Source: Verrucomicrobiota bacterium (lineage in GTDB: Bacteria; Verrucomicrobiota; Verrucomicrobiia; Opitutales; Seribacteraceae). From it: a DNA stretch of 64,000 bases. The notes under the pieces are model-generated. The model did no database searches. It was not told where the DNA came from and saw nothing but the letters and a program-made list of their open reading frames with translations. How positions within the stretch are numbered: position 1 is the first letter of the stretch; each line of letters begins with the position of its first letter. The stretch is taken from positions 1-64,000 of the forward strand of contig JAOLZO010000003.1 of the NCBI GenBank assembly GCA_028343845.1, written 5' to 3'. This document shows positions 1 through 64,000 of the stretch, piece after piece. The position numbers and the translations under genes are program-made.

Positions 1-2
1 AG

Positions 3-932
3 CATTGCCTTTTTCATTCATGGCACACCGAGAACAAAGGTTCCCGCTACGCAGGCCCCACTTATTATAAGAACGGAAAGCTCATGACGGAGGGTAAAGA
101 CACATACGGACCCGACGTATCGGTCGACTTCATCCTCGACTTCATGGAGCGCAACCGGAAAGAACCGATGTTCGTCTACTACCCGATGGCCCTGCCCCAC
201 CGACCCATGGTCCCGACGCCTGACTCCAAGGAATGGGACGATCCCAAGAGAAGTGACGAGGAGGACGTCCGCTATTTCACAGATATGGTTGCCTACATGG
301 ACAAGTTGGTGGGCCGGTTGGTCGACGGGTTAAATGAACTCGGGTTGCGCAAGGACACCTTGGTCCTTTTCTATTCGGACAACGGCACTCATCTGAAAGT
401 AAGTTCCGTCCTCAACGGCAAGCAGGTCCAAGGGGGCAAGGCGACGCCCAGGCAGACCGGCATTCGCGTTCCACTCATCGCCAGTTGGCCTGGTAAGATC
501 GAGGGAGGACGAACGAGCGCGGATTTGGTGGACGCATCGGATTTCTTCCCCACCCTCGCCGACCTGGCTGAGGTAAAGATACCAACGCAACGGCAAATCG
601 ACGGGCTTAGCTTCGTCCCGACCTTATTCGATAAACCCGGAAAGAGGAGGGAGTGGTGTTTCTTCTGGTACGATCCCCGGCCCGGTTGGGACAAGAACCG
701 CTTCTCGAGAAGCGTCTTCGCCCTCGACCATAACTACAAATTATTTTCGGACGGAAGATTTTTTGATATCCAGGGAAAGGAAATGCGGGAGACCGAACTC
801 GATGTGACGAAACTCGGAAAGAAAGCTATGCAATCGAGAGAAAAGCTCAAAAGGACAATCAGTGAAACGATGAAAGGGCCCTTGTCCAAGCATGCCTTGA
901 AGGTCGTCGATGCCTTCGGCAATCCTCTTTGA
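3..932 (+). CDS. Sulfatase (arylsulfatase family), C-terminal part, cut by window start
   Basis: The frame is open from base 3, upstream of the first ATG at 84, so this is the C-terminal portion of a longer gene that begins outside the window. It reads as an alkaline-phosphatase-fold sulfatase: YYPMALPHRP (substrate-side His), then LVLFYSDNGTH (the Asp-Asn metal-binding pair) and GGKATPRQTGIRVPLIASWPG, which carries the sulfate-binding Lys and the usual sulfatase 'vPliasWPG' strand. The tail after about base 650 (WCFFWYDPRPGW...DHNYKLFSDG) is typical of sulfatases that act on polysaccharides or glycosaminoglycans in Planctomycetes and Verrucomicrobia. The N-terminal formylglycine motif lies outside, so activity cannot be judged. 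Substrate unknown. It converges with glmS, 9 nt away. Confidence 0.9.
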   Translation, partial: HCLFHSWHTENKGSRYAGPTYYKNGKLMTEGKDTYGPDVSVDFILDFMERNRKEPMFVYYPMALPHRPMVPTPDSKEWDDPKRSDEEDVRYFTDMVAYMDKLVGRLVDGLNELGLRKDTLVLFYSDNGTHLKVSSVLNGKQVQGGKATPRQTGIRVPLIASWPGKIEGGRTSADLVDASDFFPTLADLAEVKIPTQRQIDGLSFVPTLFDKPGKRREWCFFWYDPRPGWDKNRFSRSVFALDHNYKLFSDGRFFDIQGKEMRETELDVTKLGKKAMQSREKLKRTISETMKGPLSKHALKVVDAFGNPL

Positions 933-941
933 GGAAAGGTC

Positions 942-2786
942 CTACTCCACCGTGACCGACTTGGCCAGGTTGCGGGGCTTGTCTACGTCCAGGCCACGCA
1001 AACGGGCGAAATGATAGGCAAATAATTGCAAAGGCAAGTTGGCGAGGATCGGACGAATGACCTCATGGGCTTCGGGCAAACGGAACACGTCATCGGCCGC
1101 TTGATCCGGAATCTCAATATTCTCAGGAGCAATGGCCAGCACGGGTCCTTTGCGCGCTTTGACTTCCTGCATGTTGGCAATCGTCTTGGAGGACAAATCG
1201 TTGCCCTCGACTACGAAGACGGAAGGACACTCGGGACTAATCAGAGCGATGGGGCCGTGCTTGAGCTCGGCCGCCGGATACCCTTCCGCATGAGCGTAGG
1301 AAATCTCCTTCAATTTCAGAGCGCCTTCCAAAGCAACCGGATAGAGGCTCTGGCGCCCGAGAAACAGTAGGTGCTCGGCCTTTGAATACTTGACCGCAAG
1401 TTCCCTGATCTGTTCGCCTTGCTGCAAAACCTTGGACACCAAGTCAGGCAAACCATTCAGCGCCTCGACAATCGCTTGTCCATCCATGGGGGAAAGATCG
1501 CGCATCCGGCCAAGGGCCAAACCGAGCATCGCGCTCAGGCAAACTTGGGAAGAGAAGGCCTTGGTTGAAGCGACCCCAATTTCAGGTCCCACCCGTTGGT
1601 ACACCCCGCCGTCGGTTTCACGGGCTAGGGAAGAACCTACCACGTTGGTCATTCCGAGGGTAAGCAAGCCTTTGGTCTTGGCTTCCCGGACGGCTTCAAG
1701 GGTGTCCAGGGTTTCTCCCGACTGACTGACTGCAATCACGAGCGATTTGCCGGCCTTGGGCGAGTTGCGGTAACGGAATTCAGAGGCATGCTCCACTTCC
1801 ACAGGCACACGGGCCAGGCGCTCGATCATGTATTCTCCAACCATGCAGGCATGGCGAGCCGTTCCACAGGCGACAAAGATTATTCGATCAAGGTCTCGGA
1901 GAACGTCCTCATGGCCTTCGAGACCTCCGAGTTTGGCCGTGGTTCCATCGTCCCCGAATCTGCCCCGCAAGGTATTCTCCAAGGCGGCAGGCTGTTCGTA
2001 AATCTCTTTTTCCATATAGGAATCGAAGTCCCCGAGCTCGACCTCCTCGAGAATCTGGTCGAGTGGGTGGGTCACTGCCTGAGCATCCTGACCCTCCAGG
2101 GTGGTAATCCTGAATCCCCCCTTGTCCAAAATAGCAAGCTCTCCATCGTTCAGAAAGACCGCTTCTTTGGCCCGGCCAACGAAAGCCGATGCATCGCTTG
2201 CGATAAAATTCGCATCCTCGCCAAGACCGACCACGAGAGGTGAACCGCGCCGCGCGCCAATCATCACGTCCGGATAATCAAGGCACAAGACGGCTATGCC
2301 ATAGGCCCCCCTGCACTTGGGCAAGGCAAGGCGGACGGCATCAATAAAGCGGTCTTCGTCCTCGGGCAGCTCGGAGTAGTGATAGGCGATCAAGTTGCAA
2401 AGGACTTCGGAATCAGTCTCTGAGGCAAAGGACATTCCCTTTCCTTCAAGAAAACGCTTGAGAGTCCCGTAATTCTCAATCACCCCGTTATGCACCAGGA
2501 CGAATTTTCCGTCGTGACTCTGGTGCGGGTGGGTATTGGAAACGGTGACCGACCCGTGGGTTGCCCATCGGGTGTGAGCTATGCCGAGGGAGGAGGAAGA
2601 GCCCGATCCGCGAAGAGCATTGGCCAAGTTTTCAACCCTGCCTGTTTCCCGGGAAAGGGAAAATTCGCCACCCTCATGAAAAGCGACGCCCGCGGAATCA
2701 TACCCTCTGTATTCCAAGCGACGCAAACCGTCTACGAGGGATTCCTGCGCATTGCCCTTGCCTAAGTAACCTACTATGCCACACAT
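942..2786 (-). CDS. glmS: Glutamine--fructose-6-phosphate aminotransferase (isomerizing)
   Basis: Makes glucosamine-6-phosphate from fructose-6-phosphate and glutamine, the first step to UDP-GlcNAc for peptidoglycan and LPS; cytoplasmic. The protein starts MCGIVGYLG, so Cys2 becomes the N-terminal nucleophile of the class II glutaminase domain (about residues 2-220; HTRWATHG and HNGVIENY are the glutamine site). Two SIS sugar isomerase domains follow (about 290-430 and 465-600; VAVSQSGETLDT-type phosphate loop), and it ends with the conserved DKPRNLAKSVTVE. At 614 residues it is full length. An AAGGG sits just before the ATG. The 165-nt upstream region has a TATAAT on the minus strand but no glmS ribozyme that I could recognise. 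Very secure call. Confidence 0.98.
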   Translation of the reverse strand: MCGIVGYLGKGNAQESLVDGLRRLEYRGYDSAGVAFHEGGEFSLSRETGRVENLANALRGSGSSSSLGIAHTRWATHGSVTVSNTHPHQSHDGKFVLVHNGVIENYGTLKRFLEGKGMSFASETDSEVLCNLIAYHYSELPEDEDRFIDAVRLALPKCRGAYGIAVLCLDYPDVMIGARRGSPLVVGLGEDANFIASDASAFVGRAKEAVFLNDGELAILDKGGFRITTLEGQDAQAVTHPLDQILEEVELGDFDSYMEKEIYEQPAALENTLRGRFGDDGTTAKLGGLEGHEDVLRDLDRIIFVACGTARHACMVGEYMIERLARVPVEVEHASEFRYRNSPKAGKSLVIAVSQSGETLDTLEAVREAKTKGLLTLGMTNVVGSSLARETDGGVYQRVGPEIGVASTKAFSSQVCLSAMLGLALGRMRDLSPMDGQAIVEALNGLPDLVSKVLQQGEQIRELAVKYSKAEHLLFLGRQSLYPVALEGALKLKEISYAHAEGYPAAELKHGPIALISPECPSVFVVEGNDLSSKTIANMQEVKARKGPVLAIAPENIEIPDQAADDVFRLPEAHEVIRPILANLPLQLFAYHFARLRGLDVDKPRNLAKSVTVE

Positions 2787-2951
2787 CCCTTAGAGCGAAT
2801 AAACTATATCATGCCCCATGACAAGCAACGGATGTAGAGCGTTCTATTTATTTGCTAAACTAACCCGTAAAAACGAATCATATTATACTAAAAAAAGTTC
2901 CCCGTTGATTTTATTTGTGGAATGTTAGAAGATTCCATTACTTAAAATACC

Positions 2952-4313
2952 TTGAAAACTTTCTTCGCAGTCTTTCCCCTGATAATTTCATCTTTTGCCT
3001 TGGGTGGTCCGGTCATAGACTTCCGTGATAAGCAAATCATTATTAATCAGCAGGCAGACCCTTTCCAGTTACGGCAGATCATCAACCTGAACGTAAATGC
3101 CGGTGGAATCGAAAAGCAGAGAATCTCATCAACCCGGTCGACGATGAAGATCACTCCTCCCTTCGGGTTGGATGAAAACCAAACCTTTCCCTGGGCGTCC
3201 GCCGAAAAAGTCGTTGTCGGACTGCTCAAGACCAAGTCCGGGGGGAAGCGCAACAGGAACATCAATGGCAAGAGCATCCCATACTATTACTACTCCTTGG
3301 AAGTCGACCCCCTGATCGTTCTACGTGGGGAAAAACAGCTTAGCCTCCAAGTAAGAAGAAAGAATGACTTAAGATTAGGGGTCTCAAACGCCCTGCGCAA
3401 ATTGTCCAAAGAGATCGAAGGCTCCGTATCCTTTGACTTTTCCAAAGCCCAGCCGAAACTGGATGAGTTGCTCGAGGACAAGAAACTCGGGGAAAAATTT
3501 CGGGACGATCTGAAGTACGTCCGGGCAAGCTACAATGGCGTCCACGAGGAAGAGCCCGAGTTGCCCGATGAAGAAGAACTCGTCTTCATTGCCTTGAGCG
3601 GAACCAGTTCCACCAAAAGGCTGGCTTATTGGGAGAGCATCACCGCAACGAACGCCAAGCGCATAAAGAACTTGCTCGATCTGCCCTATGGATGGAGCTT
3701 GGACAAGCAGGGCAAACCAGTCTCCCCATGGTCAGAATATGGCGAGCAATCCCACATGGGTGAAGAAGCCCCGTTGATTCTTTGCTCCAAGTCCGGACGA
3801 GGGTTTTCTCCTGCCGACAAAGGGCTGACTCTTTCGGTCAGCAAGATTCCTTCGGAATTCATCCAAAGCAACTACTCGAATCGGGATGGAGACGGGTTCG
3901 TTTCGCTTAAACTGCGCAACTCCACCGAGTTCCCACTGGCCATCCCCTCCCTTCGAAGGAATCGGGACGGTATTCTTTGGAAAGAAAGCCTTGCTTGCTT
4001 GGTCTCCTCAACCACCAGCTCAAACAGCGTGATCACCAATTCCGTCTGCCTGCCCAAATTTTCTTCGCTTAAGGACTTGGAAGAAACCGAACCCACCATT
4101 CTTGAACCCGGCCAGGAAATCTCCACGACTGTGAACCCCCTGCTGTTTTCAAACTTCCCGGAAATCACGAGTTACTCTCAGCTAAGCTTTAGGTTCTGCT
4201 TGGGAAAAACGGTTGCCCTCACGACCTTCTATTACAACTCGAGCTACCACGACAAAATCAAGCTTAGGATTCGGGCAGGCATTCCAACCCGCCCAATCAG
4301 CTTGGGAGACTAG
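2952..4313 (+). CDS. Secreted protein of unknown function
   Basis: I do not recognise this 453-residue protein. The only fitting start is a TTG at 2952, because the in-frame ATG at 2922 runs into a stop before it; the resulting N-terminus (MKTFFAVFPLIISSFALGG) is a convincing Sec signal peptide. The mature part begins with a beta-rich region (VIDFRDKQIIINQQ), has a segment rich in Lys/Glu helices around residues 140-200 (RKLSKEIEGSVSFDF...DELLEDKKLGEKF) and ends in a beta-rich domain with paired cysteines (CLVSS, SVCLPKF, RFCLGK). No catalytic motif was seen. It is most likely periplasmic or outer-membrane associated. It converges with the cupredoxin-PA14 gene; there is no obvious operon partner. 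Confidence 0.8.
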   Translation: MKTFFAVFPLIISSFALGGPVIDFRDKQIIINQQADPFQLRQIINLNVNAGGIEKQRISSTRSTMKITPPFGLDENQTFPWASAEKVVVGLLKTKSGGKRNRNINGKSIPYYYYSLEVDPLIVLRGEKQLSLQVRRKNDLRLGVSNALRKLSKEIEGSVSFDFSKAQPKLDELLEDKKLGEKFRDDLKYVRASYNGVHEEEPELPDEEELVFIALSGTSSTKRLAYWESITATNAKRIKNLLDLPYGWSLDKQGKPVSPWSEYGEQSHMGEEAPLILCSKSGRGFSPADKGLTLSVSKIPSEFIQSNYSNRDGDGFVSLKLRNSTEFPLAIPSLRRNRDGILWKESLACLVSSTTSSNSVITNSVCLPKFSSLKDLEETEPTILEPGQEISTTVNPLLFSNFPEITSYSQLSFRFCLGKTVALTTFYYNSSYHDKIKLRIRAGIPTRPISLGD

Positions 4314-4338
4314 GCATTGAGGGGGTTGGGTCCGTTGA

Positions 4339-5940
4339 TCAAATCCAGGAATAAGTGATCCTGATCCTGGCCTTGCCATTGATTACCTTAACTGGAACTC
4401 GCAAATCACCATCGGCCCGGGAATTTCCGGATTTTTTGATCATAACGGCATCGGCCCCTTCGACTTTGCAAAGGATCCGATTAGCCAAAACAAACCCTTC
4501 TTCCCTCTCTACCGTCCCGATCCCCGCACGGAAAACCAAGCCTTCGAGGTTTTCCCCATTTTGCTCAATCGTAATTTCACGGAGGAGGGCAAGATTGGGG
4601 TCGGAACCGGCGGGCCTTGAGTAATCGGTAACCTTGGCCTTGCCGATGTAGTACATGAAGGAAGGCCTTTGCTTTTCATCAAAACGGTAACCCCCGAATC
4701 TTATAGCCGAAGCCCGGGTCTCGTCGGGAGGCCAGGATGAGGAAACGCCATTCAGTTTTGCAAAAGGAGCCCCGTTGGGAAAATAAAATGCATCATCACC
4801 CGCAGGCGGTTGAAACCCTTGCCCTCTTCCGGTCCAGTGCCGCTGTCCGTTCATGAACTGACCCCGCCAAATGATCGCAAGACGCATGACGTTTGCATCG
4901 AAAGCCAAGTTGACGCCCTCCGCATACCCAACCCCGATTGCCCGCGGGCCTGCGCGGTCGATGAAATTCCTGTAAATCACCGCCTCCCCAGGCTGTGGCT
5001 CGATGAGAATGGGCGCGGGCGGTGTCTTCGTCTTTCCCTTGGGTTTGACTTTGGTCAAAGGCTGTTCGTTGAAGCCGGGACCTTTCCAACCGACGTACAA
5101 ACCCTCGGTCTTGTCCTTTTCGAAGTAACCCAGTCTTACTTCTCGGAGGCCTTTCTTGAGCTTGATTTTTCCCTGCTTTCGGACCATGCCGTGGACACCG
5201 TCATTCAAAACGACGCGCTTGCCATCGACGTGCAATTCGGAACCATCGTCAGACTCAAGGTAAAACTCGTAATCTCCATCCTTCGGGGCTTCGATCTTAC
5301 CCTCGAAAAGAAAACCGAAGCCATCTTTACGATCCCTGGAATCGATCGAGAAAAAACCATCAGGCAGAGCCCCGGTTTTTTGGGGTTTTATTTCTGACCA
5401 TTCGGGCAGTTTGTCCCAACTCCCATGATAAAATTTGTAGGTGAGGTCACTTACGGGTGATGCATCCTTGGTAACGATCATGACCCCATTCATCATTTGA
5501 GCATGCCCCGGGAAGGTGCAAACGTATGGATAAGGTCCCTCCTTCTTGGGGACAAGAAAAGTTACCGAGCCCTCCTCTTTGGGATTAACCATCCCGATAT
5601 GGGCAATCAGACGGGGATGCTTTTTCGGAATCCAATTCTGCAAAACTCCATCAACACCCAGGGCAATCACAGCATCGGCAACTTCCTTCCCTTTGTCGTT
5701 CTTGTTACCCTTGGCCGGTTTGCATAATACCAAGTTGTGAGGCAAATCATCAGGATTCTTGAGAGTGATTTTCAGGATTTCTCCAGGTTTTGCGGAAAAA
5801 CTGACCCGGTTGTACTTCATTTGGGCAACCAGGGTGGAGATCTCAACTGTCCGGTCCGCCTTGACAACGGGACTTTCTGCAAAAACCAAGGAATGAAAAA
5901 CACACGAGGCGACCAAAAAAGGGGTACGGAAATTGAACAT
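4339..5940 (-). CDS. Cupredoxin (azurin-like) + PA14 domain secreted protein
   Basis: Starts best at the ATG at 5940 (MFNFRTPFLVASCVFHSLVFA, signal peptide); the frame is open 135 nt further but those residues do not look like a leader. Residues about 28-156 form a type 1 copper domain: His68 (DDLPHNLVL) and the CTFPGHAQMM loop with Cys141, His146 and Met150, spaced as in azurin/plastocyanin. Residues about 160-300 form a PA14 carbohydrate-binding-like domain (GDYEFYLESDDGSELHVDGK; VGWKGPG). The C-terminal 200 residues (GEAVIYRNFI...RAIGVGYAEGVNLAFDA...WTGRGQGFQPPAGDDA) are a region I associate with large secreted PVC proteins that also carry cytochrome c; none is present here. It probably binds copper and glycans outside the cytoplasm; substrate unknown. 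Divergent from the inactive sulfatase. Confidence 0.85.
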   Translation of the reverse strand: MFNFRTPFLVASCVFHSLVFAESPVVKADRTVEISTLVAQMKYNRVSFSAKPGEILKITLKNPDDLPHNLVLCKPAKGNKNDKGKEVADAVIALGVDGVLQNWIPKKHPRLIAHIGMVNPKEEGSVTFLVPKKEGPYPYVCTFPGHAQMMNGVMIVTKDASPVSDLTYKFYHGSWDKLPEWSEIKPQKTGALPDGFFSIDSRDRKDGFGFLFEGKIEAPKDGDYEFYLESDDGSELHVDGKRVVLNDGVHGMVRKQGKIKLKKGLREVRLGYFEKDKTEGLYVGWKGPGFNEQPLTKVKPKGKTKTPPAPILIEPQPGEAVIYRNFIDRAGPRAIGVGYAEGVNLAFDANVMRLAIIWRGQFMNGQRHWTGRGQGFQPPAGDDAFYFPNGAPFAKLNGVSSSWPPDETRASAIRFGGYRFDEKQRPSFMYYIGKAKVTDYSRPAGSDPNLALLREITIEQNGENLEGLVFRAGIGTVEREEGFVLANRILCKVEGADAVMIKKSGNSRADGDLRVPVKVINGKARIRITYSWI

Positions 5941-6103
5941 GATCGGGTTATCGAAGATCGAATAAGATAGAATGACAACAGCTAATGTCGCTTCCAAATG
6001 AAATTGCCCAAAGCGTTGGGATCCGAACGAATCCTCGTTGAAAAATTGCCTCTTTTGCAATTTTTCTCGCTTCAATGCGAATCACAATACAATAAACGAG
6101 AAG

Positions 6104-7726
6104 TTGAACGTAACTAGGATAACTTTGACTTGGGTCGTCTCGTGCGCCTGCGCTTGCCTTTTCGCAAAAGGCAAACCGAACATTGTTCTCATTGTCTCAG
6201 AAGACCATGCGCTCTCTTCCTTCGGTGTATACCAGAAGGCTTTTGCAGAGCTTGATCCGACTCCCGAGTTAGACAAATTGGCATCAAGCGGAACGCTTTT
6301 CCTGCAGGCATTTTGCTCAAATGCAATGGCCGGACCAAGCATGGCTTCCTTGCTTACCGGAAAACATAGTCACGCAAATGGATTTCTTGCCGACGGAGAC
6401 AAGTTCAATGGAGCCCAAAACACTTTGCCCAATCTGTTAAAGGCAAAGGGATATTCTACCGCGGTATTTGGAAAATGGGACCTGGGAACCGAACCGACTG
6501 GCTTTGAGCATTGGGAAATTCTTGCGGATAAGAATGAGTTTTACAACCCGCTCTTTTGGAGCCCGACGGGAAATCAGCATTTTGAAGGGTATACGACTGA
6601 CGTGATTACGGACCTAAGCCTAAAATGGATTGGAGAAATGCAGGCCAAGAAGAAGCCCTTCTTTGCAATGATCCGGTTTAATGCAACCAGACAACCATGG
6701 GTTCCCGCAATCCGGCACCTCAACCTGTTTGACGATCGTCTCCTCCCGGAACCGGATAATTTATTTGATGATTTGAAAAACAGAGCGCCACCCGCGCGTT
6801 ATCAGGAAATTGAAATCATGCGAAACCTGGATCCGCACAATGACTTGTTTTCTCCCAAACCTGAAAACACAAGTCCGTCCACCGCTCTCAACGCCAATAC
6901 CGTAACGCAAAACAACCTTCTGAAAATGAACGAAGAGCAATCTTCCGCGTGGCACTTGGCATGGAGGCCGAAAAACGAAGCCTTTGTAAGGGAGAACCTC
7001 AAGGACGAGGCACTGCTTAGATGGAAGTACCAACGCTTCGCAAAAAACTACCTGCGATGCCTCAAGGGAATTGATGAGAACGTGGGCCGGATTGTTTCCT
7101 CGCTTTCCTCGGTCGAAAACGCGGAAAACCTCATCGCCTATACGGCAACCCACGGGAGGTTCATCGGGGAGCACGGATGGTTTGGAACCCATTGGATGTA
7201 TGAGGAGACAATGAGGGTTCCACTCCTCCTTTCCGGAAACGTCGGTTTTAGCGACTCGCAAAAAATCATCAAAACCGCCCTCGTCCAAAACATTGACCTT
7301 ACTCCCACGATTTTGGAGTCGGTGAGAATCAAGACTCCCGAGGATATGCATGGCCGTTCCCTTCTCCCCCTTTTGGAACAAAATTCATCCAGTGCCGATT
7401 CGTGGCGCAAAGCCCTGTACTTTCATTACCATGCCTTTCCCGACGAACAAATGGTTGCCAAGCACATTGGCATCCGCACGTCTTCTCACAAGCTGATTCA
7501 TTACTACCAATTCAACGAGTGGGAGCTCTTTGATCTGGACAAGGATCCTCATGAAAGCCTCAACCTCTTCAAAAACGAAAGTTATCAGAAGCAGGCTTCG
7601 GAACTGAAAGTTGAACTCGATAAACTGAAAGCCAAATTCCGAGACGATTCCGATATTTCGGTCATGCCCGAGGAATGGAGACGCATTTACAGGGGGCCGG
7701 AAGCTCGAAAAAAGGATCCAAAATGA
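6104..7726 (+). CDS. Sulfatase-family protein with substituted active site (probable pseudoenzyme)
   Basis: The whole length matches the sulfatase fold of the next gene, but the catalytic residues are replaced. The formylglycine motif, CGPSR (76-80) in the neighbour, reads AGPSM here (Ala76, Met80). The metal pair Asp-Asp (33-34) is Glu-Asp, the SSDQG metal loop is TATHG, and the sulfate-contacting Lys in GWYDKRWMY is Thr in GWFGTHWMY. Structural stretches (GKHSHANGF, YLRCLKGIDENVGRI, LDKDPHESLNL) are intact and the frame is unbroken over 540 residues, so it is selected as a protein, not decayed. The start is uncertain: the TTG at 6104 gives a signal peptide (MNVTRITLTWVVSCACACLFA); a TTG at 6038 would add 22 residues. 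It may be a binding or regulatory partner of its paralogue. Confidence 0.85.
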   Translation: MNVTRITLTWVVSCACACLFAKGKPNIVLIVSEDHALSSFGVYQKAFAELDPTPELDKLASSGTLFLQAFCSNAMAGPSMASLLTGKHSHANGFLADGDKFNGAQNTLPNLLKAKGYSTAVFGKWDLGTEPTGFEHWEILADKNEFYNPLFWSPTGNQHFEGYTTDVITDLSLKWIGEMQAKKKPFFAMIRFNATRQPWVPAIRHLNLFDDRLLPEPDNLFDDLKNRAPPARYQEIEIMRNLDPHNDLFSPKPENTSPSTALNANTVTQNNLLKMNEEQSSAWHLAWRPKNEAFVRENLKDEALLRWKYQRFAKNYLRCLKGIDENVGRIVSSLSSVENAENLIAYTATHGRFIGEHGWFGTHWMYEETMRVPLLLSGNVGFSDSQKIIKTALVQNIDLTPTILESVRIKTPEDMHGRSLLPLLEQNSSSADSWRKALYFHYHAFPDEQMVAKHIGIRTSSHKLIHYYQFNEWELFDLDKDPHESLNLFKNESYQKQASELKVELDKLKAKFRDDSDISVMPEEWRRIYRGPEARKKDPK

Positions 7727-7830
7727 ACTTTCGACCCTTAAAAACATAAAAAAACGTTCATAAATATAAAAAAAAGATTGTCAGTCGGACTTTCTTCGCT
7801 AAATGTTTAGGCTTAAGGAATGCATATCCT

Positions 7831-7862
7831 GAAAGGCGTCGTTTGGGAGGACGACGCCTTTC
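7831..7862. other. Perfect 12-bp inverted repeat (stem-loop) between sulfatase genes
   Basis: GAAAGGCGTCGT at 7831-7842 is exactly complementary to ACGACGCCTTTC at 7851-7862, with the 8-nt loop TTGGGAGG. It sits 105 nt after the stop of the inactive sulfatase and 80 nt before the start of the active one. No T-run follows directly, so it is not a textbook intrinsic terminator; the loop is purine-rich and Shine-Dalgarno-like. It could attenuate or stabilise the message between the paralogues. The structure is certain, the role is not. Confidence 0.6.
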
Positions 7863-7942
7863 GTATATCTGGATTTCGCGTTTTTTTGGAGAGACATTCC
7901 TTCGCATTTTACTTATTAGTGCGATCAACTACCAATCTACTA

Positions 7943-9538
7943 ATGAAAAAAATAATTATCCTTCTGCTCGCCGCATTCGCTCTAGCCACCGCAATCACGG
8001 CACAAGAAAAGAGACCGAACATCCTTTTTGTCTTCTCCGATGACCACGCTCCTCACGCAATCGGCGCTTACGACGGATGGCTGAAATCAGTCAACCCTAC
8101 CCCCGTCATCGACCGACTCGCGGCAGAAGGCATGCTTTTCGCAAACAGCTTCTGTACAAACTCAATATGCGGACCCAGCCGAGCGGTCATTCAGACCGGT
8201 AAGCACAGCCACAAGAATGGCTTCATGAACAACGGGAATACCTTTGACTGGAATCAGCAAACCTTTCCCAAGCTTTTGCAAAAGGCAGGCTACCAAACCG
8301 CAATCTACGGAAAAAGCCATCTGAAGGGAAAACCACAAGGATACGACGATTGGGCAGTCCTGCCCGGACAAGGGCTTTATTACAACCCCGATATGATTTT
8401 CCCTGACGGAAGAAAACGCATCGACGGATATTGCACCGACGTGGTAACCGATTTGGCCGTGAACTGGCTCAAGAACAAGAGGCAAAAAGACAAGCCCTTC
8501 ATGCTCATGGTCCAGCACAAGGCTCCGCACAGAAACTGGATGCCAGCCCTACGGCATCTCGATCTTTATGATGACGTCGAGATTCCCGAACCGCCCACCC
8601 TCTTCGACAAGTGGGAGGATAACGCCCCGGCCGCCCGGCTTCAGGAACTTGAGATCGACCGTCATATGGATCTCAATTATGATCTGTTTTTGGATCTCAC
8701 GCCACAATTCAACCAACCTCCCTCTCAATTGAGACAGGACAGGTCGGCGTGGCATAACATGAAAAGAATGAGCCCCGAACAACTTGCCAAATGGCGTTCC
8801 CATTACGGGCCCAAGGACAAGGCTTTTCATGAGGCCAAACTTTCGGGCAAAGATCTCGTCCGCTGGAAGTTCCAACGCTATGCCAAGAATTACCTGCGAT
8901 GCGTCAAGGGGGTCGACGAAAGTGTGGACAATCTCCAGAAGACCCTAAGGCAACTGGGGTTGGATAAAAACACCATCGTGATCTATTCCTCGGACCAAGG
9001 GTTCTATATTGGAGACCACGGTTGGTACGACAAGCGCTGGATGTACGACGAGTCCTTAAAGATGCCCTTCATCGTAAAATGGCCCGGAGTAACCAAACCC
9101 GGCAGTCGCAACACCGACTTGATACAAAACCTGGATTACGCCGAAACCTTTTTGGAGGTCGCTGGCGCATCGATCCCGGAGGATATGCAGGGAGCATCGT
9201 TGGTTCCTCTTTTGAAGGGACAAACACCGAAGGACTGGCGGAAGGAAATCTACTATCACTATTACGAGTATCCAAGCGTTCACATGGTGCCCAGGCACAA
9301 CGGAATTCGATCCAAGCGCTACAAGCTCATGCACTTTTATCAGTTCGAAAACGAATGGGAATTCTATGACTTGAAGTCCGATCCGGACGAATTGAAAAAC
9401 TTATACGGGGATCCAAAGTTCGCCAAGGTCAGGAACAGGATGAAAGCCAGGCTCGAACACCTGGTCGATCACTACGAAGATGATAGCGATACCTCCGTCA
9501 AACCCGAATTGATCAAAAAATTCCGCCCGGGTTCCTGA
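7943..9538 (+). CDS. Sulfatase, intact active site, secreted
   Basis: Hydrolyses a sulfate ester, probably on an algal or other polysaccharide; exported. The ATG at 7943 gives a clean signal peptide (MKKIIILLLAAFALATAITA); the frame is open 123 nt upstream, but that stretch covers the inverted repeat and is unlikely to be coding. Catalytic motif CGPSR at 76-80 (Cys76 would be converted to formylglycine), metal ligands Asp33-Asp34 and SSDQG, and Lys in GDHGWYDKRWMY are all present. The C-terminus (FYDLKSDPDELKNLYGDP) is the usual sulfatase ending. About 531 residues, normal for the family. The substrate cannot be told from the sequence; the family resembles polysaccharide sulfatases and iduronate-2-sulfatase-like enzymes. 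No maturase is visible in the window. Confidence 0.95.
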   Translation: MKKIIILLLAAFALATAITAQEKRPNILFVFSDDHAPHAIGAYDGWLKSVNPTPVIDRLAAEGMLFANSFCTNSICGPSRAVIQTGKHSHKNGFMNNGNTFDWNQQTFPKLLQKAGYQTAIYGKSHLKGKPQGYDDWAVLPGQGLYYNPDMIFPDGRKRIDGYCTDVVTDLAVNWLKNKRQKDKPFMLMVQHKAPHRNWMPALRHLDLYDDVEIPEPPTLFDKWEDNAPAARLQELEIDRHMDLNYDLFLDLTPQFNQPPSQLRQDRSAWHNMKRMSPEQLAKWRSHYGPKDKAFHEAKLSGKDLVRWKFQRYAKNYLRCVKGVDESVDNLQKTLRQLGLDKNTIVIYSSDQGFYIGDHGWYDKRWMYDESLKMPFIVKWPGVTKPGSRNTDLIQNLDYAETFLEVAGASIPEDMQGASLVPLLKGQTPKDWRKEIYYHYYEYPSVHMVPRHNGIRSKRYKLMHFYQFENEWEFYDLKSDPDELKNLYGDPKFAKVRNRMKARLEHLVDHYEDDSDTSVKPELIKKFRPGS

Positions 9539-9559
9539 TCGGGCTAGAGGAGCGCTTGC

Positions 9560-10603
9560 TCAGAGCTTCAACTGCTTGCCGTCTGAAATCGACCCATGCA
9601 GGCTCTTGGGCAGCCAATCCCTGATCGACCACTTCATCCCCAAAACCCGATACCTTGCCGCTCTTTTCCCAAGGCTAGGTTCGTAATCCGTATAAAAAGC
9701 GGTCAAGAGGTTGCCCCTCTTGCCCAGCGCAACGGTTGATGGGTATCCTATGTCCGTCGCCTGACTGCCAAACTGGTGGATTACCCAAGGAGGGCGCCAA
9801 GTTTCCCCTCCGTCCAGGCTAATCCGTACCCCGATTCCCATAAGCCCTCTGTTACGGATCCCGTAAGTCAGAAGCAAACAGTCAGGGGAAAGGGCAATTA
9901 AGTCGGCGGGGTGTTGCATAGGCAAAGTCAAAGGGCCCTTTTCACGCCAAGTTGCTCCGCCATTGGAGCTTTCGCATAGTTTTACGTGATGATCCACGTG
10001 AGTGCGTACGGCAGCCAAAACTCTTCCATCCTCAACCTGTAACAAGGTCGCTTCGTTGGAATCATTTCTTCCAAACTTTATGCGGTTCGGCCAAGTCCGG
10101 CCATCATCTTCGGAGACCCCAATCCACGTTTCACTCGGATTTCCCTTCCCCCGAGACCGATAGCAAGTATAGGCCAACCGTTTGTCATCCAGCCGAATGA
10201 TTCGACCGAAAGGGATGGTGCCCCGATTCCCTTTATGGATGATTGGGTCCATATCGACAGTCCAATTTTTGCCCGCGTCTTTGGAACGGGAAAGCCAATG
10301 CCCGGAAAAGCCCTTGAATTCATCGTCCTCAACGTAAAATCCGCTGGAAAAACACAGCAAGTCCCCATTAACCGAAAGACCAACCGACAAATGCATCCGG
10401 TTTCCACCCTTGGGTTTGGGGGCTACCGTAGAGAGTTTCTTCCACCCAGTACCTCTTGAATTGCTAATCGAACAAACCAAATCGCCCTCCAGGAGCCCAT
10501 GGCTAGGTGCGTTAAAATAGGTACAAAGAACCCGACCCGATGGCAATTTGGTAAGGTTAGGCCATCCACACGCATTGGTGGCAATTACTGAAAGCTTTTG
10601 CAT
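9560..10603 (-). CDS. Sialidase-superfamily (BNR/Asp-box) beta-propeller protein
   Basis: A six-bladed propeller of the exo-alpha-sialidase superfamily, 347 residues. Four Asp boxes (S-x-D-x-G-x-x-W) are visible: SKDAGKNW (107-114), SEDDGRTW (164-171), SSNGGATW (212-219) and SLDGGETW (262-269). There is no signal peptide at the annotated ATG, so it may be cytoplasmic or lack a recognisable leader. Many PVC proteins of this group are annotated as sialidases or glycosyl hydrolases without proof; I do not see the complete arginine triad well enough to claim sialidase activity. It converges on the active sulfatase gene (21-nt gap), which fits glycan degradation. Confidence 0.85.
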   Translation of the reverse strand: MQKLSVIATNACGWPNLTKLPSGRVLCTYFNAPSHGLLEGDLVCSISNSRGTGWKKLSTVAPKPKGGNRMHLSVGLSVNGDLLCFSSGFYVEDDEFKGFSGHWLSRSKDAGKNWTVDMDPIIHKGNRGTIPFGRIIRLDDKRLAYTCYRSRGKGNPSETWIGVSEDDGRTWPNRIKFGRNDSNEATLLQVEDGRVLAAVRTHVDHHVKLCESSNGGATWREKGPLTLPMQHPADLIALSPDCLLLTYGIRNRGLMGIGVRISLDGGETWRPPWVIHQFGSQATDIGYPSTVALGKRGNLLTAFYTDYEPSLGKRAARYRVLGMKWSIRDWLPKSLHGSISDGKQLKL

Positions 10604-10698
10604 TTAAAGACTGATGAATGAGATGCTTGCAAATCGTCAACCGCTAATCTTTTATTTTATTTTGTCCTAAAAAGTAGCAACAAGCCATATCCCCATAT

Positions 10699-10728
10699 TT
10701 GACAATGCTTCCATATATGGAGTAAATC
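10699..10728 (+). promoter_or_regulatory. Possible promoter with palindrome upstream of DUF1553 gene
   Basis: A perfect TTGACA at 10699-10704 is followed after 18 nt by TAAATC, a weak -10 match. The spacer holds a perfect 12-bp palindrome TCCATATATGGA (10710-10721). The start codon is at 10739, so the leader would be very short. The -35 and the palindrome are direct observations; use as promoter/operator is inference. Confidence 0.3.
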
Positions 10729-10738
10729 ACCTTTTCCA

Positions 10739-13700
10739 ATGTTAAATCCCTTAGTTAAATCAGTTCTCGGTCTCTCCGCCCTGGCGCAGTTCGCCCTAGC
10801 GAACAACCCTGCGGAAGTGGAATTTTTCGAAAACAAGATCCGTCCCGTTTTGGCCGAACATTGCTACGAATGCCATAACAGCGTAAACAAAGCCAAGGGT
10901 GATCTTGCCTTGGACTATAAGTTCGGGCTTCTTGACGGCGGAGAAACCGGTCCCGCCATCACTCCCGGAAAGCCGAAGGAGAGTCTTCTCATTAAAGTCC
11001 TCTGGCATGAGGTTCAAGATCTGAAGATGCCCAAAGGGGGACCAAAACTCATGCCTAACGTTCTTTCCGACTTTGAAAAATGGATTGCCAACGGTGCCTT
11101 TGACCCTCGACTGGAACCGCCCACGGAAGAGCAACTCGCTCAAGAAACCGCTTGGGAAAAGATACGGGAGCGCAGAAAACAGTGGTGGAGTTTTCGTCCA
11201 GTCGAGCAGCAAAAACTGCCTCCGGTAGTCGAGAAAAATTGGTCCGCTCATCCCGTCGACAAATTTCTCATGGCCAAGATGGAAGTAGAGGGCATCCAGC
11301 CAAACGATGAAGCCGATGCCCTCGCAGTTCTAAGAAGACTGACCTTTTCCATCACTGGGCTTCCGCCCACAATCGAACAACAAAAGACGTTCGAAACGGC
11401 AGCGGGAAAAGATTTGGGCAAAGCGACTGACGTTCTTATCGATGAGCTTCTCGAAAGCCCTCACTTTGGAGAACGCTGGGCCCGCCATTGGATGGATTGG
11501 GTACGCTATGCGGACTCTCACGGAAGCGAGGGGGATCCCGGAATACCCAACGCCTTCCGCTACCGCAATTATCTCATCCGAGCCCTCAATGCCGACGTCT
11601 CCTATGATCAACTTGTTCTTGAACACTTTGCCGGAGACCTGCTTGAAAAACCAAGGATAGATGAGGAATTGGGGTTAAACGAATCAGCTATTGGGACGGC
11701 AAACCTTCGTTTTGTCCTGCATGGTTTTGCCCCAACGGACGCATTGGACGAACACGTTCGGTTCACCGACGATCAAATCGACGTCCTGACCAAAACTTTT
11801 CTTGGTCTGACCGTGTCATGCGCCCGTTGCCATAACCACAAGTTCGACGCGATCAGCCAAAAGGATTACTACGCTCTTTTCGGCATTCTCTCGAATGGCA
11901 GACCGGCTCAACGCATAATCGAGGCGCCGGCGAGACTTGCCAAGAACGAACCGGAAATGCAGGGACTGAAGAAAAGCATAAGAGGCAAACTAGCCAAGGT
12001 ATGGAAGAAAACGGGCTTAGACCTTGCTGAAGTTCTGCAAAAGCCACCATCCAAAAAATGGCAGGATGCCATCGGGGACGGGAACACGCACAACCCCTTG
12101 CGGGTGTGGGCAAAATTACGAAATTCAAAGAAGGAAAATTTCGCCCGGGAGTGGGAAGCTCAGCGCAAGGAATTCCAAGCAAGCATGGAGATCCTGAACG
12201 ATCGTCATACGGGGGCTTACAGGGGAAGTTGGAATCTCGGACACGAAAAACAGTACGCAGGATGGTCGCGCAGTGGTCAGGGAATGAAAGAAAAGCCCGC
12301 ATCTGCAGGTTCATTTCACGTTTTGACTTCCGGTGATCGCATCATAGACCGCATTTTGCCCTCCGGAGCCTACACGCATTTGCTTTCGAACAAACAAAAC
12401 GGGACCCTCTCCTCGCCAAGATTCCGTTTTGACGAAGGAAACGTTTGGATCCGCGCCATGGGAGACAAGGGTACGACCTTAAGATACGTGGTATGGAACT
12501 ACCCTCGACGCGGAACCGTTTACCCCAAGGGTTCGCCCGACCCAAATCAGGAAAAATGGATCAACTGGAACACCAAGTATTGGTCTGGTGACGAGGGCTA
12601 TCTCGAAGCAACCACCAACCGGGACCACCCAGTCGAAGCAGGCGGAGGAACCAACTCTTGGTTCGGCGTGACCGAAGCCGTTTTGGCGGCGCCCGGACAA
12701 AGCCCCCCCCGAGACGAGATAGCCGAGGTGCTGTCCCCTCTTTTCGCTCATCAGGAAAGCCCTTCGGATTCCCAAGAACTTGCCAACCTATATTCAAAGG
12801 TCCTAAGCGAGGCCATTGACGCATGGGGAAAAGACCAGGCCAGCGATGCCCAAGCAAGAATGCTTAACTTTCTCGTTCGAAAAAACCTGCTTCCCACCTC
12901 AATCAAAGATCTACCCCAAATCGCGGAGATCGCAACCGAGTACCGGCGCTTGGAAAAGGAGGTTGTCTCGCCCCGATTGGCTCCTGGAATCCTGGATAAT
13001 GAGCCTTTCGATCAGGCCCTCTTCGTACGAGGAAATCACAAGTCAATCGGCGAGCCCGTGCCAAGGCGTTTTCTGGAGGCGCTCAATGATGCCCCATATC
13101 CCAAGAAATCGATTGGAAGGTTAGAATATGCAAAGGACGTTCTGGCCCCTGACAACCCGTTCCCCAGTCGGGTAATCGTAAACCGCATATGGCATCATCT
13201 TTTTGGTCGTGGAATCGTAGCCACACCGGACAATTTCGGACGACTGGGAGAAAAACCCAGCCATCCCGAACTGCTCGATTACCTGGCTGCCAAATTTCGG
13301 GAGGATGGATGGTCTGTAAAGAAAATGATCCGGTTTCTTGTTTCGAGCAAAAGCTTCCGCCTCTCCTCGAAACCTTCTGTCAAGGCATCGGAAAAAGATC
13401 CCGACAACGACCTTCTTTCCCATGCCCACCTAAGGCGGCTAGAGGCCGAACCCATTCGGGACGCCATTTTGGTCGCAGCCCAAAAAATCAATTTGGGAGG
13501 AATTGCCGAAGGTGGATCCTCAGGAGGAAATACCACGCGAAGAGCTGTCTACAAGCAAGTGAAACGTAATTCGCTCGACCCTTTTCTTACGGTTTTCGAC
13601 GCACCCGTTCCGGCCACCACCAAAGGTAGGCGCGACGCCACCAACGTGCCCGCCCAATCCCTTACAATGATGAACGATGCCTTTGTCATTAATGCAGCCC

Positions 13701-14788
13701 AGGAGTTGGCACGGAATGCTCCCGGGGAAACGGAGGAGGAGAAGATATCCAATATGTTTCGACTGGCGTTGGGAAGACCGGCCAGCGATGCGGAAAAAGT
13801 TCGGGCGGAAGCTTTCATAAGAGGTGCATCCGAGGCCGAAGCCAAGGCATTGGCTGAGAAAAAAATGACCGAACGCAATTGGGCCGAAAACTCCTTGAAG
13901 CTAAAAGAGATCCTGGAACCAGCCCGGGCCGCTATCCTCAAATCCAGAAAGTCTTCACCCATAGACAAACCGGTCGGACCGAAGCCAAGCCTGCATTGGG
14001 ATTTCGCCAATGGATGGAAAGATTCGATCCTTGGGATTACTGCGCATCCCAAGGGAGGGGCCAAAATAGAAAACGGCGTCCTTCGGGTGAACGGAGGAGG
14101 CTATGTGGTAACCGACTCGATTCCTTTGAAAATCAGTGAAAAAACCCTCGAGGCTTGGGTCAAACTGGACAACCTGAACCAACGGGCGGGCGGAGTGATC
14201 ACCTTGCAAACCCCGAACGGGTCAATTTTTGACTCGATCGTCTATGCCGAACGAACGGCTAACCGATGGATGTCCGGAAGCAATGGATTCAAGCGAACGA
14301 AACCATTTGAAGGCCCGGCGGAAAAAGAAGCTGCCCGGGAGTTCGTTCACCTCGCAATCACTTATCAAAAGGACGGAACGATTACGGGCTACCGTAACGG
14401 CCAACCGTACGGGAAGCCCTACCAGAGGGGTCGATCCACTTTCCCGAAGGATAAAAGCATATTGTCTTTCGGGGTCCGCCACTTGCCGGCAAACCCAACT
14501 CGAATGCTACATGCCCGAATCAGGGAAGCCCGTTTTTACGTCCGGGCCTTGAACAACAATGAGCTAATGGCGGCATTCGGGGGCTTGTCAGACTACGTTT
14601 CCGAAAAGGAACTGATCTCCACTCTTACACCCGGACAACGCAAGCAAAAGGAAACGCTTGAGAAACGCAGGGACGAACTGGCTAAGAAACTTCGTGAATA
14701 TCAATCTCAAGGAAATGCCGAAGGCCGAGGTCCAAACGACATTGCCCTTGCCCTTTTTAACATGAAGGAATTCATCTACCTAAAATAA
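10739..14788 (+). CDS. PSD1 protein: cytochrome c-like, DUF1549, DUF1553 and LamG-like domains
   Basis: A 1349-residue secreted protein of the type greatly expanded in Planctomycetes and Verrucomicrobia. After a short signal peptide (to about residue 22) comes a planctomycete-type cytochrome c domain with heme motif CYECH (42-46). DUF1549 follows (about 175-390) and contains a second CxxCH, CARCH at 361-365. DUF1553 lies at about 760-1000 (NPFPSRVIVNRIWHHLFGRG; NVPAQSLTMMNDAFV). A concanavalin/LamG-like domain occupies about 1080-1280 (LEAWVKLDNLN...RMLHARIREARFYVRAL). The role is not established; heme redox chemistry on carbohydrates has been suggested for the family. Only 3 nt separate it from the DUF1501 gene, its usual partner, so the two form an operon. 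Confidence 0.93.
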   Translation: MLNPLVKSVLGLSALAQFALANNPAEVEFFENKIRPVLAEHCYECHNSVNKAKGDLALDYKFGLLDGGETGPAITPGKPKESLLIKVLWHEVQDLKMPKGGPKLMPNVLSDFEKWIANGAFDPRLEPPTEEQLAQETAWEKIRERRKQWWSFRPVEQQKLPPVVEKNWSAHPVDKFLMAKMEVEGIQPNDEADALAVLRRLTFSITGLPPTIEQQKTFETAAGKDLGKATDVLIDELLESPHFGERWARHWMDWVRYADSHGSEGDPGIPNAFRYRNYLIRALNADVSYDQLVLEHFAGDLLEKPRIDEELGLNESAIGTANLRFVLHGFAPTDALDEHVRFTDDQIDVLTKTFLGLTVSCARCHNHKFDAISQKDYYALFGILSNGRPAQRIIEAPARLAKNEPEMQGLKKSIRGKLAKVWKKTGLDLAEVLQKPPSKKWQDAIGDGNTHNPLRVWAKLRNSKKENFAREWEAQRKEFQASMEILNDRHTGAYRGSWNLGHEKQYAGWSRSGQGMKEKPASAGSFHVLTSGDRIIDRILPSGAYTHLLSNKQNGTLSSPRFRFDEGNVWIRAMGDKGTTLRYVVWNYPRRGTVYPKGSPDPNQEKWINWNTKYWSGDEGYLEATTNRDHPVEAGGGTNSWFGVTEAVLAAPGQSPPRDEIAEVLSPLFAHQESPSDSQELANLYSKVLSEAIDAWGKDQASDAQARMLNFLVRKNLLPTSIKDLPQIAEIATEYRRLEKEVVSPRLAPGILDNEPFDQALFVRGNHKSIGEPVPRRFLEALNDAPYPKKSIGRLEYAKDVLAPDNPFPSRVIVNRIWHHLFGRGIVATPDNFGRLGEKPSHPELLDYLAAKFREDGWSVKKMIRFLVSSKSFRLSSKPSVKASEKDPDNDLLSHAHLRRLEAEPIRDAILVAAQKINLGGIAEGGSSGGNTTRRAVYKQVKRNSLDPFLTVFDAPVPATTKGRRDATNVPAQSLTMMNDAFVINAAQELARNAPGETEEEKISNMFRLALGRPASDAEKVRAEAFIRGASEAEAKALAEKKMTERNWAENSLKLKEILEPARAAILKSRKSSPIDKPVGPKPSLHWDFANGWKDSILGITAHPKGGAKIENGVLRVNGGGYVVTDSIPLKISEKTLEAWVKLDNLNQRAGGVITLQTPNGSIFDSIVYAERTANRWMSGSNGFKRTKPFEGPAEKEAAREFVHLAITYQKDGTITGYRNGQPYGKPYQRGRSTFPKDKSILSFGVRHLPANPTRMLHARIREARFYVRALNNNELMAAFGGLSDYVSEKELISTLTPGQRKQKETLEKRRDELAKKLREYQSQGNAEGRGPNDIALALFNMKEFIYLK

Positions 14789-14791
14789 GCA

Positions 14792-16195
14792 ATGAAACAC
14801 ATTCTCAACCGCCGCGACATGTTAACCCGATGCTCATCGGGATTCGGGTTATTGGCCCTGCAAGGAATGCTAGGCTCGCAGTCGGCCCAAGCGGCCAAGG
14901 CACTCGTAAACCCTAAAGCCAAGAGCGTTATTTTCTGCTATATGTCGGGCGGCGCTTCTCATATCGACACTTTCGATCCCAAACCCATTCTCAAGAAATA
15001 TGGGGGGAAACCAATGCCCGTAAAGATTGAGCGAACGCAGTTCAACAAAAACGGCAACGTATTCCCCAGCCCTTTCGAGTTCAAGCAATGGGGCCAAAGC
15101 GGCATCCCGGTCAGTTCCATCTTCCCAAAAGTTGGGGAAATGGCGGATGATCTGGCCGTAGTCCGCTCCATGACAAGCAAGGTCAATGAGCACGCCCAAG
15201 GCAACTACGCCTTCCACTCGGGCTTCCCGTTCATGGGGCACCCAAGCGCAGGAGCATGGGTCAGTTACGGCCTAGGCTCGGCAAACGAGAACCTGCCCAG
15301 TTTCGTCGTCCTCAATAGCGCCGGGTCAGTAGCGCCTCACGGTGGGGTTGGTCTTTATGGCAGTGGCTATTTGCCGGCTGCTCACCAAGGATCAATTCTT
15401 CAAGTGGACAAGCCGGAGCCCGTCCGCAACGTGAAACCTAGAGAATCTCTTCTGGCTCAGCGAAGCAGGCTCGGACTGATCAACGGGTTCGATCAGGATT
15501 TCCTCGCCCAAACAGGTCAAAACATCCAAGTCGAAGCGGCCATCAAAAATTACGAAACCGCGTACAGAATGCAGTCAGCCGTACCGGAATTGTGCGATTT
15601 GGACGGAGAAAGCGAAGCGACCAAAAAACTCTATGGGCTCGATTCTGCGGATAAGCAAACGGCTGGTTATGCAAGGCAGTGCCTGCTTGCCAGAAGATTG
15701 GTCGAAAGAGGCGTAAGGTTCGTCGAGCTTAGCTGCATCAATGAGGGAATTGGAGCGGGCAACGCGCCGAACCCATGGGACCAGCACGGAGCCTTGGAAA
15801 AGGGCCACGCGGCTATGGCGCATCAAGTGGATCAACCCATTGCGGGGCTACTTAGAGACCTGAAGTCAAAGGGCTTGCTCGACGAAACTCTAGTCGTTTG
15901 GGGCGGTGAGTTTGGCCGCACGCCTTTCTCTCAAGGGAGCAACGGAAGAGACCACAATCCATACGGGTATTCCATTTGGATGGCCGGTGGCGGAATCAAG
16001 GGCGGAACCATATATGGACAGACGGACGAATTTGGTTATCACGTCGCTGAAAACAAGTGTGACATTTACGATCTGTGGGCAACGGTGCTTCACCTTCTCG
16101 GTCTGGACCATGAAAACCTCACTTATAGACATGGCGGCCGGGATCTTCGGCTCACCGACGTGCACGGACGAGTCTTGACCCCTATCCTTGCCTAG
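14792..16195 (+). CDS. DUF1501 protein with Tat signal
   Basis: 467 residues, second gene of the DUF1553-DUF1501 pair. The N-terminus has a twin-arginine signal ([18 protein letters not shown]), which suggests export folded, perhaps with a metal. The mature protein carries the family hallmarks [33 protein letters not shown] and [15 protein letters not shown]...[13 protein letters not shown]1501 proteins have an alkaline-phosphatase/sulfatase-like core; the conserved HxDTFDPK and GGEFGRTP segments are likely metal-site parts, but no reaction has been shown to my knowledge. Full length for the family. It ends against the convergent flavin reductase gene. Confidence 0.93.
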
Positions 16196-16212
16196 AAACC
16201 GATCGACTGGCC

Positions 16213-16761
16213 CTAAGCCGGAAGTTTGCCTAGGTTCCGGCAGAACTCGACAAATTCCCGGGCTTGGTCCTTCAGGCGGGTGGCCAAATCGTCGTCAAGG
16301 ATACCTTTCTCTTCGTCGAGAAATTCATGCACTGCGGGAACGAATACCCGCTTGGGGAAATTGTGAGCGTTGCGGTATCCAAAAACTTGCTGGAGATGCT
16401 CAACGGGGCGCAAAGCTCCGAATTGCCCGGAGGCAATCCCAACGTAACAGATAGGTCTGGATTCAAAGCTTTCCGGATAGGGAAGAAGGTCGATAAAAAG
16501 TTTCAACGCCCCGCTCATGCTGCCATTGTACTCTGGAGTGACGACCACCAAGCCTGATGAATTGAGGACGTCCTCAGTGAATTCCAGAACTTTCCGAGGC
16601 TTCTCCCGGTATGCATCCGGTGAAAAAGTCTCTGGAGGAAGCTGTTCCAATTCCAGAACCTTGTTCTCAATCCCCATCTCGTCATAGATTGCCGAGAGGC
16701 AATGGGCCATTACCGATGACTTGCTGGATTTGCGGTTCGTGCCTGCTATAAGAGTGATCAT
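16213..16761 (-). CDS. NADPH-dependent FMN reductase family protein
   Basis: A flavodoxin-like NAD(P)H:FMN oxidoreductase of 182 residues. The phosphate loop GTNRKSSKS (near residue 7) and the flavin-binding PEYNGSMSGALK motif with following FID are characteristic of the NADPH-dependent FMN reductase family (ArsH/ChrR/azoreductase-like). It overlaps the stop of thrH by 4 nt (ATGA), so it is the last gene of a minus-strand run gltB-gltD-thrH-this gene and is probably translationally coupled to thrH. The physiological substrate is unknown; quinone, chromate or azo reduction are possibilities common to the family. Confidence 0.9.
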   Translation of the reverse strand: MITLIAGTNRKSSKSSVMAHCLSAIYDEMGIENKVLELEQLPPETFSPDAYREKPRKVLEFTEDVLNSSGLVVVTPEYNGSMSGALKLFIDLLPYPESFESRPICYVGIASGQFGALRPVEHLQQVFGYRNAHNFPKRVFVPAVHEFLDEEKGILDDDLATRLKDQAREFVEFCRNLGKLPA

Positions 16762-17360
16762 GGTGCGGAGTTTGTTATGAATGACAGTAATTGCGCGTAA
16801 TTCTTTGCGACCGCCATATCGGAATATTCGGTGGCAAGGGAATCAGGTGGATTGAATAATATGCAACGATCGGCAGTCTTGAGCATGCCCAAATCATTAT
16901 AGCTGTCCCCGGATGCAATCACTTCGAAATTAAGCTTCTGAAGATACTGGACCGTCTTGCGTTTGTGATCTTCCATTCGCAACAGGACGGATTCAATCCT
17001 GTTGCCGGAATCCACCTTCAATTCATGGCAAAACAAGGTCGGGAAATTCAATTTCCTCATCAAGGGGGAAGCGAATTCCCGAAAAGTGTCGGAAAGCAAA
17101 ATCACTTCGTATTGGCTGCGGAGTTCGGTAAGGAATTCAAGGGCGCCGGGGAACGGATCAAGCGTATCAATTACTTCCTGGATTTGCGAAAGGGTAAAAT
17201 CATTTTTGCGAAGAATATCCAGACGATAGTCCATGAGAACGTTGTAATCGGGCTCGTCCCTGGTCGTCCTCTTGAGTTCCTCAACCCCTGTTTTCTCAGC
17301 AAATGCGATCCAAATTTCAGGAACCAGAACGCCTTCGAGATCTAAGCAAACTATTTGCAT
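16758..17360 (-). CDS. thrH: ThrH-type phosphoserine phosphatase / homoserine phosphotransferase
   Basis: HAD-superfamily enzyme of 200 residues closely resembling Pseudomonas ThrH, which dephosphorylates phosphoserine and can pass the phosphate to homoserine. The start is the ATG at 17360, giving MQIVCLDLEGVLVPEIWIAFAEKTG; the frame extends further upstream but would run through the end of gltD. HAD motifs: DLEGV (Asp7, and Glu9 in place of the usual second Asp, as in ThrH), SDTF, a conserved Lys region KRKTVQ, and GDSYNDLGML. It lies 11 nt after gltD and overlaps the flavin reductase by 4 nt. Its place after glutamate synthase fits serine/threonine synthesis from glutamate nitrogen. Confidence 0.93.
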   Translation of the reverse strand: MQIVCLDLEGVLVPEIWIAFAEKTGVEELKRTTRDEPDYNVLMDYRLDILRKNDFTLSQIQEVIDTLDPFPGALEFLTELRSQYEVILLSDTFREFASPLMRKLNFPTLFCHELKVDSGNRIESVLLRMEDHKRKTVQYLQKLNFEVIASGDSYNDLGMLKTADRCILFNPPDSLATEYSDMAVAKNYAQLLSFITNSAP

Positions 17361-17371
17361 GACCGTGTAAC

Positions 17372-18853
17372 TCAGGGAAGCGAGGTCTCGCCCATGAGAT
17401 AACGGTCGCATTCCCTGGCCGCCGCCCTCCCCTCGTTGATCGCCCAAACGATGAGGGACTGACCGCGACGCATGTCGCCAGCGGCAAAGACGCCGTCCAT
17501 GTTGGTGGCGAATTCCCCGTATTGCGCATCGATGTTCGAACGAGAATCCCGAGACAAACCCAACTCTTCGGCAATAACGTCTTCCGGGCCTAGAAAACCC
17601 ATGGCTAAAAAGGCCAACTGGGCAGGAATTTCCCTCTCGGAACCGCTCACTTCAACGGGTGAGAAACGGCCATTCTCCTGCTTCCACTCGATTTCATGAA
17701 TCAGCAGGGCACGCAGGTTTCCGTCCTCATCGCCAAGAAACTTTTTGGTTGCGGTCAGGTACTGGCGAGGATCACTCCCGAAGACCTCCTTGGCCTCCTC
17801 CTGTCCATAATCCATGCTGTATACCTTGGGCCACTCAGGCCACGGATTGTCAGGCGCGCGTTCGTCCGGCGGACGAGGCATGATCTCAAGCTGAGTAACG
17901 CTCCGGCAACCGTGTCTCATTGAAGTTCCCACGCAATCCGTACCCGTATCCCCTCCTCCGATCACCACGACGTCCTTTTGCTTTGCGGCGGTCTCGAAAG
18001 CGGTAACGTCCTTGAGCTCAAGCAATCCTTGGGTATTGCGGGTAAGAAATTCCATCGCAAAATGCACGCCCTTGAGTTCCCTTCCTTCGATTGGCAAATC
18101 CCTAGGCTTGGTCGCTCCGCAACAAAGAACGACAGCATCAAATTCCTCAACCAATTGCTTGGCCGGCAGATCCTTACCTATTTCCGTGGAAACAACGAAC
18201 TCGATTCCCTCTTCGGCAAGCAAGTCCACACGGCGCTGCACAACTTCTTTTTCAAGCTTCATGTTGGGAATGCCGTAGACCAGAAGTCCGCCGATACGAT
18301 CTGCTCGCTCATAGACAGTGACCGAGTGCCCCGCCTTGTTAAGTTGGTCTGCGGCGGCCAAGCCTGCAGGACCCGAACCGACTACAGCGACTTTTTTGCC
18401 CGATCGAACCTTAGGCGGAGAAGGGAGAACCCATCCTTCCTTAAATCCCTTGTCAATGATCGCGCACTCAATGCTCTTGATGGTTACGGGTGGCTCGATT
18501 ACTCCAAGAACACAGGATCCCTCACAGGGAGCAGGGCAGACTCGCCCGGTAAATTCAGGGAAGTTATTCGTCTTGTGCAGACGATCAAGAGCATCTTTCC
18601 ATTTTCCCTTGTAAACCAAATCGTTCCACTCGGGAATCAAGTTATTGACCGGACAACCACTGGCCATGTTGCTCAGCGTCATTCCCGTGTGACAATAAGG
18701 AGTTCCGCAATCCATGCAACGGGATCCTTGATCACGAAGGTTGGACTCCTCAAAATGCTCGTGGATTTCCTTCCAGTCTCCAATTCTTTCAATCGGATCG
18801 CGGTCAGGAATCGGCCTTCTCTCGTGTTCTAGAAATCCAGTGGGTTTTCCCAT
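17372..18853 (-). CDS. gltD: Glutamate synthase, small (beta) subunit
   Basis: Passes electrons from NAD(P)H through FAD and iron-sulfur clusters to the large subunit. The 493-residue protein has the N-terminal cluster cysteines ([29 protein letters not shown]), an FAD-binding dinucleotide fold ([17 protein letters not shown], then [13 protein letters not shown]) and the NAD(P)H fold ([15 protein letters not shown]), ending with the FAD-contacting [18 protein letters not shown]. Full length. It follows gltB by 29 nt and precedes thrH by 11 nt on the same strand. Confidence 0.98.
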
Positions 18854-18882
18854 TTGTCAAATACTCCTCAATTCAAAATTTA

Positions 18883-21800
18883 TTAATGTCCGGCGGCGAC
18901 GTTTTCCTCGAAGGCGGCTTGGATCGCTTCTTCACCTTCAAGACCTCTTTCTTCCGCCTTCTTGAGCGCCAAAAGAACCCGTTCGTAGTCTTCGGGAAGC
19001 ACCTTCAGAAATTTGTTCAGGAACTGATCCCAATTGGCCAGGATGTCCTTCCCCCTTTGCGAGCCCGTGTTTTCGACATGCGTCCTGATAAGATTCTCGA
19101 CTTCCTTGATTTCAGGATCGCCGCATTCTACCAAAGGATAGACCTTGACCATGTCGGGGTTCAATCTCTTGGACACGAAGTGCCCATCCTCATCAAGGAC
19201 ATAGGCAACCCCTCCGGACATCCCTGCCCCGAAATTTCTTCCCGTTTTACCAAGGCATAGAACCAGTCCGCCCGTCATATATTCGCATCCGTGATCCCCC
19301 ACTCCCTCGATCACAGCCCTTACGCCTGAATTTCGTACGCAAAACCTCTCACCGGCGACGCCTGCGATATATGCCTCTCCTGCAGTCGCACCGTAAAAGC
19401 AAGTATTACCGGTAATGATATTTTCATGGGCAACAAAGGGGGAATCTTCCGGAGGGCGCACAATCACCTTGGCTCCGGAAAGTCCCTTGCCACAATAATC
19501 GTTCGTGTCCCCGGTAACGGCAAAGGTCATCCCTTTCGGACAAAAAGCAGCCAAACTCTGTCCGGCAGAACCGGAAAGATTGATTCTCACGGTATCTTCG
19601 GGCAGGCCTTCAATTCCATGTCGCCGTGAAATTTCCGCACCCGTTATTGTTCCGACGACACGATCCGTGTTCACAACAGGAAGATCGATGGTAATGGGCT
19701 TCTTGTCCTCGAGCGCAGGCCCGACCGCTTGAATGATGCTACGATTGTCCAAAGCCTTGTCGAGAAGGTGATCCTGATCCATTTGGCAATAGGTACCTAC
19801 TTCCGGGCCAACTTCCGGGCGGTAGAGAATTTTCGAGTAATCCAAGCCCTTGGCCTTCCAATGCTCGATGACCTGCCTCATTTCAAGCTTATCCACCCGG
19901 CCAACCATTTCATTAACGGAACGAAATCCGAGGCTAGCCATGGTTTCCCGCATCTCCTCCGCAATGAAATTCATGAAGTTTACCACCGCATCGGCTCCGC
20001 CTGAAAATTTCTCGCGCAAGCGGGGGTCCTGCGTAGCAATGCCGACCGGGCAGGTGTTCTTGTGGCAAACTCTCATCATGAGGCATCCCAACGTCACTAG
20101 TGGAGCGGTGGCAAAACCAAACTCCTCCGCACCGAGGAGACAAGCGATGGCCACGTCTCTTCCCGTCTTTAATTGCCCGTCGGTTTCAAGGACGACACGA
20201 CTTCTTAGGTCGTTAAGCAAAAGGGTTTGGTTCGTTTCCGCCAAGCCCAGTTCCCAGGGAGCTCCTGCATGCTGGATGGATGAGCGGGGGGATGCCCCCG
20301 TACCCCCGTCGTAGCCCGAGACTAAAATAACGTCGGCTTTCGCCTTGGCCACCCCTGCGGCAATCGTTCCCACCCCCACCTCCGATACAAGCTTTACGTT
20401 TACCCTGGCATGAACGTTTGAGTTCTTCAGGTCATGAATCAGTTCGGCGAGATCCTCGATCGAGTAGATATCATGGTGGGGCGGAGGGGAAATCAGGCCG
20501 ACTCCGGGAGTCGTGCCACGGGTTTTGGCAATAGGTGGCAAAACCTTGTGCCCGGGCAGTTCCCCGCCTTCTCCGGGCTTTGCTCCCTGTACGATCTTGA
20601 TCTGGATTTCATCCGAATTGACAAGATAAAAACTAGTCACTCCAAACCGGCCGCTCGCAACCTGCTTGATAGCCGAACGACGTGAATCTCCATCCGGGTC
20701 GGGAGTAAAGCGGTCCAGTTCCTCCCCGCCCTCTCCTGTATTCGACTTCCCGCCAAGACGATTCATGGCGACGGCAAGGCTCTCGTGAGCCTCCTTGGAA
20801 ATGGAGCCGTAAGACATGGCCCCAGTCTTGAATCTCTTCACAATCTCGGATGCAGGTTCCACTTCCTCAAGAGGTACGCTCTGATCTGCATCCATCTTGA
20901 AGTCCATGAGACCACGCAGAGTATAAAGATCCCGGGACTGGTCATTGACCGCATCCGAATATTCACGGAAAACCTCATAGTCGCCAAGCCTGGTCGCCTT
21001 TTGGAGCTTGTGAATAGTGGTGGGATTGAACAGATGCTTCTCCCCATTGGCCCGCCATTGATAGACGCCGCCTGGATCGAGAGGCAATGCCTTCTCGTCG
21101 GGACGGGGAGAAAACGCGAAGTGATGCCGGTGGCGCGCCTCGGATGCCAAGGTATCGATCCCGACACCTTCGACCCGCGAGGCGGTCTTGCAGAAATACT
21201 CGTCAATAACTGGCTGGTTGAGCCCGATGGCTTCGAAAATTTGGGCTCCCCGGTAAGAGGCGATGGTGGATATCCCCATTTTGGACATGGTCTTGATCAC
21301 GCCGTTCAAATTAGCCTTGAGAAAATTCTTGCAGGCTGTCTCAGGATCCTGATCGAGGTCTCCGCAATCGATCATGTGCCGGACCGACTCAAGGGCCAGA
21401 TAGGGGTTGATCAGGTCGGCTCCATATCCGATCAAAAGAGCGAAATGCTGAACCTCTCTTGGCTCCCCGCTTTCAAGAACGATGGAAACCTTCGTTCTGG
21501 TACCTCGCTTGATCAGATGGTGATGCAGCCCTGAACATGCCAAAAGAGCGGGCATGGGAGATTTTTCGGAGCAAAGATCACGATCGGAAAGAATAATAAC
21601 GTTCGTGCCCTCCTCAATGGCGCGATCGGTTTCTTCGAAAAGAGAATCCAGAGCCGACTTCAAATCATTTCCGTCGTGGCATTCAGGATCGGGTTCGAAG
21701 AGGATGGGAAGCTTCTTGACCAGAAAACCATCTGGCAGAGAACCTTCAAGTTGCCTTACGCTCCCATCCATAACAAGGGGGGATTCGTATTTGATCATAC

Positions 21801-23487
21801 GGCAACTTTCCGAGCTGGGTTTTGTCAGGTTTCCTTCCGAGCCAAGAAAGGTAACGGAGGCGGTAACAATCTCCTCTCGGATCGGATCGATTGGAGGGTT
21901 GGTCACCTGGGCAAACAATTGCTTGAAATAATTATAGAGGGACTGTGATTTCTCAGAAAGCACCGCCAAGGGAGAATCATTGCCCATGGAGCCCAAAGGC
22001 TGTTTTCCGGATTGGGCGCTGGGCCCAAGAAGGAAACGCATGTCCTCGAAGGTATAGCCGAACGCTTTCTGTCGCGTCAGCAGGTCCGAAAAATCATCTT
22101 CCGCAAAATTTGCAACTGGTGGAAGGTCGGAAGATTGCAAGAGAGAAGCCTCAAGCCAATCGCCATAGGGTTGCTCCGATGCAATGCCATCCTTAAGCTC
22201 AGTGTCGTCAATTATGCGACCTTCCTGCATGTCAACGAGGAACATTCGACCAGGTTCAAGACGCCCTTTCTTAATGATCGTGGATGAGGGAATCGAAGAA
22301 AGAACGCCAACCTCGGAAGCCAAGATCACTTTGTCATCGCTCGTTACGTAATAGCGTGAAGGCCTGAGCCCGTTTCGGTCAAGTACCGCACCTACCTGTA
22401 CGCCGTCAGAAAAGGCGATGGAGGCCGGGCCATCCCAGGGCTCCATAACGCAAGCATGAAACTCATAGAAATCCCTTTTGGCTCGAACCATGTCGGAATG
22501 CTTTTCCCAAGGCTCGGGAATCATCATCATCATCGAATGGGCAAGACTCCTGCCAGAGAGGGTCAGAAACTCCAGGCAATTATCAAACTTTTGAGAATCG
22601 GAACCATCTTCCCTGATGATGGGAAGCAGTTTGTCCAAGTCATCTCCGAAAACCTCGCTAGCCAATTGATACTGGCGGGCGTAAGTCCAATTCTCGTTCC
22701 CTCGCACGGTGTTGATTTCGCCGTTGTGACAAAGATACCTGAAGGGTTGGGCTCGGGGCCAACTTGGAAAAGTGTTGGTTGAAAACCTTGAGTGCGTCAA
22801 GGCAAGGGCGGACTCCATTTCCGGGTCACTCAAGTCGGGGAAATATTGCTCGAGTTGCTCCGTCGTAAGCATCCCTTTGTAGGTCATTGTTCTAGACGAC
22901 AGAGAATTGACGAAAAAAGGAACGTCTTCGGCAATGTCATCGCGGTATCTCAAGCGATGAGTGATAATGCGTCTTGCGAGGTAAAGCTTCCGCTCGAAAT
23001 CCAAACCGGACCCACAGGATTCCGGTCGGGTGACGAACACCTGCTCCATTACGGGTTCGCATTCAAAGGAAGCCTTGCCGAGAATTCCACTATTAACGGG
23101 AACCCGTCTCCATCCCAAGACAAGAAGCCCTTCCTCGGAAAGCACTTCCTCCACTACGTCTTTTTCGCGACGTCGGTCATCGTCTTTTTTGGAAAAGTAG
23201 ATGAAGCCAGCGCCATAGTCACCTTCGGGCGGCAAATCAACAGACAACCCGGATTTGATCTCCCTGCGCAGAAATTTATCCGGGAGCTGGATGAAAATCC
23301 CCGCGCCATCTCCCGTGATTGGGTCACAACCGCATCCTCCGCGATGATCAAGGTTAACGCAAATTTCAAGAGCCCCTTGGACAATTTCGTGAGACTTCCT
23401 TCCCTTCATATCAACAATGAAGCCCATCCCGCAATTTTCATGCTCATTGCTGGGATCGTAGAGACCTTGTTTACGAGGTGTTGTCAT
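18883..23487 (-). CDS. gltB: Glutamate synthase, large (alpha) subunit
   Basis: Makes two glutamates from glutamine and 2-oxoglutarate; cytoplasmic. The ATG at 23487 ([23 protein letters not shown]) is preferred: a strong promoter lies between it and the more distant possible start at 23562. Cys19 would become the N-terminal nucleophile after removal of the propeptide. Domains in order: class II glutaminase (19 to about 420), central domain, FMN-binding synthase domain, and C-terminal GXGXG beta-helix ([11 protein letters not shown]...[17 protein letters not shown]). The 3Fe-4S cysteines are in [16 protein letters not shown]. About 1534 residues, normal for bacterial GltB. First gene of gltB-gltD-thrH-flavin reductase. 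Confidence 0.98.
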
Positions 23488-23517
23488 GTAGTAAAGATTA
23501 CAAAGATAAAAGTTTCC

Positions 23518-23545
23518 ATTATAGCACGAATTTCCCAACGGGCAA
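23518..23545 (-). promoter_or_regulatory. Sigma-70-type extended -10 promoter for gltB
   Basis: On the minus strand TTGCCC (23545-23540), a 16-nt spacer and TATAAT (23523-23518), the latter preceded by TGC, giving an extended -10 (TGCTATAAT). Transcription would begin near 23511, about 24 nt before the chosen gltB ATG. This position argues against the longer gltB reading frame. Predicted from consensus only. Confidence 0.6.
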
Positions 23546-23593
23546 TTAGGGAAACACTCCATTTTGCCCTAGGTGATTTTTCGGTCAAGGCTA

Positions 23594-24253
23594 TTAGAGA
23601 CCCCTAGCCCGATTTCTCTTTTGGAAAATTCGGGCTCTGATGGGGAACTTCTCGCTCCGATGACTTGCTGCCACAAAAAAACCGTTTTGCTTGGCCAGTG
23701 GTTCGATCTCCACGACTTGCCTAGCCTCAATCCCCGTTGCCAAGCCAAAGAAACCGTACAACACGCGAATCAACATGAAATGCCACCACTTGGTTAATGG
23801 AGCGCCTTCCTGCATCTCAAAAAAATCAACGTCTACCCATAAACTTTCTCCCTTCGTATATTTGGATAATATTGGAAGCATTGCTCGGAGCTGACTTTGT
23901 TCGAAACAATCCCAGAAAAAGAAAGTGCAAACTGCATCAAAACGCTTAACGGAATCGAACTCCTGAAGCGCAACCTTGTGGAAAGTCGCTCGACTTGAAT
24001 CTTTTTCCGCGACTCTATTTCTCGATCTTTTCATCATTTCCGCAGACTGCTCCACGACGGTAATGTTTGCCTTGGGGTTGACCTGCAGAAGCTTCTCCAG
24101 AAACAATCCAGTCCCTTCCCCTATGAGAAGAATATCCCGCCGGTCAGCAAGTTGATCCAAATAAGCGCATCGCATTTCCTGTAATTTCGACCCGAACAAG
24201 AAACTTTCGAAAACCCCGTAAAACGGAGCGATCTTGTCAAAGCCCGAGGACAT
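23594..24253 (-). CDS. Class I SAM-dependent methyltransferase
   Basis: 219 residues. The SAM-binding glycine loop is ILLIGEGTGLF (about 42-52), followed by the acidic ribose-binding end of strand 2 (ITVVEQSAEMMKRSR) and FDAVCTFFFWDCF as motif II/III. It lacks other domains that would tell the substrate; FDKIAPFYGVFESFLFGSKLQ at the start resembles small-molecule methyltransferases of the UbiE type. Its start overlaps the end of the UbiA-like membrane gene by 17 nt, so the two are co-expressed, and a lipid or quinone-like acceptor is a reasonable but unproven guess. Confidence 0.88.
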   Translation of the reverse strand: MSSGFDKIAPFYGVFESFLFGSKLQEMRCAYLDQLADRRDILLIGEGTGLFLEKLLQVNPKANITVVEQSAEMMKRSRNRVAEKDSSRATFHKVALQEFDSVKRFDAVCTFFFWDCFEQSQLRAMLPILSKYTKGESLWVDVDFFEMQEGAPLTKWWHFMLIRVLYGFFGLATGIEARQVVEIEPLAKQNGFFVAASHRSEKFPIRARIFQKRNRARGL

Positions 24254-25091
24254 CTTCTATCCCGATGAGGGTGAGCGGTATAATCCAATAGCCTAAATCA
24301 ATCGCCTCTCTTTTGTCCTGATCGTCAGATAAGAAAAAATCGAGGAAGATCACAAACGAGGTGACGCACAAAGCATGCATGAAAAGATTGATCTCAAGGC
24401 CATGTATCAAAAGCAGAATCCCTACAACCACCGCAAAGGGATATTTCCCCATTGCCAGGGCCTTCAGGCATCCAGGTCTCTTTTGCAACCAAGAGAGACG
24501 GTTTCTTTTTTTGTCTTCGAACCATTCCCATTTGCTGACGCTAAGACAGTTAATCAAAAACAAACAGAACGGGAGAACCCAGCACCATAACAGTTCCTGA
24601 AAACCCAAGGCCGCTTCGTAGAAGGGGAAAAAGAGGCAACCCAATGAAAGAATGCATGCAGTCCTAAACTCTTTGGTGCAGAAGGAAGCAAAACCAAAGC
24701 GGGCCTCACGTCGGCAAAGGATGAAATTCCCCAAGCAAAGAGCGAACAAAGGCAAACCAAGCAAGATGCAATGAACTTCCAAAAATCTTGCCACGCAAAA
24801 AAAGACCAACAGCAAACTAGAGGACCAACATAGGACAAAGGCTGATTTGTGATGTTTGAAAACTTCATAACGCCTTGCTCTTCTCGACAAAGGCTGGTTT
24901 GGTTCGGAAAATCGGTCTGCGCTGTAAGCAAGCCAAACTGAAATCCCGAGTATCAAATAATGATAGACGCTTAAATCAGACGAGATGGTTCTTGCTATCA
25001 CGAATTGCCACGCAATTGCGATCAACGGCGCATCCAAGCTATAATCGTTAAGCATGGAAACTTTGCGATAACCATGATCGACTGAAAGCAC
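24237..25091 (-). CDS. UbiA-like integral membrane protein
   Basis: 284 residues with about eight hydrophobic segments. The N-terminal region SVWLAYSADRFSEPNQPLSRRARRYEVFK recalls the first Asp-containing loop of UbiA prenyltransferases, here in the reduced form YSADR rather than the full NDxxDxxxD motif. The C-terminal half has DDQDKREAIDLGYWIIPL. It could be a divergent polyprenyl/phytyl transferase, but key aspartates are not all evident, so function is unassigned. The start may be the ATG at 25091 or the one at 25055. It overlaps the downstream methyltransferase gene by 17 nt. Confidence 0.75.
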   Translation of the reverse strand: MLSVDHGYRKVSMLNDYSLDAPLIAIAWQFVIARTISSDLSVYHYLILGISVWLAYSADRFSEPNQPLSRRARRYEVFKHHKSAFVLCWSSSLLLVFFCVARFLEVHCILLGLPLFALCLGNFILCRREARFGFASFCTKEFRTACILSLGCLFFPFYEAALGFQELLWCWVLPFCLFLINCLSVSKWEWFEDKKRNRLSWLQKRPGCLKALAMGKYPFAVVVGILLLIHGLEINLFMHALCVTSFVIFLDFFLSDDQDKREAIDLGYWIIPLTLIGIEDVLGL

Positions 25092-25142
25092 AAAGGGTTG
25101 CTTGTATTTGATTTTTTTGATATCTAACAGTATTTATTAACT

Positions 25143-25493
25143 ATGAAAATTAAAGCTTATCTAAAACCTCAGTGCGGATGGAGCATGGGCGTTCGGGCAA
25201 TCATGGATAAATACTCACTCGAATATGAGGATTTGGACATCATTAACAACCAAAACATTTATGCCGAAATGGTAGAAAAATCCGGTCAACCATTGTCCCC
25301 ATGCGTTGAGATCGAAGGTATAATGCTCGCTGACGTTAGTGGGGAAGAAGTTGAAAACTATATGTTGTCCAACAAGCTTGTAGAGTCCACCGACAAAGAA
25401 GCGTCTGCCCCGATTGATGCCCCATGCACGGACGAAGAACACGAGCGACAAGCCAAGGCTACCAGCGAAGGTTCACCGGTTCGCTTTTTTTAA
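25143..25493 (+). CDS. Monothiol glutaredoxin
   Basis: Thioredoxin-fold protein of 116 residues. The redox motif is CGWS (Cys11-Ser14), so it is a monothiol type; the cis-proline loop is LSPCVEIEG (with a Cys directly after Pro) and the glutathione-site end is ADVSGEEVENYM. Residues after about 80 form a polar tail with one more Cys (APCTDEEHERQAK). Monothiol glutaredoxins act in iron-sulfur delivery or deglutathionylation; this small single-domain form cannot be assigned further. Divergent from the UbiA-like gene, 51 nt apart. Confidence 0.88.
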   Translation: MKIKAYLKPQCGWSMGVRAIMDKYSLEYEDLDIINNQNIYAEMVEKSGQPLSPCVEIEGIMLADVSGEEVENYMLSNKLVESTDKEASAPIDAPCTDEEHERQAKATSEGSPVRFF

Positions 25494-26247
25494 GCCAAAC
25501 AAGCTGCGTGCTCTCGTTAGCCACGCAATAGGCTTGCTTTGCCCCAATACCCTGCAGGTTTCAAAGGCTACTGACGGACCATATCCGTCAGATCATCGCA
25601 TTTTCGAGGTGATGAAGTAACCTTCGGACTCTCCTAGCTGTATAAGAATTGAATCACACTGGGAAATTCAGGGGTAATCTCATTGTCTTATTTAAATGGA
25701 CCAGCTCAAAGAGAATATTTTAGGAGCATATTTACTATGTTGCGGAGTGTATGTAGCCTTAGACGTTTTATTTTATTTAATTGAAGAGGTTTTTGGACAA
25801 TGAGACGCATAACAGGAAATGAAACTGATGTTTCTGAACCAAATCCAACGAGAGATATGAATATTTATAAAAACCAAGTTTATTCGAAGATTACTTATTA
25901 ACTCAAACACTCGGCAAACAACCGGTGAACCGGATCGAAAAGAGAATTTCATAAGAAATAAATGATGGGCATAAAGCAGACAACAAAACACGCTAGCTCA
26001 TTGTTTTCAGTGTTTTGTGTAAAACATAAAGCAAAGGTAAATTTACTAAACAGATAGAAGCAGTCTCTATTTTCCACCTCGTAAATTGCTTAAAGACAAC
26101 CTTCTAACAACGAATATATTAAGTAAAAATCAAAATTTGGTTAGTGTGATTAGGCACAAAGTAGATATTAAACGATAATTAGTTCAACATTTATTTGACT
26201 TATACTGCAACCGCTATAAATCTAGGCATCAGAAAGGTTTCACTAAC
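25494..26247. other. 754-nt AT-rich intergenic stretch with hairpins
   Basis: This is the only long stretch without a clear gene. Just after the glutaredoxin stop, TGCGTG (25505-25510) pairs with CACGCA (25522-25527), extended by AAGC/GCTT at 25501-25504 and 25532-25535. A second hairpin, CTGACGGA (25571-25578) with TCCGTCAG (25584-25591), has a 5-nt loop. The region 25494-25640 has higher GC than the remainder and might be a small structured RNA or a double terminator. From 25650 on it is AT-rich and holds one 35-codon reading frame (25696-25803). I see no tRNA, tmRNA or repeat in it. Confidence 0.5.
25696..25803 (+). CDS. Possible 35-residue small membrane peptide
   Basis: An ATG reading frame of 35 codons encodes a short peptide with a polar start (MDQLKENI) followed by a hydrophobic run (LGAYLLCCGVYVALDVLFYLI) interrupted by one Asp and ending EEVFGQ. 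The size and composition suit a single-pass small membrane protein. There is no clear ribosome-binding site, and an open frame of this length can occur by chance in AT-rich DNA. Confidence 0.2.
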   Translation: MDQLKENILGAYLLCCGVYVALDVLFYLIEEVFGQ

Positions 26248-26259
26248 TTGCCCAAACAA

Positions 26260-27414
26260 ATGAAAATTCGAATACTATCTATTGATATCGGTATTAGAAA
26301 AGAATGCGACTTCCTGATCGATAAAGCCAAGGGACAAAAGTGTTACACGCTGTACGCTTTTAAGTCTGCAGGCCTTGCCAAAACCAACATTGGACTTAAT
26401 GAGGTAAACCATGGCGACTGCCTCCTCGTTTCACCGGACGCCCCTCATTATATAAGGGGCAAGGATGAAGATTTGGAGTACGATGCCATTTCCTTCAAGG
26501 GTTCGGACGCAACACGATTGGTTTCTCAAGTCGGTTTGGAATGCAATGTTATCCACAAACCTCTGCAGACCTATTTCATTGATGCCCTTCTGGACAAGAT
26601 CACCAAGGAATTCAGGTCCATGGATATGATGTACGAAAGGGTTATTTCGCTCTCACTTGACGAATTACTAACCAAATTGGTTCGGTTTTCAAAGCAAGAC
26701 TTCGTATTGTCCATGCCCGACCATTCACAAAAGTTGCGGGACTTGAGGTCAGAGGTCCACGAAAACTTTGCCAAACCATGGACAATCGGACAGATGGCTT
26801 CCATGATGGCACTAAGCGCCAGTAGGTTTGCCTCGCTCTACAAGCAGGAATTCGGAGCAAGCCCGACGGAAGACCTCATTCGAACGAGAATCAATCAAGC
26901 CAAGAAAATGCTTTCCGCAACTAAGGTTAGTGTAAAACAAGTGTCTTTAGCCTGCGGATTCGAAAGCGTGCATTATTTCCACCGAGCCTTCAAAAGGAGG
27001 CTCAACATCACTCCCAAGCATTATCAAAACCACAAATTATCCATGAAAGGGTCGATTCCCATGGAAGAGAAGTCCTTCACCTTGGACTCACTGTCTTTGG
27101 ATGCAGACTTTTCAGGCACAATGGAGATCGTCAATGGAGAGATCGTATCTCACGGGAGTGGATCTGCGTGGGCTGAATTCCTGGGCTTTTCGCCAGAGGA
27201 ATTCGACGGCAAGCCGTTCCTAAATTTCGTATGTCCTGAAGATCTCGGAATAGCTAGAGAGGCCGTAAGCAACATCGTGGAAGGTAGGAATATAAAGGAC
27301 GTTGCCGTACGCTTGAATACAAAAGACGGTGAATATGTTAAAATTGATTTCTCTGCCTTAACAAAGGGGAATAATTGGTTCTGGTTCGCTAAAAAAGTTT
27401 TGGTCGACGAATAG
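26260..27414 (+). CDS. AraC-family regulator with C-terminal PAS-like domain
   Basis: About 384 residues. The N-terminal 110 residues resemble the cupin-like sensor of AraC proteins (GDCLLVSPDAPHYIRG). The two helix-turn-helix units of the AraC DNA-binding domain follow at about 165-258 (WTIGQMASMMALSASRFASLYK; SVKQVSLACGFESVHYFHRAFK). After the usual end of the family, a 110-residue segment reads like a PAS fold (GSGSAWAEFLGFSPEEFDGKPFLNFVCPEDLG...LNTKDGEYVKIDFSAL). AraC proteins normally end at or just after the second helix-turn-helix, so this order is unusual. ATG at 26260 is chosen; a TTG at 26248 would add 4 residues. The target is unknown; the peptidase gene downstream is a candidate. 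Confidence 0.88.
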   Translation: MKIRILSIDIGIRKECDFLIDKAKGQKCYTLYAFKSAGLAKTNIGLNEVNHGDCLLVSPDAPHYIRGKDEDLEYDAISFKGSDATRLVSQVGLECNVIHKPLQTYFIDALLDKITKEFRSMDMMYERVISLSLDELLTKLVRFSKQDFVLSMPDHSQKLRDLRSEVHENFAKPWTIGQMASMMALSASRFASLYKQEFGASPTEDLIRTRINQAKKMLSATKVSVKQVSLACGFESVHYFHRAFKRRLNITPKHYQNHKLSMKGSIPMEEKSFTLDSLSLDADFSGTMEIVNGEIVSHGSGSAWAEFLGFSPEEFDGKPFLNFVCPEDLGIAREAVSNIVEGRNIKDVAVRLNTKDGEYVKIDFSALTKGNNWFWFAKKVLVDE

Positions 27415-27442
27415 ATTGAAGCTAAAGTTGTTTTTTTTGATT

Positions 27443-27466
27443 TTCGGCAATCGATAGATTGCCGAA
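27443..27466. other. 10-bp hairpin between AraC regulator and peptidase gene
   Basis: TTCGGCAATC (27443-27452) and GATTGCCGAA (27457-27466) are perfect complements around a GATA loop. A run of nine T residues lies just before it on the plus strand, not after, so it would not act as a plus-strand intrinsic terminator of the usual form. It is 28 nt after the regulator stop and 43 nt before the next ATG. It may be a terminator variant or an operator. Confidence 0.5.
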
Positions 27467-27508
27467 TCGTGAGATCTAGGGTAAGAAGGATCTTCAATCA
27501 AAACAGTC

Positions 27509-30412
27509 ATGAACAAAATCCTTCTGTCGATTGCATTAACATCATTTGGTTATAATGCCTTTGGATCCGATCCCTCCGAGGATCTTCTGTCCAAAACCAG
27601 ACAACTTACCTTTGAGGGTGCGCGCTCCGGGGAGGGGTACTTCTCCCCAAGCGGCCAAAAGCTCGTCTATCAATCTGAAAACCATACCGGCAATCCCTTC
27701 TACCAAATTTACTTATTGGACCTAAGGTCCGGTGAAAACAAAATCGTTTCTACCGGAGTTGGAAAAACAACCTGCGCGTGGATTCACCCAAATGAAAAAC
27801 GGGTGCTTTTCTCTTCTACCCATTTGGACGTGAATGCAACGATGAAACAGGTTGCGGAATTAAAGGAGAGGGATAGCGGCAAAGCGCGCAAATACAGTTG
27901 GGATTACGACAGGCACTATGACTTGTTCGCCGTTGATACCGATTCTGGAAAATCTACGCGTCTTACGACCGCTGACGGTTACGACGCCGAAGGTTCCTAT
28001 TCGCCCGCAGGAGACAAAATAGTTTTTGCCTCCAACAGAAATGCTTATTCCAAGAAACTGTCCGTCAAGGAAATGGAAATCTTCGATAGGGATAAGTCCT
28101 ATTTCAACGACATTTACCTCATGAACTCGGACGGTACGGGCACCCGACAACTAACACGCTCTGACGGTTACGACGGCGGACCTTTTTTTAATAGCCAAGG
28201 CGATCAAATTTGCTGGAGAAGGTTTTCACCAAATGGTCATAAAGCTGAGATATTCAAGATGGATTTGGCATCCCAAACGGAAAAAAAATTAACCCGCCTC
28301 GATGCAATGTCCTGGGCCCCCTACTTCCATCCGTCCAACAAATACCTGATCTTTTCAACCAATCTTCACGGCTTCAACAATTTTGAACTATACGCCGTTG
28401 ACATTGAAGGTGAAAAACAGCCTGTGCGGGTCACCAATGCGGATGGATTCGACGGATTGCCGTGTTTTTCGCCAGACGGCAATACGCTATCTTGGACAAG
28501 CAACAGGACGAACGACAAAAAATCCCAAATCTTCATGGCAAGCTGGAATCACGAAGAAATGCTCAGGCGCCTCGATTTGGCAAAGGCTATTGAAAAAACA
28601 GACAATCCTGAGGATCCTCAGGCTTCGTCCGGGAAAACATCTCCGGAAATCGACAAGAGGGACGTACGCAAGCACCTGGAGTACCTTTGCTCTGACAAAA
28701 TGGAGGGGCGGATGACCGGATCACCAGGAAACCAAAAGGCATCTGCTTACGTTGCCGACTCCTTCAAATCATTCGGCATGGAGCCCTATTCGAAGTGGAG
28801 AGGGTGGTTTCAAGAGTTCCCGTTCTTCAATGCCGCAAGGTTATCGCCTTCATGCAAAATGGAGTTTTCGAGCGGCACAGATGGAGACAATGACCTAATG
28901 GCGCTGAAGAAGGATTGGGTGCCCATGTCCTTTAGCGATTCAGGCAACTCTACTATCAACGAGATTGTTTTTGCAGGTTATGGCATTCGTGCCAAAAAAT
29001 CCGGGGATTGGGACGAATATGACTCATACACCCATCTGGACGTTAAGGACAAGTGGGTGATGGTTCTGAGAAAATTACCAGTTGGTTGGAGTGATAAAAG
29101 AAAAGATTTCTTTTATCACCATTCGACCTTCAGAAAGAAAGCTTCCGTAGCGAGGGATCTCGGGGCGAAGGGGATCCTATTCGTTACTGATTTTGATCAA
29201 TCCGAAGACAAGCTTATCGAGTTCTCATCCGGCACGACAAACGAAACCATGTCGATTCAATCGATCATGATAACAAGAAGTGTGGCGACCAGAATCTTTC
29301 AAGCGCAACAAAGAGATTTCAAAAAAACCTGCGGTCGGCTTTCCACAGGAGATCTCCAAATGGGTTTCCCATTGAAAAAATCCGTTCTTAACCTAACCGT
29401 TTCCATACTCAGGAAAAAAGGCGTGGGTAGAAATACACTTGGTTGGATCCGTGCGAATGCGGGAAAGAGGAGCGAGAGAATCATAGTAATCGGAGCCCAT
29501 TTGGACCACATCGGATATGGCAAGGCAAGCTCTCGGGCAAAAAAATCCCAAAAGGGGAAAATGCATCCGGGCGCCGATGATAACGCTTCGGGAATCAGCG
29601 CCTTATTGGAAATTGCTGAATACCTTGTGGCTCTCCAGAAAAAAGGCCTGCTTAAAAGCAACTACGATATCCTTATCGCTGCATGGTCTGGAGAAGAAAT
29701 CGGCTTATTGGGATCTGCCCATTTCACACGGGAGCTAGGCTTAGGCAAAAACAAGGCCGGGCGAAGTAAAATCATTTCCTATTTGAACTTGGATATGGTC
29801 GGAAGATACAAGGATAAGCTGACTCTGCACGGAATCGGCTCTTCCCCTGCCTGGAAAAAGCTTATTCAACGGGCAAACATACCCGTCGGGCTGAACCTAA
29901 ACCTGCAGAAAGACAGTCACATTCCTACGGATACGACTTCTTTTTTCACAAAAGGGGTTCCGATCCTGAGTGCCTTTACAGGATTGCACGCCGACTATCA
30001 TTCACCGGCCGATACACCCGAGAAGATTAACTTTGAGGGAGTGGCTGATTGCGCCAAACTCTACGTCAGGCTGGTTGAAGGGGTGGCGCTCTTGGACAAT
30101 ATGGACTATGTCGCACAGGCACCCCCTCCAAAATCAAGAGGCAAACTGAGGGTTTATCTAGGAACTATTCCGGACTACTCTCAAACCGACAGCAAGGGGC
30201 TCCTTCTTTCAGGAGTCAGCAAAGGCGGGCCTGCCGATTTGGCAGGTTTGCAAAGCGAGGATCTTGTCATAGAGTTGGGAGGTAAGAAAGTAGAGACAAT
30301 TTACGACTACACGGACGCAATCAGCACTTTGACGGCAGGGCAGCAAAGTGGGGTAACTATTATTCGAAAAGGCAAAACCTTGCAGTTGAAGATCACTCCT
30401 TCTTCCCGCTAG
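27509..30412 (+). CDS. Secreted TolB-like propeller + M28 metallopeptidase + PDZ protein
   Basis: 967 residues with a signal peptide (MNKILLSIALTSFGYNAFGS). Residues about 25-360 contain repeated propeller blades of the TolB/WD40-like PD40 kind (YFSPSGQKLVYQSE, YSPAGDKIVFASNR, FSPDGNTLSWTSNR). A protease-associated-like region precedes the M28 zinc aminopeptidase domain (about 640-850): ligands His664 in GAHLDH, Asp690 in GADDNASG, Glu729-Glu730 in SGEEIG, Asp in LNLDMVGR, and a His in HADYHSPAD. A C-terminal PDZ domain (about 875-967) carries GGPADLAGLQSEDLVIELGG. It probably degrades peptides in the periplasm or outside the cell. It starts 94 nt after the AraC-PAS gene, which may regulate it. 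Confidence 0.93.
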   Translation: MNKILLSIALTSFGYNAFGSDPSEDLLSKTRQLTFEGARSGEGYFSPSGQKLVYQSENHTGNPFYQIYLLDLRSGENKIVSTGVGKTTCAWIHPNEKRVLFSSTHLDVNATMKQVAELKERDSGKARKYSWDYDRHYDLFAVDTDSGKSTRLTTADGYDAEGSYSPAGDKIVFASNRNAYSKKLSVKEMEIFDRDKSYFNDIYLMNSDGTGTRQLTRSDGYDGGPFFNSQGDQICWRRFSPNGHKAEIFKMDLASQTEKKLTRLDAMSWAPYFHPSNKYLIFSTNLHGFNNFELYAVDIEGEKQPVRVTNADGFDGLPCFSPDGNTLSWTSNRTNDKKSQIFMASWNHEEMLRRLDLAKAIEKTDNPEDPQASSGKTSPEIDKRDVRKHLEYLCSDKMEGRMTGSPGNQKASAYVADSFKSFGMEPYSKWRGWFQEFPFFNAARLSPSCKMEFSSGTDGDNDLMALKKDWVPMSFSDSGNSTINEIVFAGYGIRAKKSGDWDEYDSYTHLDVKDKWVMVLRKLPVGWSDKRKDFFYHHSTFRKKASVARDLGAKGILFVTDFDQSEDKLIEFSSGTTNETMSIQSIMITRSVATRIFQAQQRDFKKTCGRLSTGDLQMGFPLKKSVLNLTVSILRKKGVGRNTLGWIRANAGKRSERIIVIGAHLDHIGYGKASSRAKKSQKGKMHPGADDNASGISALLEIAEYLVALQKKGLLKSNYDILIAAWSGEEIGLLGSAHFTRELGLGKNKAGRSKIISYLNLDMVGRYKDKLTLHGIGSSPAWKKLIQRANIPVGLNLNLQKDSHIPTDTTSFFTKGVPILSAFTGLHADYHSPADTPEKINFEGVADCAKLYVRLVEGVALLDNMDYVAQAPPPKSRGKLRVYLGTIPDYSQTDSKGLLLSGVSKGGPADLAGLQSEDLVIELGGKKVETIYDYTDAISTLTAGQQSGVTIIRKGKTLQLKITPSSR

Positions 30413-30498
30413 GGATCAAAGGGTCGATATGACGCCCCGCGTGCTTGGAGGGGTTCCCTGTGGAGATAGGCTAAGTTGACCAAGCTCGGAATCGTCAG

Positions 30499-31287
30499 TC
30501 AAGGAGTCGGCTTAAGCGCATAACTTCCCGGACCCGACCCCTCGATTTTCTTATCCGCTCCTCCATCGACGGAAAACTTCAGGTTTTCAAGGGAGGAGCA
30601 CCAAAGACGAGAAGAAACCTTGAATTGAAGTTCCTGCTCCCACCCTTGCGCCAAATCCTTATACTCGTAGTTTCTCGAGCCTCCGCCCTCGTCAATGATG
30701 ATCAGCCTATCGATCGGACCTACGGCTACTACCCGGAGGGAATGCGTTTCGTTGGCCGATATAGGAGACGATGGACTCGGGTTCGTTTCCGTTATCGAGC
30801 CTCCAGTTTGTGGGGGCTGAACTGGGTGAGGCGCCTCATCAGAACCGCCTGCAAAGTAAGCCGCCAATGACACAATCACGACAACGACGAAAGCAAGCGC
30901 GGCAATCAGAACAGGCTTGCCTAGATTCGTAGAGTTGCCAATTCGGACTTCAGAAACAGGCTTTGCCGGAGAGGATACGCTTGAATAGTCGGAATTCTCG
31001 GAAGTTTCTGGCGAAGTCAAGGTGCCCAATGATTTTTTTTGCGTTCTGGTTGAGGAATTCCCCAACTCCAAGTCCAGATCCGCAAGCATTGCATCTTGAT
31101 CAAGGTCCAAGAAGCGAGAATAGAGTCGAATGAATCCGCGTAGATAAACCTCGGGGAGGTCTATGTCAAATTGCCCGGCTTCGAATGCGCTCAAATAATC
31201 ACCACGAATCTTAGTACTCTCGGATGCTTCCCTTATCGAAATCCCCTTTCGGTTTCTCGCCTCTTCCAATTTTTGTCCAATAGCCAT
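30499..31287 (-). CDS. RodZ-like helix-turn-helix membrane protein
   Basis: 262 residues in the RodZ layout: an N-terminal cytoplasmic Xre-type helix-turn-helix (about 5-70; LEEARNRKGISIREASESTKI, YLRGFIRLYSRFL), a Ser/Thr-rich linker, one transmembrane helix (about 126-148; VLIAALAFVVVVIVSLAAYFA), a Pro/Ser-rich periplasmic linker and a small C-terminal beta domain (about 185-262) like that of RodZ family proteins. RodZ links MreB to the cell-wall elongation machinery; similar proteins without that role exist, so the symbol is left blank. It lies 80 nt downstream of ftsK on the same strand. Confidence 0.85.
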   Translation of the reverse strand: MAIGQKLEEARNRKGISIREASESTKIRGDYLSAFEAGQFDIDLPEVYLRGFIRLYSRFLDLDQDAMLADLDLELGNSSTRTQKKSLGTLTSPETSENSDYSSVSSPAKPVSEVRIGNSTNLGKPVLIAALAFVVVVIVSLAAYFAGGSDEAPHPVQPPQTGGSITETNPSPSSPISANETHSLRVVAVGPIDRLIIIDEGGGSRNYEYKDLAQGWEQELQFKVSSRLWCSSLENLKFSVDGGADKKIEGSGPGSYALKPTP

Positions 31288-31367
31288 TTAAAGTATTAAA
31301 ATTATTATTAGAGATTTCATCGAGGATTCGATTTTTGCAAGCGGAGATTTCGATAATTCGAACATTC

Positions 31368-33986
31368 TTACAGATCCAGGAGGATTTCTCTCCCCTGCCC
31401 CGGGATGTCTGCACTTACGACACCGCGATCTTCCAATTCATCCATAATACGGGCGGCCCGGTTATATCCAATGCTTAGTTTTCTTTGCAAATTGGATGTA
31501 GACGCCCTCTTGGTCGTGCGAATGATTTCGATGGCTTTGCGGATCATTGGGTCCTCATCCGAATCTCCACCGTCACCAAGTATGTCTTCCTCTCCTGCGG
31601 ATTCTATTTGTTCACGAACCTCCTCGATAATTTGAGGCGGTCCGTTTATTTTCAGAAAATCAACAATGCCATTGATCTCATCATCGCTCACGAAGGCTCC
31701 CTGCGCCCGGGCAAAAGTAGGACTACCGGGAGGAATGAAGAGCATATCTCCCTTTCCGAGAAGGGCCTCCGCCCCCTTTGAATCAAGAATCGTCTGACTA
31801 TCCCGAAAGGATGCCACACGAAAGGAAATCCTGCTTGGCAGGTTTGCCTTGATCACACCGGTTATGACGTTTACGGAAGGTCGTTGGGTAGCGATGATCA
31901 AATGAATGCCGGCTGCTCTGGCAAGCTGGGCAAGACGAGCGATGCCCGTTTCGACATCAGCTTGAGCCACCATCATCAAGTCGGCAAGCTCGTCTATGAT
32001 GCAAACGATATAGGGTAGCTTGTTTTCAGGAATCTCCAAAACACCCTCGTCCCTGGGAACTTCAATCGTGGACAAAGCCGCCCTCTCCTCCGCAGTCATT
32101 TCAGCATCAAGCAACTGGGCCTTTTCCTTCTCCTCCTTGTCCTTGAGAATCTTTGCATTGAATCCGGCAATGTTTCTGACACCGACCTTGGAAAAAATCT
32201 GGTACCGTCGTTCCATCTCTATCAAGAGCCATTTGAGTGCGCCGGGAACTTTCTTTGGCTCGGTAACGACGGGAATGAGCATGTGAGGAAGATCATTGTA
32301 GACTTTCATCTCAACGATCTTCGGATCCACCATGATGAAACGGACGTCCTCTGGGCTGGAATAATAACAAAGCGAGGCAATGACGGCGTTAATACAGACC
32401 GTCTTACCGGATCCCGTAGAACCTGCAACAAGCAAGTGCGGCATCTTGGTCAAATCAGCTACCAACGGTTTCCCGCTCGCCTCTTTGCCTAGAACAATCG
32501 GGATTTCCGCGCCTGCGTCCACCCAAGCCTTGGATTCCAGTATCTCCTTAAGACAGACCGGCGCAGGCTTTGCATTGGGAACCTCTATGCCAACACAGCC
32601 CTTTCCCGGAACAGGTGCAAGAATCCTCACGCTCTCCGCTTTGAGGGCCATCGCCAAATTCTTGTCCAAGTTCGCTATTTTTTCGACTTTCACCCCGGGG
32701 GCAGGGTGAACGTCGTATCTTGTAATGACCGGACCCGTATGAACTTCACCAAGTTCGACATCAATCTTGAATTGAGCCAATGTCTCCTTAAGTCTTTTGG
32801 CTTTGATCATATGATCTTCGTCCGCGCTTGATTCTTCCTCGGGAGGATCCATAAGGAGGTCATGAGGGGGAAAATGATAGTCTCCCTTACGTTCCGGAAA
32901 CAAATCAACGGCCTTTTCAGGCTTTTCCGCCCGCACCACCTTGAAACCGTCCATGCCATCCGAGGTGTCAGCTTCTTCTATGGGTTGAGATGCCTCCGGT
33001 TCCTCCTTCGGCGCCTCATTATCTTCGCTTGAACTTTCGTCTGCCTCGGTTTCCTCGGGTTTACTTTCCTCTTGCGGTTCTTCCTTTGGCAAAGGTTTTT
33101 CTTTTTTTACTTTGGCTTTGGGCTTCTTATCCTCGCCAACTGAAGAATCATCCGTCTCCGGGGAGCTTTTTTGGAGAGAAACGTCCCCAAAGAGCAAATC
33201 ATCTTCCGACCCTTTCCCGAACCGAGGAAAGCTCCATCGCTTTTTTGATTTCTTTTCCGGCAGCTTTTCGGTCTTTTCCTCTTTCATCGGTTTTTCCGGC
33301 TTAACCTCCAGTGTGCTTTTCTCTCGCAAGCTTGCTGGGATTTTCTCCTTAACCTTCTTCCCGACCCCAACCAAAGCTCCGACAAACCTGAGCGGTTCCA
33401 TTGAAAAGTGAATGCATAGACAACCGATTAACAGGCATACCATCGAGATACTTGTACCCAACACGCCCATCCAAACTCGCAGAAAACCGCCTACGCTATC
33501 GTCAGGAACCGCTCGCATAGGAAGACCGGAGTAGAGAATGGCACCAATCGAACCGCCTGCTCCATGCTCATAAGAATTGGAAGGAAATATGGTTTGTTCC
33601 CCGACCGAAATCAATGAATGGTCTCGGATATTGGCAAGAACACTGATGGATACAATCGCAAGCGCTATGGTTGAAATTTTGCGCATTTTCTCCTTCGTTA
33701 CCGATTTTGTGGCAGCCAAAAAAGAAATCGTGGCGAACATCCACGGCAATAACCAAGCGGATAAGCCGAAAAGGCCAAATAAAGAACGGGCCAAACCAAC
33801 TCCGATTTCGCCTAATAGCGGAGATGAACCGGTCGGGGGTACGGAATGGTAATTGGAAGGATTGTAATCAATGAGCGAAATTAACAAAAGAAAGCTCATT
33901 ATGCCACTGACCACAGCAAGCCAGGGGTTTTTGCCCGGCGTCACGTCCCCCAAACCCTTGCCGGACTTAGACGCTGAATTCGCCAT
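31368..33986 (-). CDS. ftsK: DNA translocase FtsK/SpoIIIE
   Basis: ATP-driven DNA pump at the division septum that resolves the chromosome terminus. 872 residues: N-terminal membrane domain with about four helices (22-195), a long charged linker rich in Lys, Glu and Pro (about 210-395), then the motor. Walker A is GSTGSGKT (522-529), Walker B the IVCIIDELADLMM segment near 665-675, and the usual LARAAGIHLIIATQRPSVNVITG follows. The C-terminal winged-helix gamma domain (about 805-872; KRASTSNLQRKLSIGYNRAARIMD) recognises polar guide sequences. Divergent from manA (81 nt). Confidence 0.97.
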   Translation of the reverse strand: MANSASKSGKGLGDVTPGKNPWLAVVSGIMSFLLLISLIDYNPSNYHSVPPTGSSPLLGEIGVGLARSLFGLFGLSAWLLPWMFATISFLAATKSVTKEKMRKISTIALAIVSISVLANIRDHSLISVGEQTIFPSNSYEHGAGGSIGAILYSGLPMRAVPDDSVGGFLRVWMGVLGTSISMVCLLIGCLCIHFSMEPLRFVGALVGVGKKVKEKIPASLREKSTLEVKPEKPMKEEKTEKLPEKKSKKRWSFPRFGKGSEDDLLFGDVSLQKSSPETDDSSVGEDKKPKAKVKKEKPLPKEEPQEESKPEETEADESSSEDNEAPKEEPEASQPIEEADTSDGMDGFKVVRAEKPEKAVDLFPERKGDYHFPPHDLLMDPPEEESSADEDHMIKAKRLKETLAQFKIDVELGEVHTGPVITRYDVHPAPGVKVEKIANLDKNLAMALKAESVRILAPVPGKGCVGIEVPNAKPAPVCLKEILESKAWVDAGAEIPIVLGKEASGKPLVADLTKMPHLLVAGSTGSGKTVCINAVIASLCYYSSPEDVRFIMVDPKIVEMKVYNDLPHMLIPVVTEPKKVPGALKWLLIEMERRYQIFSKVGVRNIAGFNAKILKDKEEKEKAQLLDAEMTAEERAALSTIEVPRDEGVLEIPENKLPYIVCIIDELADLMMVAQADVETGIARLAQLARAAGIHLIIATQRPSVNVITGVIKANLPSRISFRVASFRDSQTILDSKGAEALLGKGDMLFIPPGSPTFARAQGAFVSDDEINGIVDFLKINGPPQIIEEVREQIESAGEEDILGDGGDSDEDPMIRKAIEIIRTTKRASTSNLQRKLSIGYNRAARIMDELEDRGVVSADIPGQGREILLDL

Positions 33987-34067
33987 CGCAACCTTCCGCC
34001 TTGATGTTACGATCTAACGCAAACATATTTCCACTTCACCCATAATCGTATAGAAAAGCAAATCATC

Positions 34068-35027
34068 ATGATTTTCAAGTTTGAACCGATATACAAGGAA
34101 AGGATTTGGGGCGGGTCCAAAATCAAGGATTTTTTGCAAAGAGAAATGCCGCTCGGCAACCATGTCGGAGAATCATGGGAGATCGTCGACCGGGAGAAGG
34201 ATAATTCCGTTATCGCGAATTCGAACTTCAAGGGCAAAACCCTTGCCGAAATGTTAGAATCCCAAGGAAAAAACGTCATGGGCCCCCGATGGGAAACAGG
34301 AAGCAGGTTCCCTTTGTTGGTCAAATGGTTGGACTGCTCGGAACGGTTGAGTTTGCAAGTCCATCCTCCGTCCGACATTGCCGAAACCTTCTCAGGCGAA
34401 CCCAAGACGGAGAACTGGTACGTAGCCGAAGCCTCCGAGGGTGCCGGTCTTTTTGCCGGACTTAAGAGAGGAACTTCCGCCGACTCATTCCGTCAGGCGC
34501 TTTCCCAAAAGGAAACCGAAAGTCTTTGTCACCGCATTTCCTCCCGAAAAGGGGACTCGCTTTTGGTTGAAAGCGGAAGGGTTCACGCCATTGATTCGGG
34601 CAACTTAATTCTCGAAATTCAGCAGAATTCTGATACAACCTACAGGGTTTACGATTGGGAGAGACTTGGGTTGGACGGCCGACCAAGAACCTTGCATGTC
34701 GAAGAATCAATGCAGTGTATTGATTTTAAGGATTACGAACCAACGCCAATTAGCACTATCACAAAGAAAGGCATCGAAACCATAGCCGAATCCAAGTTCT
34801 TTCGAATCAGAAAATTCAACCTCAATCAAAACGACTCATTCGATCTCAAGGGTCGCAATTCAGACACTCTCATGATCCACGCTCTCGAAGGAAGCTTACA
34901 GGCAAACGGCGAAGCTATTGAAAAAGGGGGTCAGGCACTTAGCCCTTATTCCTCAAACTGCACGGTCAACTGTTCTGAGAACACAAGCTTTTTGGTCACG
35001 GATCGTTTTTCCGATATAGTCAATTGA
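34068..35027 (+). CDS. manA: Mannose-6-phosphate isomerase, class I
   Basis: Interconverts mannose-6-phosphate and fructose-6-phosphate, linking glycolysis to mannose-containing polysaccharides. 319 residues, the short Bacillus-type form. Zinc ligands are in SLQVHP (Gln and His), PKTENWYV (Glu) and GRVHAID (His). The start MIFKFEPIYKERIWGGSKI is typical of the family. First gene of a plus-strand run manA-grpE-dnaJ-rfaE2-purN-prmA, though a 68-nt gap before grpE may hold a separate promoter. It may supply GDP-mannose precursors to the exopolysaccharide genes further along. Confidence 0.95.
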   Translation: MIFKFEPIYKERIWGGSKIKDFLQREMPLGNHVGESWEIVDREKDNSVIANSNFKGKTLAEMLESQGKNVMGPRWETGSRFPLLVKWLDCSERLSLQVHPPSDIAETFSGEPKTENWYVAEASEGAGLFAGLKRGTSADSFRQALSQKETESLCHRISSRKGDSLLVESGRVHAIDSGNLILEIQQNSDTTYRVYDWERLGLDGRPRTLHVEESMQCIDFKDYEPTPISTITKKGIETIAESKFFRIRKFNLNQNDSFDLKGRNSDTLMIHALEGSLQANGEAIEKGGQALSPYSSNCTVNCSENTSFLVTDRFSDIVN

Positions 35028-35095
35028 GCGACCATCCTTTACGTTCCCCATCAATGACGCCAGTTTTTGAACAATCTTAAATTCTCTCACAAATA

Positions 35096-35683
35096 ATGGA
35101 CAAAGAAGAAAACAACACCGACCCGGAAGAACCGATCGCAAAAGATGAAGGCGAGCAAGAAGATGCAACGCCTGAAGAGGAGAACGAGGAATCCGTTACG
35201 AGATTACAAACAAAATTAAATGATGCATACGGAAAGCAAGACGACTTGAAGAGCAAATATCTTCGGGCGGTTGCAGACTTGGAAAACCTAAGGAAAAGAT
35301 CAATTCGGGATCGTGAAGACGCCGTTCAAAGAATCCGCACCCAAGTCATCGGCGATCTTCTTCCATCGCTTGATGCTTTCCAGTTAGGGTTTGCAGAAGC
35401 TAAAAAACATGAGGAGGCGGCAAAATTTGTGGAAGGTTTCTCCATGGCTGTCTCCCTGATGGAGACGACTTTGTCCGAATACGGTTTGGCCGTCATCGAT
35501 CCGCAAGGTGATGAGTTCGACGCAAAATACCACGAAGCCATCGGTTATGAAGAGCAACCTGATTGCGAGGAGGGTAGCGTTATCAGAACCATACGCATTG
35601 GCTATAGAATTGGAGAACAACTCCTTAGGCCTGCAACGGTAATTTTGGCCAAGGAGTCAGCAGCTAGTGATGAATCAGAATAG
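35096..35683 (+). CDS. grpE: Nucleotide exchange factor GrpE
   Basis: Releases ADP from DnaK. 195 residues: an acidic disordered start (about 1-40, rich in Glu), a long dimerising helix (about 40-95; KYLRAVADLENLRKRSIRDREDA), and the C-terminal beta-wing domain (PQGDEFDAKYHEAIGYEEQ; VIRTIRIGYRIGEQLLRPATVILA). Placed 37 nt before dnaJ. dnaK is not in the window. No CIRCE element is visible upstream. Confidence 0.96.
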   Translation: MDKEENNTDPEEPIAKDEGEQEDATPEEENEESVTRLQTKLNDAYGKQDDLKSKYLRAVADLENLRKRSIRDREDAVQRIRTQVIGDLLPSLDAFQLGFAEAKKHEEAAKFVEGFSMAVSLMETTLSEYGLAVIDPQGDEFDAKYHEAIGYEEQPDCEEGSVIRTIRIGYRIGEQLLRPATVILAKESAASDESE

Positions 35684-35720
35684 CTGGTCAAAAGGGATTT
35701 CCTTAGGATAAAGGCTTAAC

Positions 35721-36872
35721 ATGGCAGAAAAAGACTATTATGAGGTGCTCGGGGTCGAGCGCTCCGCAAGCGAAGACGATATCAAAAAAGCTTACCGGAA
35801 ACTTGCCATAAAATATCATCCGGACAAAAACCCCGGGGATAAGGAGGCTGAAGAAAAATTCAAGGAAATTTCAGCGGCATTCGAGGTACTCAAGGATAGC
35901 GACAAGAAAAGAAAGTACGACCAATTTGGTCATGACGCCTTTCGTGGGGGTGCCGCAGGCGGAGGGGGTGTCGACCCCTTTGATCTTTTTCGAGATGCAT
36001 TCGGGGGCGGTGGAGGCGGAGGCTTTGGGAGTATTTTCGAGGATTTTTTTGGCGGAGGCTCACCAGCGGGTGGAAGTCCAGAACACCAACGGGGTAGAGA
36101 TCTAAGGGTAAGCGTAGAAATATCACTGGCCCAAGCAGCCTCAGGTGTTGAGAAGGAAATAAAATACCAACATTACGCAGAATGTTCAACCTGCGCCGGC
36201 AGTGGCGCCGCATCCGGTTCGGGGAACGTCATGTGCTCAACCTGCGGAGGCATTGGTCAGGTTGCATCCAATCAAGGGTTTATCAGCATTCGACGCACAT
36301 GCCCGACATGCAGTGGCTCAGGAGTCACCATTGAAGATCCCTGCTTGAGCTGCAAAGGGGAAGGGCGCAAAAAAGCTCCCACAAATATCAAGGTAAACAT
36401 ACCCAAGGGTGTGGCGGATGGTAACAGGTTGTGCTCCCGGGGCAGAGGCGACGCCGGTCCGAGAGGCGGTCCGAATGGGGATCTCTACGTCGATGTCAGA
36501 ATCAAACAACATGCCTTTTTTGAAAGAGATGAGGACGATCTTTTTCATGAAATGATGATCCCCTTCACCCTCGCCACTCTGGGAGGCACGGTACAAGTGC
36601 CCACGCTTGACGGAAAAGTATCCTTGAAGATACCTCCCGGAACTCCCTCGAACAAGACCTTTCGCATTAAGAACAAGGGTATGCCTAACTTGAGATCCCC
36701 ATCAAGAATGGGCGATCTTTACGCAAGAGTAATCATACAAGTTCCGGAAAAGCTTTCGAAGGAGCAAAGGGAGAAACTCGTAGAATTCGGACAATCCTGT
36801 GGAGAAAAAGACTTGTCTGCCGAGGAAGGCTTCATGGGCAAGGCCAAACGTTTTTTTGACGGTGAAAATTAA
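35721..36872 (+). CDS. dnaJ: Chaperone DnaJ
   Basis: Hsp40 co-chaperone of DnaK. 383 residues with all parts of a type I DnaJ: J domain (4-68) with the HPD motif ([10 protein letters not shown]), Gly/Phe-rich linker (about 75-120), a zinc-finger domain with four CxxCxGxG repeats ([32 protein letters not shown]) and the C-terminal substrate-binding beta domains. It follows grpE by 37 nt and precedes rfaE2 by 14 nt. Confidence 0.98.
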
Positions 36873-36886
36873 AAGGATGACCTAAA

Positions 36887-37387
36887 GTGAGCATCACTCG
36901 CTCAGCTATCACTTCCCTAAAGGAGGCTATTTCCTTCCGCCAGAAAGTTCGTGAATCGGGCAAGAGCTTTGTGCTTACCAATGGATGCTTTGACCTTTTG
37001 CATTGTGGCCACGCATACAGCTTGCAAGAAGCTTCGAAATATGGGGATCATCTTTGGGTAGCCATGAATTCAGATGCGAGCGTGCACAAGCTAAAGGGAA
37101 CGGAACGTCCGATTATCCCCGAAGACCAGAGGGCTTATCTGCTCGATTCATTATCTTGCGTCTCAGGGGTTACGCTATTTGAAAACGAAAGATTGACACA
37201 AGAGATCCTGGCTCTGGAACCGGACGTTTACGTCAAGGCAAGCGACTATACGGAAGATTCCATTAATCCGGAAGAGAAAGAGGCTCTGTTGTCCGTGAAC
37301 GCTACTTTGCAGTTCGTTCCCTTTCTGCCTGGGAACAGCACGTCCTCCCTGATCAAAAGAATTCAATCCCGGTCAAACAAAGGCTAG
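36887..37387 (+). CDS. rfaE2: RfaE domain II-type adenylyltransferase (heptose-1-phosphate)
   Basis: 166-residue cytidylyltransferase-fold enzyme with GTG start. TNGCFDLLHCGHAYSLQEA carries the HxGH motif, and GNSTSSLIKRI near the end is the conserved nucleotide-site signature. It matches the stand-alone second domain of HldE/RfaE, which makes ADP-heptose for LPS cores; stand-alone forms are common in bacteria lacking the fused enzyme. Sits 14 nt after dnaJ and 7 nt before purN. A related adenylyltransferase role cannot be excluded. Confidence 0.88.
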   Translation: MSITRSAITSLKEAISFRQKVRESGKSFVLTNGCFDLLHCGHAYSLQEASKYGDHLWVAMNSDASVHKLKGTERPIIPEDQRAYLLDSLSCVSGVTLFENERLTQEILALEPDVYVKASDYTEDSINPEEKEALLSVNATLQFVPFLPGNSTSSLIKRIQSRSNKG

Positions 37388-37394
37388 AAAGCTC

Positions 37395-37988
37395 GTGAAA
37401 ACGGTAATTATAGGATCTGGCCGGGGCTCGAATGCAGAAGCAATCATACAGGCTCAGTTAAGCCAATTATTGGGCAATGCCGAAGTCCAGGCCATTTTCT
37501 CAGACAACGTGGATTCGGGCATTATGCAAATTGCTCGAAACAACAATATCGAGGCTCACTATTTGGACGGAGGCTCGTTCAAGAGCAAACTGGATGACAA
37601 AGCGGAAGAAGTTTGGATCGATGCCATTATGAAATTGCAGCCTGACCTGATTGCTTTGGCCGGGTTCATGAGGGTGCTCAAGCCAGCTTTCCTTCGCGCA
37701 TTCAAGGACACGATCGTCAACCTTCACCCTAGCCTTCTTCCTAGCTTCAAGGGTCTTCGGGCAATTGAGCGGGCTTTTGAATATGGCGTAAAAATTTCCG
37801 GGTGTACGGTTCATTGGGTCACCGAGGAAATTGATTCCGGAAAAATCATCGGACAAGCGCCGGTTCGAGTTATGGTAGGTGATACCGTTGAGACCCTGAC
37901 CCAAAAGATTCATGGAGCCGAGCACGTCCTCTACCCCTGTGTGATCCGGGACATTTCCACAGGTATCATTCCTTTTCCCGGTCCATGA
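37395..37988 (+). CDS. purN: Phosphoribosylglycinamide formyltransferase
   Basis: Transfers a formyl group from 10-formyl-tetrahydrofolate to GAR in purine synthesis. 197 residues, GTG start. The phosphate-binding GSGRGSNAEAI, the catalytic region NLHPSLLPSFKGLRAIERA (with Asn and His) and the catalytic Asp in TEEIDSGKIIGQ are all present. Its stop overlaps the prmA start in ATGA, so the two are translationally coupled. Confidence 0.95.
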   Translation: MKTVIIGSGRGSNAEAIIQAQLSQLLGNAEVQAIFSDNVDSGIMQIARNNNIEAHYLDGGSFKSKLDDKAEEVWIDAIMKLQPDLIALAGFMRVLKPAFLRAFKDTIVNLHPSLLPSFKGLRAIERAFEYGVKISGCTVHWVTEEIDSGKIIGQAPVRVMVGDTVETLTQKIHGAEHVLYPCVIRDISTGIIPFPGP

Positions 37989-38860
37989 TCAAGGCAAGTC
38001 ACCCCATTGAACCGGATGCCGTTGAAAACCTGGAAGATGCACTTTACGAACTGGCACCCAGTAATTGGAGTCTAATTGTAAGCCAAAAGGATGGCACTGG
38101 CGATTTGGAGGGATTTTTTGATTCGGAAAAGGACGCTCGGCTAGCCCTTGAGGAACTGGAGTCGATTCTTGGACAAGCATTTGAAAAACCTTTCAGGCTT
38201 GATGAACTGGCGGATAGAGATTGGAAGGAATCGTACAAAGCTCATTTCAAGGCATGGTCAAGAGGAACCATTCATTGGGTTCCCGAATGGAAAAGAGAAT
38301 CATATGAGATTCCTGAAGGGCATCATGCATTATACGTCGATCCGGGAATGGCCTTCGGCACTGGCAATCACGAAACGACCCGGCTTTGTCTTGAAAGCAT
38401 GATTTCGATTTGCGAGGGGAAAAAATTTGATGATTGCATAGACTTGGGATGTGGTTCGGGAATTCTATCCCTATCCGCCTTTCTTCTCGGAATTGAAAAA
38501 ATCAAGGCCATTGATTTTGACCCGGATGCAATCAAGGTTGCCCATGATAACGCCGCTCTCAATCAAATGAACGGAATAGTGGATTTCAAAGCCCAACGCC
38601 TGGAAACCCTTGATGAGGATCAAGACTATGATCTTGTCTTGGCAAACATTCAGGCAGACGTTCTCATGCAAAACGCGGAAAGATTGCTAGGTCTTGTACG
38701 AAAAGGCGGTTCCCTTGTTCTTTCCGGAATTCTGACCGATGAAATGAAATTTGTAGAGGATTGCTTCCTTAATCTTCTACAAATGGAAGAAAAGTATTTC
38801 GAAATTGATAAGAAAAGCTTAGGAGAGTGGTCGCTTCTACAACTAATGCTAAAAGCCTGA
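37985..38860 (+). CDS. prmA: Ribosomal protein L11 methyltransferase
   Basis: SAM-dependent trimethylation of ribosomal protein L11. 291 residues: N-terminal substrate domain (about 1-90), then the methyltransferase with FGTGNHETTRLCL, SAM loop DLGCGSGILSLSAFLLG and the NIQADVL motif replacing NPPY, as is usual in PrmA. Ends the manA-to-prmA run by facing the P-II-like gene. Confidence 0.94.
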   Translation: MIKASHPIEPDAVENLEDALYELAPSNWSLIVSQKDGTGDLEGFFDSEKDARLALEELESILGQAFEKPFRLDELADRDWKESYKAHFKAWSRGTIHWVPEWKRESYEIPEGHHALYVDPGMAFGTGNHETTRLCLESMISICEGKKFDDCIDLGCGSGILSLSAFLLGIEKIKAIDFDPDAIKVAHDNAALNQMNGIVDFKAQRLETLDEDQDYDLVLANIQADVLMQNAERLLGLVRKGGSLVLSGILTDEMKFVEDCFLNLLQMEEKYFEIDKKSLGEWSLLQLMLKA

Positions 38861-38936
38861 AGTACTATTCAGGAAGTACCAGTCCCATTCTTGCTTCTCT
38901 GGGTTTACTTAACTATTTTAAGCTATGGAAATGGAA

Positions 38937-40058
38937 TCAGCCGCCTAGATAAGTGAGGGCTCGTGGAATCGGGAGGGAATAAAAGGCAAAGCGATCGATA
39001 CCCAGTTCGGCAAGGTTATCAGTTAATTTCCCACGAAGAGAATCAACGCTGTCCGGGCCAACGGAGGTATAAACGAGTGCCCATTCTTCCGTTAAGTGGT
39101 CTTTTCCTTCTTCAGCGTCAAGCATAACACCGAAATTTGTGCTCACACCCGGAGCACCTGCATCCAATACGGCATCATAAACCTCCTCATAATAATCTCT
39201 GGGAACGATACAATAAAGACCAACCAAGTTCTCGAGGAAAGTGGTCTTCAACGCACGGCTTTTACCGCTTTCGAGTGAAGTCCTCCATTCCTTGTCTCCT
39301 TTCAAGTCATCCAAGGCTGAGATTATCTGTTCCATGTTGGCTCCATGAGCTGAAGATGAAACTGTACTGGAAACATTAATCAATCCGGATCGAACTGGTA
39401 TGGAGTACATGAAACCTCTACCTGGTTCCGTAATTTTACCGGCACGGGCCATATCTCCAAATATCTCGTCCGCGTCTGCCTTTTCCACAACGCACCAGAC
39501 AAATTCTTTCTCCGGACCTTTGGTCATGCGAAGGAGCGGAATTTTGTCTCGAACGCCTCCGCCCTCGCCGAAAGTAATAGTCGGTCCGGGAGCGCCACCC
39601 TGCAAAGCTGCCTTGGCAATGTCATCTGCAATTCCCTTTTCACATATGCAACAAATAGCCTCAAGATCTTCCGGGCCAAACCCACTCCCGCCCTCAACTT
39701 CATCGTCGGCACTTACGGCAGTAGGAAAAGTTGAGGAAAAAATGGCATCGTTACAGCCAATCGTGAAAACAGCGCCCGAACCAACTCGGTCAAGATTACC
39801 CGCTTCAATAGCAGCATCCGTAACAGCATCGACTTTGGAATCGGGCACCAAGACTTGAAGAAGCAATTGCTCGGGAGCAGGGGGAGGAAACATTCGCTGA
39901 AGAAGACCACCTTCGCTCAGCATCGACCCGCGAGCCGTAACTTGAAAAAGACCAACAGCTCCAGCTGACGTAACGGAATCCGAAACTTTGGCAACGGTCT
40001 CCTTGGGCAGGATTAGATTCAACAAGGAAACTTGATTGCTTTTGATTTGATGGCTCAT
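38937..40058 (-). CDS. Three-domain P-II-like protein (tandem GlnB-type folds)
   Basis: 373 residues that divide into three ferredoxin/P-II-like units: about 10-107 (LLNLILPKETVAKVSDSV... ending GSGAVFTIGCNDAIFSS), 131-228 (AICCICEKGIADDIAKAAL... ending RGFMYSIPVRSGLIN) and 275-368 (LVGLYCIVPRDYYEEVYDAV... ending DRFAFYSLPIP). The linker 229-272 is polar and Ser-rich. Ordinary P-II proteins are trimers of one such unit that sense ATP/ADP and 2-oxoglutarate and bind transporters such as AmtB. Here one chain may supply all three units. Domain boundaries are my reading; nucleotide-site residues are not clear in each unit. It begins 1 nt after the stop of the DUF1538 gene, so it is coupled to it. 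Confidence 0.8.
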   Translation of the reverse strand: MSHQIKSNQVSLLNLILPKETVAKVSDSVTSAGAVGLFQVTARGSMLSEGGLLQRMFPPPAPEQLLLQVLVPDSKVDAVTDAAIEAGNLDRVGSGAVFTIGCNDAIFSSTFPTAVSADDEVEGGSGFGPEDLEAICCICEKGIADDIAKAALQGGAPGPTITFGEGGGVRDKIPLLRMTKGPEKEFVWCVVEKADADEIFGDMARAGKITEPGRGFMYSIPVRSGLINVSSTVSSSAHGANMEQIISALDDLKGDKEWRTSLESGKSRALKTTFLENLVGLYCIVPRDYYEEVYDAVLDAGAPGVSTNFGVMLDAEEGKDHLTEEWALVYTSVGPDSVDSLRGKLTDNLAELGIDRFAFYSLPIPRALTYLGG

Positions 40059-40059
40059 C

Positions 40060-42285
40060 TTATGCTGCCTCCTTTGCGGTTGAAGTGGCTTCGTCGTCAG
40101 GCTTCGGTTTCTTTCTTACGAGAAGGCCCACCGTAAGCACCGTAATGATCGGTCCCACGGACGCGAGGGAAAGAACGCCAAATCCATCAATGACTCCGGG
40201 TACGTTGACGCCAATACCAAGTCCCATTGCAAGAACGAGGGGGACGGTGATCGGACCGGTGGTAACGCCAGCGCTATCCCATCCGAAATTAACGAAATCC
40301 TCGCTCGAAATAAAGGTAAGTAACAAGAGACCCATGTAAGGCGGAATCAGAAGATACCAAAGATCGAGGTTGAAGGCGATTTTGGCAACGCCAGTACCTA
40401 TCCCGCATGCAACTCCGATTGCAACGGCTTGCATAAGGAGGCTTTTCTTGAATGCGCCAACGGTGATCTTCTCAACAGTTGACCCCAAGGCGTTTAAGGC
40501 TGGCTCAGCCAGAGTTGCACCATATCCGAGTATAAAAGCAAAAATGATGGCGATGAATTTCCCGCTTTCCCCAACGATAAGAGGTTCCTGAATACCACTT
40601 ACAAACTGCCAAGGTGTTGTGGGTGTAAAGGAAGTTACGATATTCGTACCCAATTGGTCACCCATCGGGGTCAGCCCAATCGCTATGCCCAAGCCAAAAA
40701 AGGTCATCCCGGTTACCGCGCAAACAATACCAATGATCAATTCATCCAAGTGCTTGGGCTTTTGCCTCAAGCCGAAGATGAGGAGTCCAAGGAGGATGAG
40801 CGAGAGTGGAGCAATGGCCCAGACCGCACCCTCTAAGGCACCCCTATTGGGCACTGGAAAAAAAGCATCTTCAAGCGAGTCGGCGGTTGTAAAGTAACTA
40901 GAAAACTTGGCCGCCAAATCCTGACCTATGGTTCTGTCGTCCTTGCCATCCCCATTCGCATCAGGCAACATCCAATTCTTTTCTGGGGGTACTGGGGTAG
41001 CATCGGCAACCTTCACGATGGTGAACGAACTTGGACCAGCATCTCCTTTGAAGGCAATTCCTGCTGGAGTTCTAGACCAGCTGGCATTGTCATCCGTGTT
41101 CATGAACTTAATTTTATGGTTTGCGGGCAAGGTGCCCTGCTCCCGAAACGCCACCAACTCTTCCTCTTCGAAGTTTTCCTCCTGTACCGAAGTGGAACTC
41201 GGTTGGTTTTTCTCGATAAGTGCGATGAAATCCTTGAGGTCGGTCGTCCCGCGTGATGCTTTATCAACACTGGGGGTTGGTTGAAGGATAGACGCTAAAA
41301 CAGTTGCACGGGAAGAATTGCTTTCAAGAAATTCAGCCACGGCCTTCTCTAATTTGCCTTTGTCAGCGGTTTGAATCTTTTTGCTAATGTAAGTTGAAGT
41401 GACTTTGTCTCCATCTTCATTACCTTGATTGAAGTTGGCGGCGCCATAATAGTCCTCGGATGTAAAAAGCTTAAAGCTGAGAGTCAGAACGGCTAGAATA
41501 GGAAAGAGGGACGCCAAGGTAACCACGCCAAACCCCGTGTTGCTCGATCCTCCGGTTGCCACGACACGGCAAACCCCAATCCCCAAAGCTAAGACGAGGG
41601 GCACGGTCACTGGACCCGTAGTCACGGCCCCACAATCCCAAGCCAAGCCCAAAACAGGGGCTAAAGTGCCAGAAGGTTCAAACTGGAAATAAAGTGTGAT
41701 GGCGGACAGGGTCAGCACTCCAATGTAAATAAAGGGTTTGAGCGACCAACTCTTGTAGAATCGCAAGACACCCAACATAACCGCTATCCCGACACCAATC
41801 CCAACATACAAAACCAAGGAACTTGAGTAGGGATTAAGCAGAGTGTAAAGCAAAGGAGCTTGATCCGGGCGAACGGCGGCACCGGCTTGCTGAAGGACTG
41901 CAATGGCCGGTTCGGCGAAGGTGGCGAAGATGCCGAGAACAAAACCAAACGCCAAGCTCATAGGCAGACAGGGAATGCCGAAAACCTTTTTTCTTGGCAG
42001 AGTCGAACCCAAGACTTCCCCAAGTGGCATTAATCCCAAACGGAGGCCCTCCATGAAAAAAGCCAAGCCTATGATGACGATAGAAATACCCACCCCAATC
42101 ATGGCGGCATAGACAATGGGCAACCCGAGAACCAGCAACTGGAACAATATCATGTAGGCGAGCACAAACCAGACGCACTGAATTTGCTCTACTATTTTGT
42201 CTTTGGAAAACGACAAAAGTATGCTCAGCTTTTGGCTAAAGCTAAGTTGAAGTTTTTTCTGGTCGGATGATTGTTCCGTGCTCAT
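40060..42285 (-). CDS. Membrane protein with duplicated DUF1538 domains and large insert
   Basis: 741 residues. Two homologous membrane halves, about 38-272 and 488-722, share FAEPAIAVLQ / LAEPALNALG, TTGPVTVPLVLALGIG / TTGPITVPLVLAMGLG and GFGVVTLASLFPILAVLT / GFGVLSLASVGPIITVLT. This matches the DUF1538 membrane family, probably transporters of unknown substrate. Between the halves lies a soluble segment of about 210 residues (275-485) with a calcium-loop-like DANGDGKDD at 442-450. The conserved TTGPxTVP elements in both halves suggest re-entrant or discontinuous helices of a transport site. It is co-transcribed with the P-II-like gene, which suggests control by a P-II-type sensor as with AmtB-GlnK. 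Substrate unknown. Confidence 0.85.
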   Translation of the reverse strand: MSTEQSSDQKKLQLSFSQKLSILLSFSKDKIVEQIQCVWFVLAYMILFQLLVLGLPIVYAAMIGVGISIVIIGLAFFMEGLRLGLMPLGEVLGSTLPRKKVFGIPCLPMSLAFGFVLGIFATFAEPAIAVLQQAGAAVRPDQAPLLYTLLNPYSSSLVLYVGIGVGIAVMLGVLRFYKSWSLKPFIYIGVLTLSAITLYFQFEPSGTLAPVLGLAWDCGAVTTGPVTVPLVLALGIGVCRVVATGGSSNTGFGVVTLASLFPILAVLTLSFKLFTSEDYYGAANFNQGNEDGDKVTSTYISKKIQTADKGKLEKAVAEFLESNSSRATVLASILQPTPSVDKASRGTTDLKDFIALIEKNQPSSTSVQEENFEEEELVAFREQGTLPANHKIKFMNTDDNASWSRTPAGIAFKGDAGPSSFTIVKVADATPVPPEKNWMLPDANGDGKDDRTIGQDLAAKFSSYFTTADSLEDAFFPVPNRGALEGAVWAIAPLSLILLGLLIFGLRQKPKHLDELIIGIVCAVTGMTFFGLGIAIGLTPMGDQLGTNIVTSFTPTTPWQFVSGIQEPLIVGESGKFIAIIFAFILGYGATLAEPALNALGSTVEKITVGAFKKSLLMQAVAIGVACGIGTGVAKIAFNLDLWYLLIPPYMGLLLLTFISSEDFVNFGWDSAGVTTGPITVPLVLAMGLGIGVNVPGVIDGFGVLSLASVGPIITVLTVGLLVRKKPKPDDEATSTAKEAA

Positions 42286-42372
42286 TTGTTATTGTGGTTA
42301 TTGCTAATGAAGCGAACTTATAACTGAAATGAGGCAACTTAGGCAATTATAATAAAATATACCAAATGACGA

Positions 42373-43689
42373 TCAGAGGCTCCAAGCTGCATTGGCCAAT
42401 GTCAGGGAAAGCTTGTTTGTTCCTGGTTTCAATTGGATTGGCACACTCCAAGTTACGCCAACCGTGCCCAGTGAAGCTGTGCCCACTACGAAAAATTTCC
42501 CCGGAGGCAAATTCTCCAGGGTTGCGGCTCCGTTTATGTCCGTTCTGACCCGATAGCCCTGCCCTGCCTCGACAATTTTCAGCAGCAAGGACCGTATGTT
42601 CTTTTGAACTTTTGGGTAAAGGAACGAATTTTTACGGGCTTTAGCCCACAGCTCTGCATAAGAATCGATCTTTTCGGCCGATGAAACGGTCCCCGAGTAT
42701 TCTTCGAGTTTAATGCCACCTACCCTCAAGACCTTCTCGATATCTTCATCGATTATAAAAAATTCGGTATAGAATGCCTCCTTGTTCTTTCCATTCAATG
42801 CCGTCACCACCGCATCGAACTGGAGGTTGCACCCACCAATGGGAAGAGGGGTTTCCTTGACCGCCACCTCGTCCAAGACAGGATCGTTCGATGGCGCAGA
42901 CAAATTCTTTGTGATCAACGATTCCACGCTGGGGGAAACCCGAAGGGGAGTAAACTTTTTGGAAGGATTGATTTCCAAAACGCTTATCCTTTCTTCCAAT
43001 GAATCGTTTCTCAGTCTCAAATCCTGAATCTCGTTGGATTTGATAAGGAGGTTACCCCTCAAGTTCTTGATTTCCGATTTGAGCCCAAGCAACTTAGTTT
43101 GGGGAGAGGGAGACTCGCCAATGGTCGTAACCGGGTCAGGAGTCACATAATCATTGCCTCCCTTCAAGCGGTTTACTTCGGAAACAAGATCCTTGTTCAA
43201 TTTGGTTAAGGAAGCAATCGTTCGGTCTTTGCGCTCGATGCTTTCGCGCAGCTTGGCCGCCTCTCGTTGCTGTGAAATCGCACTCTCCTCCAAGTTCGCA
43301 AGCGCTTTCTCCGCCTTGTAGGCCTCAAGCGACGCTTCGGGTGAGGCGGTGCCGACATCAGATACCAATCGGGCAACTGATGGCTCTACAAGACCCGCTG
43401 ACTTCTCGATTCCAGTCGAATGCAAATCAGCCTTCGATGAAACGGGCGGTTGTTGCAACTCCGTAGAGTCCGCACCGTCAAGAAAGGATTCCAGATTCTG
43501 GGAAACCCCCGAGCCGGCACTCTCGATCAAGGCGGAAAGACTGCCTGATTCGGCGTTTTCATCACCGTCATACACCGTTCCGTTCGCATCATGATCGGGT
43601 TCAGGTTCTTTGGAACCGCAACTACTAAGCAGGGCAACCGTAAGCGCCGTTGCGATTGAAGAGAAAAATGTGGGGGAACAGATTTTCAT
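42373..43689 (-). CDS. Coiled-coil lipoprotein of unknown function
   Basis: 438 residues. The signal ends in a lipobox (LLSSC, Cys24) followed by GSKEPEPDHD, so it is a lipoprotein. Residues about 120-250 are heptad-rich coiled coil in two stretches (KALANLEESAISQQREAAKLRE; LGLKSEIKNLRGNLLIKSN). The C-terminal 150 residues begin with a Cys (GGCNLQFDAVV), include a helical part and end in a small beta domain (YRVRTDINGAATLENLPPGKFFVVG...SVPIQLKPGTNKLSLTL) that resembles carboxypeptidase-regulatory/transthyretin-like folds. No enzyme motif. Divergent from the 24-repeat rod gene with 106 nt between, so shared regulation is possible. Confidence 0.8.
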   Translation of the reverse strand: MKICSPTFFSSIATALTVALLSSCGSKEPEPDHDANGTVYDGDENAESGSLSALIESAGSGVSQNLESFLDGADSTELQQPPVSSKADLHSTGIEKSAGLVEPSVARLVSDVGTASPEASLEAYKAEKALANLEESAISQQREAAKLRESIERKDRTIASLTKLNKDLVSEVNRLKGGNDYVTPDPVTTIGESPSPQTKLLGLKSEIKNLRGNLLIKSNEIQDLRLRNDSLEERISVLEINPSKKFTPLRVSPSVESLITKNLSAPSNDPVLDEVAVKETPLPIGGCNLQFDAVVTALNGKNKEAFYTEFFIIDEDIEKVLRVGGIKLEEYSGTVSSAEKIDSYAELWAKARKNSFLYPKVQKNIRSLLLKIVEAGQGYRVRTDINGAATLENLPPGKFFVVGTASLGTVGVTWSVPIQLKPGTNKLSLTLANAAWSL

Positions 43690-43795
43690 GTCTTAAACAG
43701 ACAAAAAATTTGTAGTGAGCTCGCTTTGCAAGCACAAACCATTTCAGGCAAATCTTGTGTTTGCATTCATCGATCGTTCAAGATAGGCTTTTTGC

Positions 43796-46390
43796 ATGTC
43801 TCAAGTATCCCCCGAGGAGGCTGAAATTCTGTTGCAAGAGAATCGTTTTTTGAAACAAACGATTCTCGCGCTTAGGGATGAGTTGGTTAAAAAAGATCAG
43901 CATGATGACTCCAGTCATCAAAAGAGCTTGATGGTTCTGACCAAGGAAAACTCCGCTTTGAAGGAAACGCTGGGGGAACTAAGAGCCGAACTCGAGGAGA
44001 ACTTGGCGAATTCTCAAGACGAGCTCCAAAAAGCGAGTCAAATCCACCTGAAAGAACAAAGACAACTCAAGGAATTGATCACAAGCCTGCGTAGCGGGTT
44101 GGAGGAGACGAAGAACAGAGCGCACGAAGAAGCCCAAAGCGCTTTGTCTACTTTTAACAAGGAAAACCTCGACCTCAAGAAAAGCATCGGAGAGTTGCGC
44201 AACGAAATCGATCGTAGGGAAATTGAGAAGGATGAGCTCGCCCAGAAAGCGAGGAGTTCGGCAAACCAAGAAATCGAACAACTCCGATCATCCTCGCAAA
44301 ATCTCCGGTCCCGCCTGGATGCAATGACCTTGGATCATGAAGCCGACCTGCAAAAGGTCCGATCTTCTTCAAAAACCGAAATCGATACCCTTAAGCAATC
44401 CATAGAAGCATTGCGCCAAGAACTTGATCATGCTCGAAACCTTCGGGATGATGCGGTACAAAAAGCTGTCTCCCAATCCTCGGTCGAGATTAGCGACCTC
44501 AAGGCAACCTTGTTCATGGCAAGGGAAAAGCTCGAAAGGTTAAAAGCTGCAAACGAGGACGTTGCCCAAAAGCTAACCAGCAAGCACGTGTCAGAGGTGA
44601 AATCGCTCAAGGAAACGATTGGCTCGCTCAGGGATGAGCTCGACCTCGCCTCCGCAAAGGAAGCGGATGCAGTTCAACGAACGAAAAGCAAGGCAAGCGA
44701 TGAAATTCGGCAGCTCAAGAAAGCCCTCTCTCAAACGAGAGAAAATTTGGACAGCTTTAAGATCCGTGAAGAAGAGCGGGTGCAAAAAGCCAAGGTATCG
44801 TCTGCCAAGGAAATTCGTTCTCTGAAATCAACCATTACCGAACTTCGTGAGGAGTTGGACCGTTCTTCCGTAGAGAAAGAAGAGGCCGTACAAAAAGAAC
44901 GATCCGTTGCCCATACGGAAATTCAAACACTTAAACATTCAGTTTCCGCCCTTAGGGAAAATATCGAAGCGGCCAAAGTTCGGGAGGAAGAGAAAATCCA
45001 AAAGGCCGTCGTTGCTTCTAATTCGGAAATTCGAACATTGAAGAATACCGTTTCGGAATTACGAGACGAACTCGAGCAGGCGGCGGCTCTAAAGGATCAA
45101 GCTGTGCAACTTGCCCAGTCGGCCTCTCAGGTTGAAATCAAGCAACTTAAGGAAACGCTTCTTCAGGTAAGACAAAACCTTGAAAACACCAAGGCCCGCC
45201 AAGAGGACCGCGTCCAACGGGCTGTTTCTGCAAAAAACGCACAAAACTCAAGTCTTCAGGAAACGATTAGCGAATTAAGGCAGGAATTGGACAAAAGCGC
45301 CATTGCTCTAGAGGAAGAGGTGCAAAGCGCCGTTTCGGCGGCCCATAAGGAAATCGAACAGCTCAAGAACTCCCTGACCTCAACGCGTGAACAGCTCGAT
45401 CAGGAAAGAGCTAGAAGCGAATCAGACGTTCAGCGCGCAACTCTCCGGTCCGAGAACGAAATTCGTACCCTGAAAGCACTCGCTCAGTCCCTCAGGGAGG
45501 AGCTCGACAGGGCGCAAGCCGAGGAGGAAAACAAGATCAGGGATGCTTATTCCTCGGCTCATGCGGAAAACAACCAGTTGAAAATTTCCCTGCAAAGCCT
45601 GAGGGAACAACTCGAGCAAACGAAAAATAGGCATGATGACCGCGTCCAAAGAGAATCGGTCAAATCCGCGTCAGAAAAGAAATCGCTGCATGACACCATT
45701 GAGAATCTGAGGAATGAATTGGAGGGGGCTCAGCATAGGGAGGCCGAAGGCATTCAGAAAATGGAAGCTCAGACGGCCAATGAAATCAAAACTCTCAAAA
45801 ACACACTCTCCTCGACTCGGGATAAAATAGATCAGATTCGCGCGGAAAAAAATGATTTGATTCAATTGGCCGCGGCCCAAAAGGAATCCGAAATCAATTC
45901 CCTCAAGCAAACTATTTCCGAAATGAGACAGGAAATCGATCGCAAGACCATCGAGAAGGAAGAAGCGGTGCAAAAAGCGTTGTCCATTTCGACAAAGGAA
46001 AACCAGCAATTGCGCAGTTCCATATCTGCCTTGCGGGACAAAGTGGAATTGTCTAGAAACCGAAAAGACGAAGCGGTGCAAAGAGCTGTCAACGAATCTG
46101 CTGCCGAAATTCGAACCCTGCGAGAAAACATCTCAAAACTAAGAAACGAATTGGATTCGGCTGAAATCTCACAACAGGAATCCGTACAGCAAGCCGTTGC
46201 TTCTCATCAGAACGAAATCAATCATTTCAAGCAAATGGTCAACGCCCTGAGAGATGAAATTGACAACGAGGGACATTTACGGGAGGAAAGCCTTCAAAAA
46301 GAAAAACAATTGAAAACCATGGAGTTCAAGGAATTACAAGAGACGATTATCGAACTTCGCTCCGAACTGGAAAAGACAAATGGAAGATAA
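43796..46390 (+). CDS. Rod-like protein of 24 in-register 36-residue helical repeats
   Basis: 864 residues, exactly 24 x 36. The LRxEL core of each unit recurs at 26 + 36n: LRDEL 26, LRAEL 62, LRSGL 98, LRNEI 134, LRSRL 170, LRQEL 206, AREKL 242, and the last, LRSEL, at 854, so there is no net shift from first to last unit. A unit reads roughly EEAVQKA-S-A-EI-LK-TIS-LR-ELD-A. Thirty-six residues make ten turns of an ideal helix (3.6 per turn), so the chain should form an almost straight helical bundle of about 130 nm. No signal peptide, membrane segment or globular domain, hence cytoplasmic. Sequences of units differ, so this is an old repeat. It overlaps the cyclase gene by 11 nt. Function unknown. 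Confidence 0.9.
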   Translation: MSQVSPEEAEILLQENRFLKQTILALRDELVKKDQHDDSSHQKSLMVLTKENSALKETLGELRAELEENLANSQDELQKASQIHLKEQRQLKELITSLRSGLEETKNRAHEEAQSALSTFNKENLDLKKSIGELRNEIDRREIEKDELAQKARSSANQEIEQLRSSSQNLRSRLDAMTLDHEADLQKVRSSSKTEIDTLKQSIEALRQELDHARNLRDDAVQKAVSQSSVEISDLKATLFMAREKLERLKAANEDVAQKLTSKHVSEVKSLKETIGSLRDELDLASAKEADAVQRTKSKASDEIRQLKKALSQTRENLDSFKIREEERVQKAKVSSAKEIRSLKSTITELREELDRSSVEKEEAVQKERSVAHTEIQTLKHSVSALRENIEAAKVREEEKIQKAVVASNSEIRTLKNTVSELRDELEQAAALKDQAVQLAQSASQVEIKQLKETLLQVRQNLENTKARQEDRVQRAVSAKNAQNSSLQETISELRQELDKSAIALEEEVQSAVSAAHKEIEQLKNSLTSTREQLDQERARSESDVQRATLRSENEIRTLKALAQSLREELDRAQAEEENKIRDAYSSAHAENNQLKISLQSLREQLEQTKNRHDDRVQRESVKSASEKKSLHDTIENLRNELEGAQHREAEGIQKMEAQTANEIKTLKNTLSSTRDKIDQIRAEKNDLIQLAAAQKESEINSLKQTISEMRQEIDRKTIEKEEAVQKALSISTKENQQLRSSISALRDKVELSRNRKDEAVQRAVNESAAEIRTLRENISKLRNELDSAEISQQESVQQAVASHQNEINHFKQMVNALRDEIDNEGHLREESLQKEKQLKTMEFKELQETIIELRSELEKTNGR

Positions 46391-48722
46391 GAACACATCC
46401 GAACAGAATAATCCCGACAACCCGAAGTCAAAACGAACTTCGAGGTTTTCGGATATGCTTTTGCAGGTCACCACCGATCTCGCCAAAACCAAAAGTCTCG
46501 ACGAGGCCCTGGAGGTACTCGTGAAGATAACCACTTCCACCATCGGTGCCGAGAGAGGAACCATTTTCTTGAACGACCCGGCTACCGGCGAGTTGTATTC
46601 TAGAATTGCCCAGGGGAATTTCAGGAGGGAAATTCGCATCCTCAACACCAAGGGTGTAGCCGGTTGGGCCTTCACCAAGAACGAAGGCGTTATCATTCAT
46701 GATGCCTATAAGGACGAAAGATTCAACAAAGCGGTAGACGTTCGTACCGGGTTTCGGACCAAAAGTATTCTCTGCGCCCCCTTGCGGACGGTCAACGGTG
46801 AGGAAATCGGGGTATCTCAAATCCTTAACAAGATTGACGGCGAATTCGAGCAGGACGACTTGGATATGCTGGAGGCAATGACCGAGCAGGCCGCCATAGC
46901 CATTCAAGGCAATATTATCGTTGAGCAAATCGAGGCCGCCCGAAAGCAGGAACTCGAGTTTCTTGACGTGGTCTCGCAGGTTTCATCCGAACTTGAACTC
47001 ACTCCCCTTCTCCAGAAGATCATTACCACGATTTCAACCATGCTCGACTGCGAGAGAGCCACTCTCTTCATCAACGATGAGAAAACGAATGAACTTTATA
47101 CGGAAGTCGGTGAAGGGTTGGATGAAAAATCAACCATTCGGATTCCCAATCACCTCGGCATATCCGGAACCGTTTTTACTTCCGGAAAAGCAGTCAACAT
47201 CCCTCATGCCTATGCAGACTTGAGGTTTAACCCATCCTTCGACAAGCAAACCGGTTTCTTCACCCGATCGATTCTCTGCATGCCGGTCTTCAGCAAGGCG
47301 GGAAAGACCATTGGGGTGAGTCAGGTCCTGAACAAAAGGGGCGGGTCCTTTAACGCCGAGGACGAGAAAAGGCTCGCCGCCTTCACATCCCAGATATCCA
47401 TGGGTATTGAGAACGCCAAGCTCTTTGATGACGTTCAAAGCCAAATGAACTACTCCCAGAGCATCCTCTCCAGCATGCACGACGCCGTTCTCACTTTTGA
47501 TGAGCATGGGACAGTCAAGACATGTAACCCTGCCGGTCTGCGCATTCTGAAAATTCCCCATGAATCGGCAATTCTCGAACAGTCGGCCTCCAGTTTGCTC
47601 GGTGGTCCGAACGAATGGCTCCTTCACAAGCTTGAAGCTGTTCAGGAAAACGAGGAATTTCTTGATGCAGAGCTTCAGATCGAGGGAGAAACCCTTTCGG
47701 TCAACGTCACTTTGACTCCCCTATTGGGTAAATCCGAAAAGCGGAAGCCTGAAAATCCGGATGGAGACTCCGGGCTCTCCTCCAAGCCAAACATAATCGG
47801 CGCGATGCTTATGATCGAAGACATCAGTTCCGAAAAGCGCATGAAGTCGACCATGTCCCGCTACATGGATCCCGAGTTGGCAGACCAGTTGATGACCGCA
47901 GGCGGGGATGACTCAGATATCATGGGGGGCAAGCAAAGCGTCGGAACGGTCTTGTTTTCGGATGTCAGAAGCTTCACTACCATAACCGAGGAATTGGGCG
48001 CGCAGGGAACCGTCAAGTTACTCAACGACTACTTCACCATTATGGTCGACTGTATCACGGACGAAGGAGGTATGCTGGACAAGTTCATCGGGGACGCGAT
48101 GATGTGCATATTCGGCACTCCCGTTCCGCACGAAGACGATCCGGATCGCGCCGTGCGAGCCGCCATCCGCATGATGACCGACCTCAAGGTCTTCAACGAC
48201 AAGAGGTCAACCGAAGGAAAGATGCCCATCGATCACGGAATGGGCATCAATACCGATTCCATCGTTTCGGGAAACATAGGATCACCCAAGAGAATGGACT
48301 ATACCGTTATTGGCGACGGTGTAAACTTGGCCGCCCGCATCGAGAGCGCCTGCAAGCAATACGGCGCTCATATTCTCATCAGCGAGTTCACCTACAAGGC
48401 GGTAAAGGCAACCTACAGGACGAGACAGGTCGATTACGTGATCGTCAAAGGGAAGACCGAACCAGTCGGGGTGTACGAGGTTCTCGATTTTCACGACGAC
48501 GAATCCTACCCGAACCTTGTCGAGGCTTTGGGTCTCTTCAACGACGGGTACCGCAGCTGGAACGATGGAAAGTGGGACCAGGCGACCAAGATTTTCAACT
48601 CCGTCAAGAAAATCAACCCGAACGACAAAGCCGCCCAACTCTACTTGGATCGTTGCAGTTACATGAAGAAAAATCCACCCAAAGGCGATTGGGACGGGGT
48701 TTGGGTTATGACATCCAAGTAG
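46380..48722 (+). CDS. GAF-GAF-PAS class III adenylate cyclase (CyaB1-like)
   Basis: 780 residues in the layout of cyanobacterial CyaB1/CyaB2: GAF-A (about 25-185), GAF-B (about 200-350), PAS (about 358-485), class III cyclase (about 515-700), and a TPR-like helical tail (about 710-765). Both GAF units end with NKFDE-like motifs (NKIDGEFEQDD; NKRGGSFNAEDE), which in that family mark cyclic-nucleotide-binding GAFs. Catalytic residues are complete: metal Asp528 (FSDVRSF) and Asp572 (FIGDAM), Lys568 and Asp640 (RMDYTVIG) for adenine, Asn649 and Arg653 (NLAAR) for the transition state. So it should make cAMP, with possible positive feedback. No membrane segment. It overlaps the rod gene by 11 nt and is followed 22 nt later by a TPR gene. 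Confidence 0.95.
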   Translation: MEDKNTSEQNNPDNPKSKRTSRFSDMLLQVTTDLAKTKSLDEALEVLVKITTSTIGAERGTIFLNDPATGELYSRIAQGNFRREIRILNTKGVAGWAFTKNEGVIIHDAYKDERFNKAVDVRTGFRTKSILCAPLRTVNGEEIGVSQILNKIDGEFEQDDLDMLEAMTEQAAIAIQGNIIVEQIEAARKQELEFLDVVSQVSSELELTPLLQKIITTISTMLDCERATLFINDEKTNELYTEVGEGLDEKSTIRIPNHLGISGTVFTSGKAVNIPHAYADLRFNPSFDKQTGFFTRSILCMPVFSKAGKTIGVSQVLNKRGGSFNAEDEKRLAAFTSQISMGIENAKLFDDVQSQMNYSQSILSSMHDAVLTFDEHGTVKTCNPAGLRILKIPHESAILEQSASSLLGGPNEWLLHKLEAVQENEEFLDAELQIEGETLSVNVTLTPLLGKSEKRKPENPDGDSGLSSKPNIIGAMLMIEDISSEKRMKSTMSRYMDPELADQLMTAGGDDSDIMGGKQSVGTVLFSDVRSFTTITEELGAQGTVKLLNDYFTIMVDCITDEGGMLDKFIGDAMMCIFGTPVPHEDDPDRAVRAAIRMMTDLKVFNDKRSTEGKMPIDHGMGINTDSIVSGNIGSPKRMDYTVIGDGVNLAARIESACKQYGAHILISEFTYKAVKATYRTRQVDYVIVKGKTEPVGVYEVLDFHDDESYPNLVEALGLFNDGYRSWNDGKWDQATKIFNSVKKINPNDKAAQLYLDRCSYMKKNPPKGDWDGVWVMTSK

Positions 48723-48744
48723 CCCGCACCTTGCCCTCTATCAA

Positions 48745-50373
48745 ATGAACGCCAAAGCGCACCTCGAGGAGGCGATTGCCCTCAACCCTGAATATGCAGA
48801 GGCCTATTATAAGTTGGGTTTGCTTCTCAAGGAAGAAAACGATCTGGACCACGCTCTTGAGCACTTCAACAAAGCGGTTTCCCTCAACCCTGAGTATGCC
48901 GAAGCACAATGCGAACTAGCGATTGCCCTGTCCTCCAAAGAAGACTTCGAAACGGCCCGGAATCATTTTCTCAACGCGTTGGAAATAAACCCGAACTATG
49001 CAGACGCGTATTTTCACTATGCCCTTCTTCTCGTCGAACTGAATGATGTTGAAGAAGCCAAAAACAATTTCGACAAAGTAACCGAGATCAATCAGAACTA
49101 CGCTCCTGCGTACTTCCACAAAGCAAGGTTGCTGACAAATGCCGATGACTTCGAAAACGCCCGAAAAAACTACGAAACGGCGATCGACATCGATCAGGAG
49201 TTTGCCGAAGCCCAGTACTACATGGGTAAACTTCTTTCGGGTGGCATAGCCACGGACAAGGAAGGCACTCTGGTCGACAGGACCAACCTGCCGGAAGCCA
49301 AGGAACATTTCTTGAAAGTACTGAAAATCGAGCCCAACCACATCAAGGCTCATTATAACTTAGCGAAGATTCTCTCGATCCAGGAGGATTACGGCGAGGC
49401 AAAGAAATACCTTTTGAAAGCTCTGCAGATAGACGAATCTTATTCCAAGGTGCACTATCTGCTGGCTCATGTTCACGCCAAATGCGAAGAACGGGCAAAG
49501 GCCAAGGAACATTTCCAGCTTTCCATTGATCACTTTACGGAAAATGCATTGGCCCATTTTAGATTGGGGGTCCTGCTCTTTGAGGAAGGGAATCTGGAGA
49601 AAGCCGCCGAACACCTCAGGCAATCCGTAACGATCGACGCAAACCATTCCGAAGCCAACTTTTATTTGGCCATGATTCTGCGCGATGACGATGATCCAAA
49701 TTTAGCCAAGAAGCATTTCTTTCGATCCCTTGACATAAACCCGGACTATGCCCTCGCCTACTATGAGCTGGCCCATCACAGTGAGAAAAACGGGGATATC
49801 AATGAAGCCAAGATTCATTTCCAAAAGGCTACCGACATCGACCAGAATTTCGTGGCGGCCTACTTTAACTTGGCCCGGATATTAACAAATCCGTCCGAAT
49901 ATGACCAAGCAATCAGGAACTATGAGACCGCATTGGAAATCGATCCGGATTTCGCCGAATGTCATTATTGGTTCTCGAAGATTCTCATTTCCGGAGAAAA
50001 ACTGGAACCTGACGGCACGCTGATAAAGAAACATGATCCGGAAAGAGCCGAGCGACATTTGCGCAAAGCCATCAAGATCAACCCAAAGTTTTGCAAGGCC
50101 TTCTACCGGCTAGGTCTTCTTCTCAAGGATTCGGGGCATTACGTCGAAGCATCCGAAGCTCTTGGCAAGGCCATCAAGATCAACCCAAAGTTTGCAGAAG
50201 CGCACTACCATCTGGCCGTCTTGCTCATGGACAAAAATGCGCGAAGGGCATTGATGGCAAAACCGCCTGCCAAAACCCGAAAAGCCCCTGCCAAGAAAAA
50301 GAAACCTCCAGCGAAAAAGCCTGCCACTGCGAGAAGGAAAAAAACCACGAGTAGCCAAAAGAAGGCTCGATAG
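48745..50373 (+). CDS. TPR protein with Lys/Ala/Pro-rich basic tail
   Basis: 542 residues, almost entirely 34-residue tetratricopeptide repeats (about 14; ALEHFNKAVSLNPEYAEAQCELAIAL, ARNHFLNALEINPNYADAYFHYALLL and so on). The last 38 residues or so are rich in Lys, Ala and Pro (KPPAKTRKAPAKKKKPPAKK...RRKK), as in histone H1-like bacterial proteins, so the tail might bind DNA, RNA or an acidic partner. Two insertions around GGIATDKEGTLVDRTN and SGEKLEPDGTLIKKHD fall in equivalent positions and mark an internal duplication of a larger block. No signal peptide. Third gene of the rod-cyclase-TPR-TPR operon. Confidence 0.92.
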   Translation: MNAKAHLEEAIALNPEYAEAYYKLGLLLKEENDLDHALEHFNKAVSLNPEYAEAQCELAIALSSKEDFETARNHFLNALEINPNYADAYFHYALLLVELNDVEEAKNNFDKVTEINQNYAPAYFHKARLLTNADDFENARKNYETAIDIDQEFAEAQYYMGKLLSGGIATDKEGTLVDRTNLPEAKEHFLKVLKIEPNHIKAHYNLAKILSIQEDYGEAKKYLLKALQIDESYSKVHYLLAHVHAKCEERAKAKEHFQLSIDHFTENALAHFRLGVLLFEEGNLEKAAEHLRQSVTIDANHSEANFYLAMILRDDDDPNLAKKHFFRSLDINPDYALAYYELAHHSEKNGDINEAKIHFQKATDIDQNFVAAYFNLARILTNPSEYDQAIRNYETALEIDPDFAECHYWFSKILISGEKLEPDGTLIKKHDPERAERHLRKAIKINPKFCKAFYRLGLLLKDSGHYVEASEALGKAIKINPKFAEAHYHLAVLLMDKNARRALMAKPPAKTRKAPAKKKKPPAKKPATARRKKTTSSQKKAR

Positions 50374-50378
50374 ACTTC

Positions 50379-51728
50379 TTGGACGGACTAACTGCAGAAG
50401 CCTTAGGGCACTTGGAAAAGGCTTTGGAATGCGATCCGAATCATGCCCCTGCCCTCATCGCGCTAGGAGAGGTTTATCTCAGCAAAAGAGAATTCGTCAA
50501 GCTTGACGCCCTGTTGAAAGAAGCTTTGGCCCTCCGGCAAGACCAACCTGAGGTTTTCTTTCTTCAAGCAAGGTTTCTGCACCAGCAAAAGGAGTATGAC
50601 GGTGCATCCGTTGCCATCGAGCGGGCAATCAATCTGGATGAGCTACAGTCCGAGTATTTCCACTTGGCCGCCGAGATTGCGGAGGAAAGTGAACGGCCAA
50701 ACGAAAGGCAATTTTTTCTTGAAAGGCTTATCGATCTGAAACCACTGGACGGAAACGCCCATTATGAATTGGGCAAACTACTCCACCATCCGGATGACTT
50801 TGAACGCGTAAAGCTTCTTTTGGAAATTTCCATTGATTTACTTCCGCGGGATGCGAGGCCTTTGCTTTTATTGGCACAGCATCTTTACGCTGGAGAAAAA
50901 TCATTGGCAGACGGAACGGTGCGTATCGAATCGGATCCTGGTTATGCAAAGCAGTTGTTGGGAAAGCTTCTTTCCATCGATCCGAAAGATAGCCGGTCAA
51001 AGTTATTACTTGCTCAAATCGAACTGGAAAATGATTCGGCGCAGGTTGCCGAGGCGCTCTACATGGAAGCGCTCGCGGACAAAAAAACACAGGGTGAAGC
51101 GGCCTATCGACTTGGATTGATTTGGGAAGAAAAAGGGGACGCGAAAAATTCAGTCAAATTTTACAAAGTAGCAATGGAAACAGATGAATGGCTTGCCTTG
51201 GCGGAATTTCGCTTGGGGCTTCTTTTGCTTGCAGAAGGCAAACGCAAGCAAGCGGAAAAACATTTTAAACAATGCTTGTCCGCGCTGAAAGAAAAGGCTG
51301 ACGCTTTGGCTAAATCCAAAGAACTGCACTTGAACAAGTTGAGGTTTCATGAGTCCAGAAAGGAGTTGGAATCGTTGCAATCGATCAGGAAATTCACCGC
51401 CGAAGCTTATTTCGGAATATACAAATGCAACCATGAATCGCACTTGGAAGAAAAGGTTAACCAGTACCTTGACAAAGCCATTACTCTATTCCCGCATTAT
51501 CCTGAGGCGAACTATGAAAAGGGCCTATTCTTTCTTGCTAACCAAGACACTGAAAATGCAAACGCCCGATTTGTTAAGGCGGTGGAGCACGATTGGAATC
51601 ATTGGGCTTCGCACATGGAGTTAGGCAAAATCGCAAAAGACAATGGCGATTGGCAAAAAGCCGACATGCATTTCAAAATCGTTCTGGACCTTGATCCCAA
51701 AAACAAGGTTGCGAAGAAATTATTATAG
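50379..51728 (+). CDS. TPR protein
   Basis: 449 residues with TTG start 5 nt after the previous gene's stop. Tetratricopeptide helices run through the chain (LGHLEKALECDPNHAPALIALGEVY near the start; ADMHFKIVLDLDPKNKVAKKLL at the end), less regular in the middle. A segment AGEKSLADGTVRIESDPGYAK parallels the insertions of the preceding TPR protein, so the two share ancestry. No signal peptide or catalytic domain. Likely a scaffold acting with the upstream cyclase and rod proteins; this is inference from operon position. Confidence 0.85.
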   Translation: MDGLTAEALGHLEKALECDPNHAPALIALGEVYLSKREFVKLDALLKEALALRQDQPEVFFLQARFLHQQKEYDGASVAIERAINLDELQSEYFHLAAEIAEESERPNERQFFLERLIDLKPLDGNAHYELGKLLHHPDDFERVKLLLEISIDLLPRDARPLLLLAQHLYAGEKSLADGTVRIESDPGYAKQLLGKLLSIDPKDSRSKLLLAQIELENDSAQVAEALYMEALADKKTQGEAAYRLGLIWEEKGDAKNSVKFYKVAMETDEWLALAEFRLGLLLLAEGKRKQAEKHFKQCLSALKEKADALAKSKELHLNKLRFHESRKELESLQSIRKFTAEAYFGIYKCNHESHLEEKVNQYLDKAITLFPHYPEANYEKGLFFLANQDTENANARFVKAVEHDWNHWASHMELGKIAKDNGDWQKADMHFKIVLDLDPKNKVAKKLL

Positions 51729-51746
51729 AAACTACAGGAAGTTTCC

Positions 51747-52514
51747 TCAGGATGAATCCTTGCGGTGCGTCCAGTATGAGAACGGAATGCTAAGGAAATA
51801 CAGCACTCCTAAGGAGAACAGGAATATCCACTTTTCCTTCATGAAAACAGCGACGCTCAACAAGACCGCAAGCAAAACGATCAAGGCCCTGTTTCGAGCG
51901 ACGTTGAACCGAACATTGCGAAAAGAAAAAGTCGGTATACGGGAAATCATTAACAAGGAAACGATAATAACCCACCCGATAATCCAATTGGGATAATTTG
52001 ACAAAAGTGGGTCTTGTCCGAATCTTGCAAGAATGAAATCAAAGCCCAGGGGCATCAATACCAGACCGGCTGCCGCTGGGGCGGGCATGCCAACAAAGTA
52101 ACTTTTCGTGGATTTGGTTTCGTCTTCGTCAAGATGCATGACGTTAAAGCGGGCCAACCTGAAGGCATTGCATGCCGCGAAAAAAAGAACCGGAATCCAA
52201 TACCAATACAGTTGATCGGATTCAATGGAGCTCCTTATCCAAAGATAGGTAATAAGAGCAGGGGCAACGCCAAAGCTGATGGTATCCGCCAAACTGTCAA
52301 GTTCAGCACCGAATGGGGAGAACGCCTTGAGCAAGCGGGCTGAAAGACCGTCGATCATATCAAAGCATGCTGCAATAAGAATTAAAAAAACCGCAGTTTC
52401 CCATTTGTCTTCCAACGCAAACCAAATCCCGGTTAACCCCGAACAAAGCCCTATCGTCGTAAAGATATTTGGCAGAAGCTTGGGCAAGGACAGACTGCCT
52501 GCTTGTTTTCCCAT
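51747..52514 (-). CDS. pssA: CDP-diacylglycerol--serine O-phosphatidyltransferase
   Basis: Makes phosphatidylserine, the precursor of phosphatidylethanolamine; integral membrane enzyme of 255 residues with about seven or eight helices. The CDP-alcohol phosphatidyltransferase signature is complete: DGLSAR, then FGAELDSLAD (D-G-x2-A-R-x8-G-x3-D-x3-D). The family member is the PssA type II form by the N-terminal LLPNIFTTIGLCSGLTGIW. It lies 12 nt after the unknown 192-residue gene on the same strand. Confidence 0.95.
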   Translation of the reverse strand: MGKQAGSLSLPKLLPNIFTTIGLCSGLTGIWFALEDKWETAVFLILIAACFDMIDGLSARLLKAFSPFGAELDSLADTISFGVAPALITYLWIRSSIESDQLYWYWIPVLFFAACNAFRLARFNVMHLDEDETKSTKSYFVGMPAPAAAGLVLMPLGFDFILARFGQDPLLSNYPNWIIGWVIIVSLLMISRIPTFSFRNVRFNVARNRALIVLLAVLLSVAVFMKEKWIFLFSLGVLYFLSIPFSYWTHRKDSS

Positions 52515-52526
52515 GATCGCCCTATC

Positions 52527-53105
52527 TTATGAACTCAATGACAAATCGCGACGATAAAATCTTCGGTGAGCTATTTGCTCCGCGCCGTAAGAATAACAAA
52601 TGAGCCTGGTCCATAATTCGCATTTGTTTTCATGGTGGGGATCGGTAATACCCGATGCCACGCACTCTCTAGAGTCAGTAAAGAAAATGAAATAGTGCGA
52701 ACCATCTGGATCGCCTTTAAGTTTTGAATCCAATTCCATCGGGGTTCCGCGAAGAATTTCCCTAACGATTGGCTCATCAGCGTCACACAACCCCGAGGAT
52801 ATCTCCACAGGGACTCCTATTCTTGGGGAATCACCGGTTTGATGCTTCGAATCACGATCAAGCTCACGCAAGGGCTGAAGAATCCTAGATACCTTGAGAA
52901 ACACTCTGCTCCCCTTGGAATAGAGATCAATTGAAGTTTCCACACCTTCTTTGGGCAACCGGATCAATCGGAAAAAAAACAAACCAGAATTCGGCGGAGG
53001 CAAATTTATGTTTGCCGAGAGTTTGGAAAACCGTTGCTCTAGGTAGAGTGGGAAAGATGTGTTTTTTTCGATCAAGACCTTTTCAAGGAGCAATTTCAAT
53101 GCCAT
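52527..53105 (-). CDS. Protein of unknown function upstream of pssA
   Basis: 192 residues if started at the ATG at 53105, but that codon lies inside the divergent lipoprotein gene start (53099); a TTG at about 53075 would remove the overlap and may be the true start. Not recognised. The protein has mixed alpha/beta character, with SGLFFFRLIRLPKEGVETSIDLYSKGSRVFLKVSR as beta strands and a C-terminal part with SHYFIFFTDSRECVASGITDPHHENKCELW. No signal peptide or membrane segment. Position 12 nt before pssA suggests co-transcription. Confidence 0.6.
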   Translation of the reverse strand: MALKLLLEKVLIEKNTSFPLYLEQRFSKLSANINLPPPNSGLFFFRLIRLPKEGVETSIDLYSKGSRVFLKVSRILQPLRELDRDSKHQTGDSPRIGVPVEISSGLCDADEPIVREILRGTPMELDSKLKGDPDGSHYFIFFTDSRECVASGITDPHHENKCELWTRLICYSYGAEQIAHRRFYRRDLSLSS

Positions 53106-53545
53106 TCAGCAGAAATTCGTTGTACCGAGCGTGTGCCTTTTTATTGGGTTACCTGCTATTGGGTTTCGGGTGCAGCAAACAGTGGGACCCGGACAGTCAG
53201 TTCGAAGCCGAGGTACAGGTCCTGAAGGAAAAAAGAGCCCAATATAAATATACTCGTCACCAAGAAGCCCAGCAGAACCTAAATCAATTCAAGGGTGACG
53301 TGCTCTTAAAGATCGTTCGCAAATTATCGGTGAGGGAATTGGATCTCCTTCTCGGATACAAATATAAGATACTCGCACAAACCAACTTGCAAGGAGACCT
53401 TTGGGAGAGACGGCAATACTATTGGGAGGACATAGTTGAAAGCAAGTGGGGGCAGGCTTCTTCGGAATTCGAACTATGCAAGAAAGAAACGGTTCTTCTA
53501 ATAGTAAGTATCAATTCAAAAGAAGTCGTTGGGGTAGAATACTGA
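53099..53545 (+). CDS. Small probable lipoprotein
   Basis: 148 residues from the ATG at 53099, which has a good Shine-Dalgarno site (AAGGAG at 53084-53089, 9 nt before). The N-terminus MPFSRNSLYRACAFLLGYLLLGFGC is a lipoprotein-type signal with Cys25 preceded by LGFG, a weak lipobox. The rest is charged and helical with a Lys/Gln-rich first part (EVQVLKEKRAQYKYTRHQEAQQNLNQF) and ends in a beta strand (ETVLLIVSINSKEVVGVEY). Longer upstream starts are open but lack support. Function unknown. Confidence 0.65.
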   Translation: MPFSRNSLYRACAFLLGYLLLGFGCSKQWDPDSQFEAEVQVLKEKRAQYKYTRHQEAQQNLNQFKGDVLLKIVRKLSVRELDLLLGYKYKILAQTNLQGDLWERRQYYWEDIVESKWGQASSEFELCKKETVLLIVSINSKEVVGVEY

Positions 53546-53571
53546 TTGGCTACCTCCGTAAAGATTCTTAC

Positions 53572-53781
53572 TCAAGTGACCTCTCGCTCGAAAGTCACCA
53601 ATAGCCTCACAACGGCACCTTCGCTCTTCAACGATGGGATTACGGAAATCAACCGCCATCCCTTTTTCCCGTTGCTGTTACTCACTTCGTTAATCATCGC
53701 TGCTAGTTTTTCCGTAATGTCATCTCCCTTTACGCGAATCCCATCGGGTGTTAGTGAAATTGATTTGTATTCGTAGTTCAT
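53572..53781 (-). CDS. DUF4177-like small protein
   Basis: 69 residues from the ATG at 53781: starts MNYEYKSISL and contains a Gly-Trp core (NGKKGWRLISVIPS) and ends VVRLLVTFEREVT, the pattern of the small DUF4177 family (a short beta-alpha-beta unit). The frame is open to 53901, but that would run 91 nt into the conserved N-terminus of the divergent acetyltransferase, so the short form is preferred. Function unknown. Confidence 0.65.
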   Translation of the reverse strand: MNYEYKSISLTPDGIRVKGDDITEKLAAMINEVSNSNGKKGWRLISVIPSLKSEGAVVRLLVTFEREVT

Positions 53782-53810
53782 GGTCTTAACAAAATACCTA
53801 AATTCGATTA

Positions 53811-54326
53811 ATGAGTAAGCCAAAAAGTCCTTGGGGTCCATCCCATCGGGCGTACAAACTGTTTTGGCAATTTGTTTGGGGTTTTTTTTGTCATCTGACA
53901 CCTAAGCCCTTTAACCCTTGGAGACTATTTGTACTCCAGTGCTTCGGTTGCCGAATCTCAGGCTCTCCATTTGTACACCAGACGGCCAAAATAGAAAACC
54001 CGAAAAACCTCGAAATCGAGGACAAGGCATGCATAGGCGCCAATGCCGTTATTTATTCACTCGACAAAATCTGCATTGGGAAAAATTCCATCGTAGCCCA
54101 AGAAAGCTACCTATGCTCAGGGACTCACGAGTTTGAAAGCGGAAAATTTGATTTAATAACAAAACCAATTGTTATCGAAGAAAACGTTTTTGTCGGTGCC
54201 CGAGCATTCATCCTGCCTGGAATCACCCTAGGTAAACATTCCATAGTAGGAGCCTGCTCAGTAGTCACCAAAAGCGTCGATCCGGGTAAAAAGGTAGCGG
54301 GCAATCCAGCCAAAAGCATCGCCTAA
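53811..54326 (+). CDS. WcaF-type hexapeptide acetyltransferase
   Basis: Left-handed beta-helix O-acetyltransferase of 171 residues, similar to WcaF and other capsule or colanic-acid acetyltransferases. The N-terminal SPWGPSHRAYKLFWQFVWGFF and PFNPWRLFVLQCFGCRI are typical of WcaF-like enzymes; hexapeptide repeats follow (IEDKACIGANAVIY, IEENVFVGARAFILPGITLGKHSIVGACSVV) and the end is AGNPAKSIA. It probably acetylates the exopolysaccharide made by the adjacent locus. It converges with the Wzc-like gene, the stop codons overlapping by 4 nt. Confidence 0.92.
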   Translation: MSKPKSPWGPSHRAYKLFWQFVWGFFCHLTPKPFNPWRLFVLQCFGCRISGSPFVHQTAKIENPKNLEIEDKACIGANAVIYSLDKICIGKNSIVAQESYLCSGTHEFESGKFDLITKPIVIEENVFVGARAFILPGITLGKHSIVGACSVVTKSVDPGKKVAGNPAKSIA

Positions 54327-56605
54327 GACGACTTGGAGGCGGTTGCCTTATGCGTAGTCTCCTCGGAATCTGATTTTCCATAGTACTTGTTATAGTACTT
54401 GTACCTGAAATACCCATAGCCGTAATATCCGGAATAGTAATATCCCGGGGTTTTCTTTTGGGGAAGGTCATTGAGCACAACACCCAAAAGGTTCGCCCCA
54501 GTCTCGTGAATGCTTTCGATCAACGACTTTACCACCTTACGCGAGACCTTGCCGTACCTAGTCACGAACAACACCTCGTCTACCTTCCGGGCAATTGCAA
54601 GCGAATCAGGGAACAGCCCGATTGGCGGACTATCGATGATGATGACCTCTGCATTTCTCTTGAGCAATTCAATCACAACAGTAAAATCATCGTGCTCAAG
54701 CATTTCAGTCGCTGCCCGTGTCTTGCCTCCCGAGGGCAAGACGAAAAGATTCGGGTGAATTTCAGTCAAGACGTCGGATATGGTGTCTTCGACCTCGTTC
54801 CCCTTTTGGGCAACGTCATTAACCAAAGTAAGCAGACCTTTGCTATTTTCCAATTTACAGAACTTGTGCAGACCGGGTCTGCGCAAATCAAAATCAACAA
54901 GGATTGTTTTCCGTCCATGATTTGCGCAACTGTAAGCCAAGTTAGCAGAAATCAAACTTTTCCCTTCGCTGGGAATTGCGGAGGTTACCAAAATCAGCTT
55001 GGGATAATCCGCATGTGAATTCATTTGGATCCTGCTGTACATACTCCTAAAGGATTCCGTCAGGCCATCATCGAGGTCATTGCCCACAATCAAGGGTCGC
55101 TCCCTCTCTTCGACTTCCGAAATCTTTGGGATGCCTCCGATAAGATCGTTCCCGATGAAGACTTCAACGTCCCATGGCGATTTGACCCGGTTGTCTATGA
55201 ATTCAAAACACATGGGAATCAAAATGAAAAGCACTGCAAAAATCATGATTCCTTGCTCTTTGATCTTCTGCCTGTCAGGTGAATAGGGCCCGCCCGGTTC
55301 CTGCGCAAAAGAATCCATTCGGAGAGGTTCTTCTTTATCTGATGGCAATGCTTGTTCTATTGCCACGTCCCCCAATCGGGACTGGATTTGATCTGACTTC
55401 TTGCGAACAACGGCTAGTTGGCGATCAAAGTTTTTAAGTTGTTCTTCAATTTCGCTGAGCTCCTTAGATTTTTCCTGAACTTTTCCCATTTCGATTGCAA
55501 ACTCGTTTTTATCGATAATCAATTGCTTAAGTTTGTCCTTTAGATCTCCGACTGCCGAGATAACCTCTGCTTCCAAGGCCCCCTTCAACTGTTTAATGCT
55601 TCTTTCATTCTCAAGCATCTTAGGATGATATTTCAAATAACCTGAACCCGTTTCAGCAAAGTCCTTTCTTTCTTTTTCCAAATCCTTTAAGGCCAACCTT
55701 AGTGTCGGGACTCTTCCAAACTGTTCGATCGCATCGATTTTGAAATATTCCTTTATCGTCGCAATATCTTCCGTCAAGCCCTCCGATGCCAGTGAATCGG
55801 AAGAGGTACCCCTTCCAGTTTTTATGCCTTCAATTTGACGGAGCAAAGAGATAATTCGGATTTGCTCCAAGCTTGATCCAGTTAGTTCGTTTGCAAATTG
55901 GCTTTTCCTATCACCATTATCTCTCTTTTCATCTTCAATATAAGGCATGCCATGCTTATTTTTAAAGTTTGTCATATCCTTGGCTATTTGACGCTCCTTC
56001 ATCAAGCTGGTTTCGAGAAGATCCTCCAAGGTTTGCTTAACAAACTCTACTTTTTCGCTTTTGGTGCTCCGGTGCAATGTCTCATATTCCGCTTGGGCAA
56101 GATCCGCAATAATCATAGCCCCCTTGGCGCTTCTCGCATCAGAAGAAATGATGAAACGGGGACGACTCTTGGTTCCGGCTTGAGCAACGGTATAACTAAA
56201 GGTCGAAGGCAACCCCACGCGGATACCATCTTTTAAGTATGGGCCCAAAAGAATTGACTTGTATTCGGGGTTGCTCTCGAGCCGAAGTATGACATTGGCT
56301 CTTAGTTGTTGACTGTTGAGCCCTTCAGTATGCTTGGCGATCAAGCCTTCCAAATGGTTTTCCCTTTCCACACTCTGAAGACTCAAGATTGCGGGAGGAG
56401 GGGTTAGACTGAACGAGGAGGATGATCGAAAATGCTCAGGAACCTGTTGCTGGACGAATACGTAAGCAAGAGTAATGGGAAGAGCGAGGGCAACGGAAAG
56501 AAGCCACCGATCTCTTACGATCAAGAGAAAATCCGAAACGCCTTTTATTTTTGATTTGTTCTTTGCGGCCGGAGAGGGGGAATAATTTTCAAAATCTTCT
56601 TCCAT
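54323..56605 (-). CDS. Wzc-like polysaccharide copolymerase / tyrosine autokinase
   Basis: 760 residues, inner membrane. Wzz-type chain-length domain with two membrane helices (about 33-52 and 468-488) enclosing a large periplasmic coiled-coil part, then a BY-kinase domain (about 515-720): Walker A SAIPSEGKSL, Walker A' ILVDFDLRRPG, Walker B VIIIDSPPIG. The C-terminus has a tyrosine cluster of 12 Tyr in about 22 residues (TPGYYYSGYYGYGYFRYKYY and on), the autophosphorylation tail. It controls export and length of exopolysaccharide through the Wza-like gene, whose stop overlaps its start by 1 nt (TAATG). Confidence 0.95.
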   Translation of the reverse strand: MEEDFENYSPSPAAKNKSKIKGVSDFLLIVRDRWLLSVALALPITLAYVFVQQQVPEHFRSSSSFSLTPPPAILSLQSVERENHLEGLIAKHTEGLNSQQLRANVILRLESNPEYKSILLGPYLKDGIRVGLPSTFSYTVAQAGTKSRPRFIISSDARSAKGAMIIADLAQAEYETLHRSTKSEKVEFVKQTLEDLLETSLMKERQIAKDMTNFKNKHGMPYIEDEKRDNGDRKSQFANELTGSSLEQIRIISLLRQIEGIKTGRGTSSDSLASEGLTEDIATIKEYFKIDAIEQFGRVPTLRLALKDLEKERKDFAETGSGYLKYHPKMLENERSIKQLKGALEAEVISAVGDLKDKLKQLIIDKNEFAIEMGKVQEKSKELSEIEEQLKNFDRQLAVVRKKSDQIQSRLGDVAIEQALPSDKEEPLRMDSFAQEPGGPYSPDRQKIKEQGIMIFAVLFILIPMCFEFIDNRVKSPWDVEVFIGNDLIGGIPKISEVEERERPLIVGNDLDDGLTESFRSMYSRIQMNSHADYPKLILVTSAIPSEGKSLISANLAYSCANHGRKTILVDFDLRRPGLHKFCKLENSKGLLTLVNDVAQKGNEVEDTISDVLTEIHPNLFVLPSGGKTRAATEMLEHDDFTVVIELLKRNAEVIIIDSPPIGLFPDSLAIARKVDEVLFVTRYGKVSRKVVKSLIESIHETGANLLGVVLNDLPQKKTPGYYYSGYYGYGYFRYKYYNKYYGKSDSEETTHKATASKSS

Positions 56606-57258
56606 TAAAACAACCTTTCTGGGACTTGAATGCGATCACCTGGGTAGATCCAAAATCTCTGAGGAGAATCTGATGAAAGAGTTCCCTTGTTCAAAGCCTC
56701 AACATTTACCTCATAGGTCTTGGTGTTGGTAGCTTTGCCCGAATTATCATAATAAGTCCGCGTAACGTAGACATTATTTTTTTTTGCTATGTCAGTAAAG
56801 CCACCAGCTCTGGCAATAACCTCCACAATACCCATTGCCTGTACCTCCGCGGGAAAGATATACGGGCCCTTTTTAACCACGGAACCGGCAAGGAAAACCA
56901 CCTGTTCGGTGTACTTGGTGACAAACACTTTTACCACTGGCTTACTGTAAATCAATTGTTGCTTATATTGGTTGACAAGAAGGGATTCGGCTTGAGTCAT
57001 GCTTAAGCCCGACAGTTTCATTTCCTTGATATAGGCGGGTTTGACCATGCCATAATTATTTATAATGGTACTTATAGTGGCATCCGACTCCCCTTGAACA
57101 ATGATACGAATCGAATCTCCTGACCTTAGCTTGTAACCCGTAGGATCCTTTTGGATCGAGGGATCCGTATACTTGGGTTGACCATAGAGATTAGTGCGTA
57201 AAAGCGGAAAAACCAACAGGCTGGAGGCAAGAAGAAGGAGGAGGAAGGGTTTGTGCAT
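56605..57258 (-). CDS. Wza-like polysaccharide export protein
   Basis: 217 residues from the ATG at 57258, placed 1 nt after the stop of the barrel gene; this start gives a signal peptide (MHKPFLLLLLASSLLVFPLL). A polysaccharide export domain (YKLRSGDSIRIIVQGESDATISTIINNYG) is followed by an SLBB domain (TEQVVFLAGSVVKKGPYIFPAEVQAMGIVEVIARAGGFTDIAKKNNVYVTR). There is no lipobox Cys and no C-terminal amphipathic helix of the E. coli Wza kind, so the outer-membrane pore is probably supplied by the beta-barrel gene next to it. Confidence 0.93.
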   Translation of the reverse strand: MHKPFLLLLLASSLLVFPLLRTNLYGQPKYTDPSIQKDPTGYKLRSGDSIRIIVQGESDATISTIINNYGMVKPAYIKEMKLSGLSMTQAESLLVNQYKQQLIYSKPVVKVFVTKYTEQVVFLAGSVVKKGPYIFPAEVQAMGIVEVIARAGGFTDIAKKNNVYVTRTYYDNSGKATNTKTYEVNVEALNKGTLSSDSPQRFWIYPGDRIQVPERLF

Positions 57259-57259
57259 A

Positions 57260-58507
57260 TCAAAATCTACCCATGATTTGAGCACGAATCACATGCCTTC
57301 CAAAGGAATCAGTATCGCGATCCGAGTACGAATAATCGTAACCTCCACTGACATTGAAATGATCGGATAAAGTTTTATTCAGGCCAAAACCCATTCCGAA
57401 TTGATTCAGGGATGAACTGTCCTTGAGGGGGATTTTGGGAATGTTGGCGTAGGTATACTCGACAACGCCATAACTTAGGTGAGCCGTTGCCGTGACATCT
57501 TGGGTTAAGCGGTGAGAGGCATGAAGTTTCGCCATTGTGGAAAACATGGATAAGCCCTGGCCGGAGGGGGAAAATGATCTATCCAAGTCTAGACCGAAGG
57601 AAGATTTGTTGTTTAATCGCCAATCCAAACCAACGCCAAGGGTAAGGTTGCCTTGATTGGGGTTGTTCGGGTTGTCGAAATTCACTACCGTATAACCGGC
57701 TTGAGCATTTCCATTCAATTTAGGTGTGAAATCACCATTTGCGCCAAAGGAAATCGAATGTGAACTACTATCGGTCAAATTAGCGGTGGTTGTACCGGTA
57801 CCCCTTGTCTTACTGAAGCCGTACTGTGTATAGAAATCCAACTTTTCTGAATAAATATAAAATGCGCTGGCGTAGAGGGGTAAGGTGGAGAAATCCCGGT
57901 AAGGCCTTTCCGAAACGTTACCCGTTTGATAATTTCTCAGTGAGTATGAGGTGCCTGCTCCGAGCCCAAACTTCGGACTATGATTATAGCGGACGTTAAG
58001 ACCCAAATCGAAGTAAGTATAGGATACGAGATCCTGCTCGATTACGCTTGTGTCAACATGTTGACCTAGGTCAAAAGTGGCAGAGAATCGAATTTTGGCA
58101 TTGCTCGATAACCTTTTCTTCAAGGATTCGTCAAAATCTACGGTGAGGGTAGTTACGGGCACGACATAACTCTTGTCCTCATTCTTCACATATCGGGCCA
58201 TCTGCACTCCAGCAGAGCCACCTACCGTAAACCAGCTCAATTTCTTGGTCAGATGAACGGCCGGAGTGAAGGTCAAAATGAAATCGTCCTCGCTTTCAAG
58301 CTCATCAGAGGCGATCAAGGGTGACGTAGAATTCTTAGAGGCATCGTACGCTTGCGAGGAGACTCCAAACACACGGGAGTCATATCTTCCTTCGAGTGAG
58401 GCCGAAACCTCAAGTCTGCCTACCACCGACTCCTTCAGGGCATGAGTAAATTGCGGTGTAAAGAATACAAGAAACAAAGAAAAACACCAAAAATTCTTAC
58501 TCTTCAT
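57260..58507 (-). CDS. Outer-membrane beta-barrel protein of the exopolysaccharide locus
   Basis: About 415 residues with signal peptide (MKSKNFWCFSLFLVFFTPQFTHA) if started at 58507; ATGs at 58522 and 58525 are also possible. The mature chain is made of amphipathic beta strands with alternating aromatic residues (LEVSASLEGRYDSRVFG, KFGLGAGTSYSLRNYQ, LDFYTQYGFSKTRG) and ends in an Arg-Ala-Gln-Ile-Met-Gly-Arg-Phe strand with C-terminal Phe, the usual signal for barrel assembly. Barrels in this position next to Wza/Wzc genes form the outer-membrane passage in many PVC and delta-proteobacterial export systems. First gene of the operon. Confidence 0.85.
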   Translation of the reverse strand: MKSKNFWCFSLFLVFFTPQFTHALKESVVGRLEVSASLEGRYDSRVFGVSSQAYDASKNSTSPLIASDELESEDDFILTFTPAVHLTKKLSWFTVGGSAGVQMARYVKNEDKSYVVPVTTLTVDFDESLKKRLSSNAKIRFSATFDLGQHVDTSVIEQDLVSYTYFDLGLNVRYNHSPKFGLGAGTSYSLRNYQTGNVSERPYRDFSTLPLYASAFYIYSEKLDFYTQYGFSKTRGTGTTTANLTDSSSHSISFGANGDFTPKLNGNAQAGYTVVNFDNPNNPNQGNLTLGVGLDWRLNNKSSFGLDLDRSFSPSGQGLSMFSTMAKLHASHRLTQDVTATAHLSYGVVEYTYANIPKIPLKDSSSLNQFGMGFGLNKTLSDHFNVSGGYDYSYSDRDTDSFGRHVIRAQIMGRF

Positions 58508-58553
58508 TTGATAAGGGAGCATCATTGGTATTATAAAGGGGCATGTATCCTAC

Positions 58554-58582
58554 ATTAGACCATTGGCACCACCCCGTGTCAA
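58554..58582 (-). promoter_or_regulatory. Strong sigma-70-type promoter of the exopolysaccharide operon
   Basis: On the minus strand a perfect TTGACA (58582-58577), 17-nt spacer, and TCTAAT (58559-58554; five of six). Transcription would begin near 58547, about 20-40 nt ahead of the barrel gene start codons. It lies in the 79-nt divergent region between the barrel and O-antigen ligase genes. Consensus match only, no other evidence. Confidence 0.65.
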
Positions 58583-58609
58583 CAAATTCATAAATCAAAG
58601 GATGTGCAA

Positions 58610-60211
58610 ATGAAAAGAGAGGCTTTGCTACTTATCACATGCCTTGTGTTGACTTCCTGGGCGAAGGCGGGTCTGGGCAGTTCATGGAACCCATGGATTA
58701 TAGATGGTGTTGTGATCTTTTGCGTGATTTCAATTCTTGTGAAATATCCGAACGAACGCCCACTCCTATTTCGCAATCTCATTCCTGTTTTTTTCGTAGC
58801 GATTTACATTTCAATTTCGTTTTTCAACCCGACATACAAGACCCTCTCACCCGAGCAATGGTATGAAATGAATATAGACGATACTTTCTCGATGGAACAA
58901 AACATAGAGAAAACCAATTCCCTAAGGAATGGATTTCGAAACATAATATCAATTCAAGAAAAGGATCCGGGACTCGCAATTGCACTTTTTTATGACCTGA
59001 AAAATAGATATAATGATCGTTTTGGTCTTACCCCTTCGCCATGTACTGATCTATTAATTTTATACGAAAAAAAGATTAAATTAGAGAAGTATTTATTCTT
59101 ACCCTCATGCCCAATTTCAACCAAGGCATACCTATTTTCATGTATACACTTTATTTTATTAATTATGTTCGGTGTAATCATGTATTCTGCATTACGATCG
59201 AGAAGAGAGATCCGCTTGTGCGTATTGATAATATCAATTAATGCAGGTCTATTGGCCTTGGCAGGGATCATCCAAAAAATCAATTATGTTCCCGGCGATA
59301 ACCTGAAGGAAATATTCGGTATTTGGGACACCCCCGAACCAAGATATTTCTATTCGAGTTTTACCTATAAAAATCACTGGTCATGCTTTGCTCTGATCTC
59401 TTTATTTTTGATGATTTCACTGCTCCACCATCAGATCAAAACATCCATGTTGAATTTGATTCATGATAAAAAGATCTTTTTCATTTCCATGCTTATTCTT
59501 TCTACAATAATAAGCATCCCTCATTCAGGTTCTCGCTCAGGTTTTCTGATTTTAATTTTTGGGGTTGTGGTGGTTGCGACAAAAATCTTCTTCCGGTTTA
59601 AACATTCAAGATCCAATTTTCGTTTCATCCAACTTATTCCAATCCTTGCTTTGGTCGCTTCAATCTTCTCGTTCCCCTTTTTGCTTAGTCGGGAGACAAC
59701 CAAGGAAATGAAGTCAAACACATTAGCCCAAATCAAAGCGCTTTCCAGTGATTCGCCACCCTTGAGATTTTTGCTCTGGAAGGACCTTCTTGATCAAATC
59801 GAATCAAGTACGACATGGGGCTATGGGTTTGATTCATACCGGGTCGTGAATCCGATTTTTCAATCAACAAAGGTAAGGGACATGAGATCCTATGGGTTGG
59901 AATTTGCCCACCAGAAATACACACCACTAGTCGGTCACGGTCATAACGACTTCCTTGAATACGTCTCGGAGTTCGGAGTGTTGGTCTTTTCGGTTCTGCT
60001 CCTCTATCCATTGCTTGTGATTAGCAAGGTCATGCGAAATCCTTCTGATTTCCCCAAAATCGGCCTTCTCGGATGCATTGCCTTTCTTTGTTTTTCCTTC
60101 GTTGACTTTCCAAGCAGAACACCTGCCTGCCTTTTGCTTTTTTGCACCGCTCTGGCGATTTGCTGCAAATACTCCCATTTATCAACCCCCGACCATTCCC
60201 TGAAAAATTAA
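58610..60211 (+). CDS. O-antigen ligase / Wzy-like polymerase
   Basis: 533 residues, about ten membrane helices. The ATG at 58610 is preceded by AAAGGA at 58597-58602, a good ribosome-binding site; a GTG at 58604 would add two residues. The middle part SGSRSGFLILIFGVVVV is the Wzy_C/O-antigen ligase signature, followed by a large periplasmic loop (about 370-450) with GYGFDSYRVVNP and HGHNDFLEYVSEFGV, whose His and Arg are typical of the family. It presumably polymerises the repeat unit exported by the divergent Wza/Wzc genes. Confidence 0.92.
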   Translation: MKREALLLITCLVLTSWAKAGLGSSWNPWIIDGVVIFCVISILVKYPNERPLLFRNLIPVFFVAIYISISFFNPTYKTLSPEQWYEMNIDDTFSMEQNIEKTNSLRNGFRNIISIQEKDPGLAIALFYDLKNRYNDRFGLTPSPCTDLLILYEKKIKLEKYLFLPSCPISTKAYLFSCIHFILLIMFGVIMYSALRSRREIRLCVLIISINAGLLALAGIIQKINYVPGDNLKEIFGIWDTPEPRYFYSSFTYKNHWSCFALISLFLMISLLHHQIKTSMLNLIHDKKIFFISMLILSTIISIPHSGSRSGFLILIFGVVVVATKIFFRFKHSRSNFRFIQLIPILALVASIFSFPFLLSRETTKEMKSNTLAQIKALSSDSPPLRFLLWKDLLDQIESSTTWGYGFDSYRVVNPIFQSTKVRDMRSYGLEFAHQKYTPLVGHGHNDFLEYVSEFGVLVFSVLLLYPLLVISKVMRNPSDFPKIGLLGCIAFLCFSFVDFPSRTPACLLLFCTALAICCKYSHLSTPDHSLKN

Positions 60212-60261
60212 GTTGCCATTCCACACCTTGTAGAATCAAATTCTATTTGCCTTATCCTAAA

Positions 60262-62514
60262 ATGACGAAAACCCTGCTCACGACAATATCCTCCTTGCTG
60301 TCCTGTTTCGCGTGTTCGTTAGTGCATACCCATGCGTCAGAACCCACCGACTCCAGTTTCGACAAATCAATCATCGAAACCTCCGTTCTCATAAACCTCA
60401 AATCCATTCTCCAGAATGGTCGAATTGAGGCAAATTCAGGAACGAATAGGCGACTTTCGTCCCAATACACCGCCATCGGAACCACCCCTGCCCAGTCCAT
60501 TGATTCAAACGTGACCCAAAGAGGGAACGGCGGCAGTCTCAACCACCTTAATAACATCCCGGATGCCAATACGAGCTTCCCGACTCTCTATGTCACCAGC
60601 CCGATCGGTACTGACGGAACCTTCAAAACCTCCCTTACGAATATTTTCGACTCTATGCCCGCTACCTCGCTAGCTGACGGACTTGATTATGCTATAGATT
60701 ACTTAGCTACGAACAAGGTTTCCCTCGGTTTAAGTGATCAATCACTTGCTCTTGCCATAAAGACCGTCTACGCCGCTTTTCTACAAAGCGCCGTAAATGC
60801 CAATGCGGATTTAACCCAAGCCATCACGGACATTCCGTTCCGAACCCTTTCGAACATCATTCCCGACAGAATTCTCTTATGGAATCAAGGCGCACCCAAA
60901 TGGACCAAACTGACGGCGCAAGCCCTTGTTGAGGCAATCGCTGAATCCAATTATCCCGGGGACAAAAATGCCCTCATTGGAATAGCTAGTCGATCAACGA
61001 TGTCAGGCATCCTCAAGCTTGTTAACGATTCAAACAACCAAGCAATCGGGTTTTACCCCGGAATTGAAACCATAGATTCCTCAAGGGCTACTTCAAACGT
61101 CACTATGAAATTTGATGGTAGTCTCAATAAATTCAAAAACTTCGACCCTGCCAAGACCAGGGTTTTGGAATTCGCCGCCAAAGGACTGGCAGACGGTATT
61201 TTCCTAAGTTCCGCTCTCACCAAGACCAATATTCCGACCCTGTCGAAGGAAATTGGATTTAACGCGGCTGCAGGTGCTATTGAATACCTCCATTCGTTGG
61301 GTGACGATCATAGTCAATTCGCATTTGAAATCACCAAGTCCATTGCATCCGGGCTCTCTTTGGGGGCTGTTTATGCATCAGCGAGTCAACCCTCCTACTT
61401 GCTGGAAGACCTTCCTGCAATTGCGGCCGAAGAAATGTCTCGCGCCGTTTCCGAAGGAGCTATTACTCAATCCCTTATTCTAGGTAACGGATATTCTCTC
61501 AATCGACTTGCAGAGACTTCGGCGTTCGGATCCTCGATGGGGACGCAATTGGCAACGGTTGCGGATAAATCTTGGGACTACAAAAACGAATGGGCGTCAG
61601 TCAGCAGACATTTGCTTGCCGAAGCCAGCTCCAAGGGAAGCACGAGTGGCGCCCTTGACGCCAGTATCGGGTATACTGCAACTCAGGCAGACATCGACGC
61701 TGGCAGAGCTACAATATTAAACGAATTCGTGAAGTTCATAGAGGATGACCCCTCCATCCCTGACACCAGCTTCAAAACAACGCGTCAGGAAGTATTGGGA
61801 GTCGCAAATGGGTCGGCATCTGGCGCCCTCTTGGGAAATACCGCTTTTGCGGTGTACTATCCCACGCTCTTGCAACCCGTAATCAACTACTCCTCGCAAG
61901 GGGTAAACAAAGGTGGCATTCTCGCGGCTAACCTATCGCAAGTGGACAAGCCCCAAGGGGTAACCGAACAATTTGAAATTGAAGTTGCAAGATCGCTCGC
62001 CCACGGAGCCGCAATGGGGGCGATTTTTCAAATAGTGGGTCTGCTTGACGACTCTATGCCCGACAAAAGAACTTACGACGTCGAGACGATCAATGCCGTT
62101 GAGTCCGTTACTTACGGTTCAACTTTTGGCGCAATCACCGGAGGGCTTGAAGCGGGAGAGGATGCCATTATTATTAAACAGGCCATTCATCAAGGCGCAA
62201 CCGAAGGGGCAAGAGCTGGGATCGCCCTTGGTCTTGGCGTTCCCGAATCAGTTGCCGACACGCTCGCCACTAAATCACAAGCCGCCATCAATACGGCGGT
62301 AAGGTCTGCCAATGACAAAGCCGCCGTTGATGCAAACAGCAACATGGCAGTAAAGACCGTCAAGGCCTCTTCACGCGACATTCTTCAACTAATGAGGTTA
62401 TACAACATCAGCCCTAGGTACACGAACCCCAGCGGCATTTTCAGCAATCCAAATAGCAAGGCGCAAGACGACAGACTGTTCAAGGAAACCTTCCCCGTAG
62501 CTTCGCCCATTTAG
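60262..62514 (+). CDS. Secreted Ala/Gly-rich repeat protein of unknown function
   Basis: 750 residues from the ATG at 60262 (signal peptide MTKTLLTTISSLLSCFACSLVHTHA). The frame is open 120 nt further upstream but overlaps the ligase gene. From residue 170 on, a loose motif recurs roughly every 30-60 residues: a helix with A/S-x-G-x-x-x-G-A (for example SIASGLSLGAVY, SSKGSTSGALDA, ANGSASGALLG, SLAHGAAMGAIF, TYGSTFGAITGG, GATEGARAGIAL), about a dozen copies. Small residues at four-residue spacing suggest tightly packed helices. No enzyme or membrane-anchor motif. It follows the ligase by 50 nt and may belong to the polysaccharide locus, for example as a matrix protein; that is speculation. Confidence 0.8.
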   Translation: MTKTLLTTISSLLSCFACSLVHTHASEPTDSSFDKSIIETSVLINLKSILQNGRIEANSGTNRRLSSQYTAIGTTPAQSIDSNVTQRGNGGSLNHLNNIPDANTSFPTLYVTSPIGTDGTFKTSLTNIFDSMPATSLADGLDYAIDYLATNKVSLGLSDQSLALAIKTVYAAFLQSAVNANADLTQAITDIPFRTLSNIIPDRILLWNQGAPKWTKLTAQALVEAIAESNYPGDKNALIGIASRSTMSGILKLVNDSNNQAIGFYPGIETIDSSRATSNVTMKFDGSLNKFKNFDPAKTRVLEFAAKGLADGIFLSSALTKTNIPTLSKEIGFNAAAGAIEYLHSLGDDHSQFAFEITKSIASGLSLGAVYASASQPSYLLEDLPAIAAEEMSRAVSEGAITQSLILGNGYSLNRLAETSAFGSSMGTQLATVADKSWDYKNEWASVSRHLLAEASSKGSTSGALDASIGYTATQADIDAGRATILNEFVKFIEDDPSIPDTSFKTTRQEVLGVANGSASGALLGNTAFAVYYPTLLQPVINYSSQGVNKGGILAANLSQVDKPQGVTEQFEIEVARSLAHGAAMGAIFQIVGLLDDSMPDKRTYDVETINAVESVTYGSTFGAITGGLEAGEDAIIIKQAIHQGATEGARAGIALGLGVPESVADTLATKSQAAINTAVRSANDKAAVDANSNMAVKTVKASSRDILQLMRLYNISPRYTNPSGIFSNPNSKAQDDRLFKETFPVASPI

Positions 62515-62550
62515 CTTAAACGCCCTCCTTTGCTAAGTCAGCGCTTATCT

Positions 62551-62570
62551 ACCGGATAGTATAATCCGGT
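62551..62570. terminator. Hairpin between repeat-protein gene and gnd
   Basis: ACCGGAT (62551-62557) and ATCCGGT (62564-62570) form a 7-bp stem with loop AGTATA. It is followed by CTTTGATTAAGTTTTCT, T-rich but without a full T-run. The loop and first stem base also spell TATAAT, so it might instead overlap a -10 element for gnd. Terminator is the more likely reading. Confidence 0.4.
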
Positions 62571-62670
62571 CTTTGATTAAGTTTTCTATTGCGGAAATAA
62601 TCATCGGTCCACATTGCCTTCTTTGTTTTTTCTCGCAGGCTTTCCTAAAGATTGTATTAAATCTTTCTCT

Positions 62671-64000
62671 ATGAATACCCCCAACTCCGACATAGGACTT
62701 ATTGGTTTGGCCGTGATGGGTCAAAACCTTGCATTAAATATTGCCGATCATGGTTTTCCCATTTCGGTTTACAACAGGACCTATTCCAAAACCTCCGGTT
62801 TTTTAGAGGAAAACGCCGGTCTTGGAGACAAGCTTAGGGGTTTTGAAAATCTTGAAGATTTCATTTCATCTCTCGAAAAGCCCAGAAAAATCATAATAAT
62901 GGTTCAGGCAGGGAACGCAACGGATGCCGTAATCGATTCTCTTGTGCCCCACCTTGAGGAGAATGACATTATCATAGACGGCGGAAACGCCAAGTGGACG
63001 GACACCATTAACCGCGAAAGACGCCTAAGCGAAAAGAACTTGCATTTCGTTGGATCGGGAGTGAGTGGAGGAGAAGAAGGGGCACGCTTTGGTCCATCGC
63101 TCATGCCTGGTTGCTCGGAGGAAGCCTGGAGGCAAATCGAGCCCATCTGGCAATCAATCTCTGCAAAAGTGGACGCTCACAGTGGGAAACCGCTCGAAGG
63201 GGCGATCCCAGGAAAACCAGTCCAAGGCGGCGTGCCTTGCTCGGCATACATCGGAACCGACGGTTCCGGGCATTACGTAAAGATGGTTCATAACGGAATC
63301 GAGTACGGCGATATGCAAATGATCTGCGAAGCCTTTCACTTGATGACAGAAGTCACCGGTTTGTCCCCCGATGCGATCGGAGATATTTTCACGACTTGGA
63401 ACGAAGGAGACTTGGACTCGTTCCTCGTGGAGATAACTGGAGACATTCTCAAGCAAACTGACCCGCGAACCGGTAAACCATTCGTAGAAATCGTAATGGA
63501 TGCAGCTGGTCAAAAGGGCACGGGCAAGTGGACCTCGGTCAACGCATTGGATATGGGCGTCCCGGCTCCAACCGTTGCAGAAGCCGTTTTCGCGAGATGC
63601 CTCAGTGCAGTTAAGGCGGAAAGAGTCTCTGCTTCGGAAATACTAAACGGGCCATCCGTAAAACCGGATTTAGAAGGAGGAGCAGAAGAAATCATAACCG
63701 CTATTCGCGATGCGCTTTATTGCTCCAAGATTTGTTCTTACGCACAGGGCTTTCAGCTCATGAGAGAAGCCCAAAAAGAGTACGATTGGAAACTCAATTT
63801 TGGAGAAATCGCACAGATATGGAGGGGAGGCTGCATCATCAGGGCCGCATTCCTTCAAAAAATCACCGAAGCCTACCAGAAAGACCCTTCCCTTTCGAAT
63901 CTCCTTCTGGATGATTATTTTAGAGAATGCATCGAGAAATATCAGGCGAATTGGAGAAAAGTCGTCTCCATAGCGGTTTCATATGGCGTACCGGTGCCCA
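62671..64000 (+). CDS. gnd: 6-phosphogluconate dehydrogenase (decarboxylating), N-terminal 443 codons, cut by window end
   Basis: Oxidises 6-phosphogluconate to ribulose-5-phosphate with NADP in the pentose phosphate pathway. The frame begins at the ATG at 62671 and runs off the window. NADP-binding fold: [21 protein letters not shown] (GxAxxG at about 11-16), then YNRTYSKT for the phosphate. The substrate signature [20 protein letters not shown] and the catalytic [13 protein letters not shown] (Lys, His, Asn, Glu) are complete. Sequence to the cut matches the long homodimeric form of about 480 residues. Confidence 0.97.

Follow-up and report, generated by a model that had tools for sequence, protein, structure and literature searches.

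The window, that is, the whole stretch of 64,000 nucleotides analysed here, carries a gene for a protein composed wholly of 36-residue units, which we call the rod. The strongest functional clue to the rod is the adenylate cyclase gene that overlaps it, a link absent from the first-pass annotation of this DNA. That the rod is partnered with this cyclase we regard as close to certain. The best overall explanation, towards which we lean slightly, is that it serves as a dedicated cyclase scaffold or tether whose rods pack by whole units. The central features are as follows.

43796..46390, plus strand: rod protein gene, 864 aa, 24 units of 36 residues (open reading frame and periodicity analysis)
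46380..46390, plus strand: 11-nt overlap of the rod stop and the cyclase start (sequence and open reading frames)
46380..48722, plus strand: GAF-GAF-PAS-class III adenylate cyclase with a C-terminal extension (Pfam, PDB relatives, catalytic residues)

The length of the rod, 864 aa, is exactly 24 x 36. The unit frame opens at the initiator Met (phase 1), the stop codon follows phase 36, and the number of internal indels is 0. When each unit was scored with a profile built without that unit and its neighbours, 24/24 fell exactly in phase. Unit positions 26-30 read L-R-x-E-L, with R at position 27 in 24/24 units. Both the 24 perfectly phased repeats and the constant phase of the LRxEL element described in the first-pass annotation are thus borne out. 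The annotation had also proposed a periodicity analysis; here self-identity reached 0.28-0.375 at lags 36, 72, 108, 144, 180 and 216, against a maximum of 0.135 in composition shuffles (n=2000) and of 0.168 in shuffles keeping the hydrophobic/polar pattern (n=2000). Chance or composition as the source of the periodicity is ruled out by both sets. No tandem repeat was detectable in the rod gene at the DNA level, which rules out a recent DNA tandem array and shows that the units are old and diverged. Lags 72, 144 and 216 were stronger than 36, 108 and 180, revealing a 72-residue odd/even super-repeat that the annotation did not contain. Identity between units of the same parity was 0.356 vs 0.307 for opposite parity (permutation p about 0.0005), and the odd/even difference was significant in all nine 24-unit orthologues (p < 0.005).

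The hydrophobic spectrum of the window rod contains one sharp peak only, at 3.600 residues per turn, inside the range of 3.5-3.67 for the core stripe of a coiled coil, and the period was 3.592-3.600 in rods of other lineages (six proteins, several lineages). An undistorted helix has 3.63 residues per turn (PMC9858780). The rod departs from this by -0.03, no more than hendecads do, and little supercoil is therefore expected; given the 3.600 stripe, every unit faces the same way. The a/d/h core lies at unit positions 5, 8, 12, 16, 19, 23, 26, 30, 33 and (37), with spacings 3-4-4-3-4-3-4-3-4-4, which equal two heptads and two hendecads per unit; small residues (A, S) occupy the hendecad positions 8 and 12. 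On the side opposite the core face, position 35 is often hydrophobic (I, V, F, Y, A) in many lineages and may form a lateral docking knob every 36 residues.

AlphaFold2 modelled a 7-unit relative (L053) as one uninterrupted helix, residues 6-251, with pLDDT 92. For the window rod, which has one proline in 864 residues, it gave helices 6-401, 486-616 and 627-857 with a mean pLDDT of 70 and a low-confidence gap at 401-486. The residues of this gap cover canonical units and keep the unit pattern, and the gap probably reflects a modelling artefact that comes with a single helix of such length. Thus a continuous long helix free of breakers is supported by the L053 model and the single proline, the window model being less certain. 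These runs were made on monomers only, and the oligomer state lies outside their reach. The nearly straight, little-supercoiled long helix foreseen in the first-pass annotation agrees with the 3.600 period and the L053 model, and we consider a helical rod very probable.

How strictly is the unit kept outside the window? To find further rods, a position profile of the 36-residue unit was scanned phase-blind over all open frames, since gapped pairwise alignment of rods with unequal unit number left scattered gaps. A search with the window cyclase in species genomes returned 80 loci, from Opitutales, other Verrucomicrobiota, Neomarinimicrobiota, Margulisiibacteriota, UBP8, Planctomycetota and several Pseudomonadota classes; these labels come from MAGs, and misbinned contigs may be included. 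A rod lay directly upstream of essentially every orthologous cyclase (~49% identity or more) with enough upstream sequence, and upstream rods accompany cyclase relatives in at least six phylum-level lineages. The 70 rods contain 884 unit-to-unit spacings, of which 0/884 are off phase; all are multiples of 36, and the exact tiling persists across very long divergence. The cross-lineage unit consensus is approximately K-E-E-x-V-Q-x-A-V-x(5)-E-I-x-Q-L-K-x-T-V-x-A-L-R-D-E-L-E-x(5), with R27 present at 96%, and glycine is often found at position 36 in some lineages. Start and stop codons fall within a few residues of a unit border in nearly all rods.

Unit number varies. In the window's family, 32 complete rods have 16, 18, 20, 22 or 24 units, always an even number; outside this family it ranges from 3-4 to 15, odd and even (6 in a Methylocystaceae relative, L089:7304-7954), with one relative of 24 units in another Opitutales family. 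Total length thus differs more than fivefold while unit length is constant. The strong selection for spacing claimed in the first-pass annotation is well supported by the absence of off-phase spacings, and selection acts on spacing. The "ruler" proposed there is not supported if it means a conserved total length, because total length varies while unit length never changes, and a fixed-length ruler was rejected as unlikely. A "filament or scaffold", also suggested there, is favoured as a possible role.

Eight 24-unit orthologues align to the window rod over 864 residues with zero gaps at 41-68% identity. Neighbouring proteins served for comparison.

42373..43689, minus strand: divergent lipoprotein-like protein with a coiled-coil stretch (position conserved in Opitutales only; indel control)
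48745..50373, plus strand: well-conserved TPR protein downstream of the cyclase (Pfam, locus comparison)
50379..51728, plus strand: second TPR-containing protein, fast evolving, ~22-60% identity (Pfam, locus comparison)

The lipoprotein-like control had 31 indels per 1000 aligned residues at a mean identity of 45%, and the TPR protein directly downstream of the cyclase was nearly indel-free as well. Packed repeats such as TPR normally keep a strict unit length; for a coiled coil this is unusual. Among the nine 24-unit orthologues, units 2-22 have per-unit identities of 0.37-0.57, and the ends of the rod are more conserved.

43796..43903, plus strand: unit 1, conserved N-terminal cap (ENRFLKQTI..LR), per-unit identity 0.63
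46172..46387, plus strand: units 23-24, conserved C-terminal cap (INHFK...TMEFKELQETIIELRSELE), identity 0.66 and 0.74, highest of all

Such conservation of end units is as expected if the rod ends dock to something.

The enzyme encoded by the overlapping gene has the domain order GAF-GAF-PAS-CHD of the CyaB1/CyaB2 type (Pfam, with a weak PAS match, and PDB matches). Among solved structures, those closest to it are the CyaB GAF tandem 1ykd, CyaB catalytic domains and tandem-GAF phosphodiesterases. The catalytic residues D528, D572, K568, T642, N649 and R653 are invariant in 100 cyclase sequences, and the two metal Asp, the adenine Lys/Thr and the Asn/Arg transition-state pair are all present; the Thr points to class IIIb. 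GAF NK..F..D motifs are likewise present, and they are invariant or nearly so in the same number of sequences. Because catalytic residues and GAF motifs are both kept, the predicted enzyme is expected to be an active adenylate cyclase. The gene overlap likely gives translational coupling.

The association of rod and cyclase was followed with a 108-position rod profile together with the cyclase as queries. Rod and cyclase occurred in the same 5/241 Verrucomicrobiota genomes and the same 24/299 Pseudomonadota genomes, and were adjacent in all positive genomes except G542, in which a contig break separates them. In 18 further genomes reached from the loci, the rod profile matched solely beside the cyclase. 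Among incomplete genomes of the same family, the seven without a rod match are also without the cyclase, and the two with a rod have it. Related genomes are not independent and raw hypergeometric values overstate the co-occurrence; the pattern itself is without exception over two phyla. Upstream of more distant cyclases (37-44% identity; L090, L095, L097-L100) the phase-blind scan found no rod. One exceptional cyclase (L088:5946-7382) has no GAF-A domain (main match from residue 282) and no rod on its locus, which hints at a link between the rod and the complete tandem-GAF form.

A natural fusion joins the two partners. In a single MAG gene (L109:2725-5433; G342:C36:80224-82932), one 903-aa frame encodes two good rod units, a degenerate third unit off phase by 2, a proline-rich and probably flexible linker, and then the cyclase. 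Its spacing of 38 is the only off-phase unit spacing seen. The fusion suggests that the C-terminal end of the rod belongs near the cyclase N-terminus.

No gene besides rod and cyclase was common to all lineages at the compared loci. A common third partner was ruled out, since cNMP-binding protein, PilZ, GGDEF, flagellin, DUF6901 and redoxin neighbours are lineage-specific. TPR genes follow the cyclase in Opitutales and Neomarinimicrobiota, and as a rule not elsewhere. Positions 38937-42285 of the window encode a double DUF1538 membrane protein and a 373-aa protein without a Pfam match, a pair kept beside the rod operon in Opitutales. In Mariprofundia-like loci (L118:4386-5327, L086) a cNMP-binding-domain protein directly upstream of the rod-cyclase pair is a candidate cAMP effector. 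In Neomarinimicrobiota (L053, L054, L057, L058, L091) a conserved protein of ~200-245 aa is encoded directly upstream of the rod; the L053 protein was compared with Pfam and gave no match.

The invariance of the unit poses a clean puzzle, and we can ask: What forbids any other indel? An in-register homodimer would not, because both chains carry it. Since such a dimer tolerates indels, something that reads the repeat as a lattice is indicated, either a partner that is periodic or adjacent rods offset by whole units. We propose that the rod would be a cytoplasmic all-repeat alpha-helical protein whose only consistent partner is the cyclase from the overlapping gene. The chains may form coiled-coil rods of ~5.35 nm per unit, ~128 nm for the window rod, which would pair or pack with adjacent rods at whole-unit offsets; such packing would forbid insertions other than multiples of 36. 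As a scaffold or tether, the rod would hold the cyclase dimer, with the C-terminal rod cap as the most likely contact, and would thereby cluster cAMP production or fix where it takes place. The conservation of end units and the fusion favour a scaffold or tether holding and spacing the cyclase. Together with packing by whole units, this model has in our opinion an even chance of being right.

Most 24-unit Opitutales orthologues show repulsion at the charge pair 29-34' both in register and at even shifts, but attraction at odd shifts. This pattern would fit a one-unit stagger and is suggestive only; the odd/even alternation of 72 residues in the window's family would suit such a stagger as well. 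The signal is limited to Opitutales rods; in short rods in-register pairing is attractive instead. A charge score over the whole protein did not favour staggers of 36n, the best being 36n +/- 5, as for in-register g-e' pairs. As filament subunits with large overlap, rods of 3-5 units (~16-27 nm) seem too short, which counts against the packing model. An extended version, in which whole-unit-staggered rods would polymerise or bundle into a regular lattice displaying cyclase dimers at fixed spacing as a cAMP-signalling filament, is put forward only tentatively.

The rod may instead be an in-register parallel dimeric stalk that only spaces the cyclase from an anchor at its other end, with no lateral assembly. 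The high conservation of the end units would suit this, as would the fusion of rod C-terminus to cyclase N-terminus. In-register attraction is seen for the g-e' pairs E15-K20' and 2-7', and the best overall charge stagger, 5 residues, is typical of in-register parallel dimers. However, a homodimer of this kind tolerates indels and leaves the 0/884 off-phase spacings unexplained, a length from 3-4 to 24 units is odd for a spacer, and in most 24-unit Opitutales rods an in-register arrangement makes pair 29-34' repulsive. On the whole we find the stalk rather doubtful.

Regulation in trans appears unlikely, and more so than the stalk. Here the rod cap would bind the N-terminal helix or GAF-A of the cyclase and switch it like a signalling helix on a separate subunit, the repeats serving mainly for oligomerisation or for sensing a mechanical or crowding state. 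The obligate pairing, the tight operon with its 11-nt overlap and the L088 cyclase, which lacks both GAF-A and a rod, would agree with it, and related signalling enzymes have selected coiled-coil linker lengths, for example the multiples of seven in PadC (PMC9587094). Known signalling-helix linkers, however, are short and fused in cis and have no need of up to 24 perfect units, and the natural fusion has a proline-rich, probably flexible linker at the junction.

Antiparallel hairpins, in which 36-residue helices would fold back in 72-residue pairs to form an alpha-helical stack, might explain the 72-residue super-repeat and even unit numbers in Opitutales, the position-36 glycine of some lineages and the gap in the AlphaFold2 model of the 864-aa rod. 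This is very improbable, because the 7-unit rod, from a lineage related to glycine-containing ones, was predicted as an unbroken helix (6-251, pLDDT 92), the hydrophobic stripe of 3.600 crosses unit borders without a break, a single proline occurs in 864 residues, and odd unit numbers exist. An ordinary coiled coil adjoining the cyclase without functional link, with which the weak matches of generic coiled-coil profiles (SMC, others; below cut-offs) would agree, can practically be dismissed in view of the perfect co-occurrence and adjacency across phyla without another common neighbour, and of the natural fusion.

Is the rod a member of a family already described? No Pfam or NCBIfam model scored above its cut-off and no PDB sequence matched, so membership in a known family was rejected; PHROGs gave one weak match only, to an unknown, and no report of the rod family was found in open-licence papers. 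SMC/Rad50 was rejected as well: the best NCBIfam SMC score was 45 against a cut-off of 567, in the coiled-coil part only, and no head domain was present. For CyaB1/B2 we know of no dedicated rod gene described. The partner cyclase resembles Anabaena CyaB1/CyaB2 in its GAF-GAF-PAS-class III order and NK..F..D(E) motifs, and 1ykd is among its best PDB matches (PMC4411481).

The actinobacterial DivIVA-like cytoskeletal proteins FilP and Scy are long bacterial rods of variable length, with hendecad periodicity near the undistorted helix and an alanine-rich core (PMC9858780). The rod described here is likewise long, nearly undistorted and variable in length. FilP and Scy, by contrast, are proteins of actinobacteria that function in polar growth and division and bear a DivIVA-like motif at the N-terminus; whole-protein Pfam and NCBIfam scans found no such motif in our rod, which differs further by the lack of a head domain, the strict 36-residue unit of mixed heptads and hendecads and the adenylate cyclase partner. 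Linkers of the phytochrome diguanylate cyclase PadC have selected lengths that differ by multiples of seven (PMC9587094), and in both systems helix length beside a cyclic-nucleotide-type enzyme is selected in periodic steps. PadC linkers are short and in cis with steps of 7, whereas the rod is a separate protein with steps of 36 or 72.

Constant-length, long-period coiled-coil units are also found in SF-assemblin, tropomyosin and myosin rods, where the strict period is tied to axial packing or to a periodic partner. These rods differ in unit length and are eukaryotic. The parts of our system are thus of known kinds, a coiled-coil rod and a tandem-GAF cyclase; no description appears to exist of the unit, of its invariance or of the obligate cassette.

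The usual picture of bacterial cAMP is that of a diffusible signal to which no dedicated scaffolds belong. A two-gene cassette of cyclase and modular rod, kept in register over several phyla while the number of units is free to vary, would clearly show physical organisation of a bacterial cyclase, and the rod looks like a scaffold for bacterial cAMP signalling that has so far not been described. With almost no supercoil and an adjustable length, the 36-residue unit is a natural coiled-coil module that is of use to coiled-coil theory as well as to protein design. If the cAMP-signalling filament proves true, it would represent a bacterial second-messenger organelle that is built of a single modular repeat and has spread, as a two-gene cassette, across several phyla.
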